DNA of 64,000 nucleotides from contig CM049306.1 of assembly GCA_026874595.1 (NCBI GenBank), forward strand, positions 11,615,019-11,679,018. Direction: 5' to 3'. The position numbers and the translations under genes are program-made. Origin of the DNA: Sipunculus nudus. Its lineage: Eukaryota; Annelida; Sipuncula; Golfingiida; Sipunculidae. How positions within the stretch are numbered: the stretch's first letter is position 1; every line of letters begins with the position of its first letter. Below are positions 1 through 64,000 of this stretch, piece by piece. The notes beneath the pieces were generated by a model, which was given only the letters and a program-made list of their open reading frames with translations, did not search any database and was not told where the DNA came from.

Positions 1-2
1 GC

Positions 3-598
3 ATTAAAGATTGCCATAGCGGGAATGATTTTCTTCCACGGTATCATGGGTTCACCCATGAGAAACTGATGAAGTTGTTTCTACAGAATAAACAATATTT
101 ACAGGAGCTGTTCTAAACTGAAGAAGACCCAATCGATCCAGATGTGTATGTTTATATGATAAGCACAATGTACTGTCCTCTGAAACTCGGACAGCTGAAT
201 TTGTCAGATTTCGACAGCTGACCATATCAGGACCATGTTCCGGTGAGTTGCGCAATCCACAAACATGGTTACCACCAGTCTACCCTGGAAAAATTACAGG
301 AATCATTCAAACCAAATTGAGTACAATATAACAGTCTGTCATCCAACTGCGGACCTGCAGATTTCATTCAGAATGGATGCTTGATTAAAGACGAGGAAGG
401 TAATGATGAATATGACCTTGGGCATGTGAATGACCCGATGAAAGAACTCTTGTCAATTCGAGGGGAACTGCTTGCAAACAAAACTAAATTAACTAATAAA
501 GATAAAGCTGGTCCAAGGAGAATGACAAATGTGGCCCTACGTGGGGTACAATGATTACCAGGGCCTAAAAAGAAGAGGCATAGCATTTCAACGCCAAA
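3..598 (+). pseudogene. Decayed protein-coding fragment, unidentified
   Basis: One reading frame runs through almost 200 codons and is interrupted by only four stops (one TAA near 114, TGAs near 231, 327 and 552). The conceptual protein has normal composition, with stretches such as EKLMKLFLQNKQYLQEL, DPDVYVYMISTMYCPL, CAIHKHGYHQSTLEKL, DLGHVNDPMKELL and a basic PGPKKKR tail, so chance is unlikely. The three TGA codons fit decay of CGA arginine codons by CpG mutation (inference). The fragment is open at its left end, and the right end reads CCAAAGTAAGT, which could be an old splice donor. I do not recognise the family. A real gene using stop readthrough is much less likely than a pseudogene. 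Confidence 0.55.
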
Positions 599-1279
599 GT
601 AAGTTTCTTTGTTCCTCGGTTTACATTATCCTCAAGTTCATCACTTGTGTTAATACTTCTTTTTCAAATAGAAATATTGAGGCTGGGACTTGTAGCATTC
701 ACCTTACAGGTAAATTACAGTTCAATTAGAGGTTTGTAGCCAAAACAAAAAATAAACCCTGGCGGCTTAATGTTTTTGTTATGTCAATAAAATGTTACAG
801 TCAAGCTTAATTTTTTGCACCCAAAATAATGTTCAGCATTCATACACTGTTACAAGGGTAACATTTCTGACAATATTTCTCGAGCTAATATGATTTTCAT
901 CCCTGTTGCTGCTCGAGAGGTTGAAAATACGGGTGAGTGTAGCCAATCTGTCCACCTAATACCATGACCATAGAAGTGTACAATTTTGTTTTTTAAGTTC
1001 AGGAAACTTGAGTGGCAGATGCAAACTGGAAGAAGAACCAATGTCCAGAATGATTTGCTAGATGATAAACAGCCGTTTACTTGGCTGAGAGTTCTCCAAC
1101 CTTCAGACTCAACTTTATGTTGCTGTTCACATAGAACTTAATGGTCATGTTTGTACACCCGTAAACACACCTGATAGTGTAATTTGTATAAAGCCATGAC
1201 GTTTCATTTACATTGAACATTATTCATAAATGTTTAGTAAAAAAATTTAAATTTTATTCACAAGGAGACTTGTTTCATG
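599..1279. other. Non-coding stretch, nothing recognised
   Basis: AT-rich sequence between the coding relic and the pogo-like element. No exon with splice sites, RNA gene or clear repeat is seen. Confidence 0.5.
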
Positions 1280-1422
1280 TACAGCAGAACGCCTGCTAAC
1301 GGTCACGCCCCAATAACGGTCAATACGTCTATAACGGTCAGATTTTCCGGTCCAGAATTTTCGACCGTTATATTTCATAATCATTTTTTTGTCAGTTACG
1401 GTCACTCCTCTATTCCGTATTA

Positions 1423-2204
1423 TGCCCTTCTCACACTGGAGTGAAATGACGCGCGCCTAGTGGCGTAAACTTCAACGCCTGTTATCTCACAGTTAGCGCC
1501 GTTTTTTACGCCATGCTAAGTAGTGATGGCGTTGGTTGGGGATTACTGGCGCTAATTTACGTGAGTCAACGTGGGTCAAAACCAAACGCATACCATATGA
1601 TGAAAGGCTATGACTCGCGCTTATAGGCGTTGGCAGGTGTTAATATCAGCATTCGTGATCGTCTGCGCGGGTTCAGGTCGGCGTCTTGCGCTTATACTAC
1701 ATAGTGTCTTTTTGGCTGTTTCCTATTGCTTGCGATGTCATCTGTTTTGCCTGTTGGGTGGGAGGAGTCCTTGGAAACGTTGGACGATGACACGTTGGAG
1801 GATTTAGCTATTTTGGTCATGCTGAGGTGCTTCAGGAAGCGTAAGGCGCGAGTCCAACGTCGTCCCAGGACCTGCTGGGTCAAGCCCTGGCTCACCCGTC
1901 GACATCAGCTTGGAGCATACAATGGCCTGATGGTAGAGCTAGCCGATGAATCAACGGAGGATTACATTGCCTTCCAAATTTTTTAGGCGTTGACCTGCGA
2001 TGATAGGCGTTGACACAAAATAATTGGCGTTGACATGCGCCTATAGGCGCTAAAAGTGAAATTTTTTTAACATTCCCAAAACTTGGCGTAGACCGGAAGA
2101 GTAGTGAGGTGACTGGCGATGACCCGGGTTAACCCCTTGGGATAACCGGCGTTGAAGTTAGCCCCACTAGGCGCGCGTCATTTCACGCCAGTGTGAGAAG
2201 GGCT
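1423..2204. mobile_element. PIF/Harbinger-like element, copy 1
   Basis: The element starts TGCCCTTCTCACACTGG and ends with the inverted match CCAGTGTGAGAAGGGC(T). The inverted repeats extend about 55 bp through the 'GACGCGCGCCTAGTGG' segment. It is flanked by TTA on both sides (1420-1422 and 2205-2207), the 3-bp target duplication typical of PIF/Harbinger elements. Inside, a short ORF resembles the start of a Harbinger nuclease. At 782 bp it is far too short to be autonomous. Many 'GGCGTTGAC'-type motifs are repeated near both ends. Confidence 0.65.
1735..1986 (+). pseudogene. PIF/Harbinger transposase N-terminal remnant
   Basis: An 83-codon frame begins MSSVLPVGWEESLETLDDD and contains RRPRTCWVKPWLTRRHQLGAY followed by an acidic 'VELADESTEDYIAFQ' segment. 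In Harbinger nucleases the N-terminus shows the pattern basic run, W-V-[KR]-P-W-L, then G-x-Y-x-x-L with acidic residues and F; the match is from general family knowledge. The catalytic DDE part is absent because the frame stops at 1986, so only a relic is present. The second copy at 2645 has the same start but shifts frame before this motif. Confidence 0.55.
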
Positions 2205-2251
2205 TTACGGCCAGGTTTCTCGGTCCAACAGGCCGGGAAACGCCTCACTTA

Positions 2252-3080
2252 TGCCCTTCTCACACTGGCGTACGTGAAATGACGCGCGCCTAGTGGCGTT
2301 AACTTCAACGCCTGTTATCTCACAGTTAGGGCCGTTTTATACGCCATGCAAAGTAGTATTAGCGTTGGTTGGGGATGACTGGCGCTAATTTACGTGAGTC
2401 AACGTGGGTCAAAGCCAAAATTTGCGCCAGTCATCGCATAATATGGCGTTGATCCACGTTGACTCGCGTTGTTTATTAACGCAAGCAAACGCCTGTCAAC
2501 GCATACCATAAGATGACAGCCTATGACTGGCGTTGGCAGGGGTTAACATTAGCGCTCGCGCATGCGCGATCATCTGCGCGGGTTCAGATCGGCGTCTGGC
2601 GCTTATACTACATAGTGTCTTTTGGCTGTTTCCTATTGCTTGCGATGTCATCTGTTTTGCCTGTTGGGTGGGAGGAGTCCTTGGACACGTTGGACGATGA
2701 CACGTTGGGGGATTTAGCTATTATGGTCATGCTGCAGGTGCTTCAGGAAGCGCAAGGCGCGAGACTAACGTCGTCCCAGGACCTGCTGGGTCAAATGCTG
2801 GTTCACCCTTCGACATCAGCTTGGAGCATACGATGGCTTGATGGTAGAGCTATTTTCCCGCCAAATTTTTTAGGCGTTGACCTGCGATGATAGGCGATGA
2901 CACAAAATAATTGGCGTTGACATGCGCCTATAAGTGCTTAAAGTGAAAATTTTTTAACATTCCCAAAACTTGACGGAGACCGGAAGAGTAGTGAGGTTAC
3001 TGGCGATGACCCGGGTTATAACCGGCGTTGAAGTTAGCGCCACAAGGCCCGCGTCATTTCACGCCAGTGTTAGAAGGGCA
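2252..3080. mobile_element. PIF/Harbinger-like element, copy 2
   Basis: Same family and orientation as the copy at 1423. It starts TGCCCTTCTCACACTGGCG, ends ...CGCCAGTGTTAGAAGGGCA, and has TTA on both sides (2249-2251 and 3081-3083). It is 829 bp and differs from copy 1 by small indels, for example an extra 'CATGCGCGATCATCTGCGC' segment near 2560. Only about 44 bp of the host pogo-like element separates the two copies. Confidence 0.65.
2645..2890 (+). pseudogene. Harbinger transposase remnant, frameshifted
   Basis: It begins with the same residues as the remnant at 1735 (MSSVLPVGWEESLDTLDDD), but an inserted base near 2735 moves the rest out of the frame that would encode the W-V-K-P-W-L motif. 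The ORF closes at 2890. The longer frame starting at 2513 merely extends upstream of this. Confidence 0.5.
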
Positions 3081-4529
3081 TTACGGTCAGGGGCATGGAC
3101 TCCGTGACATGGGCTCAACAAATCGAGCGGCCACTTCTGACCTCAATATCATTACACAAGTGTCCGCTCTCAAATATTCCTGTCTGTTAATGAGTGCCTG
3201 GATAAAGGTAATCACTCGTCCGTGATGGAGTTGTTTGACACGTAGCCAGCGTCGCACTACCCCACTCAGCCTCATTAGTATGCACAATAGTAATCAAGAT
3301 CATGATGAAATTGTGGACTCGAAAGTGTGTAACAAACAGTCTTCAATAACTGCTTTCATTAACCAGATGTAAAGAGTGTATTTTGTGAATGTTCACAAAT
3401 TTCTGCTGATACTTCAGCGCTATTAGAATGCTTTGATGGATACAAAGAGCTTCTCAACATTTGTACAAATATTATGGATATACAATCTTTTTAGTAACTC
3501 AATATCAACCACTGTATTTGTATATATTGTTGGTAATTGTTATAAATAGGGTTGACGTGATTGTAAATATTTTTTTTAATTGATAACAGTTATTATACTA
3601 GTACTCTGTATATACGTTTATTGTGTTGTTTGTAATAAATATTTGAACTTGGTTTCGTGTTACATTTTAACCCCCCTATCCTGGTCAAGTCCTGTATAAC
3701 GGCCACTCCTGTATTAAGACCACTTTCATCCAGTCCCGGTGGTGACCGTAATACAGGCGTTCTACTGTACAGCATTTCAGAAAAACAGATTATTCCTTAT
3801 GGATTTCTTTAAACATTTTCATTACTGTGGGTTCATAATATTTGGTTACCTGTTCACGTAGCTTAGCTGGAGGATTTAATCATATTCAGGTCTATTTGTT
3901 TTAGATAGAGATAGGAAGTCCTTTAACATATCCATCTAATGCAAATATATGTGGCTATGTTTATTCGAAAAATTGTTGGTTATGGCTTTTGAGATAAAAC
4001 CTGACGGGCATAAAACAACCTTAGTCCTTTCACTGTGTGAACACGTCGGTCTAAAGCACAGATGAACATCACTTTAACACATAGAGCATTTGTATAGTTC
4101 CTAGAATTATTAAAAAAATAAGATCCTCCAATATTTTGAATCCTTTATTCATCAGACAGAGGTCATATTTTATAATATACTAATCATATAAGGTGTTCTT
4201 CAGTTACTTGAAATAATACAAAGTATTGTTTGATTGTGTTACATGCACCTGTGGATCACCTCAAAGAGGTTTTATTTTCTTTTATATTATCAATTCTTGC
4301 AAATGTCATATTCTGTTTAATGACAAGTCTTTGTGGTTATGTATAAATGTAATTATAAGTTTTTCCATCGTGATGCATTGTGTGTTCATCTAAGAGAGAT
4401 CAAGCTTATACATTGTTAAACATTATACTATATATGTATGATTCTGTGGAAGTTTAGGTATTAGAAATAATATGGTAATCATATTTTTATGAAACATCGT
4501 TCCTCAGCAAGTGTTGTTACAAATATTTC

Positions 4530-4534
<5 letters not shown>

Positions 4535-4581
<47 letters not shown>
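4535..4581. repeat. (TA)n microsatellite
   Basis: An uninterrupted TA run of about 23 units. Confidence 0.95.
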
Positions 4582-4584
<3 letters not shown>

Positions 4585-4735
4585 TTGAATATATCATATG
4601 AATTTTATATATTTTTAAATATATATTTTAAATTAATTAGGTATCTTGCTAATAGAGAACAATATGTGAAACCTTTTTAATTCTTTAATAAATTTTTAAA
4701 TCAATGACCACTTCTTTTATCTACACAACGGTTTA

Positions 4736-4841
4736 AAGAAACTTCATTTGGTACAAGAAACATTATCCAATGAGGATACAAAGCCCCTCATTGAAGTTCG
4801 TTGGATAATATTACAGGCTCGTCCATTTCAACAAGTTTCTT
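4736..4841. repeat. Imperfect 106-bp hairpin / small foldback
   Basis: Outer arms AAGAAACTT (4736) and AAGTTTCTT (4833), middle arms ATTATCCAA and TTGGATAAT, and inner arms CAATGAGG and CCTCATTG are nested around one centre. A few indels separate the arm blocks. It may be a small palindromic MITE, or a hairpin RNA if transcribed. No target duplication is obvious. Confidence 0.5.
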
Positions 4842-6884
4842 GATTTATATTGTGTATCTTCTTTAAGGCAAACTATATAACAGTTTTGTAGCATCAAATA
4901 CGTGTAATATTCATTAACATATTAATATATACATGTATATAAAAATGTATGAATATGTATGTAACATATATTTCATATATTTTTTCCGAAAAGCCATCAT
5001 TTTTTTTTGTTAATTCATTATCCTTTGTGGACTCTTGTATTCTTGAGCTTGCACAGGGGGAATGGTTATGAAATACGTTTAACACATCAGCACAGTTCTT
5101 CAATGCTGAGTTGCCTGCTGTCAAAGCAGTCGCTCCAGCGTACCATGCATGTCACTGCAAGAAGTCCCCCGTTCAGGGGAAACTAATGAGCTGCTGTCCC
5201 GAAGGGCTGATATAAAAGACTGGGGTAGAGCGAGGGTGTATTCAAAATAAGCGCTGAGCTGGGTTTGGACGGTGGGGAATATAAATATATATACTGTGGT
5301 TGCCTTCTTATTTGCGGTGGCTTCAAATTCGCGTTATTCGCGGATGCCCTGTAACCGATAAATTGAAACCACGCAAATTTTTATACAAACCAGGCCATGA
5401 GCATAAACTATAGAAACTGCCGATATTCTTGATTAATCTTCAGCCACGTAGTAATGTCCATCGAGCCTGGTGTATTTACTTTAACTTGAATTGATTCAGG
5501 GAGAATAACGGGGGCCATTTATAATTATATCGTTTTGCTTTGATGCGAAAACCATGACCTTTTGCATTTTTCCTGCTGCCCAGCACGTTGGAATATACAC
5601 CGAAAGGGGGTGGGTGTGGGAGAAGGGTTTTGAAGAAAAGAAACCTGAAATATGCATTTTCAATGCAGTATTTTGAAAAAGTTCTTGCTTTTAATCACAT
5701 GCTGCACCAAAAAAATAAAATTACCAAATCCAGTGTAAGATATTGAATTTACCGAAACATGTGTGCCAAATTTTCAACTTACATGAAATTTAAGGTGTAA
5801 TTATCAAATAAATATCATACCATGAACAATTAATTGACACAAAACTGACCTGATTTCAGTTATATAAAATTACACATTAAACAATACAAAAAAAATTATA
5901 TTCCAAAGCAGACCTTGCATGAATTGCATTATATTACATAATTCTGGCCTTATTACACACTAAATTAAGAAATTTTATCCGACCGGCTCCAAAGCCTATG
6001 TATGATTATATATCTGGTCCTGTGTACACGTCTGAACTGAAAAAAAGGTCAAAAACTGGTCCGGCTGATGTACTGTTTCTCCTTTTCTTCTGAGGCGGGA
6101 GGGTGATTAACGTGGCCTTGTCGGATCACAGGGTTGAACGTGGATCAGTATCACCTATATCATTCTAATTATATACACCCATCAAGGACTGTGCAGAGTT
6201 ATCTCTCAGCCACAGCATCCCCTGTAAATGATACCAGGAAATGTCTATATACATCCTGTACCTCACATACGTTACTCATCACCGGCCACTAACGGGACAA
6301 TCTTAGGTCGAGTTCGTTCTGGATGACTCGATTAGAGATTTCCATTGTCCAAGTTCAAAAATGTCATTTAGGTATACGTCAAGTTGATATTTTGGATGAT
6401 ATTTTTCTGTACCAATTGGTCCACATGCCCTCTGTATTTATCTGTCCGTTCCTTGGTTGCCTGTGTGTATAATATCTAAAAATGGTATGGTTGGATTTCT
6501 ATATGCAAGTAAATGATGAAGTGCGTCTTAATCAGTGTGTATAAATTCAGAAGGTGGTACAGGGATAAGGAGAATCAATTTTGTTTGTTTTTTTTTTACG
6601 TTTTTCATTATACAATCTACAGTCACTGGTGCTGCTATTCAGGTGATGTACCTGCATTTTTAGGCAGGGAATTTAAATGGTATATCTCATTTTATTTTGA
6701 AGAGTTAATTTTAATAAATAAGATTGCATATATACTGTCAGTGTTCTGGTTTGATTCGTCAGAACGAATGTATACAGAGATAAAAGCTTTAATATAATAA
6801 TGTAGAATGATAAAGTCTCCCATGATTAACTGCGCACGCAAAACATTTTGACAGTATATCTAGCCATGCAGTATGCCCTGATAG

Positions 6885-6887
<3 letters not shown>

Positions 6888-6952
<65 letters not shown>
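6888..6952. repeat. (TA)n microsatellite
   Basis: An uninterrupted TA run of about 32 units, followed by ATCACTATA-type degenerate copies. Confidence 0.95.
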
Positions 6953-6955
<3 letters not shown>

Positions 6956-8196
6956 TATACATCACTATATATCACTTTATATCAAGGTTCCTTGACCCTG
7001 GAAAAATTATGCATTTTGTAAATTTTAAATCATGTACCACGGCATGTTCCAGTGGTTGCATGCTTACGTATAGGGGCCTATTTCAAGAAAATATTATTAA
7101 TACTTGGTTACTGCGTTAAATCTTAGATTTTAGCTTAAGTAATATTATAGTGAACGAAAATTCATGACTGATGGAATATTCAAGCATCTATTTACAGATA
7201 AAATCAAAGCTCTCTGAATATTTCATGATTAATTAAGCCTAAATAAAATTTAACTAACACCTTAATTAGGCCTGTAGGGGGCTCACCACATAACACATCA
7301 GAAAGCACAAGATGTGCATGAACAGTACTAATGAAACCTAACGACACGGTAAAGCTTAATTACAAAAAGAATCACTGACAAAATCAAATGAAGTTACAGT
7401 GACATGACATAGCCTATAGGTCCAATGATATTCTTAGAACTAATAAAGTTCTTCATGTTTCTTCTATTTAGCAAAGTTGAGTAAATTTCTCTCGCATTCC
7501 TGCCGGGATTTTGTTTTCTCTGGTTTTACTATACATTTAATAGGAAATTACTATAGGCCAATATTTATGCATTCTATATTAATTTAAATGCACTCTGAAT
7601 ATACCCAGGCTCGGCCCATTGAAAGTTCTAAGGTATATAGATAGCTAGGCCTATATAGGCCTAGGCCTATTGGCAGTTTGCAATGTTCCGGTAGGTTCAT
7701 ATTTCAAAATGTTAATATACATCTCGGTTTTCAGTCCTATCTGGAACAGTTAGGCCCTACTGTACGTATGGATTCATATGAAGTTTTATTTTTTATCGGG
7801 AACACAGATCAGAAGTGTTGATTTTATCACTGACATAATTCAAAAGGAACGAAATAGTGAAGCGGTATGGCGTAGCATATCTTTATTGTAACAGCTTTCC
7901 TGTCAGCTGATATGCTTTCTTGAACCAAGTGCGGCATACATGTGTATCCATAATTTGAGCCCTCGTTCAAGAAAATCTTCGCCGTGGCACACAACGGAAA
8001 TATTTCCTGGTATACTAGGGACCACGAGCTGCTGTTTGAGCCTGATTAGATTCAAATTTCGTATATCCGCTGGCCGTTTTATCAAACACAAGCCGCATGA
8101 CAGACGCTGCTCTGAAAACCTGCGCAGCGGACAGCCCGCGAAGGGTGGTCAGTCGGCTGCCGTGGAAACAGTAAGCAGTTCGACCACAGTACCAAA

Positions 8197-8503
8197 ATGC
8201 AGGTACAGGCTGTCTTCTTAGCAGTGGTAACTATCGCTGTCACGGTGTTGGAAGTGAAAGCCCAAAACTTTTGCAACAGAACACGTCTGGTGTCGCACAA
8301 AACACTTTGTAGACCATGTGTGTCGACAATGAACCGCTGTCCACCGCGCTACTACAAGAAGACTTCCGGCCAGGGTTTGAGGGATTGCAAGTATTTACAG
8401 AAAACTGGCAGGCAACTTTGGGTACCGGGATGTCGACATATATGTGAACGAAGAATTGTTGATAGGCAATGCTGTAAAGGATACTGGGGGCGGTTGTGTT
8501 TAG
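8197..8503 (+). CDS. STAB: Stabilin-like exon 1: signal peptide and first cysteine cluster
   Basis: Codons 1-102 plus one base. The ATG has A at -3 (ACCAAAATG), a good start context. Residues 1-22 form a hydrophobic signal peptide (MQVQAVFLAVVTIAVTVLEV then KA, cut before QNFC). The mature part shows the stabilin N-terminal pattern: C-N-R-T, L-C-R-P-C, R-C-P-P-R-Y, D-C-K-Y, V-P-G-C-R-H-I-C and C-C-K-G-Y-W-G-R-L-C. The donor is TTAG|GTAAGT. No in-frame upstream ATG close by competes. A non-coding exon further upstream cannot be excluded. Confidence 0.88.
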
Positions 8504-11500
8504 GTAAGTAAAAATCTAAAAATTACGCCGTCATTGAAGTTGTTTGACGAAGTGACTCTTGAAACCTGGATATCACCGATATAGGTCTATAGATAACCAT
8601 GTAGCCACCAAGGGTGACTAAAATGTTAGATGTATCTAAAAGTAGGGCCTACATTGTAGTCACCACCCCATGTAGGCCAATGCACATGGGTGGGATTCTA
8701 ATAGAAGCAGATCCAGGGGAGGGTCCAGGAGGTCCAGACCCCCCCCCCCCCCCTCTTTTTCAGGTGCCGCAACTTTTTTTTTTTATAGATTTTCAGCCCA
8801 GATTTTGCGGCTTGGACCCCCCCCCCCCTTTTCCATACCTGGGGACCTTTTTTTCGATTTACTCATTAGTCTCCCTGGGTTGCACCCACCCTTTTTCAAA
8901 TCTTGGATCTGCCCCTGTCTAAGCTAAGTATGATCTGTCTCTATAAAAGTGAGAAAACCCCTCAGTAACTCTGGTACCGATGTCTCATTTTTTAAAGACA
9001 AAATTCAGTTATGATAAACTAATTGCATAAATTCATTGTCTGTAACCCTTAAAAAACAGGACCATTACACAAAGCATTGACTAGCTACTTATAAATTCTA
9101 AGTGGGTCTTTCCAGACAAATGATGAATTTTAGGGTAGCAACTTTTTATAAAAATGAACGATCACCAATAAAGCTTTGGTGTACTTTATTATAAAAAGAA
9201 GGAAGTGGCTAAACAGCCGGCACCCTTCCTAAAAAGAAAGTATTTCTGAACAGGAGAGGATGTTTTGCCATGATAGATATACTTTGACTTTCAGATATTG
9301 ATACTTTAAAATGGAAAGAACATAAAAATCATGTTCACTAGGTTATGACAAGAAAACCTGTGTGATGCGTCTAAGAAAAGCTTGCTGACACTTGAACTTT
9401 TATTAACAGGTAAGGCAGGAGTCCCTTTTTCTGAAATTACATCTAAGTGTCTTAAGAATATATCCTATATATAGAAATATGGTGCTTTTAAGCCTGTATT
9501 TGATTTTCTGAGCTAAAAATAAGTTTTGTAATCAACAAAATTACCGTTAACTGTTAAAATAAAATTTTGAATTTATTTTCTGTAATAAGGTCCTTATTTG
9601 TGCATATTAACATACTCACAATATTAACTAAATACCAAAATTTACAGAATTTTCCCATTTTAGTGACAGTAACTTAGTGGAAACTTGGTAACAGAGCAGA
9701 AACATCAACATTTCCACTAAGTTACTGATGTTGTCATACATGCAGAACCCAACAAGGGGTGGATACAGGATGTTAGAATAGGGGGGTGCAGGAGCTCGAG
9801 GAAAAACCCCTCCCATAGTTTAGAAACATTCTGAAAATGTAGGCTATAATGGCATAAACTGATGCAGTTTTAAACACAGCATGATGCATGTCTTCTAGGT
9901 TACCTTGATGTACACTAAGTTACCAGCAGTTACCTCTGAACCTCAAATGGTTGGATATTGTTAAGTAAATCCATGTAACATGTAATGAATGGAACTGTAA
10001 TAGTACAAGGAGAGGGTTTCTAAAATCTACTAGTATTAAATGTTATACATGTACCTCTGTTAGCACGAAGAACCGTACCTCTCCTTCTGCTATGTTCAAG
10101 TTACCAAAATTGTCTTCTCTTACACTGAAAAAGTAACAACTAACATAGCAGACGGTCACATTGTAGACATTTTTTTTCCAAATATCATGTTTCATTGGAT
10201 TCCTGGTAGGCTCATTTACTGAACTACAGTCCTAAATTGCTTTTGCAGAAATCTCACTTTTCTTTAGTAGGCTTTACAAGATAATTCCATCTGCATGAGT
10301 CTAACAACACCTGGTACACTCTTCTGATCTTGTTCAAGTCCTTCAGGAACTTCTACATTAAGACCAAATATGTAGCTTCCACATTTCTTTTTATTCATAA
10401 ATACTTTATGTGCCACCTTGTGACTATCCAGTCAGGGTAACGTAATGGACATAACCATGAGGGACAAAGAGTTAAATCTCAGTAACTCAAATAATTTTTA
10501 GAGTTCATTACTCACAAATGGTTGCTTTCACAGGGGACACTGTGATCTTCCCAGGAAAGGGCAACACAATATAAGGATACCAATATTTTTCAGTGTAGGA
10601 ATACATGCAAATAATTTTACAGTTGTTGGGACAATAACTTAGTGGACATTTCAGAGGCATTTTTCACATATCTTTTGCTGTAAAATCAAATAAAATCACT
10701 AAAATCTGAGAATGTCTTGGTGGCGCTTTACCAAAGGTCATTCATATTATACACTTTATTCAGGCAGAGAGAATATAAGTATATATGAATTTATATAAGG
10801 GCCCAGGATGCAATTTATTGAAAATGTTCATTATTTGTCTGGAATGACCCAACTGCTTCTGTCATGGCAGTATGAGCAGTACAAACTGTCTTCTTAGACC
10901 AAAATACACGTTTACTAAAGTAAAATGCACTTACATTTGCCAATATGTTGCAGTTGCATTGAAAATAAAATACTTTTGCCATGGTGAAAAGTTTTAATGT
11001 CATCCCATCCGTGAAACTGAAAATGAAACTCACTTTTTCAAGAAAAATATGATTGCATCGTGGTCAAACACCACTTATATCTATATATTGGGAAGTGACG
11101 AAACAGTGGTCCGTTCACAGTGCAAGATGTTTCCTTGCTGCAGGCAGCTAATATCCATGAAGAAAATGTAAGCAGGTTTGTAAAGGAAAATTGAATCAAT
11201 CTGAAGTTAATAATTTTGGTGTAAATTGTCAAGGCAATCATATTTAAGAAGGCCTATATGTTTATAACTTAATTTTTTTATAGTGGCCTATATTGTAACC
11301 AGATGATGCAATGGGACTCTGAGAGCACTTGTAGTGCCTCCAGTTTGAAGCGAATGGACCCCTCTACAAGAGACCTAGAAAATGGAAGGGGTCGGGGGTG
11401 ATAGAGCTGTACTGATGATAAAGAGTTGATGATATTTCACATTCTGACTAATTTTCTGACTTTACATTTAAAGCTGAGTCTTGAGTATGATATATATTTC

Positions 11501-14500
11501 TTAGGCTGGTGATATATATTTTAGGCGGGTTTGGACAGGTGGCTGCGTCCACCTGTCCAAAATAGAACTGAGGTATAGGTGTCGGGTATTTTTCCCCCGT
11601 ATCCTGCAGTTTCAATAAATGTTTGAATTTTAGCAATAAGATGAGGCATATTAAAGTACTTTCCAGCATCAGTTTCAAGGAAATGGCTATACTGTTGGCA
11701 ATGCCAGCTCTTTAAATAGTCTTCAGACTAAACTTCAGGTAGGATAAATTTACCTTGCAGCAGTTTTGATTACAGGCTTAACTGGTGGGACAGATTTCAA
11801 GTAATTTTACTAGCATATTATAACAACATATACCATTGATTATAATCAAAATCCTGATAGATTTTCAAGATCCTGCATGCATGGTAGGAGCTGAATGTTG
11901 AACCAACAATGAAGTCATGTGACACCCTTAACCTCTGCAGATTTATAATAATGTATGCAACAACTATGCTGGATACTTTGAAACTGAACTGAACTTGACC
12001 AGCATATCAGCTGTTTCTACACTGTTATGCTTGTTAGCAAACTTACAGCTGGTGTTATTTGTGATTAAAACAGATGATCAGGAGATGATCAATGAGAATC
12101 AAAATTGATGAGATTCAAAACATCAAAGGATAAGCAGATTACTTGATAAAAGATGATCAAAAGGGGTGCGCAATATTATCGATAGATTTGTATATTGTTA
12201 AAACGGTGATTCACATATTATGAATTGCAGTATCATTTTCAATCATTGATATTTTTTTGTATAAATATTTGTCAAACATGACTGAAACTGATTTATTTTG
12301 TAAGGTTTCTTCAACAAATTTATACATCTAAATGTGTTAATATAACTATGAAAGGCTGAAAGTATCATTGCTGTGTTATAATTGCTATGTTAATTCATGT
12401 ATTATAATAAAATTATTGTTAAAACACGGAATTAATGAAAGGCTGAAAGCATCACTGCTGTGTTATAATTTCTATGTTACCGGTAATACATGTATTATAA
12501 TAATATTATTGTTAAAATAATGAATTAATGAGAGCTGAAAGTAACACTGTTGTGATATAATTGTAAGGTTAATATTATAATAATAGTATTGTTACAATAA
12601 TGAATAAATATTAATTTATGATGAATCAAGTTTTATTTTGTACAACTGCAACTCTTAGTTGCAAATTAGTGATCCCCCTGACATATAGAACGTTACCAAT
12701 TACATTTGTACTTTCACAATAATGTTTATAATCTCTCTCATTACTGACCCATTAGAGTTAAGCAGTGTAAATACAGTAGACATGGTCTCTAACAACAGCC
12801 ATTGTAATAACCTTTACATATATAAAAAAAAAGTTAATATTAATTATTTTGCTAAAATTCATGGTAAAGATTGGGAAATATTGTGATCTACTTAAAGTTT
12901 GATAAAAAATTTTATCTTCACTAAACTAAAATTTATCACTTAAATATTTGGCTGTATCAGTTTATTATGACCTAAGTATTAACAGATATGTTCTTTATCA
13001 CTGTTGATAATTAATCTGACTTTGAATTTGAGGACTCTTGGTGTAAATTGTTCACACAAAGGATTTTAGATTTTACTCTAAAAACTGATTGGTTGAAATT
13101 ACCAATATATATCAGGGATTATTCTAGGCCCTTTTTAGGGCCGAATTTCTGCCCCTTCCCCCTTGCAAAATTTTTGTTATTTGTACAAAATTCCCCTCTC
13201 GAACAACAAAAGTTCCCCCTTACCTATTAAACTACGTTAAAAAAAATCCCCAATCAGTAAGTAAAGGCCCCAAGTTATAATACCTAGAATAACCCCTGTA
13301 TATGTTATAATTTTTAACCAATCTAGTTGGTTGATATATGAAAAACCAATCTCCTTGTCAAAACAACCAGTCTTTTTTCAGTGGTTGAATTTTTAACTAA
13401 TCTATATTGGTAACATACTAACCAACTAGTTATGGTCTATTTAAGAAATATCTCAGATAATCTATCATTAACTTATTGGTTTAATCAGTTAAGAAATTGG
13501 TCATATCAACCAATTCCAGTTGGATAGACCGGGGGACACATTTACGTGTGCACTGCTACTTTCACTCCCTTTTACAGTTGTTTAATTCTTTGGATTGGGT
13601 GGAAGTCTTGTTACAAGCTGTTCTCTCGATTCAGTTTGCTTTTGTGTGGGTTTCAAGGGGAAGCACAAATTCCTCCCATTCGTGGAATCAAACCTGTGAC
13701 CGCTCGCACACAAGTCAGACATTTTGCTCCTCAGCCAGTAAAGCTTGCTCCAATTGCAACTGGTCAGGAGTGCTTTGGTGTCTGATGTGAAACTGACCAG
13801 GCAATCTTTTTGGTCAGTGCTTGGCCAATCAGTTGGTAAAAATAACCAATATGTTGGTAAAATCAACAAAATTTTAACTCAACCAATTATGTTTGTTAAA
13901 TATGTGCTACCAAATGGTTGACCAATGAAAATTGGTAAAAATTACCAGTGTTTTTTTATTAGTGCATGACAAAGAGTTGGTTGAAATAACCAGTGTAACC
14001 AAATCTACCAAAATCATCTCAACCAACCATATTGGTCAAATATTTGAACAGTCTGTTTTTAGAGTAAGGGGAGTGTCAAACTCAGAGAGTCTAATAAGAA
14101 AACCTTAAAATACTGTGGAAGTGGCTAATTTGGCGTGCCTGAATTTAACACATTTTCCATTTTACAGCATCAGTGTAGTTCGAATTTTAGCAGAAATCTG
14201 TATGTATGGGGATTTCAATTTGTATCAAATACTCAAAATATTTGAATGATTACATAAAAGATAGGTTTGTAACACAACCTTCCTTCCACCTAACAAGCTT
14301 CGGGTGACTGAGTACATGCTATACGGGCTAGTGAGTACCGTGATTGCACGGGGTAAACAATACGTTATAACCAGGACTAAATACGTTTGATGATGCTATG
14401 GTTCTGCACCCAGACACGTTGTTTGACATATGAGTGAATTGTTGAATTGCTTAACAAGAGCAACTGTGATTACTAACTAGAAGCAGCCTGCTATGTGTGA

Positions 14501-17500
14501 ACAACAAACAGAGCAAAGTCAACTGACCACAATCGCGGCTGTGGCTGGTTCTCAGTCATATGTCAAAAACAATTGGAGGGCGGTTCTAAAGGTCTTCAAA
14601 GGCTATTTGTTTCACAGATGTTTCCACAAATCACTTTATACTGGAGTGGTTTTCAGATGAGATATTACTTGCTATGAAATCTGAATACAAGCAAAATGAC
14701 TACTCTAATCTTTTCCTGGTTGAAGAAGCCTCAAAGACCCTGCAAGAAGGGATAACCAGACTCGTGTGACTGTTTCAGGTGAGAAATATGCAGTTTTCCA
14801 AGTGGCGAATGATTGCATCGATCACCTAGTCACATCACAACCTGGCAAGTGCCGCCTGCATGAATACCAAAATTTCGATGAAAACTATAGACTTTTGTGC
14901 AAACAAAATACATTTTGTATATAAAAATATATAACAGTGTTGTTCAGTTTCTCAGTGCCCCATCAAACATTAACAATCTATATGACCCAACATCGTCTAT
15001 TCAATTCGCCATTACTCTTTATTTGTATCTAACAGTAGTGTCAGCATCTGACAGTAAAAAAGTAAACTTTGTGAATATGTCTGGGGTTTTTGAAACAACG
15101 CATGTTCTTAATTTAGTGCAAATCACACTTCTGCAAAAAACTTGAAATAGAGGGGACCAGGCCAGAAAAATTGGTTTAAAACCCAGAAAAAAAAGCTTGT
15201 TGCACCTGAAAAGGAGGGGTCTGCTCCCCCTTGGGGCCCCCCTCTGGATCTGCACCTGCAGTAATGCATGCCTGACCTTGTAGAAAGTGCATTTTTTGTT
15301 ATCACTTATATCCTAGTGACCAGAAAAACTTAAGTTTTTATCAGCCAGAATATTGTAACTTTCGATTGAAGGTTTATTTTCAGATTTTTAAATTATTATT
15401 TCCTAGGTTAGGCACAATCAGCTGATATGTATAAACATCAACTATTTCCATAAAATGTCACATGGGTCCCCATCACATGATAAACCTTAAAACCCTAGCT
15501 AAACTCTACATTTATGGTGAAAGGTTCTAATCACCAGATCTTCAGGAAATCATAAATTGTTTCTTTGGAACAGTTGGGCAACTCATATTTAAATAGAATT
15601 AATGGTGCCCATACTTTAAAAAATTACCAATGAATGAATAATGTAACATTGAAAGTTAGTCTGAAGTTAAGACCACTTGATTCTGCTGTAGTTGTTAGTT
15701 TTCCTGTAACTTCCCATGTAGGTAAGAATATAGACATTATTGTATTTCTGGTGTTTTATCTTTCTTACGCAGCATGTCCAGGAGGGCCATCAAATCCATG
15801 TAATGGCCAGGGCAAGTGTGCAGATGGTGTGCGTGGAACAGGTAACTGTGCATGTCAGGTGAGGGAAAACTTTAAAATGTCGTCTCTTCACTTCTGTTTG
15901 ATTTGTATTTCACCTTACTTGCTATCTGCTAATTTTAGCTCCAAGTCAGCTGAAAAAAGGTCATCGATGCTATAGTAGTCACCCATTGGCTTTCATCTGT
16001 CTTGGCATCTTTCTTTTGTTTTTGAGGGCCAATGCCTCAGTAAAATGCCAAAATACCTTGTTTAATTGGTGGCACACCTAACAATGTTTGTTTTTATTGT
16101 TGGTGGTTCACCTATCAGTTTTTAGGTCAGATGACTGAAAGTCAACTGAGCTATAGCGATCACTCTATGTCTGTTGTCCGGCCCTCCGTCCGTTAACAGG
16201 GCACAAATTATAACTGCTGGACCTGGAATCTTCCAACTTGACATCCTGGGAGGTCCATAAAAAATCTCCTTGGAAACCTGAAATTAGGTCTCTATTCTCC
16301 GAGCTATGGGTCTTGAAAGGACCCCCAGAATAATCAAAAATTTGATACAAAAGGTCAAGTAGCTGAATAACTACTGCATTGATCACCATGATTCTCTGCA
16401 TGAACATTGATCATTGAGTGTTCCATCAGTTCCTGCAAACTGGTGGCAACACATGTATTTTTTAATTTTTACAAATTATTTTCTCTATTTTTGAGACCTT
16501 GGAAGAAGCTGTGATCTGTTAACAGGGCACAAATTGTAACCACTGGAACTGGCATCTTCTTACTTGACATCAAGAGAGGTCCATGAAAAGTCTCCTTGGA
16601 AACCTGAAATTAGGTCTCTGTTACCCATATCATATGAGCTATGGGGCTTGCAAGTACCCCTCAGGAAAATTTTAAATCTGATACAAAGGCTCCAGTCTCT
16701 GAATAACTAACCCTTTGATCAATATGATTCTTTGCATGAATATTGATCATGGAGTGTTCCATCAGTTCCTGCAGACTGGTGTTGCCCCCTGTATTTTTTT
16801 TCAATTTTTATGATTTTTTTTCTCTATTTTTGAGACCTTGGAAGAAGCTGTCATCTGTTAACAGGGCACAAATTGTAACCACTGGACCTGGCATCTTCTT
16901 ACTTATCATCAAGGGAGGTCCATGAAAAGTCTCCTTGGAAACCTGAAATTAGGTCTCTGTTACCCATATCATATGAGCTATAGGGCTTGCAAGTACCCCT
17001 CAGGAAAATTATAAATCTGATACAAAAGCTCCAGTATCTGGATAACTAATGCACAGATGGCCATGATTTTTCGCATGCATATTGATCATGGAGTCCGCAG
17101 AGTGTGAAATAAGTATTGATCTGGAATAGCTGTGCTGTTGCAAGGTCACCATATAAAAGCTTATTAATGGTCATGAATTAAGAAGAAAAAATTACACATA
17201 TAAAAATGTTATAACTATAAATAAAATCCTGATACTATGCACCTGAGCAACCTGAGAAAGAGGTGATTTTCAAGTGTTTTAAATGCAAACTTGTAAAAGG
17301 TAAGTCTGTCAATCACACATCATTCAAATAATGCATTATTATTATTTTTGTTCCAGCCTGCCTTTAATGGTACTGCATGTGAGGTGTGTGCATCCTCCAG
17401 ATCATATGGACCTTTCTGCAATCAGAGTGAGTAAACATAAGTCATGTGCATTTTATAAATAAATATAAGACCTGGCAAAACATTCTTTTTTAAAAGACTC

Positions 17501-20500
17501 ACTCTTTTTATGGGATTTACTGAAATTGACACTAATTACTCTTTTTAGCAGCACACTTGTGAAAGAATTTCGATATATACTATTTCTCTCCAGCTATAAG
17601 TATAACAGTCCAGTTTGAACAAGAATAGGACACCTATCAAATTTGTGTGTGCAAAGGTCTTCGATGTGTCACAACATGTGGAAAATGCCCATACATTCAT
17701 GCAGGGGGATGTGCACCATGTCTGTTTCTGACTTTGGGAGTGAAATGCTTAAATATTTGTAGTATGTGAAGCATACCTTTATTTTGTCTGTGATAAAAAA
17801 ACGGGGAATAGCTGCTAATTTTACTATTTTTCACTTTATTTTAATGAAGGCTGCTCTTTTTATTTTTGACCTATGGCTCACCATCCAACAGATGAAGAGT
17901 CCTATTAATTTTTAGGTCAAAGGTCAAGGCCACATGACCCACTTCATGAAAAAGCTGGTGAATGCATTTAAAGCCAAACCTTTGGGTTAAAACCTTTCAT
18001 CATCCACATATTGCTCACTCACCCTCAGATGAAGAAAGCTTTTATTTTTGAAGTCACAGGTAAGGGCCACAGGACCTGCTTCTTAGAAAAGATTGTGGAC
18101 ACATTTTAAGCCATACCGTTGGACCAAACCTTTCACCTTTCACATATTGCTCACTCACCCTCAGATGAAGAATACTTTGATTTTTGAGGTCACAGGGTCA
18201 AAGGTCAAGGCCACAAGACCAAATTCTTGGAAAAGCTTTTGGAAGTGTTTTAAGCCAAACCGTTTGACTAAAACCCCTCATCTTTCATGTGTGGCTCTCC
18301 CACCCACGGATGAAGAACCCTATTGAGTTTGAGGTCATAGGGTTAAAGGTCAAGGTCACAGAGCTGCCCTACTGATTTTCACACTGTAATACACCCAGTA
18401 TAATTATGCTCCCATGAGATGGGATACTCCGCTTCGTTTTCCAGAGGACTTGCTCTATTTTTATCAGTCATTTACCTTTGGCAGGCCTGTAATATGCATC
18501 AGGTGTAAACATCAGTTTATTCTCCTTTTTTTTTTTTACAATTCTTTATTCCATTATATATACATCACAACAATAACAACAATGTACATTGAACAATAGA
18601 CAATATACACACATATAATTGATAGACAAAATCAAACCCACAACAACACGAGGAATTACATCCAGATATTTCTATCTACACATTCTAGACTCTACTATTA
18701 AATGTCCATCTATGAAACATTTTCCAATATTAAACATGACAATATGACAAACACTAAAATCAGTCACAAAAAGGGAACATTTGAACTACATCTGTCCTAG
18801 AATATATGTTTCTTCACCAGTTCCAACAATACAGAATACATGACATTTACTTGCATACTTATCAACCTGATATTTATAGAAATAGGAGATTATTTTAAAT
18901 TAGAAAAAAAAAAAAAGTTTATTCTCCCTTTGTTATGCAAGTTTGATGTTATTCCATTTATGTGTAAAATTTATCACTGAGATATTGATACAATAAGTAA
19001 TTTGCTGTTAGTTTTGTAAAGCCTTTGATGCAAAAGATTTTAAAAGAAGAAAACATTTGATTAGTTCATTAACAAAACTTGTTTTAAAAATTGTCACAGA
19101 GTGAGTACTTTGACTCAAGTGTTATCAGGTAACCATTGAGCTGTCAGTAAAGAAAGTTTACTTTTGTCTGCATTTTATATTTGGAACATTGCTGAAGTAT
19201 GACACCTTGTTTAGTGATAAGCCTGAGAAATTATCAGTAAGACTGGGCTGCAGGGATTTGGGAACATGGGTGCATCATAAAAGTATCATTTCAGATTTCA
19301 ATGTAGATTAAGACAGAACATTTGTTAATGACAATTCGCAATTTTGCATTATATCATGTGTGATTTGTTATTTCTTATGATCTTCAGCTTGCCAGTGTGT
19401 CAATGGAATGTGTAACAATGGGATACAAGGTGATGGTACCTGCTTCTGTCAGTCTGGATACCATGGTGCCCTGTGTAATGAAGGTGAGGTATATAAATAG
19501 GTGTATATAAAGGTATATAAATAAACAAGATGAGGTCCCTGTAAACACCTGTATATAAATTATAAAGTATACACATAAACAAGGTGAAGTACCTGTAAAC
19601 ACCTGTATATAAATTATAAAGTATACACATAAACAAGGTGAAGTACCTGTAAACACCTGTATAGATGTTTATAAAGGATACAAATTAACAAGGTGATGGT
19701 AGCTGCTTCTGTTAGTCTGGATACCACGGTGCCCTGTTTAATGAATGTGAGATACCTGTAAACACATGTATAGAGGTTTATAAAGTTTACACAAAAATAA
19801 GGTGAGGTACCTGTAAACACCTGTATAGAAGCTATTTTATGAAGTATACACATAAACAAGTTGAGATACATGGTAACAACTGAATAGAGGTTTATAAAGT
19901 ATACACATTTACAAGGTGTTGTACCTGCTGCTGACATATGTGCCATAACCATGGTAACCTGTGAAATGATACGAGGCAGATCCTGTAAACAAGTAAATAA
20001 TTATGTTTTTTATGTGTTTTATCATAATATGCTACCATACTGAGAATTGGGTCAGTAAGACTTTGTTTCTTTGAGATATTAAGGAAAAACCTCGGTTTTC
20101 CATGAAAACCCATTGTTACAATTCAAGACTGCCTAATATCAAAACCACTGATCTGAATGTGATCCTAGTGAATATTCATATTCTTCCATACATTTCCTAT
20201 GTACATACCAAAAATTAGGTCAGTATTGTGTAATTTGTTAAAGTTATGGGCCAAAACAAAATACACCTTGTAAAAAATTAGAAAATATATTTACTCACTT
20301 AAAATAAGAATTGCTGATGCTAGAGACTTTTTTCAGGGATATAACTTCATTTAATCAAGATTCAATTGTATACCGAAACTTAGATCTGAATTTTGCAATT
20401 TATTTAAGTTATTAGCATAAATTTAAAATCAGTACCTTAAATTTTGCCCAGCTTTGGCCACGGCACTTTTTTACCTGTAAGTACTGTGGATTTTATTTTC

Positions 20501-23500
20501 ACAGCATGTTCACATATGGATTTAATCTGTTAAAATCTGAAATTTGAAAATAAAAGCTGCAAAATTAGGCTAGTTATTGATTTTTTTTGGAGGCTCTTGA
20601 TGTTTTCCCTTACATTGTCAAGCAGTCCACTTTGGTCACTGTAAGTCATTCAGTGCAGCTCTCTATGCTTCCCAGGCTCTTGTTATGTAATCCCATCACT
20701 GGGGCAAGCCCTCTCTCTTGCTGAGCTTGATCAGGCTCTCTGCAGTAAATACCACAGGGAGCCTTTCTCTCTCCCCCCCCCCCCCACCATTCTGTTGACA
20801 GGCCTATACTATAAATAAGCTGAATCTTAAAATTTCACATTTTTTTAGCAGTGAGCGGTAACAACAGAGACTCCTCCCCCCACTTACCCCTTCAGTACAC
20901 AGGACAAATAAACAAGAGAAATCTTCATGATAGTTTTAATGTTAAATTAATTCTTTTTGTTGAGACTTGGACAATTTTTATTTTTTTAAGAAAAAAATGT
21001 TCAGGAATTTAATCCTAATATTAAAATGTGATAAAATATTAGGATCTAATGTAAGTGCTAACTGACTAGATTTAAGTAGATATAAATACTTTGTAGCATT
21101 TCATTCATATCTTTTAAAGTTGGCTTGGCCTAGGTGTGAATAACACTGTTAAACTTAGTTTTAAAATCAGGAATATTGGTAAAGCTTTGTTGGATTAATT
21201 TTTAACTCATATGGCCTTATATTTAACTTTTTTAAAACTTAATTACCTTCACACATTATTTGTTTATAAAATGTAACTTTTATATAACACTTACTGTAGG
21301 CCCATTTTTTCCCTTGGTGCATCATTAAATGGTTTCAGGCCACAGGTTTCATTTATTACACAGTGCATATGCTTGAGCTCATGTCCAATGTTCTATAATT
21401 TACAGAGTTTCATTTTAGCAGGGCCATTTTCTTTTAGCTTTTCAAATTCTTATATACATGAAAAACCAAAAGAAATAAAAATGCAGCTGCTAATATTTTT
21501 CCAAAATTCAGCTGAGCGATGTGACCAATGGGTCCCTTGTTTTTTATTTTAAGTGACCTTAGATGATATAAAGAAATTTGTATTTGGTTCAGCATATTTA
21601 TATATAATGTTAACTATATTAACACCTTTGATTGAGTTCTACAATCAGACCATGAAAGGAAGATTTCATATTTTAAACCTGTAGTTACTTAAAAAATTTT
21701 CATGTGATGGATAAGCGCACACAGTTTGATAACTTTAGAACTATGCTGCTGTATCTCATAACATCAACTGCTTTAAATATTTAGTTGATATAAATAAGTT
21801 TATCATTATTGCGACCTTATATATTTTGCATTCTGGCTTGTTTCAGTGATTCCCTCCTGCTCCACAGTGAAGTGTCATAACAAGGCTATATGTACAGAGA
21901 GGTTCGGTGGCCAGGTCAATTGTACGTGTATGTATGGATACGAGGGGGATGGCTTCAACTGTACAGGTCAGTTCACTTAGTATGTCATCTTCATACAGCT
22001 CATAAAGTTCTTCACAATGTATATCAAAATGATGGTCAGTCCCTCAGGAATTATATAAATATATTTATGATCGCCCACACTGCTCAAAATCTCCTACCCA
22101 AGGGGGGGACTTTAACTATTACATTCATGTTTTCATCAGCCTTGGGATCAAACACAGTCATGCACAACCAGTCACTTGCTCTGTTCCCGTCAAGGTTTGA
22201 CAGACTACACAAGACATTCAATTGTGGGAAAAATTTTTTGGCCGAGGTTTATTTTGAAAGTACAATTATCAGATAATGAAAGATTGCAGTTTTTTATGCC
22301 CCATTCCTATTGACGGGAAGGTGGGGGACAATACGCCACTGGCCAAAGGCCCCCCCACCCAAGAGACTGGATGCTATTAAGGCTTTAAACTCCAATAACG
22401 CCCGCCAGGGCGCGCGTTTGTCACGGGCCTGTAGTTCAAAGGCGCCCGCCCGGGCGCGCTAAAGCCCATTTTACATACCCGTAATTGGGGCAAGTTTTGG
22501 GGGTGAAATGTCTATTGTCATCCATCATATTTGTACTTAAATGAAAGAGAAAAACGTCAAGTGTTGTTCTAACATGTGACCAAGATCCAAACTGGCGCGA
22601 ACGCAGACTTGTTGGAAAAATATAAAAATGATTGACTTTCACTCACGTGGCCTTGTTACGTGGGCCCTGGTAACATGTCGGCTGCGAGAGTAAAATCAGA
22701 CTCCTACGCTAAATTCATCAGAAATCGGTAAATTACCAAATGTTGGCAATCAATCCTGATGACAAAATCAAGTGCAGTGTGTTTACAGATTTAACTTCCG
22801 TTAAACATTTCCAAGATCATATATTATCCCCTTTTTTATTGGTTTAACTTGTGACCAATGATCGCCGTCCGACTGACTGACGCGTCTGACAGACACCACG
22901 CACGTGATCTGCGTGACCTCCTTACTGTGTCATGTACTGGCACTGGAAAACCATTTTTAACCGATATCATATAATAAAATGAGTATTTATTTTAAATATT
23001 AACATATTTTCTTAACTAAAAATCGAAGATACTGTCATATATCATGTCGTATATATATGTGATGTCTGATTGTTTACTAGTGATCATTTCTGTGCCAAAC
23101 ATTTTATCGTAATCGGGCACAAGAACTGTCAATCATTCTAAGAGGCTTTTTGGATTGAAAATAAAATTAATACCGTCTTAAATTAGAAACAGCCAGATAT
23201 TATAGAGATATAGTTAATTTTCCAGTGTAAAATATAAAGATAACTTTATACTCCATGAAATATTGAAGTAATTATTTTATGACGTACGTGGAACTGTACG
23301 CCTATACACCAAGATCCTTGAATATGTAAAACAAGACAGTAAGTGACTTATACGCTTGAACAAATATGTATTAATACGGTTTTAACACATACTGAACAGA
23401 TTTTACAAATTTTTATATGTGTAGTACTTCCTTTATATGTATAGGCTACATGTGTACGTGCACGTGTGCGCGCTTTTGTGTGTGTGTGTGTGTATATATA

Positions 23501-26500
23501 TAGGCCTATGTGCGTATTATAATTTTCATTAGTGATTGATAAAAGCACCAGTAATTGTCACTGCCAGTGAAACAGATTTTGGGCGGAGCTGCAAAACATC
23601 TTTAAATATATATGGCACATAGCAAACTAAATTTTAAAAATATAACCTATTATTATATGAATTGAAGTAAATAATTTTTTTTTTTGTAATACGTTTGCCT
23701 ATAACAGGCTATTCATTGTTGTAAGGAATAGTACTGCGTTATAAATGTTTGTACCTTTTAAACATAAAATCTGATCACTAATACCAGAACTTATAACTCC
23801 TTTTTATATTTCATCCATGAAAGTTTCTCAAATCGGGTTCATTCGCCGCCTATATTCATAAAAAATACATAACGTATACCGCAGACTGCATATATATCGC
23901 ATATACCGTACGTGCACCCGGTATAAACGCCGCTTTATATTGATATCGCTCTCAAAACCCAGTCAACGCTTGCATGCATGGCCCAGGGATTAAATATGGA
24001 AAATGTGTCGTGGTCATGATAATCCTTTAAAGTCATACGGCGGAGTCAGTCTCAGTCATGATACATGCAAGAAAATGAATAAAATGCATTCGCCAATCTT
24101 AAATTAGAAGCTATAGCGTATATATATAGTGACGGTGACACAGTGAAAGTAAAATATTAAGACCAAAGATGCGGACTTTCGATATGCATGCGCATGGTGT
24201 ATTCAAAATGACGATCGAGAAATCATGCAGGTGGACAAATTAGACTGAAATCTAATTGCACCTTTCCATTGCTGCAAAATAAGATTTAAAAGACGCAGGT
24301 ATACAAATATATCTATATTGCAAAATGTTTGATGGCTTTGTCTCAAACTTGCCCCTTTCGAAGACCTAAAATACCACAGGGTGTCGGCTTCTATTTTTAC
24401 CCACCGACCTTGTCATTTTCACGTTTGATTGACAGTTTTATTAGCACAAGGAAATTTTCCTATCACACAGAAGATTTTAGCGGAAAGACAGCACACGACA
24501 TGTGGCCAACCAGACGGGGATTCGGAGTGAAAATTACTAATTTAAATTGGCATCAATTACATTAATTATCAAAGGATAATGACATCATTTACAATGTTCG
24601 GGAACCGAACGACATGTATAATTGCCAGGTGTAGGTCATGGTCCGCGTCTCTACAGCTGACGGGACTGGTGAATACAAAATAAATAAATAAACAAACACC
24701 CAAGAGATCATAACTTATTAGAAGTTTTTGGAACATTCCAGGTGCTTCTTAAGAATTATTGAATTGTTGCTGCATATTGTTTTATAATTAACTGGAACTC
24801 TGCCTCTCCGTGAAATCACCATGCACCTTGCAGCCTGGGGAGACCGCATGCTTTCCTGCTAAAGCTGAAGTTTTATCAGCAGTGCATGATTTCTGACTAT
24901 ATGAGGGCCTAAATGTACAAAGTTGCATACGGAGGTTACCAGATTAGCTATATGATTTGAAGTTAGGTCTCGTGTATACATCTAGTTAACCAAGGAATTG
25001 TGCATCTCAAAATTATAAAATAAATTTCCTACTTTTCTTCAAGTGAAGTTGAATTAAATAAATGTAATTATATATTATATTTCCATTTTATATTAATTTC
25101 ATATGACGTAATTATGCTTCATTTAAATGTCACTGAAATAAAGTGCAAATTGAAGACCTGGATAAGTAAGTGCATGAAGATATGTAAGCCTACGAGCAAT
25201 TTTCCTCTAAGATACCAGAATGTACTGCTATGAAATCATAGTAACTAGGCATGATTTTGATAAGCATTGTTGGACTTACGTAGGCCTATATATTTGAATA
25301 ACTTAACATACATTAAAATGTACTGTGAAAACATGTTTCTTTGGTGTTACTTCACAGTTTAGTATCGTTTTCTCACGTTTATAAACTTTGGTATTATGTG
25401 CATTATCCCCAATAGCACATTTTAAAAACACCTTTTCAACAATAAAAAATATTGATTTTCCGTTATTTTATATTCTTGTTAATAACGATTTGTTTACATT
25501 AATGTGCATAGGCCTATTTATTATATATATGTAATAAATTATTGTTCCACTAGTACTACCAGTGTTTTCATTGTTTCTGATCCCTGCGGGAAAGAATCGA
25601 TTCTAATGCATACATATTGCATGACGTGAGAGGATGTTTCCAGGTAACTCCCCCCCCCCCCCCCCACCACCCCCACAAAAAAAAAAAGAATAATCAGACC
25701 GCCAGTCGGCACAGCATCTCATGATGCTTCTTATAATGAACACGCCAGACTCAGTCACGTGAACCATGTCCATTTAAAAGACTTTACAAAATAAACACGC
25801 CAGACCCAGTCACGTGAACCTTGCTGATGTAAAAGTAGATACGATTGGGTGAGAAAAGTTTGCAGCGTCAGTGCGTCACCGCTGGCTGAGGGATGACGCG
25901 GTAAAATTGGACCGTTCAGGAAAAAAACCCAAACAGACGTGTCGTCTTGCATCTTAATTGTCCAGTAAATGTTTTATTTATTTTTATTTTTTCGTTATAT
26001 TGACTAGATAGGATAATTCTGTGACTAAAGTCTGCAAAACCGCCTCGTTAATGTACCTTGTGTGCTATATATTGCTAAATTCACTCATTATCGCTCAATC
26101 ACCGTCAGCCGCGGAGGGGCGGTTACTTCAAAAGAAATTGCATGGATACCCTCAATTAAGAAAATAAGAGTTTTCACAAGTGCAAGACATATTTGTTTTG
26201 ATTTTTTATTTCAAATTTTAGTACATTCGCACTGTTTCGAATGGGAAAGATTTGGATATATCAACGTTTATTTAGGCTAATCGTTGATCGAACCAAGTGC
26301 ACACCTGTTTACCTGTCGCACCTGGATTTTTACAAGTGCAGATAAACGCGACAGACCAACTAAACAGCAATTTTATTATAGCATGAAATGTTAACAAACA
26401 GGGTAGACACATTTTTCCAGATTTTATTTTAAAATCAGTCGGCGATTTGTTTTTGCCTGCACATGTAAAAATATATTAATTTGACATAAAAAGGTATATT

Positions 26501-29500
26501 ACAGGTAACCAGATAATTAGTGCATTTCACACCCATAAATTATATATTTTGCACATTGGACAAAAGTAAATAGTTTTTATTGCAATGTCCCTTATAACAA
26601 GTATAATATATAATTTAAATTAAAAAAATGAGAATTTACCTTTATTTACCTGATCTTACCTGTGCAGGTGAGTAAACTTTTACAGGTAGAAATTGGCAAA
26701 ATTGAAATCCACAAGTCTCATGGCTGTGCAGTTAATTAAAAGATAGTTTCTGCATATTGTTTTAACTCCTTCAAAAATTTCCTCTCCACTTTTAAAATAA
26801 AAAGTTGTCTTTATATTCTGTACTTACAAAGGTAATTAAATCTGTTTAAGATCAAAGGTATCATTTCAGGTAACCCAATAAATAGTGCAGTTAGTACCTA
26901 TAATTCATAAATTTTACACATGGCACTCAAAATTAAGTTGTATTTTTTTTTCTCCCTTATTACATGTATAAAATATATACTTCATTAAAAAAATAATTTA
27001 CCTGTATTTACCTGAATTCACCTGTACAGGTGAATATGTTTTTATGTGTAACCGTAACCAAAATTATCAATTTATGTTTTACATGTCTGAAAAATCAAAA
27101 TATAATGGTTTTACACAGTTGACACTTGTTTATCCATATTCTTCTCAGCCACTTTTCAGCATGATTTTGTCACTGCCACAGGTAATTAGATCAGTTGAAG
27201 AACAAAGGTACTATTCACATAGGTAACTTAATTACTGTATTAAAAGCACCTGTTCTTATATCAAAATGAATTATACAGTCCATAAATAGAGAAGGTATTA
27301 ATTTATAGTAACTATATTGATGAACAAGGTGTTTGCTAACATATTCAGAAAAAAAAAATAATTTACCTTTACTTACCTGTACAGGTAAACATATGTGTTA
27401 TATGTTAATAATCATAGAATGTGCTCTTTGGGTCAGCAAGCTTTTCAGGTGAAAAATATTTGATTTCCACAGAAAAATCCAATTTACTTGCATATGCTGG
27501 TTCGTTGGTGGTTCCCTTTCCAGTATTAAACCAAATCATTTATCTTTTTCTTACCTTTAATTAATAATTACCTTAGAGTGAAAAAAAATCCTTACATTTC
27601 CCTTTTTTAATCAAAGGGTTAATGGGTTACCTGAACAGGATGAAAGGGGTCATTTTGGTGATATACCAGTGAGTGGAAATACAGTTAGTACAGATTTACC
27701 TGTTTTTACCTGTATATACCTTAGTTACATACTTATCAAACCAGGTATATAGAAAATAAATAAAATAACATGATGGACATATACCTGACAGTAAAAGCTG
27801 AAAATTTCACAAAGATACTTTTAACGGTTACTGAGTTAATGTCTCTTATATAGATTCATGTCAAAATGTGAAAAAAATGCAAAATAAATCTGAACAGTAG
27901 GAGTGTGACAATCCACAGGCTAATCTGAACAGTAAAGGGTTAAGAGACTTGCTGACATCCGTCTTAAGATTACCTTACTTACTGTAATTCCTGGTATGGA
28001 AGTATACTTGAGCTTAAACTCCGTGCCTGTAAAATACTAAAAGACAGCATTCAGACATTGACAAAAATAAACATGGTTCGTGTTAGAATGTTTTATTACT
28101 GGTCTGTATTGTTTTAACAAGCCTAATACGATATGGTGGTCCCGATAGATCAAAACAAACATAGTTTAGTTACTGAGACAGAATTATAACTTACTTCAAT
28201 TCAATGGCAGTCCCCACGGATCTGCCTGTATTATAAGACAGTTCATGTTAATTTAGGACAGTCCCCACGGATCCGCCCGTATTATAAGACAGTTCAAATT
28301 CAATTAGGACGGTCCCCACAGATCCATCCGTATCCTCAAACAGTTCGTGTCAAATTGAGCAATGTAGACAATGCCTTGTTGTCGTGCTGTTGTAGTGGAT
28401 CACCTCTTTGATAGCCCCTATCAATATAACAGTTAACCTACGATAACCATTAAATTCTGCAGATGGTCCCCACAGATCCATCTCTGACCCTAAACCTGTA
28501 GATGGTCCCCACAGATCCATCTCTAATTAGCATCCCCTGTAGATGGTCCCCACAGATCCATCTGTGATCCTAACCCTGTAGATGGTCCCCACGGATCCAT
28601 CTCTAATTATCATCCCCTGTAGATGGTCCCCACAGATCCATCTGTGATCTTAAAGCTGTAGATGGTCCCCACGGATCCATCTCTAATTAACATCCCTAGT
28701 AGATCTCTAATGTCTTGGCCACTGATCCCTATCACCTGTATGTGTCGGCACACCTGTAGCTGGTCCCCACGAATTCACCTCTAAAGAACAGTTTTTACAT
28801 TGGCAACTTAGAGGAATTTAACATTCAACTGAGCATTCATAATGCGTGAAGTCTTAAATAGCGCTTGAAAGCTTCCGTTTTCCAGCGCCCTAAATACCTT
28901 ATCTTGGCATCAGACATACCATTTGCTGCAGCCTCTGTGGCAGCTCCAATCCGGAAGCTGTGCCCCGAGTACTGTTTGGTGTCTAGACCTGCTGCTATCA
29001 GGTTGTCCTTTAAATTACGGTCAAAAGCTGATCTTGTGAAAGGGAAGCCTAAGGGGAGGGAGAACAATGGGCCCGGAGAGGCCCCTCGCAAACCTAGAAA
29101 TGCCTGCACGGCTTTAACAGGACAACATTCCTGTGCCTCTGAAATACTAATCACTGTAGGTATGCTGGGATCTTTGTTTTTGGAATTGTGTAATCTTATC
29201 CGCATGTGTGTTTGGTTTGAGACCCTCAAGAATGTCAAGTCAGAGATCTGAACAACTAGATCATTGCTGGATTTGTCCTTTGGTATCAATTCCCCTATCC
29301 TAAAGAACCCGTGGTAACTAGTCAAATAAACAGCTTTCATTAAGGCCTGTGAAAATTCGCTATTTATCATTAAAGGCATTGCCTTGATTAGCCTAATGAT
29401 GACAGATTTTGTGATTGGGTATCTTATGTCCACAGATGGACGCAATTTTTGAGCCCCAAGCAGTAATTTCTTGATGGCAAACGTGGCTGTGGGGTCAGGC

Positions 29501-32500
29501 AGGTCCCTGATTTTGTGAAAGTAGGAAATTGCTGATGCTGTGCTAGCCAATGAACTCCCGCAAATGCCCTTATCGAATCTATCTACGAGAAAGAGAAAGG
29601 TTGTGGATGGTGCTACGGGGTAGCGTGCCCATCCTGAATGGCCTAAGTTTCTGCAAAATTCCTCTAATTGTTGCCATGCTCGTTGATAAGACGTCCTGGT
29701 AGTTTTGGCTAAGCTATTGTCAATCAGGTATTTACCTAGGTCTGTCAAGTGAGAGACTTTGGCACTGGAGGCATTGGTCGAGGGCATTGGTCCATGTAAG
29801 GTGCCAATCTCCGGAATGTGGACACCAAATGGTAACGGGACCTCATTCAGAGCCAAAGCGCTTTGCTGTGCACTTGACGATGGTCTCAACTTGGCCAGCT
29901 TAGCGTCAATTCTGTCGTCTATTTCTTTTGACAAGTTATCTATTTTCTTGTCAAGCCTCTCAGCAACACTGTCAATTTTGGCTGTCAGTCTGTTGACTAA
30001 TGCCTCTACAGCCTGGCTGGGTATCGAGGCTTCAGTGCTTGCGTGCTCTTCTGTGCTGTTGCTAGAGGATCCCCGTGCAGTCCTCCGTCTTTTCGCTGGT
30101 GGTGGTGATGGACTGGCTCCATTACCAGTTGGGTTAGACAGCCTATATCTGGCTGGGGCCCTAGTTGCACGTCTCCTCATACTGAAACAGCCCAATCTCG
30201 CTTGATTACTGACATGAACAATCAAACCATGAACGACTTGACGAAAAAACCTTTAACCCTTTGCTAGAAAAGCACACTTCGAACTTGAGACAAGTGCTTT
30301 TTGCTCTCATTAAATGAAACTTGAAACTTATCAATCTGTGGGACCTTAAACAGTGTCCCATTAATTTGTTAACTGTACTTGAAACAAGTGTACATTTTAT
30401 TTGTAAACAGACCCCTGAACCTAGAAACAAATGTCAATTCTATTTATTCAAAGACACATGAAACTTGAAACAAGCGCCAATTTAATTTTGTTAAGTGCAC
30501 TTGAAACTTGAAACAAGTGCATGTATTTATTTATTTAAAGACACTTGAAACTTGAAACAAGCTCCTATTTATTTTTGATAATTGCACTTGAAACTTGAAA
30601 CCAGTGCGTGTTATATTTATTTTAAGACACTTGAAACTTTAAACACGCGCCAATTTAATTTTGTTAAGTGCACTTGTAACTTGAAACAAGTGCATGTATT
30701 AAAATTTTGTGTGGCCATCATAAAAAAATTATCCACTGTTGGGGGAGTAATTTCATGTATTTATGTAATTCCATTGACGATGGTATGTATAATCCTTGAA
30801 TTGATTTAATTACTTTATATGGATCAGATTATTTACAATTCACTTTCATTTACCGAGTTAAACTTTTATCTTGATATAATGGCCAGGAGACAATGATTGT
30901 ATATATTTGTGTTTTAGTGATTGACATGTGTGAGAGAGGTCTGAGTGACTGCCATAGAGACTCAGTGTGTATATTCACTGGTCCAAGAAGCTATCGCTGT
31001 CACTGTAAGACTGGTTTCCGGGGAGATGGCAAAGTATGTTCCCCTGTTAATCCATGCCAGACTAGAAATGGAGGTTGTCCTGAAGAAACTACAAATTGTG
31101 TGTACACTGGGCCTGGCATTGTAAGAACTTATCTCTAATACCATTTTCCATCATCCTCAGACACATATGATGCACCTGTTTTTTTTTCAATAGTTCTTCT
31201 TATATGTCAGAGAAGGAAATTAATTCCAGTTATATATTAAGGGAAAATAAGGGATTGTTACATATTTGTTAATCTATGGTGTCAGTGATTAGGCAATTTA
31301 ATTACTGGTTTAACTAAATGTTTAGTTTCATGCACCAGAATAGGACTAAATGTCATGAAATATGACAGCAACCTATGAATGTTAAAATGCTGGTGAACAA
31401 TTGTTAAATCTATGTTATACATTCTTGATAAGCAATAGATATTGTTTGTTCTGCTCTGTTTTTGACATATTTATGACTAATATTACTGTCTTTTATTTAT
31501 TTGTATAAGAATCATATCATCTTCCACTCACGAGAAATTAACTGAGTGTCATGTAGTCTCAAGTATAACTTAATTTTGAGTAATCCTAAAAAAAAATCTC
31601 ATATTTTCACCAATTTTCATTTTTCAAGATTGAAGTGTCTGGTTTGTTACAAGTATAACTGAGAAAAGTTTGTGGAAAATGGTTGAGTAAATATTACTGT
31701 CAAGTGAAATAAATCTCCTGAAGGTTTAGCATTTGGAATGTTCTCTGTTTCATGTGAGTGTACCTTGCTGACAAGAGGTTTTAATATTTTGATGCTTGCT
31801 TACAGAGGAGGTGTGAGTGTATAGAAGGTTACCAGAACTTCACTGAAGGAAGTGGTTGTATCCTGACTGACCTCTGCCCTGTAAACGGCAGCGTGTGCCA
31901 TAATAATGCCAACTGTACCACAATAGGGCCTGACCAGATCAAGTGGGTCCTTTAAATTACTTAAATATATAAACATTTTTCTGTCAAACTCTGCCAATTT
32001 GTCCATATCAAATATAATATTCTATATTACAAGATCTCACTTATTGCCAGGAGGTTGTAAACACAAGCTGTAAGGGCTTTTAAAACCATTAAATTCGCTT
32101 TCTTACACAAAATTCTGTTGACTACATTTGTTAAATATTGACTTTTGTCAGGAATCATCATTTCATGATGTGTTGTTTCAATCAAAGTATTATTAAATCA
32201 GCCCCTAATAACATTTCTGTATTATATTTTCATAATTTATTGAACAATATTTACATATAAAATGCAAGTAGGAGTTGGTTTTTAAATGATCAAATGATTC
32301 TGATGACTGAAAAGTAGGTTTTTAATTGTTATATATTTTTCAGTTGATACAGTTGTCTCTACTCCACAGGTGCACATGTATGGAAGGGTATGCAGGGGAT
32401 GGCAGGATGTGCTATGGCAATGTTCTAGAGGTAAGATCATGGCTTTTGTGATATATAAAGCTTTCATTTAAATTTAACATTGAGCTTAGATATAACATTT

Positions 32501-35500
32501 GTGTGTACATACCACAAACATAGAGTTGTAATCTAGGTAATAGAAAGCCATGTTTTGCAAACTTTGTTATTAACATTAACAAACCAAAGTTCTGCGAAAC
32601 TTTGTAGGATAAATGTCTTTGTATTATAAAAAAACAAGTTTTGGTGAATGATAACATGGTATATACATCTCTGCTTTATTTAACAGTAATAATAGGCAGT
32701 GAGTGTAAAATATATATTATTCATCAAATATTGAAATTTTTTTATAGTGCATGTTCTTTAATTGGCCTTAAAGATGAATGTCCAAATGCTTCTTTCAGCA
32801 TTGTTTGACCATTTAGCTATTGACATAGTATTAATAATTGATCATTATAATTATGAAGCAGCATGGTCAGTTGAATTTCCTATGGGAGATTCAGTTGATT
32901 TCATATTACGTTAGAACTTTTATTGCAGGAACTGAAAAGAGCAAACACTGAGATTCCGCAGTTAAAGGGACAGCTGTTCAAGATGATATCCACCCTGGAG
33001 TACACGTATGGAGACAATATAACCCAGCACGGGCCTTTCACAGTTTTTGCTCCAACCGATGGAGCATTTTATAGAAACCTAGACAGTGATGAGGTTTGTT
33101 AAGAAATATTTATGAGATCAATTTAGGACTTGTTTCTTATTTCATATACAGATAGACATCTTTAAGGTAGCACCCTTTTTCATAAACAATCAAAATGTCA
33201 TTTAGAATTAATATCCACTTATAAATTGTACATAATTTTAAACCTAGTACAGTGTTTGTGTTTATGGTATTTTTTATTCATATATTTTAATTTTTCAATA
33301 TTTTCATATATTTTAAGAATTTTATCAATATTAAACTACATGGCTATCTCAAATTGGATTTCTTTTGTTGTTTCAATTACCTTGTGTCTTTCTTGTTTCA
33401 GAATTAAATTTATTTTTTTTTCATATATATTCTTTCATATATTTGAACAATTTTATCAATATTTAACTACATGACTCTCTCAAAATGGTTTTCTTTTGTT
33501 TTTTCTTTACCATGTGTCTTTCTTGTTCATGAAATAAATTTAATTTTTTTATGTAATTTTTTTTATTTCAAAGGTAGATAGTAACTCAATACAGAAAAAC
33601 ACATTAAAAAATGGTTTTGAGATATTGTCAAATAGTTTGACATTAATCAACTTTCGGATTGATTTTATATATATGGGTTTTGCACAGCATAACTTAAGGA
33701 TGGTTATTTAACAGATTTTCATATATGGATTCAGCTTTTCAGATGTTGTATACAAATGTATTTAATCAATATATGTTTTAATTTTTTATTGAAATTTACC
33801 TTAAATTTGCGTATGCTATAAATTTCAGGTGCTTAACTAATTATGTTACTTATTGAGATCTCTGTGTTGGAACTTCCTAGGTAGCATGTTATGTTATAAT
33901 ACTGTACTAATAATGAATTTAAATGATGTGATTATTTCAGTTGTACATGTTTGATTGTAGATGTCAGCCTTACTCGCCAACAAGACATTCTCCCGTCAGC
34001 TGATGCGGCAGCATCTGATTCCGATACAAACACAAATCAGTGACCTGTCCAACGATACCGTCCTGTACACTCTTCAAGGAATTAGAATGGTCATATCTGT
34101 CATACAGGCAAGTAATAAACTTTGGAGTATGTTGTTACAATAAGGCTTAACTGTAAAAATGACATTTTGCAAGAATAAATGAAAACAGTGTTAAATAATG
34201 AAGAGAGATATTCTTTTTACCTTCAGCAAGAAGCAGGTAAGTTGTATGAGCATTTAGTTTGATTAGCTTGTATTGTCCCATAATTTGCCAGTAATCTAAA
34301 TATCCTTATTGCCTCTGCCAGGTAGGGTATGCATTCATTCCATTTATTGCTTGCCGGAAATCTTCGATTTCAGCAAGCATATTAGTCAGTTCTGTATGTC
34401 CATTTCTTTGTTTGTTTGGTTTTTAGCTCAGCTGACTATAAGTCATCTGAGCTATAGTCGTGGTCCATTGTCTGTCGTCCGTCCGTCCGTCTGTCCGTCT
34501 GGATGTCCGTCCCTAAGACTGGCACGTTTCGACACCGTTCGACCTAAGAATCTGAAATTTGGCATACTGTTAGATGTCCCCAAAATCTCCTAACATGCCA
34601 AAAATTGGGTCAATATGACTTTGTTCCTTCGAGATATTAAGGAAAAACCTCAATTTTTTATTAGAAATCTTATTTTCACACTTCAGGACTGCCTAATATC
34701 AAAACCACTCATCTGGTTTCTTCATTTTTACCATAAATATTCCTCTATATGGTTCCTATGTACAGGCCAGAAATTTAGTCAGAATTATTTAATTTAAAAA
34801 AGTTATGGGCCCAAATATAATGGACTTTGTAAAAAAATGAAGAAAGATATTTTGTCACTTAAGACCAAAAGTGTTAAAGGTAGGAATTTTTTTTTCAGTA
34901 ATACTACTTTAAATAATCAAAATTGAATTGTATACCAAAAATTAGATCAAAATCTGTTAAATTGTTTTAAATATTGGCAAAAATATAAAATTTGTACCTT
35001 AAATTTTGCCCAAGTTTGACCATGGCACGTTTTTTTCCTGTAACTGCTGTGGATTTAATTTTCAAAGCATGTTTTTGTTACCATTTCAACTGTTAAAACA
35101 AAAAATTTGAAACCAGTTGATAAAAACTGTAGATGTTTATTCAAGTTTTAAAGCACCATGTCATATATTGTTTACACCAAGCTAGTGTTATGCAGTTTAC
35201 TAGAGCTCAGCTCCCCAGCTTCAGCTCTAACTTCCTTAAATTTTGCAAACAGTTAGATGTCCCCCAAATCCTCTACCATACTAAACGTTTGGTCACTAGG
35301 ACTGCATTCCTTGGAGATATTAAGAAAAAACTTCATTTTTAGCTCAGCTGACTGAAAGTCATCTGAGCTATAGCGATCACTCTTTGTCCGTCGTCCGTCT
35401 GTCTGTCCGTCTGTCTGTCCGTTAACCAGGCACAAATCGTAACCGCTAGAACTGGAATCTTCTTACTTGACATCCTGGGAGGTCCATGAAAAATCTCCTT

Positions 35501-38500
35501 GGAAACCAGAAATTAGGTCTCTGTTACCCATATCCTTCGAGCTATGGGGCCCAAAAGTACCCCCAGAAAAGTCCAAAGTTTTATATAAAAACTTCAATAT
35601 CTCATTAACTACTTGACTGATGGTCATGATTTTTGGCATACATATTGATCATGAGAGGTTCCATCAGTTCCTGAAGACTGGTGGCGCCACCTGTATTTTT
35701 CGATTTTTTATGAATTTTTTTCTCTATTTTTGAGACCTTTAAAAATGTGAACATCTGTTAACAAGGCACAAATCGTAATGACTGGACTTAGAATCTTCAT
35801 TCTTGACACACTGAGAGACCTATGAAAAGTCTCCATGGAAACCAGAAATTAGGTCTCTGTTACCCATATCCTTCCAGCTATGGGGCCCCAAACTACCCCC
35901 CAGAAAAGTAAAAAATTTCAAACAAAAACTTCAATATCTCATTAAATACTTGACTGATGGTCATGATTTTTGTCATACATATTGATCATGAGATGTTCCA
36001 TCACTTCCTGCAGACTGGTGGCGCCACCTGCATCGTTCAATTTTTTACGAATTTTTTTCTCTATTTTTGAGACCTTTCAAAATGTAAACATGTGTTAACA
36101 AGGCACAAATCGTAAAGACTGGATCTAGAATCTTCATTCTTGACACACTGAGAGACCTATGAAAAGTCTCCATGGAAACCAGAAATTAGGTCTCTGTTAC
36201 CCATATTCTTTGAGCTATGGAGCCCCAAATTACCCCCAAGAAAAGTAAAAAATTTCATACAAAAACTTCAATATCTCATTAACTACTTGACTGATGGTCA
36301 TGATTTGTGGCATAACTATTGATCATGAGATGTGTCATCACTTCCTGCAGACTGGTGGTGCCACCTTTATTGTTCGATTTTTTACGATTTTTTCCTCTAT
36401 TTTTGAGACCTTTAAGGATGCTGTCATCTGTTAGCATGGCACAAATCGTAACGACTGGACCTAGAATCTTCATTCTTGACACACTGAGAGGTCCATGAAA
36501 AATATCCTTGGAAACCAGAAATTAGGTCTCTGTTAACCATATCCTTCGAGCTATGGGGCCCCAAAGTACCCCCCCCCCCCAGTAGTCAAAAATTTCATAC
36601 AAAAACTTCAATATCTCAATAACTACATCACTGATGGTCATGATTTTTGGCATACATATTGATTATGAAATGTTCCATCAGTTCCTGCAGACTTGTGGCG
36701 CCACCTGTATTGTTTGATTTTTTACAATTTTTTCCTCTTTTTTTGAGACCTTTAAGGATGCTGTCATCTGTTAACGTGGCACAAATCATAACGACTGGAC
36801 CTAGAATCTTCATTCTCGACACACTGAGAGACCTATGAAAAGTCTCCATGGAAACCAAAATTAGGTCTCTGTTACCCATATTCTTTGAGCTATGGAGCCC
36901 TAAAGTACCCACAAGAAAAGTAAAAAATTTCATACAAAAACTTCAATATCTCATTAACTACTTGAATGATGGTCATGATTTGTGGCATAACTATTGATCA
37001 TGAGATGTGTCATCTGTTCCTGCAGACTGGTGGCGCCACCTGTATCGTTCGTTTTTTTATGATTTTTTCCTCTATTTTTAGCTCAGCTGACTGAAAGTCA
37101 TCTGAGCTATAGCGATCACTCTTTGTCCGTCTTCCATCTGTCTGTCTGTCTGTCCGTCTGTCTGTCCGTTAACCAGGCACAAATCGTAACCCGCTAAAAC
37201 TGGAATCTTCTTACTTGACATCCTGGGAGGTCCATGACAAATCTCCTTGGAAACCAGAAATTAGGTCTCTGTTACCCATATCCTTCGAGCTATGGGGCCC
37301 CAAAGTATCCTCCAGAAAAGTCCAAAATTTCATACAAAAACTTCAATATCTCATTAACTACTTGACTGATGGTCATGATTTGTGGCATAACTATTGATCA
37401 TGAGATGTGTCATCACTTCCTGCAGACTGGTGGTGCCACCTTTATTGTTCGATTTTTTACGATTTTTTCCTCTATTTTTGAGACCTTTAAGGATGCTGTC
37501 ATCTGTTAGCATGGCACAAATCGTAACGACTGGACCTAGAATCTTCATTCTTGACACACTGAGAGGTCCATGAAAAATATCCTTGGAAACCAGAAATTAG
37601 GTATCTGTTAACCATATCCTTCGAGCTATGGGGCCCCAAAGTACCCCCCCCCCCCCCCCCCGAGTAGTCAAAAATTTCATACAAAAACTTCAATATCTCA
37701 ATAACTACATCACTGATGGTCATGATATTTGGCATACATATTGATTATGAAATGTTCCATCAGTTCCTGCAGACTTGTGGCGCCACCTGTATTGTTTGAT
37801 TTTTTACGATTTTTTCCTCTATTCTTCGAGCTATGGAGCCCTAAAGTACCCCCAAGAAAAGTAAAAAATTTCATACAAAAACTTCAATATCTCATTAACT
37901 ACTTGAATGATGGTCATGATTTGTGGCATAACTATTGATCATGAGATGTGTCATCTGTTCCTGCAGACTGGTGGCGCCACCTGTATCGTTCGATTTTTTA
38001 CGATTTTTTTACGACCTTTAAGGATGCTGTCATCTGTTAGCATGGCACAAATAGTAACGACTGGACCTAGAATCTTCATTCTCAACACACTAGAAGATCT
38101 ATGAAAAGTCCCCATGGAAACCAGAAATTAGGTCTCTGTTACCCATATCCTTCGAGCTATGGGGCCCCAAAGTACCCCCCCAGAGTAGTCAAAAATTTCA
38201 TACAAAAACTTCAATATCTCAATAACTACATCACTGATGGTCATGATTTTTGGCATACATATTGATTATGAGATGTTCCATCAGTTCCTGCAGACTGTTG
38301 GCGCCACCTATGTTATCTATCAAGAGGGTACAAATTGCAACAACTGGACCTAGAAACTTCATTCTTGTCATGCAAGGAGGCCCATGAAGAGTGCCTGTGG
38401 AAACTTGAAATTAGGTCTCTGTTACCCATATCCTTCAAGCTATAGGACTCTGAAGTATCCCTCAGAATAATGGACAATTTGATACAAAAGCTGAAGTATC

Positions 38501-41500
38501 TGAACAACTAATACCGAGATCATCATGATTCTTTGCATGGATATTGACCATTAAGTGTTTTTAGCTCAGCTGATTGTAAGTCATCTGAAGTATCCCTCAG
38601 AATAATGGACAATTTGATACAAAAGCTCAAGTATCTAAACAACTATTGCAGTGATCACCATGATTCTTTGCATGGATATTGATCATGGAATGTGTCATCA
38701 GTTTCTGCAGTATGGTGGCGCCACCTGTATTTTTAGCTCAGCTGACTGAAAGTCATCTGAGCTATAGCGATCACTCTTTGTCCGTCGTCCGTCTGTCTGT
38801 CCGTCTGTCTGTCTGTCTGTCTGTCCGTCTGTCCGTTAACCAGGCACAAATTGTAACCGCTGGACCTAGAACCTTGTAACTTGGGATTCTGAGAGGTCCA
38901 TGAAAAATCTCCTTGGAAACCAGAAATTAGGTCTCTGTTACCCATATCCTTTGAGCTATGGGGCCCCAAAGTACCCCCCAGAAAAGTAAAAAATTTCATA
39001 CAAAAACTTCAATATCTCATTAACTACTTGACTGATGGTCATGATTTTTGGCATACATATTGATCATGAGATGTTCCATCAGTTTCTGAAGACTGATGGC
39101 GCCACCTGTATTTTTTCGATTTTTTACGAATTTTTTTCTCTATTTTTGATACATTTAAAAATGTGAACATCTGTTAATAAGGCACAAATCATAAAGAATG
39201 GAACTAGAATCTTCATTCTCGACACACTGAGAGACCTATAAAAAGTCTCCGTGGAAACCAGAAATTAGGTCTCTGTTACCCATATCCTTCGAGCAATGGG
39301 GCCCCAAAGTACCCCCCAGAAAAGGAAAAAAATTTCATACAAAAACTTCAATATCTCATTAAATACTTGACTGATGGTCATGATTTTTGGCATACATATT
39401 GATCATGAGATGTTCAGTCACTTCCTGCAGACTGGTGGCGCCACCTGTATCGTTCAGTTTTTTACGAATTTTTTTCTCTATTTTTGAGACCTTTCAAAAT
39501 GTGAACATCTGTTAATAAGGCACAAATCATAAAGAATGGAACTAGAATCTTCATTCTCGACACACTGAGAGACCTATAAAAAGTCTCCGTGGAAACCAGA
39601 AATTAGGTCTCTGTTACCCATATCCTTTGAGCAATGGGGCCCCAAAGTACCCCCCAGAAAAGGAAAAAAATTTCATACAAAAACTTCAATATCTCATTAA
39701 ATACTTGACTGATGGTCATGATTTTTGGCATACATATTGATCATGAGATGTTCCGTCACTTCCTGCAGACTGGTGGCGCCACCTGTATCGTTCAGTTTTT
39801 TACGAATTTTTTTCTCTATTTTTGAGACCTTTCAAAATGTGAACATCTGTTAACAAGGCACAAATCGTAAAGACTGGACCTAGAATCTTAATTCTTGACA
39901 CACTGAAAGGTCCATGAAAAATCTCCTTGGAAACCAGAAATTAGGTCTCTGTTAACCATATCCTTTGAGCTATGGGGCCCCAAAGTACCCCCCAGAGTAG
40001 TCAAAAATGTCATACAAAAACTTCAATATCTCAATAACTACATCACTGATGGTCATGATTTTTGGCATACATATTGATTATGAGGTGTTCCATCAGTTCC
40101 TGCAGACTGGTGGGGCCACCTGTATTGTTCGATTTTTTATGAATTTTTTCTCTATTTTTGAGCCCATTCAACCTTCAGACTGACATATAGTTTTACCCAT
40201 GTCCATCCTTCTGTCATTCTGTCATTCTGTGATTCCGAAATCAAACAGTTGTACGGACTTTTTTTCGCAATGCCTGCAGATATTGGCCTGATTTTTGGTG
40301 TGTGGGCAGATAATGACCAGTTACAGATCGAGTTCGCGTTTCGTCCCGGTTGATCTACTTTTGACCGTTTTACAGCTCCTAAACTTAGAAAAATTCATGA
40401 AAAATAGAAATTTTCCTGACAATTATACACATGTACGGACTTTTTTTCGCAATGCCTGCAGATATTGGCCTGATTTTTTAAGTGTGGGCAGATAATGACC
40501 AGTTACAGATCGAGTTCGCGTTTCGTCCCGGTTGACCTACTTTTGACCGTTTTACGGCTCCTAAACTTAGAAAATTTCAAGAAAAATAGAAATTTTCATG
40601 ACAAATACACATGTACGGACTTTTTTTCGCAATGCCTGCAGATATTGGCCTGATTTTTGTGTGTGGGCAGATAATGACCAGTAACAGATCGAGTTCGCAT
40701 TTCTTCCCAGTTGACCTACTTTTGACCGTTTTACGGCTCCTAAATTTAGAAAAATTCATTAAAAATAGAAATTTTCATGTCCGGTGTCTGTCTGTCCGTC
40801 CTTTCCGCGTGTGTTAACCTTTTACCTTGTGAGCGGGATATCTCTAAAAGGATTCACCGTTGGAATTTTATTTCATCAGTGAAGATGTATATCGATAAAA
40901 TCTCGGTCAAGTTCAAAGATGGGTGACCTTTCTACATTTTAGAGCTGATATAGAAAAACACTCAGAAGTTTATATCTCAGGAACCATTGTGTGGATTTTC
41001 ACAAAACTTACGATGATCATTGGGACTGATGGTCTGTATGTGCTGCACAATTTTGGTGGCGCCACCTGCAATTTCTGATTTTTTAATGAAATTTTATCGG
41101 ATTTTTTCAATTTTGGCCTTTTGTGCAGGATATCTCCAAAGGTATTCAACACAGGAACTTCATTTCTTCAGTGCTATTGCATTATATTTACAATATCTTG
41201 GTCAAGTTCAAAGATGGGTGATCTTGACCTACTTTTCAAGGTCACAGAGCTTAGAAAAAAACTTAGAAGCTTATTTCTCAGGAAGCATTTGGTGGATTAT
41301 TATGAAACATGGTATATACCTCTCCAATTTAAATTTATAAATGATTATCAACTTTTGCTAATTTTCTAGTTTCGCAATGCAATGCTTACAGATACTGGCC
41401 TAATGTTTGGTCTGTTGGCGCATAATGACCACTTACAGATCGAGTTCGCGTTTCGTCCCAGTTAACCTATTTTTCACCATATGACAGATCCTGAACATAG

Positions 41501-44500
41501 AAAATTTCATGAAAGAGAAATTTTCATGAAAAATGCACATATATGGACTTTTTTTCACAATGCCTGCAGATACTGGCCTGATTTTTGGTGTGTTGCTTGA
41601 TAATGACCCTTTACAGATCGAGTTTGCATTTTGCCCTTGTTGACCTACTTTTGACCATACAACACTTCCTGAACTTTACAAATTTTACAAAATTTAACAA
41701 ATGTTTCTAATTTGCCCCAGGCAGGGGCATTCGTGTCGTTCCGACACATCTAGTTTATGAATTTTTTTCTCTATTTTTGAGATCTTTAAAGATATGAACA
41801 TCTGTTAACAGGGCACAAATCATAAAAACTGGACCTAGAATCTTCATTCTTGAAACACAGGGAGACCCATGAAAATTCTCCATGGAAACCTGAAATTAGG
41901 TCTCTGTTACCCATATTCTTTAGGCTGTATGGCTCCAAAATACCCCCCAGAATAATGGAAATTTGATACAAAAAGTGCAGTATCTCAATAACTACAACAC
42001 TGATGGTCATGATTTTCGGCATACATATTGATCATGAGCTGTTCCATCAGTTTCTGCAGACTGGGTGCGCCACCTCTATTTTTTTCAAAATTTTTTGAGA
42101 CCTTTAAAGATGTGGTTATCTGTCAACAGGGTACAAATTGCAACAACTGGACCTAGAAACTTCATTCTTGTCATGCAAGGAGGCCAATGAAGAGTGACTG
42201 TGGAAACTTGAAATTAGGTCTCTGTTAGTGTTACCCATATCCTTCAAGCTACAGGACTCTGAAGTATCCCTTAGAAAAATGGAAATTTGATACAAAAGCT
42301 GAAGTATATGAACAACTAATGCGGAGATCATCATGATTCTTTGCATGGATATTGACCATTAAGTGTTTTTATTAGTTTCTGCAGGCTGGTGGAGCCACCT
42401 GTATTTTTGTATCCTCCAAAACGAAGTTTTGCAGATACTATGTTTTTGACCGGGTTCCTCCGCCGCCGCCACGTTTGTTTCCAGAGAGCTCCTCTGATAA
42501 AAATGGACCGATTTTTCCGAAACTTACACCAATTATTGAGTCACATGTGAACTAGTGCCTAACCAATTTGTGTTGACCTCTGACCTTTCCCCTCTATCCA
42601 GCTTCCATTTGTGCGTCTGTTTCCACACATAAACCCTCATATCTCGGGAACTGATTGACCAATCAGGAAATAAAATTTATACAAATGTAGCCCTTGGATT
42701 GCTTTATAACACAGTGTCCATCTGTTCATCTGCCTTGGGTTAAAATCACTCATATCTCTGCAGTGAATTGACTAATTCACATGAAATTCGGCATGCATAT
42801 ACATCCAGGATAGCTTTCTTGATTTTATGACAGGTGGCGCCACCTACATTCTAGTTTATGCTGCAGACATCCGAGCTCATATCTCGGGAACCGTTTGAAC
42901 GATTTGGCCAAAATTTTGCATGTGTATAGATCTCACATAGGTCTTTATCATACACAAAACTGGAGGGGCCACCTGCAACCATTTTTGCACAGCGTCTGTC
43001 TGTTTGTCTGCTGTCGGCTAAAATCACTCATATACATGTAGTGGTTTGACTTTTCTGCCTAAAATTTTGCATATGTATACAACTTGGACAGCTTTCTGGA
43101 TTTGTGGTAGGTGGCACAACCTACATACACATTTAGGCTGCAGACATCCATGCAATTATGCAACATACCTCACTCTATTTCCCCTTGCCGTTCAATCCAT
43201 GCCTCACTTCAACCGTTCCACTCTGATTTTGGCGGATACACGTAGTCACTTGTCGGCTACCCGTATTCTAGTTTTTAAAGTTTACACATTTTTCTCTATT
43301 TTTGAGATATATAAATACAGACTAAATCTTGGCCTGTTGGTTAATCTGTTTGATGCTTCAGTTGAATGGGTATATACTACCATTCTGATGATAAAATTTC
43401 CTTTTGCGAATCTCTTCCCAGTCAGCTGAGCGTCATGACCCATGGGTCACTTGTTTTTATTTTTACGAATTTTTTTCTCTATTTTTGAGACCTCATAAGA
43501 TGCGGTCATCTGTTAACATGGCACAAATCGTAACAACTGGACCTAGAATCTTCTCTCTTGACATGCTGAGAGGCCCATGAAGTTTCCTATAAAACTTGAA
43601 ATTAGGTCTCTGTTACCCATAACCTCTGAGCTATGGGGCTCCGAAGTACCCCCCAGAATAATGGAAAATTTGATACAAAAGCTCAAGTATCTGAACAATT
43701 ATTATATTGATCACCATGATTCTTTGCATGGATATTGATCATGAAATGTTTCATCAGTTTCTGCATTCTGGTGGCGCCACCTGTATTTTTTCAATTTTTA
43801 GCTCAGCTGACTGAAAGTCATCTGAGCTGTAGGGATCATCTTTTGTCCGTCGTCCGTCCGGCCATCCAGGCGTCTGTCTGTTAACAGGGCACATATCGTA
43901 ACCGCTAAACCGGGAATCTTCTTACCTGAAATCCTGGGAGGTCTATGGAAATTCTCCTTGTAAACCTGAAATTAGGTCACTGTGACCTATATTCTTTGAG
44001 CTATGGGGTTCTGAAGTACCCCCCAGAATAATGCAAAATTTAATACAAAAAGCTCAAGTATCTGAACAACTAATGCATTAATCACCATGATTCTTTGCAT
44101 GGATATTGATCATGGAGTGTTTCATCAATTTCTGGAGATTGGTGGTGCCACCTATATTTTTTTTATTTTTTTTACGATTTTTTTTCTCTACTTTTGTGAT
44201 CTTTAAACATTTGGTCATCTGTAAACAGGGCACAAATCATAATGACTGGACCTAGAATCTTCTGTCCTCACCTCCAGGGAAGCCCATAAAAGGTCTACAT
44301 GGAAACCCGAAATAAGGTCCCTGTTACCCATATTCTGTGAGCTATGGGGCTCTGAAGTACCCCCCAGAATAAAGATTTGGTCATATATTAACAGGGCACA
44401 AATCATAATGACTGGACCTAGAATCTTCTGTCCTCACCTCCAGGGAAGCCCATAAAAGGTCTACATGGAAACCCGAAATAAGGTCCCTGTTACCCATATC

Positions 44501-46693
44501 CTTCATGCTCTGGGGCTCCGAAGTACTCCCCAGAATAAAGATTTGGTCATCTGTTAACAGAGCACAAATTATAATGACTAGACCTAGAATCTCCTTTCTT
44601 GATATGCTGGGAGGCCCCTGAAAGTCTCCTTGTGCACCTGAAATTACATCTCTGTTACCCATATCCTTCATCCTATGCGGCTTTGAAATACCCCCCAGAA
44701 TAAACATTTGGATTTGTTAACAGGGCACAAATCAAAATAACTGGACAAAGAATTTTATTTTTTGACATGCTGGGAGACCCCTGAAAAGTCATGTTGTAAA
44801 CCTTGAAAATAGGTGTCTGTTACCCATATCCTTCATGCTACAGAGCTCCGTAGTACCCCAATGAATATTGGATGATTTTATACAAAAGGTCAAGTTTGGA
44901 AAAAGTATTTCATTCAAATTTGTCATTCAGATGATAAAATTACTTTTGTCAATGTCTTCCTGGTCAGCTGAGCGTCATGACCCCTGGGTCACTTGTTCCA
45001 TTAAAACCCCATTGTTACACTTTAAGATTGCCTTATATCAAAACCACTGATCTGACTTTGATAATATATAATATACATATTTTTCTATACATTCGCTATG
45101 CATATGCCAGAAATGATGTCAGTATCGTGTAATTGCTTTAAGTTCTAGGCCCAACCATAATGCACTTTGTAAAAAATCAAGAAATATATTTACTCTCTTA
45201 ACATGAAAATTGCTGAAGGTAGACATTTTTTGCCAGGGATATAACATTATTTAATCAAGATTCAATTGTATTCCCAAAATTAGTTCTGAATTTTTCAAAT
45301 TTTATAAGTTATTAGCATAAATATAAAATCAGTACCTTAAATTTTGCCCAACTTTGGCCATGGCATTTTTTCCCCCTGTAAGCACTGTTGATTTAATTTT
45401 CATATCTTGCACTGGTAAGGATTTAAGCTTCTAAATTCTGAAGTTATAAAAGGAATTGGTCAAAAACTAGCTTTTATTAAAGTTTTTATGAGACCATATC
45501 ACACCTTGGCTGTACTGAAGCCCCTCTTTTATGTCCCCACATTGACCTTGCTTGAAGCGAGGCACTCTGCAGCCAGCCAGCTCTTGGGTAGCTTCAACTG
45601 ATCTAACTGTCCAACCCCCTCCACTAGTATTTGTTTAGGCCATAAACATAACAATAAACTTTTTTTTTAATATTTGGTTTATGATAAGAACTTAAAAAAA
45701 TAAATGGAAAAGGAATTTATAGTTAATGAGTTACAGGGGATTACCTTGCAATTACTGATCATTTATGGATCTTCCATGGATGGCCAAAATTGTATTTCAA
45801 ATAACACCATGCAGTCACCATTGGGTATTTTTCATTTCAACCATAAAAATGAAAAATAAATAATTAAAATAAATTGTTGTTTACTATTAGGGATTATATG
45901 AAGCAAGATAATGATAGACAAGGATGCAGTTGATTATATTAAATTAATCTAAATTTCCAGGTCTTTTCCAGGTCTTTAACTTGTTGGTTTATATTTATTA
46001 CAAAATTAAAATAATAAATAAATATGTCAAAAATTTAAAATATTACTAAGACAAGTGTTCATTAAAGATTTTAATTTGTTTGACTTATAACTCATGGTTG
46101 TATCAGTTGTTACATGAGACTGGCTAAATAATCAAAATTTATATTGCTGGTCCTTTATTTCAGTTCATAAAATTAAACATTCCCAACTCCAGTTTGCTCC
46201 TGGTATGATATATTGGGTGTTTTGATCCTTGGATTAATTTTAACACATGTATTAGTTTTATAGCTGAGAATACTTTTCTTTTTTTCCTGATACCATTTAA
46301 AAAAATATAAATATTCAAATTTTTCCTGTTAGTGCTGTGGATATAATTTTCACAGCATGTACACATTAACATTTCATCTGTTAAAATCTGAAATTTGAAA
46401 CCAATTGATCAAAAACTGTAGATTTTATTCAAGTTTCCAGGTACCATGTCTTCATTGTTTGCATCAGATCAGTATAAATGCAGTGTACTGGGCAGTTACA
46501 TAACACCTTCAGGTCTGACCTACTGCCACTGTGAGTGTCTGGGTCAGGCTGGGTCAGGTAGTAATTACCAGAGAGCCTCTCTTTCTCTCTCTCTCTGGCA
46601 GTCTAGGTCTCTTTCTCTCTCTTTCTCTCCTCTGCTTCTTCTCTTTCTTTCTCCATCTTTCTTTCTCTCTTTCTCTCTTTCTCTCTTTCTCTC

Positions 46694-46728
<35 letters not shown>

Positions 46729-49700
46729 TATTGCCTCCCTTGCTCCCTCCATCCCATTCTGTTGACAGGTACTATAAACTAGATACATTAGCTATATATG
46801 TTGATGCAATTTAGAAATGTGAATCAACTGAAATATTCACAATCACATGTATGTTATACTGTAAATTTATAGTAACATTTGGAAACTTGGATTAAAATTA
46901 TGTAATGAAAAAAAGGAATAAATGCAAATATTGTTAATTTTTTCTTGGCTCAGTAGAATGGGGAAAAAAATTATTTGCTTTGTTTCTCCATCTTTCTTTC
47001 TGTTTTAAATATTTAATGTTCATGAATAAACTTTTTTTTTATAAGCAATGTGGAATTAAATTTCATATCCTGTATGTATATGCAAGGGTGTTGTAACTCT
47101 CACCATCCCCTTCTTCATCCCACTGAGGCTTTGCTCCTTGGCACTGTGAACAATAGTTCTATGGCTATAGCATAAAATTTAATCATTAAAGAAAATATAT
47201 ACAGAGAGACAGAGGCTTTGTAACTCTGATCATAACACAACACCCCTCCCCCCCCCCCCCATCTAGTCATTGCACCTGTGGAATGAGGACGTTATGGCAA
47301 CTGTATACATATCATAAAATTGATAAAAAAGGTTTACCAAATAAATTGGATCTCATCAGACAAATGTGTAAACTGTTTAACTGTCAACAGCTTATCAAAA
47401 AGGTAACCAATGGAAAGGCATGGTCAGGTCTCAAATATTATTTGCAACATTTTCTTCAATCATATAAACCAACCATGGCCCAGATTACCTCTTCCTCTCA
47501 AACATTATCTACATTTCATCATATTTTTAAGATTTTAACCTTCCAGGTGGTTCAGTACTGTTGACCATTTGTCCATAGGTACCTATGTACATGCCAGAAA
47601 TTATGTCAATATTGTGTAATATGTAGACGTGAGGGGCATCAAAATAATGCACCTTGTCAAGACCGATCTTGTCAAGATATTATGTCATACAGTCACAAAT
47701 TCATAAATCCCCTCATTAGTATAGTTAATAATAACCTTTTATCTGTCAAATTGAACTCTTGCAGTTTTCCATTCACTATAGATCCTTCAACAAATAGCCT
47801 TATCATCATTATACCACTGCTTAGCATACTGTCATTGCATTCATATTTGCTCAAATAAATTGCTTTTTTCAACCCCTCCCAAAAATATAAAAAATAAACC
47901 ACTATATTTTACTCCATATTAATTAATCAGTCAGGTTATTTCATATATCATTTACTCACATATTACATTATATTCCTTTATAAAACCCAACATGACCATG
48001 ATATTCTAAGCTTTATCTACTCAATATAGTATCACAATGGTGATACATTTATAGTCCAATCAGGATCAGCTGAGCGCCGTGACCCATGAGTCCCTTGTTT
48101 AGCTCTGCTGACTGTAAGTCATCTGAGCTATAGGGATCACCTTTTGTCCGTCGTCCGTCTGGCCGTCCGGGCGTCTGTCCGTTAACAGTGCACAAATCGT
48201 AACCGCTAGACCTGGAATCTTCTTACTTGACATTGTGGGAGGTCTATGGAAATTTCCTTTGTAAACCTGAAATTAGGTCACTGTGACCTATATTCTTCGA
48301 GCTATGGGGTTCCGAAGTACCCCCCAGAATAATGGAAAATTTGATACAAAAGCTCAAGTATCTGAACAACTAATGCATTGATCATCATGATCATGGAGTG
48401 TTTCATCAGTTTCTGCAGACTGGTGGCGCCACCTGTATTTTTTCGATTTTTACCAATATTTTTCTCTATTTTTGAGACCTCTAAGATGCGGCCATCTGTT
48501 AACAGGGCACAAATCGTAACGACTACACCTAGAATCTTCTCTCTTCACATGCAGGGAGGCCCATAAAAAGTCTCTTTGGAAACCTGAAATTAGGTCTCTG
48601 TTACTCATAACCTTTGAGCTATGGGGCTCCGAAGTACCCCCCAAAATAATGGAAAAATTTGATACAAAAGCTCAAGTATCTAAACAACTATTGCAGTGAT
48701 CACCATGATTCTTTGCATGGATATCGATCATGAAATGTTTCATCAGTTTCTGCATTCTGGTGGCGCCACCTGTATTTTTTCAATTTTTAGCTCAGCTGAC
48801 TGAAAGTCACCTGAGCTATAGGGATCACCTTTTGTCCGTCGTCCATCCGGCCAGCCAGGCGTCTGTCTGTTAACAGGGCACAAATCGTAACCGCTAGACC
48901 TGGAATCTTCTTACTTGAAATCCTGGGAGGTCTATGGAAATTCTCCTTGTAAACCTGAAATTAGGTCACTGTGACCTATATTCTTTGAGCTATGGGGTTC
49001 TGAAGTACCCCCCAGAATAATGCAAAATTTAATACAAAAGCTCAAGTATCTGAACAACTAATGCATTAATCACCATGATTCTTTGCATGGATATTGATCA
49101 TAGAGTGTTTCATCAATTTCTGGAGATTGGTGGCACCACCTATATTTTTTTTATTTTTTACGATTTTTTTTCTCTACTTTTGTGATCTTTAAACATTTAG
49201 TCATCTGTAAACAGGGCACAAATCATAATGACTGGACCTAGAATCTTCTGTCCTCACCTCCAGGGAAGCCCATAAAAGGTCTACATGGAAACCTGAAATA
49301 AGGTCCCTGTTACCCATATTCTGTGAGCTATGGGGCTCTGAAGTACCCCCCATAATAAAGATTTGGTCATATATTAACAGGGCACAAATCATAATGACTG
49401 GACCTAGAATCCTCTTTCTTGACATGCAAGGAGGTCCATGAAACATCTTGGAAACCTGAAATTAGGTCTCTGTTACCCATATCCTTCATGCTCTGGGGCT
49501 CCGAAGTACTCCCCAGAATAAAGATTTGGTCAGCTGTTTACAGAGCACAAATTATAATGACTTGACCTAGAATCTCCTTTCTTGATATGCTGGGAGGCCC
49601 CTGAAAAGTCTCCTTGTGCACCTGAAATTACATCTCTGTTACCCATATCCTTCATCCTATGCGGCTTTGAAATACCCCCCAGAATAAACATTTGGTCATC

Positions 49701-52700
49701 TGTTAACAGGGCACAAATCAAAATAACTGGACCTAGAATTTTATTTTTTGACATGCTGGGAGACCCCTGAAAAGTCATGTTGTAAACCTTGAAAATAGGT
49801 GTCTGTTACCCATATCCTTCATGCTACAGAGCTCCATAGTACCCCAATGAATATTGGATGATTTTATACAAAAGGTCAAGTTTGGAAAAAGTATTTCATT
49901 CAAATTTGACATTCAGATGATAAAATAACTTTTGTCAATGTCTTCCTGGTCAGCTGAGCGTCATGACCCCTGGGTCACTTGTTGTTTGTCCCGACTCTCC
50001 TGGCCACAATTTGCAGCAATCTACTTGAAACTTACAGGGATGATTGACAACCCAAAGTCCTGGAACCCTATTGTTTTTGGTCAACATCACATCATGGTGA
50101 AGGTCAAGGTCATGGAAAGTATGCAATACAGTTTTTGCTCCATAACTTTGCAACAAATGGTCGTAGCCACTTAAACCATAGCTTGTTTTATACGTCATTC
50201 CATGGCCTTTTATATGATGGGTACCTGACTCAAATCTGCCATTACAATGGTTATGCATTTTTGGGTTAAAACTTGATAATTTGAAAATTGTCATGCTACA
50301 TTTTCTATCTTTGTCAATTTTTAAGCTACAGACGCCTGGTTTTGGTCATTATGTAGCTTATAGGCAGCTTGACATGATAAAACTGAAAGTCTTGCCAAAT
50401 CTCACACTAGATCTGGTCAAACGTGAAAAAACGAGATTTCACAGAAATGCTTATAACTCAGCGACTTTTTAAGCTAGACCTGTTTGGTTTTTGGCATTTC
50501 GTAACATTGCCAGCCTGGCATGATAAAACTGCAAGACTGGCCAAATCTCGCACCATATCTCGTTTAACGAGATTTCACGGAAATACTTATAACTCGGCTA
50601 CTTTTACAGCTACACAGGTCCAGTTTTCGGTATTTTGTAACATTTTGCCAGCTTGACATGATAAAACTACAAGTCTCGTGAAATCTCGAACGTATGTTGT
50701 TAAACGTGAAAAAACGAGATTTCGCGGAAATACTTACAACTCAGCAACTTTTACAGCTACACAGGTCTAGTTTTTGGTATTTTGTAACATTTTGCCAGCT
50801 TCACATGATAAAACTACAAGTCTCGTCAAATCTCGCACCATGTGTTGTCAAAGGAGAAAAAACGAGATTTCACGGAAATGCTTATAACTCGGCAACTTTT
50901 ACAGCTACACAGGTCTAGTTTTCGGCATTTCATAACATATGACCAGCTTGACACGCAAGGAAAAAAATCAGGCCAAAACTTGCATCATATCTCGTCAAGC
51001 GAGAAAAAATGAGATATCATGGAAATTCTTATAACTAGGCGACTTTTACAGATACGCAGGTCTAGTTTTCGGCATTTGGTAACATTTGGCCAACTTGACA
51101 TAGTAAAACTGCGAGACTGGCCAAATCTCGCACTATATCTGGTCAAATGTGGAAAAAAGAGATTTCACAGAAATGCATATAAGTCGGCGACTTTTATGGC
51201 TAGACAGGTCTAGTTTTTGGCATTTCATAACATATGGATGGCTTGACATGACAAACCTGAAGACTGGCCAAATCTTGCACCATATCTCGTCAAACGATAA
51301 AAAACGAGATTTCACAGAAATGCTAATAACTCAGCGACTTTTATAGCTAGACAGGTCTAGTTTTTTGTCATTTCATTACATTAGGCCAGCTTGACATGAA
51401 AAATCTGAAAACTTCTCACTGCTTCTTGTCAAAGGAGATTAACGGGATTTCATGGAAATGTTTGAACTTGGTCCCTTTTACACTAGAAAGGTATGCAACT
51501 ATTCAAGGTCAGCATGCATACGTAAACATATTATTCATTTCTGCTGCCCGCACAACGTGCTCATTCATATGACTGTTTCTACATGCACTCTCTGTCTATC
51601 TGTCTGTATTATTTGCATATCCGGCAAGCGCGTTACCTCTGGTCATCTTGTTTGTGTGTGTTTGTGTGTTTGTTTTCCCAATACAACTCACACAAACATG
51701 AACAAAATTTCTTAGAATTTTCGGGAATGGACCAATAAAGAATTAATTGTATCCGCCAAAACAGAGTTTTACGGATACTATGTTTTCAGCTGCACGCCGC
51801 TGCCGCAGCGTAGGTGTCCGGAGAACTCCTCCGTAACCGCTGGACGGAATTTTACGAAACCCGGGATTATGTTCGGGTCACATGTGAACTGCTGCGCCCC
51901 GATTTTGTTTTGACCTCTGACCTTTCCTCTGCGCTCTGCGTCCGTTTGTGCGTCTGTTTCCACACATAAACCCACATATCTCGGGAACCGTTTGACCGAT
52001 CAGGAAAATTTTTTTGCACAAATGTAGCCCTTGGAGAGCTTTATAACATACACAAAAAATGGTGGCGCCACCTGCAACCATGTTTGCACAGTGTCCATCT
52101 GTTCGTCTGCCTTGGGTTAAAATCACTCATATCTCTGCAGTGACTTGACTAATTAACCTGAAATTCGGCATGCGTAAACATCCTGGTTAGCTTTCCTGAT
52201 TTTATGACAGGTGGCGCCACCTACATTCACGTTTACGCTGCAGACATCCAAGGTCATATCTTGGGAACCGTTTGACCGATCAGGAAAATTTTTTTGCACA
52301 AATGTAGCCCTTGGAGAGCTTTATAACATACACAAAAAATGGTGGCGCCACCTGCAACCATGTTTGCACAGTGTCCATCTGTTCGTCTGCCTTGGGTTAA
52401 AATCACTCACATCTCTGCAGTGACTTGACTAATTCACCTGAAATTCGGCATGCGTAAACATCCTGGATAGCTTTTCTGATTTTATGACGGGTGGCGCCAT
52501 CTACATGAACGTTTATGCTGCAGACATCCAAGCTCATATCTCGGGAACCGTTTGATCGATTGGGCCAAAGTTTTGCATGTGTATAGTTCTCACATAGCTC
52601 TTTATCATACGCAAAACTGGTGGCGTCACCTGCAACCATTTTTGCTCAGCGTCCATCTGTTTGTCTGCCATGGGCTAAAATCACTCATATACATGTAGTG

Positions 52701-55700
52701 GTTTGACTTATCTGCCTTAAATTTTGCATATGTACGGCTTTCTGGATTTTGTGGTGGGGGGGCAACCTACATACACAATTTGGCTGCAGACATCCATGCT
52801 AATATGCAACACTCTATTTCCCCCTGCCACTCAATCCATGCCTCACTTCACCCGTTCCACTCTGATTTAGGCTGATACACGTAGTCGCTTGTCGACTACC
52901 CGTATTCTAGTTAGATTTTGGTATAGATCTACCTCATGATCCAGGTCCATGCAGGGAGGACTTCAAAGAATAATCACAAATATACAGTCACGTATGCACA
53001 AATGAACCTGATATTTTGAGCAGAATAAATGAATGCAAACACTGGTTGAAGGAACTTCTGCACAATGAACCCTTTGAGTGTGGGCCAGATAGCAGAATGC
53101 AAACATTTTTTTTTTGGGGGGGGGGGGGGCATCCCACATAAAAAACTGTCATTGTGGCACAGGCTGCATTTGTGAGAAAGCATATATTTCTAGTTTATTT
53201 TATGGCATCAAGTCTAAACAGTAAACTTAAGTTTGACACTGTAGACTGCCCTTCATTCAATTTATTTCCTTTACAGAATTAAACTTTGAGCTTAAGAAGT
53301 TTTTATTTAACGTTTATTTCTTTTAGGGTTCTGTTAGGTTCAAGCTTCAGGGCACTAATGGTAAAGTGAATTTGGTGAAAGGTGACCTCCAGGCATCAAA
53401 TGGTCTCATCCATGTCATTGATGGCCTCCTAGAGAAACCACCAGAGGTCAAAGGTGATGAACAGGTACTTGGTATTGAGTTTGTGTTTGAGATAACCAGT
53501 GATCACAATGAATGTAATGAATTTCCAGCAGTATCCTTCATCCATCTATTAGCTGGTTTTCTTTAGGCAGACTGAAAGACAGATCTCCATAGAAATTTGT
53601 TAAATGTGTATTGTGTATCATGCCAAATCAAATGTTACTTGAGGTAGTCAGCACTTTTCTCATTTTATCATGTCCACATACAGATTTTTAACAGTGCTTT
53701 CTATTAAAAAGACAATAAATTAACTTGTTATCAGTAAATAACTTGTGACATAATGCATTAGAGAACCCTTGGTGTTTATACAGGGATGTCTGCTTTGTAA
53801 ACACATTTTCATTGCTTGTTTCCTGTATCTTTTTATTATGCACCAGACTCACATTTGTTAATAACTTGTACTTAGCTGTTGCAGAATTACCTAGAAAATC
53901 ATAAATAATAAATGTCCACTTTAGCATTTTTCTCAGTGTGTTATTTGTAAGAGTTTATGGTGGAGGATATTCATTATTTGCTGAGTTTTTTGCTCTTTTA
54001 GACACCTCTCATAGATCTGCTGAAAAATGACGGCCGATACAACAGGTTGGAGTCAGTCCTGAAGGTAACAGATACATAACATGTTAGACAGCATGCCAGA
54101 TTATTAAGGGTGTATGAGAATCTAAAAATTCAATGTAAGCAGCAATTAAAAATGCATATAGATTACATCTTATTTATATGCCCCTCCCCCTATGTTGGGA
54201 GACATTGTTTTCAGTGCCATTTCCAGTCATCATCAGTCATCGTCTTTCGGATATCTTCTGAATGCAATAACTTTTGAGGGGCTGCATATTTTCTCCTGAA
54301 ATGTAACACACAACTTGTTAGAACCAAGTTCTCAGTGACCTTGAAAAATGGTGACCTTTGCCATGATCTTTATTGTCAAGTAAGTCTAATTATAGTTCAT
54401 TGTTTCTAGGATTTTATATGAACCTGATAACTTATGAAATGTTTCATAATATTCACTTTGACATACAAGTTGTTTTCACTGAATACTCAGAAGAGTTTGA
54501 GTACTGGTGACCTTGACCATCAAGGTCAAATGTGCTGGAATCTAGAATCATTCAATTCCCATACCTGTAGAAGTACTGAAGATATTTCCTTCAAATGTGA
54601 AATAAGTTGTTACCACCAAGTTCTTGGAATAGTTGGAGAACAGTTGACATTGATCTTCAATGCCAAATGTGTGGATTTATATGTTTTCCGAAACACCATA
54701 ACTATTGAGATAGTTTTTTCCCCCCTCAGACGTGAGATGGTGGCCCACTGGGGGGGGGGGGGGGGGAGGGGAGGAGACATCATATTCTTGTTAACCTTTC
54801 CTTGAGTAGATTTGTGTTTCAGTACCACATTCCTTTTTTGTACCTCTTTGTACAATTTATGCACTTGTACCTAGTCCTGAACAGGACTTTTGTTTTATGC
54901 TTGTCTGGAGCATCATGCTAGTACAACTGGCTAATGTGATAAAAAAAAACAACATTCAACACATTCTTCAGTTCAGTATTGGCCAGCAGTTGCAGGTAAC
55001 ACATAATTACTTCTTAGACTGTGACCCACTGTGGCAGGTATTTTCTATGCGAGTACTGCTTATCTTGATGTGCAGGGTCATGTTTATTGTCACTAATTAC
55101 TACAAGCCAGGGTAGGCAAGACATATCATGTTTGTATAAATGAAAATTTTCCTTCAAAATTTAAAATCTTCATACCAGCAACTACAACTGAATAGCATAT
55201 TTTGAGTATTCAAAATAATATGTATGTATCTTTGAGGCTTGATATAGATTTTATGGAATTATAATATAGATTTTAAAGCATAATTGAACTAAGGTAGTTC
55301 CAGTATCTGAACATCTAATGCATTGATCAGCATGATTCTTTTCATGCATATTGTTCATGGAGTGTTTCATCAGTCCTTATAGACTGATGGCGCCACCTGG
55401 ATTTTCCCAATTTTTAAGAATTTTTAGCTCAGCTGACTATAAGTCATCTGTGCTATAGTCATGGTCCTTTGTCCATCGTCCGTCTGGCCGGCCGGCCGGC
55501 CAGCGGTCCGTTAACAGGGCACGTTTTGAAACCTTTGGGCCTACGAATCCAAAATTTTGCATTCTGTTAGATGCCCTCAGGATCTCCTACCATACTGAAA
55601 ATTGGGTCACTAGGACTTCTTTCCTTTGAAATATTAAGGAAAAACCTCAGTTTTTTCATAAAAAAGCCATTGTTACACTTCAAGGCTGCCTAATATCAAA

Positions 55701-58700
55701 ACCACTGATCTGTTTTTGGTCATATTTAGTATTCATATTCTTCCATACATTTTCTATGGACTTCCCATAAATTTGGTCAGTATTGTTTATTGTTTTGAAG
55801 TTATGGGCCCAAATATAATGCAATTTTTTAAAAATCAAGAATTATATTTACTCACTTTATAATCATGAGAATTGCTGAAGCTGGAGACTTTTTTGCAGGG
55901 ATATAACTTTATTTTATCAAGATTCAATTGTTTACCCAAAATTAGATCTGAATTTTGCAATTTTTTTAAGTTATTAGTAAAAATAAAAAATCAATACCTT
56001 AAATTTTGTCTTACTTTGATTACGGCAGGTTTTTTCCCTGTAAGCACTGTTGATTTAATTTTCACAGCATATATACATAAGGATTTATTTCTGAAATTTC
56101 AAAGGAATTGATTGAAAAGAGAAGCTTTTATTCAAGTTTTCATACACCATGTCAAGTGTTGTTTACATCAAGCCCACCTAGTAGTACAGCCTTCACTCAA
56201 GGCAGCTTGCCTTGGCTCAGCTTGGCCACTACTTCCCCTCTGCCCTGTACACCCCCCCCCCCCTCCCCCAGCTGGTGCATAAACTAGATGAATGTTATAA
56301 TTTTCTGTATTTGATTCATTCTTATTCTAGGCTATGCTACATTTTAAATTTGTTTTTGTACCACCAGGGTTACAATGATTAAAGTACACATTTAATTGTG
56401 TCCACAAAATGATGTATTGCTATGAAAGTTGATGATCATCAGATAAGTAATTCCTTACTTCAGAGGAGTAAAAACTTCACCAGGTGTGAAATTGACTGTT
56501 AATTCCAGTAATAAATTATAGCTGAGATAATAATCAGTACAATGATATTGTTTGTCCTTCATTCAACCAACAGAGTGTATTCCTTTTTTTAAAAGATGTT
56601 TTTATTTTATCAGTTTTAATGAATCTTTTATTTTGGTGAATAAAATTAAGCATGTCATTTATTACTGGAATTAACTACAATGTACAAAAACTTTTTAATA
56701 GTGATTCAAGGAATAATCTTAAAGATGCCATGTTGTGGCATTATTTTCTTTTAAATTCAGTTGAAACATTTGTGATTTAAAATTAATAAAATATGTGTAT
56801 GCATAATATGACCCAATATGAGCTTCACTCTGGATAAATAATGATTGCAACTTAGAATTCTGATATTTAACCTATATTTTCAGATTTTTTTTTACAAATT
56901 TATATAACTTGTAAATAAAAAAATGAATCTGATAAAAACTATTAATGGAAAAAGTGGATTTGCTAAAAAAATAGGGTTTAATATGAACTTAAATGCATTA
57001 TTCCCTTGAAAGTGAAATAAAGGTATTAGTCCATTCTGTTCACTTGCCTGTCCATCTGTAAATTTTTCATATGCATCACAGTATCTCAAAACATTCTGTT
57101 TTTCTTCATGACAGTCTTGTAAGAGTATTAGTTTTGCAATCATATATTTAGAACCTTACTATAACCAAGAAGGAGGGCCTCTTTCCTCTTTAACTTCTCA
57201 TATGATTATATATATGAAAAACATTACAATAGAATAATTTACATATGCAAAAATTTCAAATTGCAGCTGAGTGCAGTGACCCATTGGTCCCTTGTTTTCT
57301 CTATTTTTGAGACCTTCAAAGAAGCAGTTGTCTATTAACCAGGCACAAATTGTAACCACTGGACCTAGATCTTTCAACTTCACATCTAGCAGGGTCCCTG
57401 AAAAATCTCCTAGGAAACCTGAAATTAGGTCTCTGTTACCTATATCCTCTAAGTTATGGGGCTTATAAGTAGCCCCTAGAATAATTAAAATTTAATAAAA
57501 GAGCTCCAGTATCTGAACAACTAATGCATTTATCACCATGATTCTTTGCATGCATATTCATTATGAAGTGTTTCATCAGTTCCTGCAGAATGGTGGCACA
57601 ACATTATTTTTTTTTTTAATTTTTAGACATTTTTTCTCTTTTTCTGTGACCTTAAAAGATGTGGTTGTCAGTAAACAGGGCACAAATTGTAACCATTGCA
57701 CCTAGAATCTTCTAACTTGACATCCAGGAAGGTCAATGAAAAAGCTCCTAAGATACCTTACATTACGTCTCTCTTGCCCATATCCTTCCAGCTAAGCTTC
57801 AGTTGAATGGGGTTACTACCTACAAAATTTGGCATTCAGATGATAAAATTCCTTTTGTGAATGTCTTCTTTGTCAGTTGAGTGTCATGACCCATGGGTCA
57901 CTTGTTTTTAAGATGACACAGCTGACCCAGGTGTTATCAGGGCCGGGACCTTACACCGTGTTCTCCCCAAACAACGGAGCATGGGCCAAGCTGCCACCAG
58001 GAGCACTCCAGCATCTCATGTCTCCAGAGGTAAAAAAAGTCCATATTGCCTGTTCCGTTAATATTACACAGGGGTGTTTTCCGTTTTCCTGTTGGTTTAA
58101 TCTTCCCTGATTGAAATGTCATGTATCCAATTGATTATCATCAATAATCAGACAGCTGTGAGAAGGATACAGTTTTAAATTCAATGTTATGCATTTATTA
58201 TTACATTATAAATCTTACTTTTGATTTGCATATATTTATAAAATGTATTTAAGTTATATAAAAAAAATACCAACATGTGAAAATGGTAAAAATGTACAGT
58301 AAAATATGTAAAAAGCAGTCAGAAAATGTAATATTGTTTGATTTGTAAGATGTTAGTTTTCATAACATTGAACTTTTTATCTGAATGTTTGTTCTTTTGC
58401 TGTCTTTCCAGGGTCTGCCTAAGCTCAAATCTATTGCCAAAGCCCACATTATACAAGGGAGAGAGGTAATGTCACTTAGTAATCAGAAGCATTTAGATAT
58501 TTATTTTCCTTATTTTTAAATGAAGTTTTTGAAAGTTGAGTAGTTTAAATAAATTTGAAAACTATTTTTGATTGTATGAATGATGAAATGAAATAAAAAA
58601 ATAAAAAGTGTTATCTCAGTGAGTTACCATTAAAATATTGAAAAAAAAGAAAAGTAGAAGGAACATTGGGTGAGTAAAAATTCACAGATAGATTAAAAGT

Positions 58701-61053
58701 TATTAATATTTACTTGTGGGATTTACAGTGAGAAGTCTGTGATTATATGGAGATTATGTGAAGAAAATTATATTTTGTTCAACAGAACATACAGGCTTTA
58801 TTCTAGGCTAATAACTAAATGATGTAATCAGAGGTCAGGTATGAAAGTATTTTCTGCGTCTTAAATAAAAATATTGAAATTGTAGGAAAAGAAAGATCAT
58901 AACCTGATGTATGTTTCATTTTAATCTGTTGCAGAGTAAACTGATTTATCTCTGTACGTCAATAATACACATTCTGCTGATTAGAAATATAAACCCTGAA
59001 AAGAAACTTCAAAGTTTCTTATACAATTTGTCAAATAACAGATTCCAAGGAAAGGAGATGACTTCTAGTTTGACACATTAGTATGAGATGTTTAATTTTG
59101 TATAGGTGTCATCTATGGACCTGGTCAACATGGGCAGACTGACGGGGTTTGGAGGAGTATCAGTCTCTGTCAAGATCACTGATGAGGTCAGACATATACA
59201 TGTACTGATGTTAAAGTCTAATGATAAGTGAAGGAGAATGTGTGGTCCTTGATGGCAACACTTCTGTTGATTAGAAAAATTAACAAAGCAAGACATTTAA
59301 GTCATTAGCTTATTGATATGTTTGTTGTAATACATTAGATTGCAGTGATTTATCTATACTACTTAATAGTTTACACAAAGTGTATTTTGGTTAAAAGTGT
59401 AATATTTTTTTGTAAGTTTATAGTCCCAAACAACTAAAAAAGTGATACTAATTGTTATCAGCATACAGACATTTTATTAACAGTGATATATTTTTGTAGA
59501 ATGAATTAATAGGACAATACCGAATGCTATATATTAAGGGGACAAAAAAAAATGAAATGATTTTTTATGCCTATGAGTTTATAATTAGGGTCAGATTCAG
59601 TTGAACGGCAATGTGAACATCACACAGACTGATATCCCAGCATCCAATGGGATTTTCCACCATATAAGTAGTGTACTTGTGCCAGAGACTGAGGAACCTC
59701 TTCTCCCACATCGCTGTGACAGAAAAGTCTATCACTTTGTCAGGGTAATGCTCAACCTCATTTAAATATGTATATTTAAATTGTCTGATACATAATTACA
59801 TGAGTTTATCCTCCGTGTTTTACTCTTTTTTTATATATGTCAGTTATTTCAACATAATTTTGTAAACTGTATGACCCATTATGCCACTGTCATATATGTT
59901 ACATAAGTTTTATTGTTACTTATATTTCAGTAACAGATAAAATATTCAGCCAACAAACAAGCACTAAAAGGAAATGTTTTCACAAAAGAAGTTGTTACCT
60001 TACCACATCTGTTGTTTGAGGTCACCATTGTAAGCTCAGGCTTAAAAATATGAACTTGGATAATTAACAAAATAAGGTTAATCTAATTTTACCAGGATAT
60101 ACCAATAAAAAGTGGGCACTAAACCTAGGTGGTCAATAGGTGTGGTTTACTATATACATCTCTTTAGGATATACTATAATGGGATACTTGCATACTGTTT
60201 GATTTCACATTCAGGGCAGATGTGGTCCGTGCGCTGGTAAACTGTCGTGTCCCTCTGTGACTGACACACCAGAGGTAATTTAGGCCTTTATTTAACCCAC
60301 CATTAACCACTCCTTAACATCTTCAGCCTGTTTTATGTAAAGGAACATTGACTATTTTGAATTCTACTTATGTTTTTTTAAACAGTTATCTGGATTGTTA
60401 TGGTGTAATGTTTGAAATATACAGCAAAATTTCTGCATGGGTGGGCTTTATCTATTTTTACATTATCGAGATCTCTCATTAGATATTCTTCCTCCATATA
60501 TTTGACAGAAAACTGTAAATATTATCATAAAATTTGATTATTCCCTTAAAAATTAATATATTATATTTGTCTGGGAAAGATAAATTGCAAACCATCCTGG
60601 AGTGACATCTGTTGGGAGATATTATAACTATTAGGTAGACAAGCTGTTTGCTCCAGTGGAACATTTCGGGTAATTTAATTTCAAATGCAAATTGGTGTTC
60701 AAGTCCTGTCGGGCTATCAGGTTTACTTAAGAGATAATTAAAATGTTTGCTCTTTTGCTAACAAGGAAATATCACTTTAATCAATCAGAAACCCAGTAAT
60801 AATGTGATTCTTCTGAAAGTGATATCCTGCTTCCTGTCAAGTTCATCTTATTAATTTCTTGAAAATGTTGATTTAATTAATAGGGGTTTGATTCATAGAA
60901 TGCGCAGTGATTAAGACCTCATAGTTGTTAACCATGCAGAGAATTTCTATGGATTAACTTTGAGACACCTGGTCAGATGTACTTGAACTATTATACTGAG
61001 CAAACCTGTGCGTGTCACTGAGCAAAGTGGCAAATCACAAAATAAAACTCAGT

Positions 61054-61101
<48 letters not shown>

Positions 61102-61258
61102 GCGAAAGTCAGTTTTATATCATCTGTTTATATGAAATAATAATTGTATTTTGTGAATTTAGCCTGACAAGAGAAAAGGCTGCAGATACTGGGTGAGGCA
61201 GGGGTCTCGCTACACAGCAATGAGTGGCTGTTATCGACGCTGTAACAGGACCTTCACT
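8197..61258 (+). CDS. STAB: Stabilin-like scavenger receptor, 5' part (18 exons, 3' incomplete)
   Basis: Eighteen exons join in frame into 719 codons. Order: signal peptide (residues 1-22, ...EVKA|Q), stabilin N-terminal cysteine cluster with laminin-EGF-like and EGF modules (about 25-187), three EGF-like modules (about 188-357), FAS1 domain 1 (about 361-506), FAS1 domain 2 (about 511-650) and the start of the second cysteine cluster (from about 656). In vertebrates stabilins are large single-pass endocytic receptors of about 2500 residues that take up modified lipoproteins, hyaluronan and other polyanions; module order here matches the first quarter of that family. The linker after FAS1-2 (RCD...V..G.C..C....CP) is a stabilin hallmark. 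STAB1 and STAB2 orthology cannot be separated. Transmembrane segment, Link domain and later FAS1 domains lie beyond the window. Exon borders come from reading splice sites and phases, not from transcripts. Confidence 0.9.
8707..8920. mobile_element. MITE with CAGATCC inverted ends
   Basis: Left end GCAGATCCAGGGGAGGG. The right end, reversed, is CAGGGGCAGATCCAAGA. The interior holds long C runs and two T-rich blocks. A half copy in reverse orientation lies at 15131. The element class is not clear. Confidence 0.5.
12349..12606. repeat. Three-copy tandem repeat, about 90 bp
   Basis: The motif 'GGCTGAAAG(T/C)ATCA(T/C)TGCTGTG', followed by ATTATAATAA and GTTAAAA, recurs three times, the last copy diverged. 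Confidence 0.7.
13073..14067. mobile_element. Foldback-type element rich in ACCAAT/ATTGGT
   Basis: The left end TTACTCTAAAAACTGA and the reversed right end TTACTCTAAAAACAGA match. The interior is packed with TTGGTTGAAAT-, ACCAA- and TTGGTAA-type motifs in both orientations. No transposase is visible. Another MITE (13113) is inserted near its left end. Target duplication not identified. Confidence 0.5.
13113..13298. mobile_element. 186-bp MITE with CAGGGRTTATTCTAGG ends
   Basis: Left end CAGGGATTATTCTAGG and reversed right end CAGGGGTTATTCTAGG, with TATAT on both sides as a possible target duplication. The interior is C-rich. Ends beginning CAGGG recall hAT-type MITEs, but the class is not settled because hAT elements make 8-bp duplications. 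Confidence 0.6.
15131..15262. mobile_element. MITE fragment, same family as that at 8707, opposite orientation
   Basis: Reversed, it reads GGTGCAGATCCAGAGGGG followed by 'CCCCTCCTTTTCAGGTGCAACAAGC', matching the left part of the element at 8707 (CAGATCCAGGGG ... CTTTTTCAGGTGCCGCAAC). Only about half of the element is present. Confidence 0.45.
15773..15858 (+). CDS. STAB: Stabilin-like exon 2: laminin-EGF-like module
   Basis: Entered in phase 1 after a TTCTTACGCAG acceptor. It encodes A-C-P-G-G-P-S-N-P-C-N-G-Q-G-K-C-A-D-G and ends G-N-C-A-C-Q, the C-P-G-G...C-N-G-x-G-x-C-x-D-G pattern of stabilin laminin-EGF-like repeats. Donor CAG|GTGAGG, phase 0. Confidence 0.87.
15859..17356. repeat. Intron 2: type-A interspersed repeat (about 16117-17100)
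   Basis: It begins with a degraded copy of the hairpin AGGTCAGATGACT/AGTCAACTGAGCT and a GTCCG-rich tract, then carries three units of about 330 bp. Each unit has 'GGGCACAAATTGTAACC', 'GAAATTAGGTCTCTGTTA' and 'TTGATCATGGAGTG'. The same family fills intron 10. The remainder of the intron is unremarkable. Confidence 0.7.
17357..17426 (+). CDS. STAB: Stabilin-like exon 3: EGF module end and linker
   Basis: Acceptor TTTTTGTTCCAG. Continues C-Q|P-A-F-N-G-T-A-C-E-V-C-A then SSRSYGPFCNQ, like the stabilin segment between the C-x-C-x-x-N-F-x-G-x-x-C and the next cysteine repeat. Donor CAGA|GTGAGT, phase 1. Confidence 0.87.
17888..18350. repeat. Four-copy tandem repeat, about 137 bp
   Basis: GATGAAGA-type anchors fall at 17891, 18028, 18164 and 18309. 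Each unit contains 'GGTCAAGGCCACA', 'AAGCCAAACC' and 'CACATATTGCTCAC' or a close variant. Confidence 0.7.
18526..18915 (-). mobile_element. Retroposed sequence with poly(A) tail and 12-bp target duplication
   Basis: The insertion is bounded by AGTTTATTCTCC at 18514-18525 and 18916-18927. Read on the minus strand it ends GGAATAAAGAATTGT followed by a run of A: a polyadenylation signal about 9 bases before the tail, as expected of a target-primed retroinsertion. The opposite end is also a homopolymer (A on +), which is unusual. No coding region or LINE domain is visible in the 390 bp, so the source could be a SINE, a LINE 3' fragment or an mRNA 3' end. Confidence 0.7.
19388..19483 (+). CDS. STAB: Stabilin-like exon 4: EGF-like module
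   Basis: Acceptor ATCTTCAG. Reads T-C-Q-C-V-N-G-M-C-N-N-G-I-Q-G-D-G-T-C-F-C-Q-S-G-Y, then HGALCNE, with donor GAAG|GTGAGG, phase 1. The pattern C-x-C-V-x-G-x-C-N-x-G...G-D-G-x-C-x-C-x-x-G-Y-x-G-x-x-C is conserved in stabilins. The 3' half of this exon has decayed copies in the following minisatellite (19692 and 19911). Confidence 0.88.
19692..19755 (+). pseudogene. Decayed duplicate of exon 4 3' end
   Basis: GGTGATGGTAGCTGCTTCTG through CCCTGTTTAATGAATGTGAG is nearly identical to exon 4 from its GDGTC codons to the donor. Changes include TGT-CAG becoming TGT-TAG (stop) and loss of the donor GT (GAAG|GT becomes GAATGT). It is not usable as an exon. Confidence 0.75.
19911..19975 (+). pseudogene. 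Second, more decayed duplicate of exon 4 3' end
   Basis: CAAGGTGTTGTACCTGCTGC and then ATAACCATGGTAACCTGTGAAATGATACGAGG align with exon 4 with many substitutions. The alignment was made by eye and is weaker than that of the copy at 19692. Confidence 0.45.
20025..21543 (+). mobile_element. Type-B interspersed repeat, 5'-truncated, in intron 4
   Basis: From 'TACCATACTGAGAATTGGGTCA' onward it matches the family at 34425 and 55424. It contains 'GAGATATTAAGGAAAAACCT' and 'GCCTAATATCAAAACCACTGA', and ends CAGCTGAGCGATGTGACCAA then TGGGTCCCTTGTTTTTT. The hairpin 5' end is missing. Confidence 0.65.
21847..21966 (+). CDS. STAB: Stabilin-like exon 5: EGF-like domain
   Basis: Acceptor CTTGTTTCAG, phase 1 in and out, so it is a symmetric exon carrying one EGF domain: C-S-T-V-K-C-H-N-K-A-I-C-T, then V-N-C-T-C-M-Y-G-Y-E-G-D-G-F-N-C. 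The G-Y-x-G-D-G signature is typical. Donor ACAG|GTCAGT, followed by the 8.95-kb intron that holds the antisense recombinase gene. Confidence 0.88.
21967..26502. other. Intron 5, first part: no gene, CpG-richer patch
   Basis: No exon or ORF with domain character is seen. Between about 22300 and 24700 CpG dinucleotides are more frequent than elsewhere (GCCCGCCAGGGCGCGCG near 22400, GCGCCCGCCCGGGCGCGC near 22442, CACGCACGTG near 22900). This could be an old promoter, a repeat or a regulatory element. There is a TG/TA microsatellite near 23476-23505 and a 16-base C run near 25647. Confidence 0.45.
25741..25820. promoter_or_regulatory. Direct repeat with two CACGTG E-boxes
   Basis: CACGCCAGAC(T/C)CAGTCACGTGAACC occurs at 25741 and again at 25795, 54 bp apart. 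Each contains the palindrome TCACGTGA, an E-box recognised by bHLH-ZIP factors of the USF/MITF/MYC type. The function is inferred only from the motif. Confidence 0.35.
26503..27740. repeat. 353-365 bp tandem repeat carrying ACCTG palindromes
   Basis: Units start AGGTAAC at 26503, 26868 and 27221, and a weaker fourth follows to about 27740. Each has a short cluster of TTTACCT motifs ending in a dyad: TTACCTGTGCAGGTGAGTAA (26656), CACCTGTACAGGTG (27019-27032), TTACCTGTACAGGTAA (27373-27388). The rest of the unit is AT-rich and diverged. Confidence 0.7.
28206..28790. repeat. Array of ten TCCCCAC-centred dyad repeats next to the recombinase stop codon
   Basis: The core TCCCCAC recurs at 28211, 28262, 28313, 28467, 28506, 28547, 28586, 28627, 28666 and 28764. 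The first three are 51 bp apart; the block of six is spaced 39, 41, 39, 41, 39, i.e. two alternating unit types forming an 80-bp dimer. In the block, AGATGG and CCATCT form inverted arms around an 11-base core TCCCCAC(A/G)GAT. In the first copy the arms are GGCAG and CTGCC around the same 11 bases. The array ends about 65 bp beyond the stop codon of the minus-strand recombinase gene. Confidence 0.85.
28837..30225 (-). CDS. Tyrosine recombinase (DIRS/Crypton-type or related), intact ORF
   Basis: An uninterrupted 462-codon frame. Residues 1-60 are basic and Ser/Pro-rich with a likely nuclear signal (AKRRRTAR, 44-51). Residues about 71-112 look like a coiled coil. About 155-260 is the N-terminal SAM-like DNA-binding region (TRTSYQRAWQQLEEFCRNLG). 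About 265-462 is the catalytic domain. All catalytic positions of the family are visible: Arg309 in GFFRIGEL, Lys349/351 in HNSKNKD, His422-x-x-Arg425 in GHSFRIG, Trp448 in LGRWKT, and nucleophile Tyr456 in FKRYLR. Such enzymes cut and rejoin DNA through a 3'-phosphotyrosine. The start may be the first ATG or the one at 30180 (residue 16, MRRRATR). The gene lies antisense in intron 5, is flanked by dyad arrays, and has no reverse transcriptase or methyltransferase ORF nearby, so a Crypton-like or otherwise single-gene element is as likely as a DIRS remnant. Absence of stops suggests recent activity or selection. Confidence 0.88.
   Translation of the reverse strand: MIVHVSNQARLGCFSMRRRATRAPARYRLSNPTGNGASPSPPPAKRRRTARGSSSNSTEEHASTEASIPSQAVEALVNRLTAKIDSVAERLDKKIDNLSKEIDDRIDAKLAKLRPSSSAQQSALALNEVPLPFGVHIPEIGTLHGPMPSTNASSAKVSHLTDLGKYLIDNSLAKTTRTSYQRAWQQLEEFCRNLGHSGWARYPVAPSTTFLFLVDRFDKGICGSSLASTASAISYFHKIRDLPDPTATFAIKKLLLGAQKLRPSVDIRYPITKSVIIRLIKAMPLMINSEFSQALMKAVYLTSYHGFFRIGELIPKDKSSNDLVVQISDLTFLRVSNQTHMRIRLHNSKNKDPSIPTVISISEAQECCPVKAVQAFLGLRGASPGPLFSLPLGFPFTRSAFDRNLKDNLIAAGLDTKQYSGHSFRIGAATEAAANGMSDAKIRYLGRWKTEAFKRYLRLHAL
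30275..30696. repeat. Array of CACTTGAAACTTGAAAC dyad repeats upstream of the recombinase gene
   Basis: Six regular copies start at 30455, 30498, 30542, 30585, 30628 and 30671 (43-44 bp period). Four less regular ones start near 30275, 30311, 30376 and 30411. The best copies have 7-bp inverted arms GCACTTG and CAAGTGC around AAACTTGAAA. Two unit types alternate (AAGACACTTG and GTGCACTTG), so the higher-order unit is 86 bp. The array begins about 50 bp before the first ATG of the minus-strand recombinase, where promoter or recombinase-binding roles are possible. Confidence 0.85.
30918..31120 (+). CDS. STAB: Stabilin-like exon 6: one EGF domain and start of the next
   Basis: Acceptor TTGTGTTTTAG, phase 1. 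First domain: C-E-R-G-L-S-D-C-H-R-D-S-V-C ... Y-R-C-H-C-K-T-G-F-R-G-D-G-K-V-C. Then N-P-C-Q-T-R-N-G-G-C-P-E-E-T-T-N-C opens another and ends Y-T-G-P-G-I. Donor ATT|GTAAGA, phase 0. Confidence 0.88.
31806..31942 (+). CDS. STAB: Stabilin-like exon 7: EGF-like modules
   Basis: Acceptor TGCTTACAG. Completes the previous EGF (R-R-C-E-C-I-E-G-Y, ending S-G-C) and starts L-C-P-V-N-G-S-V-C-H-N-N-A-N-C-T. Ends ATCAA|GTGGGT in phase 2, a weaker donor than its neighbours but required by exon 8, whose first G completes the AAG codon. Confidence 0.86.
32370..32430 (+). CDS. STAB: Stabilin-like exon 8: EGF end and entry to FAS1
   Basis: Acceptor CTACTCCACAG. Reads K-C-T-C-M-E-G-Y-A-G-D-G-R-M-C-Y-G-N-V-L-E. 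In stabilins the same 'G-D-G-x-x-C-Y-G' immediately precedes the first FAS1 domain. Donor GAG|GTAAGA, phase 0. Confidence 0.87.
32929..33093 (+). CDS. STAB: Stabilin-like exon 9: FAS1 domain 1, N-terminal part
   Basis: Acceptor TTTATTGCAG, phase 0. Begins E-L-K-R-A-N and contains the FAS1 H1-type motif G-P-F-T-V-F-A-P-T-D-G-A-F. Donor GAG|GTTTGT. Confidence 0.88.
33961..34107 (+). CDS. STAB: Stabilin-like exon 10: FAS1 domain 1, middle
   Basis: Acceptor TGATTGTAG. Encodes L-L-A-N-K-T-F-S-R-Q-L-M-R-Q-H-L-I-P (the conserved 'L..H.I' helix of FAS1) and a hydrophobic strand ending V-I-S-V-I-Q. The exon ends CAG|GCAAGT: the donor is GC, not GT. The next plausible GT is far downstream and the reading frame demands this border. 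Confidence 0.85.
34108..34113 (+). promoter_or_regulatory. GC-type 5' splice site of intron 10
   Basis: The sequence CAG|GCAAGT replaces GT by GC but otherwise matches the U1 consensus fully, as is usual for functional GC-AG introns. The paired acceptor is TTCTTTTAG at 53318-53326. It opens a 19.2-kb intron. Confidence 0.75.
34425..35336 (+). mobile_element. Type-B interspersed repeat, 3'-truncated by a type-A element
   Basis: Starts TTTTTAGCTCAGCTGACT, hairpin partner AAGTCATCTGAGCT, then a GTCCGTCC microsatellite. The body has 'GAGATATTAAGGAAAAACCT' and 'CCTAATATCAAAACCACTCA'. It is cut off at 35337 where a type-A hairpin starts. Confidence 0.65.
35337..40164 (+). repeat. Type-A interspersed repeat array with 336-bp tandem units
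   Basis: Hairpin starts (AGCTCAGCTGACT/AGTCATCTGAGCT followed by GTCCGTC/GTCTGTC microsatellite) occur at about 35340, 37080 and 38734, with a partial one at 38563. Between them are tandem units of about 336 bp. Each unit carries GGCACAAATCGTAA, GGAAACCAGAAATTAGGTC, CAATATCTCATTAACTAC and the palindrome GGTGGCGCCACC. No protein is encoded; ORFs here, mostly on the minus strand, repeat with the units and have no codon character. Confidence 0.8.
36260..37790. repeat. 1075-bp offset segmental duplication within the type-A array
   Basis: Sequence around 36279-36690 recurs almost unchanged 1075 bp downstream (around 37354-37770), including identical spurious 67-codon minus-strand ORFs. The C run of the unit differs, about 11 bases near 36570 and about 18 near 37645. 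Confidence 0.75.
40165..41753 (+). mobile_element. Helitron-like element with 180-bp tandem repeats
   Basis: The 3' end reads GTGTCG-TTC-CGACAC (6-bp stem hairpin), then AT and CTAG followed by T, the hairpin plus CTRR terminus expected of Helitrons. Inside, GTACGGACTTTTTTTCGCA recurs at 40251, 40433 and 40613 (period 180-182) with diverged copies near 41370 and 41540. The 5' end (expected TC after A) could not be placed exactly; flanking sequence on both sides is type-A unit. It is non-autonomous: no Rep/helicase ORF. Confidence 0.6.
41754..42411 (+). repeat. Type-A repeat units between two Helitron-like insertions
   Basis: Two diverged 330-bp units of the type-A family (AGGGCACAAATCATAAAAAC, GGTACAAATTGCAACAACTG). 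Confidence 0.65.
42412..43271 (+). mobile_element. Helitron-like element, short copy
   Basis: Starts TCCTCCAAAACG after an A. Ends with the hairpin GTAGTC-ACTTGTC-GGCTAC (one G-T pair), then CCGTATT-CTAG followed by T. A longer copy with the same ends lies at 51752. It is inserted in a type-A element, whose 3' part resumes at 43272. Confidence 0.65.
43272..44997 (+). repeat. Type-A elements with intact 3' ends
   Basis: A 3' end CAGCTGAGCGTCATGACCCA then TGGGTCACTTGTTTTT lies at 43422-43457. A new hairpin start is at 43800, and a second 3' end (GACCCCTGGGTCACTTGTT) at 44966-44997. The segment 43460-44997 is duplicated at 48440-49984. Confidence 0.7.
44998..48098 (+). repeat. Type-B repeat remainder and low-complexity sequence
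   Basis: Type-B body sequence resumes at 44998 (GCCTTATATCAAAACCACTG) and the family's 3' end, CAGCTGAGCGCCGTGACCCA, occurs at 48067. In between is AT-rich DNA, a CTTT/CT microsatellite (46577-46731) and a C run near 47247. No gene seen. Confidence 0.55.
46577..46731. repeat. (CT/CTTT)n microsatellite
   Basis: Almost pure CT and CTTT units; long serine/leucine or arginine/glutamate ORFs over it are artefacts of this composition. Confidence 0.95.
48099..49984 (+). repeat. Type-A elements, including the second copy of a 1.5-kb duplication
   Basis: Hairpin starts at about 48100 and 48789; 3' end CAGCTGAGCGTCATGACCCC at 49950. The segment 48440-49984 closely matches 43460-44997, about 4985 bp away. 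Confidence 0.7.
49985..51751. repeat. 147-148 bp tandem array (about 50410-51460) and flanks
   Basis: The anchor ACGAGATTTCAC (or a close variant) recurs at 50431, 50567, 50714, 50862, 51009, 51157, 51304 and 51442. Five of the seven spacings are 147 or 148 bp. Units also share ACTTTTACAGCTACACAGGT and GCCAAATCTCGCACCATAT. The flanks show no gene. Confidence 0.75.
51752..52910 (+). mobile_element. Helitron-like element, long copy
   Basis: Starts TCCGCCAAAACAG after an A. Ends with the perfect hairpin GTAGTC-GCTTGTC-GACTAC, CCGTATT, CTAG and T. It is 1159 bp against 860 bp for the copy at 42412; most of the difference is an internal tandem duplication with a 278-bp offset (51985 and 52263 onward). 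Contains several GGTGGCGCCACC palindromes. No Rep/helicase ORF. Confidence 0.7.
52911..53326. other. End of intron 10
   Basis: Mostly unremarkable sequence leading to the TTCTTTTAG acceptor. It has a T run directly followed by a run of about 13 G near 53107-53128. Confidence 0.5.
53327..53464 (+). CDS. STAB: Stabilin-like exon 11: FAS1 domain 1, C-terminal part
   Basis: Acceptor TATTTCTTTTAG. Encodes G-S-V-R-F-K-L-Q-G-T-N-G and the FAS1 H2-type motif D-L-Q-A-S-N-G-L-I-H-V-I-D-G-L-L. Donor CAG|GTACTT, phase 0. Confidence 0.88.
53465..54001. other. Intron 11
   Basis: AT-rich; nothing recognised. Confidence 0.6.
54002..54064 (+). CDS. STAB: Stabilin-like exon 12: FAS1 domain 2, first helix
   Basis: Acceptor TTTGCTCTTTTAG. 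Encodes TPLIDLLKNDGRYNRLESVL plus K, matching the opening helix of a FAS1 domain. Donor AAG|GTAACA, phase 0. Confidence 0.86.
54065..55423. other. Intron 12, first part
   Basis: Diverged interspersed sequence with 'AGTTCTCAGTGACCTTGA' and related 'GACCTTGACCATCAAGGTC' motifs (54330-54660) suggests an old tandem repeat. A run of 17 G followed by GAGGGGAGG near 54750-54775 could form a G-quadruplex. No gene. Confidence 0.45.
55424..57296 (+). mobile_element. Type-B interspersed repeat, apparently full length
   Basis: Begins TTTTTAGCTCAGCTGACT with hairpin partner AAGTCATCTGTGCT, then GGCCGGCCGGCCGG at the microsatellite position. The body has GATATTAAGGAAAAACCTCA and CCTAATATCAAAACCACTGA. It ends CAGCTGAGTGCAGTGACCCA then TTGGTCCCTTGTTTT. 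No coding capacity. T runs on both sides fit insertion into T-rich targets. Confidence 0.6.
57297..57908 (+). mobile_element. Type-A repeat ending at the exon 13 splice acceptor
   Basis: Truncated type-A units (AGGCACAAATTGTAACCACT, GAAATTAGGTCTCTGTTACC) end with CAGTTGAGTGTCATGACCCA, TGGGTCACTTGTTTTT, then AAG and exon 13. The element's terminal T run therefore forms the polypyrimidine tract. Confidence 0.65.
57913..58029 (+). CDS. STAB: Stabilin-like exon 13: FAS1 domain 2, H1 region
   Basis: Encodes G-P-G-P-Y-T-V-F-S-P-N-N-G-A-W, the FAS1 H1-type motif, then a helix ending MSPE. Donor GAG|GTAAAA, phase 0. Its acceptor CTTGTTTTTAAG is formed by the 3' end of an interspersed repeat (see 57297-57908). 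The first codon is ATG, but this is an internal methionine and not a start. Confidence 0.87.
58412..58465 (+). CDS. STAB: Stabilin-like exon 14: FAS1 domain 2, helix
   Basis: Acceptor CTGTCTTTCCAG. An 18-codon exon, G-L-P-K-L-K-S-I-A-K-A-H-I-I-Q-G-R-E, with the conserved histidine-containing helix of FAS1. Donor GAG|GTAATG. Confidence 0.85.
59106..59186 (+). CDS. STAB: Stabilin-like exon 15: FAS1 domain 2, strands
   Basis: Acceptor TTTTGTATAG. Encodes V-S-S-M-D-L-V-N-M-G-R-L-T-G-F and the strand V-S-V-S-V-K-I. Donor GAG|GTCAGA, phase 0. Confidence 0.85.
59589..59744 (+). CDS. STAB: Stabilin-like exon 16: FAS1 domain 2 end and linker
   Basis: Acceptor TTTATAATTAG. Contains the second FAS1 H2-type motif D-I-P-A-S-N-G-I-F-H-H-I-S-S-V-L-V-P, then P-H-R-C-D-R-K-V-Y-H-F-V-R, which begins the next cysteine-rich cluster as in known stabilins. 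Donor AGG|GTAATG, phase 0. Confidence 0.88.
60215..60274 (+). CDS. STAB: Stabilin-like exon 17: cysteine cluster 2
   Basis: Acceptor TTTCACATTCAG. Encodes G-R-C-G-P-C-A-G-K-L-S-C-P-S-V, the stabilin 'G.C..C....CP' linker. Donor GAG|GTAATT, phase 0. Confidence 0.86.
61058..61094. repeat. (TA)n microsatellite
   Basis: About 18 TA units, 70 bp upstream of the exon 18 acceptor. Confidence 0.95.
61163..61258 (+). CDS. STAB: Stabilin-like exon 18: cysteine cluster 2, last exon in window
   Basis: Acceptor TTTGTGAATTTAG. Encodes K-R-K-G-C-R-Y-W ... S-G-C-Y-R-R-C-N-R-T-F-T, mirroring the D-C-K-Y ... P-G-C-R-H-I-C of exon 1. Donor ACT|GTGAGT, phase 0. The following C-C-G-[FY]-x-G motif should start the next exon, which lies outside the window. 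Confidence 0.85.
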
Positions 61259-64000
61259 GTGAGTGCTCCTTTGCATATTCAACAAGGTTATTAGTGTGAG
61301 AGGTAAAAGGTCATATTTGGAAGCCACAGGACCAGCTTGCTGTTTTATAACAGCAAGAGTTATTAATGTCTAATTCTATTTATTAGTGTATTTATGCAAG
61401 TTCACATACTATCCATAATCTAGGTCACTTAAATCCATTTTGTTCATGTTGAAAACTACGCTCATGAGGCAGTGGAAATCTTGCGCTTCTCAAGAAGCAA
61501 CTGATTTTAACGCTGCCAGCTTTGACTGTTTATGATATATTTAGACACCAGATGGCGGTTCTTAGTCTGCTTAAAAAATTGTGCGTATGATGTGACAAGC
61601 AGCCAACCAGATGCCAATAAACAAACACTTGACAGGCATCCTGGCTCCGCCCATAGCTGGGCTTCAAGCACCGCTTGATGAGAGTTAACAGTCGAATTTT
61701 AATTGCCCCCACCGTATTCTCGCATCATCAACCGATTTGATTATGACATTATGACTGTGTTAGCGTAGCCATGTATCTGTTGTCTGCAAAACAGAAACCA
61801 GCCAGCGAGGTGTGCAGGCAGCCTTTGTTGTTACGTTTCGTTTGAATTACAACTTACTGGCAGGGCATCCTATGTGCTCAAGGCCCTAAGCGAACCACAT
61901 CTGGGGCAATTCTCTTTGAGCCTGTGGCCTGTCCAGATGGTTACTTGGGCGATGAGCTGTCACTCAAAATGAAGTCAACATGAATGGCTCCGTGTATTCC
62001 TTGCTTGGCCGTGTCTTCCAGCAAAAGGCCTCATCTGATTGGAAGAAAATACAGTGCTCCCCTCTGGTGTAGCAATTCAGGATACGACGACATAACAAAC
62101 AGCGCTTACGATATAGGGAGTAGGCCTATAGTTAAAGCGCTGTGTAAAGAGCGTAGTTGAAAACCGAATAGTGACAAACCTTTTCAATATTTTATTATAA
62201 ATTTTTAGTTGAAATGGTCTCTTGCGTCAACAAAAGTAGTCAGAAGATAGTGAAAGGGAACATTTGCATTGTAAGAGGGTTAAATTCAATCAAATTAAAC
62301 AAAATGTTTTTGCTTGACAATATATTACAGTTGTCCTATTGGACATTTGTATACCTGGTTCTGTGTTATGTTCACTGTTTGATTCTGGTCAGTGTTTCAT
62401 CTCATGACTCGCTGCATGATCAGCTCTGCAGAACTTTTATACAATTATGACTTTACGGAAGCTAAAGTGTAAAGGTATACCTTATACAATTATGGAGCAT
62501 TATAACAAAGACAAAAATTTGTGTTAATAGGTGCAAACTAATTGCTTATCATTTATGTTTTTGTTTGATGATGCTGTTTTTATTTTCTTAGTTTTACTTG
62601 CCTTTTCTCATATTTTATCCCAGACAAAAAGTCACAGTTTCTGTTGTGTTAAAATAACATCAATATTTAAAGATAAATTGATTTTTTTATGATAAAATGG
62701 TCTTTTTCATATACATCACTGTTATAATGAACTTCTTCAGAACCATTGCATATACACATGAACAATGTTGAGGGAGAGTAATACTTATTTTGAAATGTGG
62801 TCTTGTTGACACACAATATTGACCAGGGGGAATTTCATAAATGCCTTCATATGCAGAGTAAACATTTGCACTTCCTGTTGTGTTTGCATATGTTTTGTGA
62901 CATCATCTGATATTTCAGTGTAAGACACAGTCTGCAGTCTATTTGTTTTTGTCATCTCATGAATGCAGCCCTTGTAAATATCTTAAGCTAAGCATTTCTC
63001 TTGAATACTTATTTATACAGCATTAAATAGCACATTTACATGATTGAAATTCAGCAAACTTACAATGAGACAATTTTCAAAATTTGGAGCCCCAATATAC
63101 AGTTTGAAAAATTGTCACATGCATGTTCACCTCCTTGGCAAACACCTGTACTATTTCCTGTTCTTCATTTGACTCTGAGTCTCTTTCTCACAAAAGATGC
63201 AAATTTTAGTTCAGTTTGAACACTAGCTTTTCCACTTTTTTCCACATTTAAGTCACAGTGAGCATGAAGCAAAAACTATCTCTTCTTTCAGCTCCTCACT
63301 GCATGTTAAAAATGTAACCACCTAATGAATTACAGGGGTAATCTGTAACATCAGCGTTACAGCAAGAATATTAAGATGGTCTGTCAGGAAAACTTATGAC
63401 ATGATGCTTATTATACAAAGATGAAATGTAGTACAAGTTAGGAGTGTACCTTCGTTTCCAGAATTATTATTATCATCTACAATCAACCTCAGAAGGAAGT
63501 ATTTTGCCACCTTACATCAATAAGATTTTAGTCTGAAAGTCCTAGTTATCTAGACATCGCATTGCTGACATTTGACATCCTCCGTTCTCATTAAATAAGT
63601 TTGGCCATAAAATTTGTTTTACACTTTTTTTAGCAAACCTGTGAGCATATGCAATGGTGTGGTGTGGGCCGTTGTCTGTCCTCTGTATGTTAACCCATCC
63701 TTTGTAAAAAGTGGCAGGACCCTGACCTAGCATCACCAAATTTTATGAAAAAAAATCATCTAAAAAATTGTCGGATTTTGCTTTTTTTGCTATATGCGTT
63801 AACTTAGATTTTATAGGGAAAAAGTTAAAAAAAATGTAAAAGCCTTCTTCTCCTGAATCATTCAGCCATATTGTTCAATATTTAACATAATTTATCCAAG
63901 AGATGAGCTCTCTCACTTTTGTTCAAATGGTTTGAAATGTTTTGAATGGCGATGAAGTTTGGCCGAGTTACAAGAATTTGAACTTTGTCATTTTGCCAAG
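61259..64000. other. Intron 18, open at the window end
   Basis: No acceptor followed by an in-phase C-C-x-G-[FY] motif, which would mark the next stabilin exon, was found. The stretch 61560-62130 is less AT-rich than its surroundings, without a codable frame. Around 63640-63800 a segment with GGGCCGTTGTCTGTCC resembles the microsatellite-bearing repeats elsewhere, at low confidence. Confidence 0.5.

Follow-up and report, generated by a model that had tools for sequence, protein, structure and literature searches.

The window, a 64-kb stretch of the Sipunculus nudus genome, carries on its minus strand a reading frame for a tyrosine recombinase (YR) between two arrays of dyad repeats with units of ~40 bp. 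Copies were sought in the window's own genome (1.43 Gb). A sister copy on contig C3, which is 95%/91% identical to the window copy and contains an extra segment of 2.1 kb, is the reference for the following features.

22065..30756, minus strand: entire retrotransposon insertion with a later insertion nested in it, running from the 5' end at 30756 to the 3' end at 22065
30697..30756, minus strand: initial ~60 bp of terminal repeat A, 95% identical to A1 of the C3 copy
~30270..30700, minus strand: right array, ~8-10 dyad units spaced by 43/44 bp, upstream of Gag
29826..30180, minus strand: Gag N-terminus, the putative first exon in the fused ORF, with a basic part followed by one that looks heptad-like by eye
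29825..29826, minus strand: fusion junction, where the C3 copy carries a 2,155-bp intron-like segment whose ends have GGTG in common
28837..29825, minus strand: tyrosine recombinase, putative exon 2, through the stop codon; 96.9% identical to C3 in DNA
28206..28790, minus strand: left array, downstream of YR, with 10 hairpin/dyad units whose core is TCCCCAC (sense GTGGGGA)
28092..28097, minus strand: AATAAA, the sole sense-strand occurrence from the stop codon to 27000
27940..28205, minus strand: remaining 3' region, homologous to the C3 copy, up to the TTAA that hosts the later insertion
22065..22380, minus strand: terminal repeat B, one copy, 93% identical to the C3 repeats B1 and B2

The 5' end of the element, ATGAAATTACTC, is common to A1 and A2 of the C3 copy, and the 3' end, GGGCGATCATAA, to B1 and B2. 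Homology to the C3 copy stops at 27940 and restarts near 22380, with the later insertion between. The remainder of A1, the hydrolase ORF, A2 and a second B were not found in the window. Repeat A jumps into the right array at a shared AATA. There is no GT at this jump, which was therefore rejected as a second intron and is regarded as a second, 5' deletion without splice signals. Two ATTAAA motifs are present on the sense strand beyond the AATAAA. The Rfam search gave nothing at gathering score, and no tRNA was found.

The fused ORF (28837-30225, minus strand) has 462 codons when read from a TTG; counted from the ATG at 30180, the first one, it has 447. The original prediction described it as an intact 462-codon recombinase. 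The frame is indeed open, and the YR residues R294, K334, H407-x-x-R410 and Y441 do not vary when the protein is aligned with five bacterial and phage YRs; W433 is common to the window YR and the two phage YRs. The opening ~118 residues, however, are Gag rather than YR. As judged by comparison with the C3 copy, the frame is the N-terminus of Gag joined in frame to YR. The Gag part is 94% identical to C3 Gag at the amino acid level (96.3% in DNA), and the YR genes of the two copies have 29 differences, distributed 12/4/13 by codon position. Pfam Phage_integrase matches the fused ORF with an E value of 1.7e-4, under the gathering score, and DUF3504 is absent among the Pfam matches. The predicted lack of a reverse transcriptase (RT) holds for the window, in which RT queries from YR retrotransposons gave no match below E 2; in a control, two such RTs find each other at E ~1e-84. 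It does not hold for the sister copy.

In the C3 copy, 2,155 bp with the remainder of Gag and with RT/RNase H interrupt the ORF. The sense order is A1, a GDSL/SGNH hydrolase, the right array, Gag, RT/RNase H, YR, the left array, B1, A2 and B2. The split direct repeats A1...B1-A2-B2 are well preserved (97% identity for the A pair, 99.6% for the B pair, 240 bp between A2 and B2). The hydrolase matches GDSL at E 3.6e-10 and the RT matches RVT_1 at E 3.4e-14, whereas the RNase H match, at E 1.8e-4, is under its cut-off. The RT ORF spans RT/RH into an overlap with YR. TRF finds ~36 copies in the right array. No methyltransferase was matched among the Pfam hits of the three C3 ORFs scanned.

Ngaro-like elements are described, in the portions consulted of PMC9210276 and PMC8547959, as containing Gag, RT/RNase H, YR and split direct repeats in the order A1-ORFs-B1-A2-B2, with no methyltransferase. 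The C3 copy agrees with this description in each component and also shares a hydrolase ORF, which is reported to follow YR in amphibians but here precedes Gag. It differs from the elements described there by the two internal hairpin/dyad arrays and by conserved splice-like sites in gag and before YR. The C3 element is Ngaro-like by structure and predicted domains. DIRS-like elements have inverted terminal repeats, an internal complementary region and a methyltransferase; the terminal repeats of C3 are direct and no methyltransferase was matched. PAT-like elements combine split direct repeats with a methyltransferase, for which the C3 RT ORF has no match. The window copy departs further from the Ngaro-like layout, having no RT, just 60 bp of A and a single B.

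The predicted flanking of YR by two arrays with alternating unit types was confirmed (super-periods 80 and 87 bp). Their distances were revised: the left array ends ~46 bp rather than 65 bp past the stop codon, and the right array, on the upstream side, starts ~45 bp from the TTG and ~90 bp, rather than 50 bp, from the first ATG. The left 15-mer core, with up to 3 mismatches, has 11 matches in the window, 10 of them in the array, compared to 0.86 expected, and the right core has 7 compared to 0.01 expected; these numbers were reached in 0/100 shuffles in both cases.

In the window, as in all five other YR loci fetched for this purpose, the left array is located downstream of YR at a distance of no more than ~430 bp. 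The distant copy L066 has no left-array core within 450 bp downstream. Six of the seven copies read therefore keep the array. No array was seen upstream of Gag in the C1 and C10 copies. Thirteen YR-less loci were picked by the left array, which is present in them by construction; a second, 39-bp array adjoins it in 12 of the 13, and none of the 13 has a match to YR, RT, Gag or hydrolase at E 1e-3. These data support the original prediction in so far as the arrays are integral parts of a mobile element, the retrotransposon, and move along with it. The element ends at A and B and not at the arrays. Since the arrays persist in derivatives in which no genes were detected, mobilisation in trans probably requires them.

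Arm length and spacing are not the same in the dyads of the two arrays, and the ends of the element lie outside the arrays. The suggestion that the arrays are recombination (YR core) sites was rejected for these reasons. The arms of the left-array hairpins change together between families (AGATGG/CCATCT, GGATGG/CCATCC, ACTTGG/CCAAGT) around a fixed core. Watson-Crick pairs occupy 455 of 618 cells, compared to a mean of 376 and a maximum of 403 in 1000 shuffles that ignore relatedness. Template-switch correction of quasi-palindromes could be an alternative source of arm co-change. In the window, the sense strand pairs in 94.4% of the cells of the left units and the other strand in 85.2%; the values for the right array are 87.5% and 75.0% (8 units, the out-of-register ones omitted). 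This bias was gone in a larger set, 103 distinct left units taken from 18 loci, where G.U pairs are sense-only in 58 cells and other-only in 49. Strand-specific RNA hairpins are therefore not claimed. For folds of the array stretches, z-scores range from -0.8 to -3.4 on both strands, as is expected of near-palindrome arrays. The arrays are probably cis-acting hairpin or dyad sequences of the element, with a possible role in RNA or single-stranded cDNA handling, or in protein binding. It is conceivable, if somewhat doubtful, that they are instead double-stranded DNA sites (an enhancer, or clusters bound by YR or Gag) and form no hairpins in RNA or single-stranded DNA. The missing strand preference in the large set agrees with such sites, but a dimer of fixed specificity would not require the two arms to co-change around a fixed core.

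In the interval from Gag to YR, what is missing from the window copy is exactly the 2,155 bp that separate donor and acceptor in the C3 copy. The C3 donor, G|GTGAGT, is in gag, and the acceptor, a polypyrimidine tract followed by CAG|G, is at the end of RNase H. To within the shared GGTG, the window junction is the C3 donor joined to the C3 acceptor; the missing segment is bounded by GT-AG sites and the frame is kept. G|GTGAG, in phase 1, occurs at the homologous gag position in all seven loci read (GTGAGT in five, GTGAGG in two). The flanks of the five GTGAGT donors (45+45 nt) are only 22-33% identical, save for one close pair at 93%. In two distant families the search with GTRAGT found nothing, and the donor was recovered only with the relaxed GGTRAG. 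The donor-acceptor join leads from phase 1 to phase 2, in frame, at C3, C2:96.7M, C1:110.6M and C10, with stops ~70 (C1) and ~50 (C10) codons past the acceptor and, in C10, a frame shift in Gag right before the donor. Conservation of the acceptor is partly coding because it overlaps the RNase H motif ALSRSQ; the relative L011 has ALSRDDL (by eye) at this position. The acceptor is damaged at C4:20.46M, and the pyrimidine tract is weak at C13:27.7M. L066 is a second, 32%-identical Gag-YR fusion, in which the Gag homology to a relative at C2:6.22M ends 1 base before the donor of that relative.

With a junction on intron-like ends, a donor in 7/7 loci and the break in L066, integration of a spliced RNA is the most likely origin of the window copy, and there is good confidence in the overall reading of the locus as a Ngaro-like YR retrotransposon copy devoid of RT. 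YR would probably be expressed by splicing. Alternative splicing of the element RNA would give a Gag(N)-YR fusion mRNA, the source of YR, and unspliced RNA would give Gag and RT; occasionally, the spliced RNA would be reverse-transcribed and inserted, giving rise to the window copy. In retroviral env-type RNA, an internal gag-pol segment is spliced out and the downstream protein is expressed. The proteins and the integration enzyme are different there, and splicing is deduced here from DNA. Presence of GGTG at both ends of the segment makes a microhomology deletion possible, and another deletion of this copy, with AATA microhomology, has no splice signal. Nevertheless, an ordinary microhomology or template-switch loss of RT/RNase H, landing on GT...AG by chance and without regulated splicing, is unlikely: the breakpoints fall on a near-consensus donor and a polypyrimidine acceptor with the frame kept, the donor is present in every locus read, and L066 breaks at the same place.

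The closest YR relatives found outside this genome, L010 and L011 (35% and 29% identity), are YR retrotransposons in MAG contigs with RT/RH immediately upstream of YR. L010 comes from an Escarpia endosymbiont record and L011 from the record AqS3, which we take to be a sponge symbiont. In the tree, calculated without L003 (a chance match), L013 and L025 (fragments) and with residues 131-447 as the window row, the window YR groups with L010 (99/96) and next with L011 (100/99). The search of genome contigs found 0 loci with the protein alone as the query and 18 with the alignment. TRF reports no array of ~40-bp units in the L010 and L011 stretches, the flanks of which are short. Viral contigs contained no relative, one chance match and no array core; the YRs of two viral contigs group with bacterial YRs.

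As the sole enzyme of the window copy, YR recalls Crypton as described in the part consulted of PMC3212892, from which the copy is set apart by its RT loss, lack of DUF3504, Gag N-terminus and A/B repeat ends. The intact ORF with its arrays could belong to an autonomous, compact YR-only element of a new type beside Crypton, with the arrays as recombination sites, and L066, another RT-less Gag-YR copy, leaves room for an RT-less lineage. This is very improbable. The sister copy has RT between the ORF halves and split direct repeats of the Ngaro type, and the nearest relatives also bear RT, unlike the lineage of Crypton, a YR-only DNA transposon; among the 95 matches listed (94 of 706 candidates scored), only 2 span both ORF halves; and the arrays are unlike each other and are not the ends of the element. 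A layout distinct from the known ones, as originally proposed, is therefore not upheld. The outcome that the prediction had named against itself was that the locus is part of a DIRS-order element. Essentially this was found, with RT gone here and kept in the sister copy. A host-domesticated YR gene, which the open frame with catalytic residues and the codon-position pattern might suggest, is scarcely credible next to the element ends and arrays that still flank YR and a mobile sister only 3-4% diverged.

Neither a spliced Gag-YR RNA nor such arrays appear in the portions covered of PMC3212892, PMC4157794, PMC3537659, PMC6681497, PMC9210276, PMC8547959 and PMC2632668. Introns or splicing are not mentioned in PMC3266345, PMC3783388 and PMC9210276. 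The text consulted of PMC8547959 has 'intron' twice, and 'spliced' and 'splicing' in that of PMC4157794 are unrelated.

A broader proposal is put forward tentatively. This Ngaro-type lineage might make YR only as a spliced Gag-YR fusion, and its spliced genomes might re-integrate as a recurrent RT-less class. The co-varying hairpin arrays at both ends would be recognition signals, sufficient together with the split repeats to mobilise gene-less derivatives.

To our knowledge, the expression of the recombinase and the required cis signals are poorly known in YR retrotransposons. The conserved splice-like pair between gag and YR, together with a fossil of its presumed product, makes a route of YR expression directly testable. 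The arrays of gene-less derivatives, the arms of which change together around a fixed core, point to a cis signal. Finally, an apparently new YR-only element can originate from a retrotransposon.

The tyrosine recombinase (YR) gene and the two flanking arrays were confirmed as described in the original prediction. The catalytic residue set is present in the YR, and the cores of both arrays lie far above shuffled expectation. The reading frame is composite: its first ~118 codons are Gag and the remainder is YR. Reverse transcriptase (RT) queries from two YR retrotransposons, which match each other at ~1e-84, gave no match below E 2 in the 64-kb window. The window is part of an animal gene that appears to be 'stabilin-like'. 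The same gene region contains long ~338-bp tandem satellites.

Features of the locus and of a second fusion
28206-28790, left array of ~40-bp dyad units
28837-30225, minus strand, Gag-YR reading frame
30875-31135, EGF exon of the animal gene harbouring the window
35421-37079 and 38889-40171, ~338-bp satellites
53327, fasciclin match below cut-off
57847, fasciclin match above cut-off
C3:12798500-12801500 (L066), highly diverged second RT-less Gag-YR fusion, 32% identity

A search of the window's own genome (G000, 1.43 Gb in 153 contigs, where the window is C1:11615019-11679018) with positions 28200-30710 as the query found a copy on contig C3. It matches at 95% over the first 1,641 bases, has an extra 2.1 kb, and matches at 91% over the remainder. 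In sense order this stretch (L036) contains the right array with ~36 copies, a Gag ORF that is 383 aa long between stops and has a CCHC-like cluster recognized by eye, RT/RNase H, a YR with a frame break, and the left array. Two repeat pairs, one 770 bp long (97% identical) and the other 281 bp (99.6%), are arranged A1 ... B1 A2 B2, and a GDSL/SGNH hydrolase ORF is positioned between A1 and the right array. Except for the upstream hydrolase, this matches the plan of Ngaro elements, as given in excerpts of PMC9210276 and PMC8547959.

The window copy starts at 30756 with ATGAAATTACTC, which is common to A1 and A2, and its other end, at 22065, is the GATCATAA end of B. After 60 bp of A the copy passes directly to the right array; AATA is shared at this deletion. 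The 3' part is broken by a 5,559-bp insertion (22381-27939), which has TTAA on both sides and looks like a TTAA-target transposon. Compared with the C3 copy, YR is 96.9% identical, the Gag part 96.3%, the left array together with the 3' part 93.3%, and B 93.2%.

Judged by its sequence, the junction between Gag and YR in the window is intron-like. The C3 copy reads CATCTG/GTGAGTGC on the gag side and CCCTTTCTCGTTCCCAG/GTGTCC on the YR side, and the window, from which the segment has been lost, reads CATTTG/GTGTCC. The segment measures 2,155 bp in C3, 2,136 bp in C2:96.7M, 2,063 bp in C1:110.6M and 2,105 bp in C10, with a phase 1 to phase 2 join at each. Gag of the C10 copy has a frameshift just 5' of the donor, and stops follow the acceptor after ~70 codons (C1) and ~50 codons (C10). 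Five loci share an identical donor, GGTGAGT, while the surrounding 90 nt are 22-33% identical between families (C2/C1, 93%); its place was first spotted by eye and the motif then served as the anchor. GTRAGT was not found in two more distant loci examined as a test, C2:6.22M and C13:27.7M. Each has a single GGTRAG (in 2.85 kb and 601 bp, respectively), at the homologous gag place and in phase 1. G/GTGAG is present in 7/7 loci read, or six if C2/C1 is counted once. The acceptor was observed at six loci, one of them weak, and is damaged at C4:20.46M.

Of 706 candidates 94 were scored, and among the 95 YR matches listed the window and L066 at C3:12.80M are the two that cover both halves of the ORF. 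L066 carries the end of a hydrolase, followed by a Gag-like N-terminus and a YR with a late frame break; its 3.0 kb contain no RT match. The array core was not found within 450 bp 3' of its YR, and one core-like site is present upstream. The N-terminus is 35% identical to Gag of C2:6.22M (E 9e-15), and the match ends at base 540, one base short of the C2:6.22M donor G/GTGAGG. Two further YR matches among those listed, C9:75145495 and C3:33669642, lie in open frames of unusual length (780 and 619 aa) and are possibly other fusions.

The nearest YRs among those found outside the genome are on two contigs filed as bacterial MAGs. One is L010, from a record for an Escarpia endosymbiont, at 35% identity (E 8e-58); the other is L011, from record AqS3, at 28% (E 5e-22). 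RT/RNase H is immediately 5' of YR in both (by Pfam in L010 only). In a 26-row tree, which carries a long-branch warning, the window YR and L010 form one group (99/96), which L011 then joins (100/99); the window YR is therefore placed among RT-bearing elements. These contigs in two GTDB bacterial genome records resemble animal retrotransposons and are probably host contamination.

The left array is found 3' of YR in the window and in 5/5 other YR loci fetched to check; L066, not among these, is the exception. The right array is 5' of Gag in the window, C3 and C13:50.4M. C2:96.7M has in that place a 38-bp array of different sequence (51 copies), and no array was seen 5' of Gag at C1 and C10. 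Thirteen further loci were selected by their left-array match, so that the 43-bp array is present in 13/13 by choice; a 39-bp array of 4-119 copies adjoins it in 12/13. At L043, L044 and L055 the 39-bp arrays reach at least 100 copies. With a threshold of E 1e-3, none of the 13 stretches of 9-10 kb matches YR, RT, Gag or hydrolase (0/13), and the loci are read as non-autonomous derivatives. The arrays lie within an A1 ... B1 A2 B2 frame at C1:110.63M and L054, and L048 and L055 have one ~260-bp repeat pair each; neither was present in the other nine loci within the stretches examined.

The arms of the left units vary between families yet still pair. Over 103 distinct units, 455/618 cells pair; in 1000 shuffles, which take no account of relatedness, the mean was 376 and the largest value 403. 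The core TCCCCAC-GAT was the search anchor and hence is constant by choice within one mismatch. The pairing has no strand preference left (58 vs 49).

We suggest that the window copy is an integrated spliced RNA. The element RNA would be spliced at the conserved donor, YR would be produced as a Gag fusion, and the spliced RNA may in turn be reverse-transcribed. The arrays, common to gene-bearing and gene-less copies, may serve as a recognition signal.
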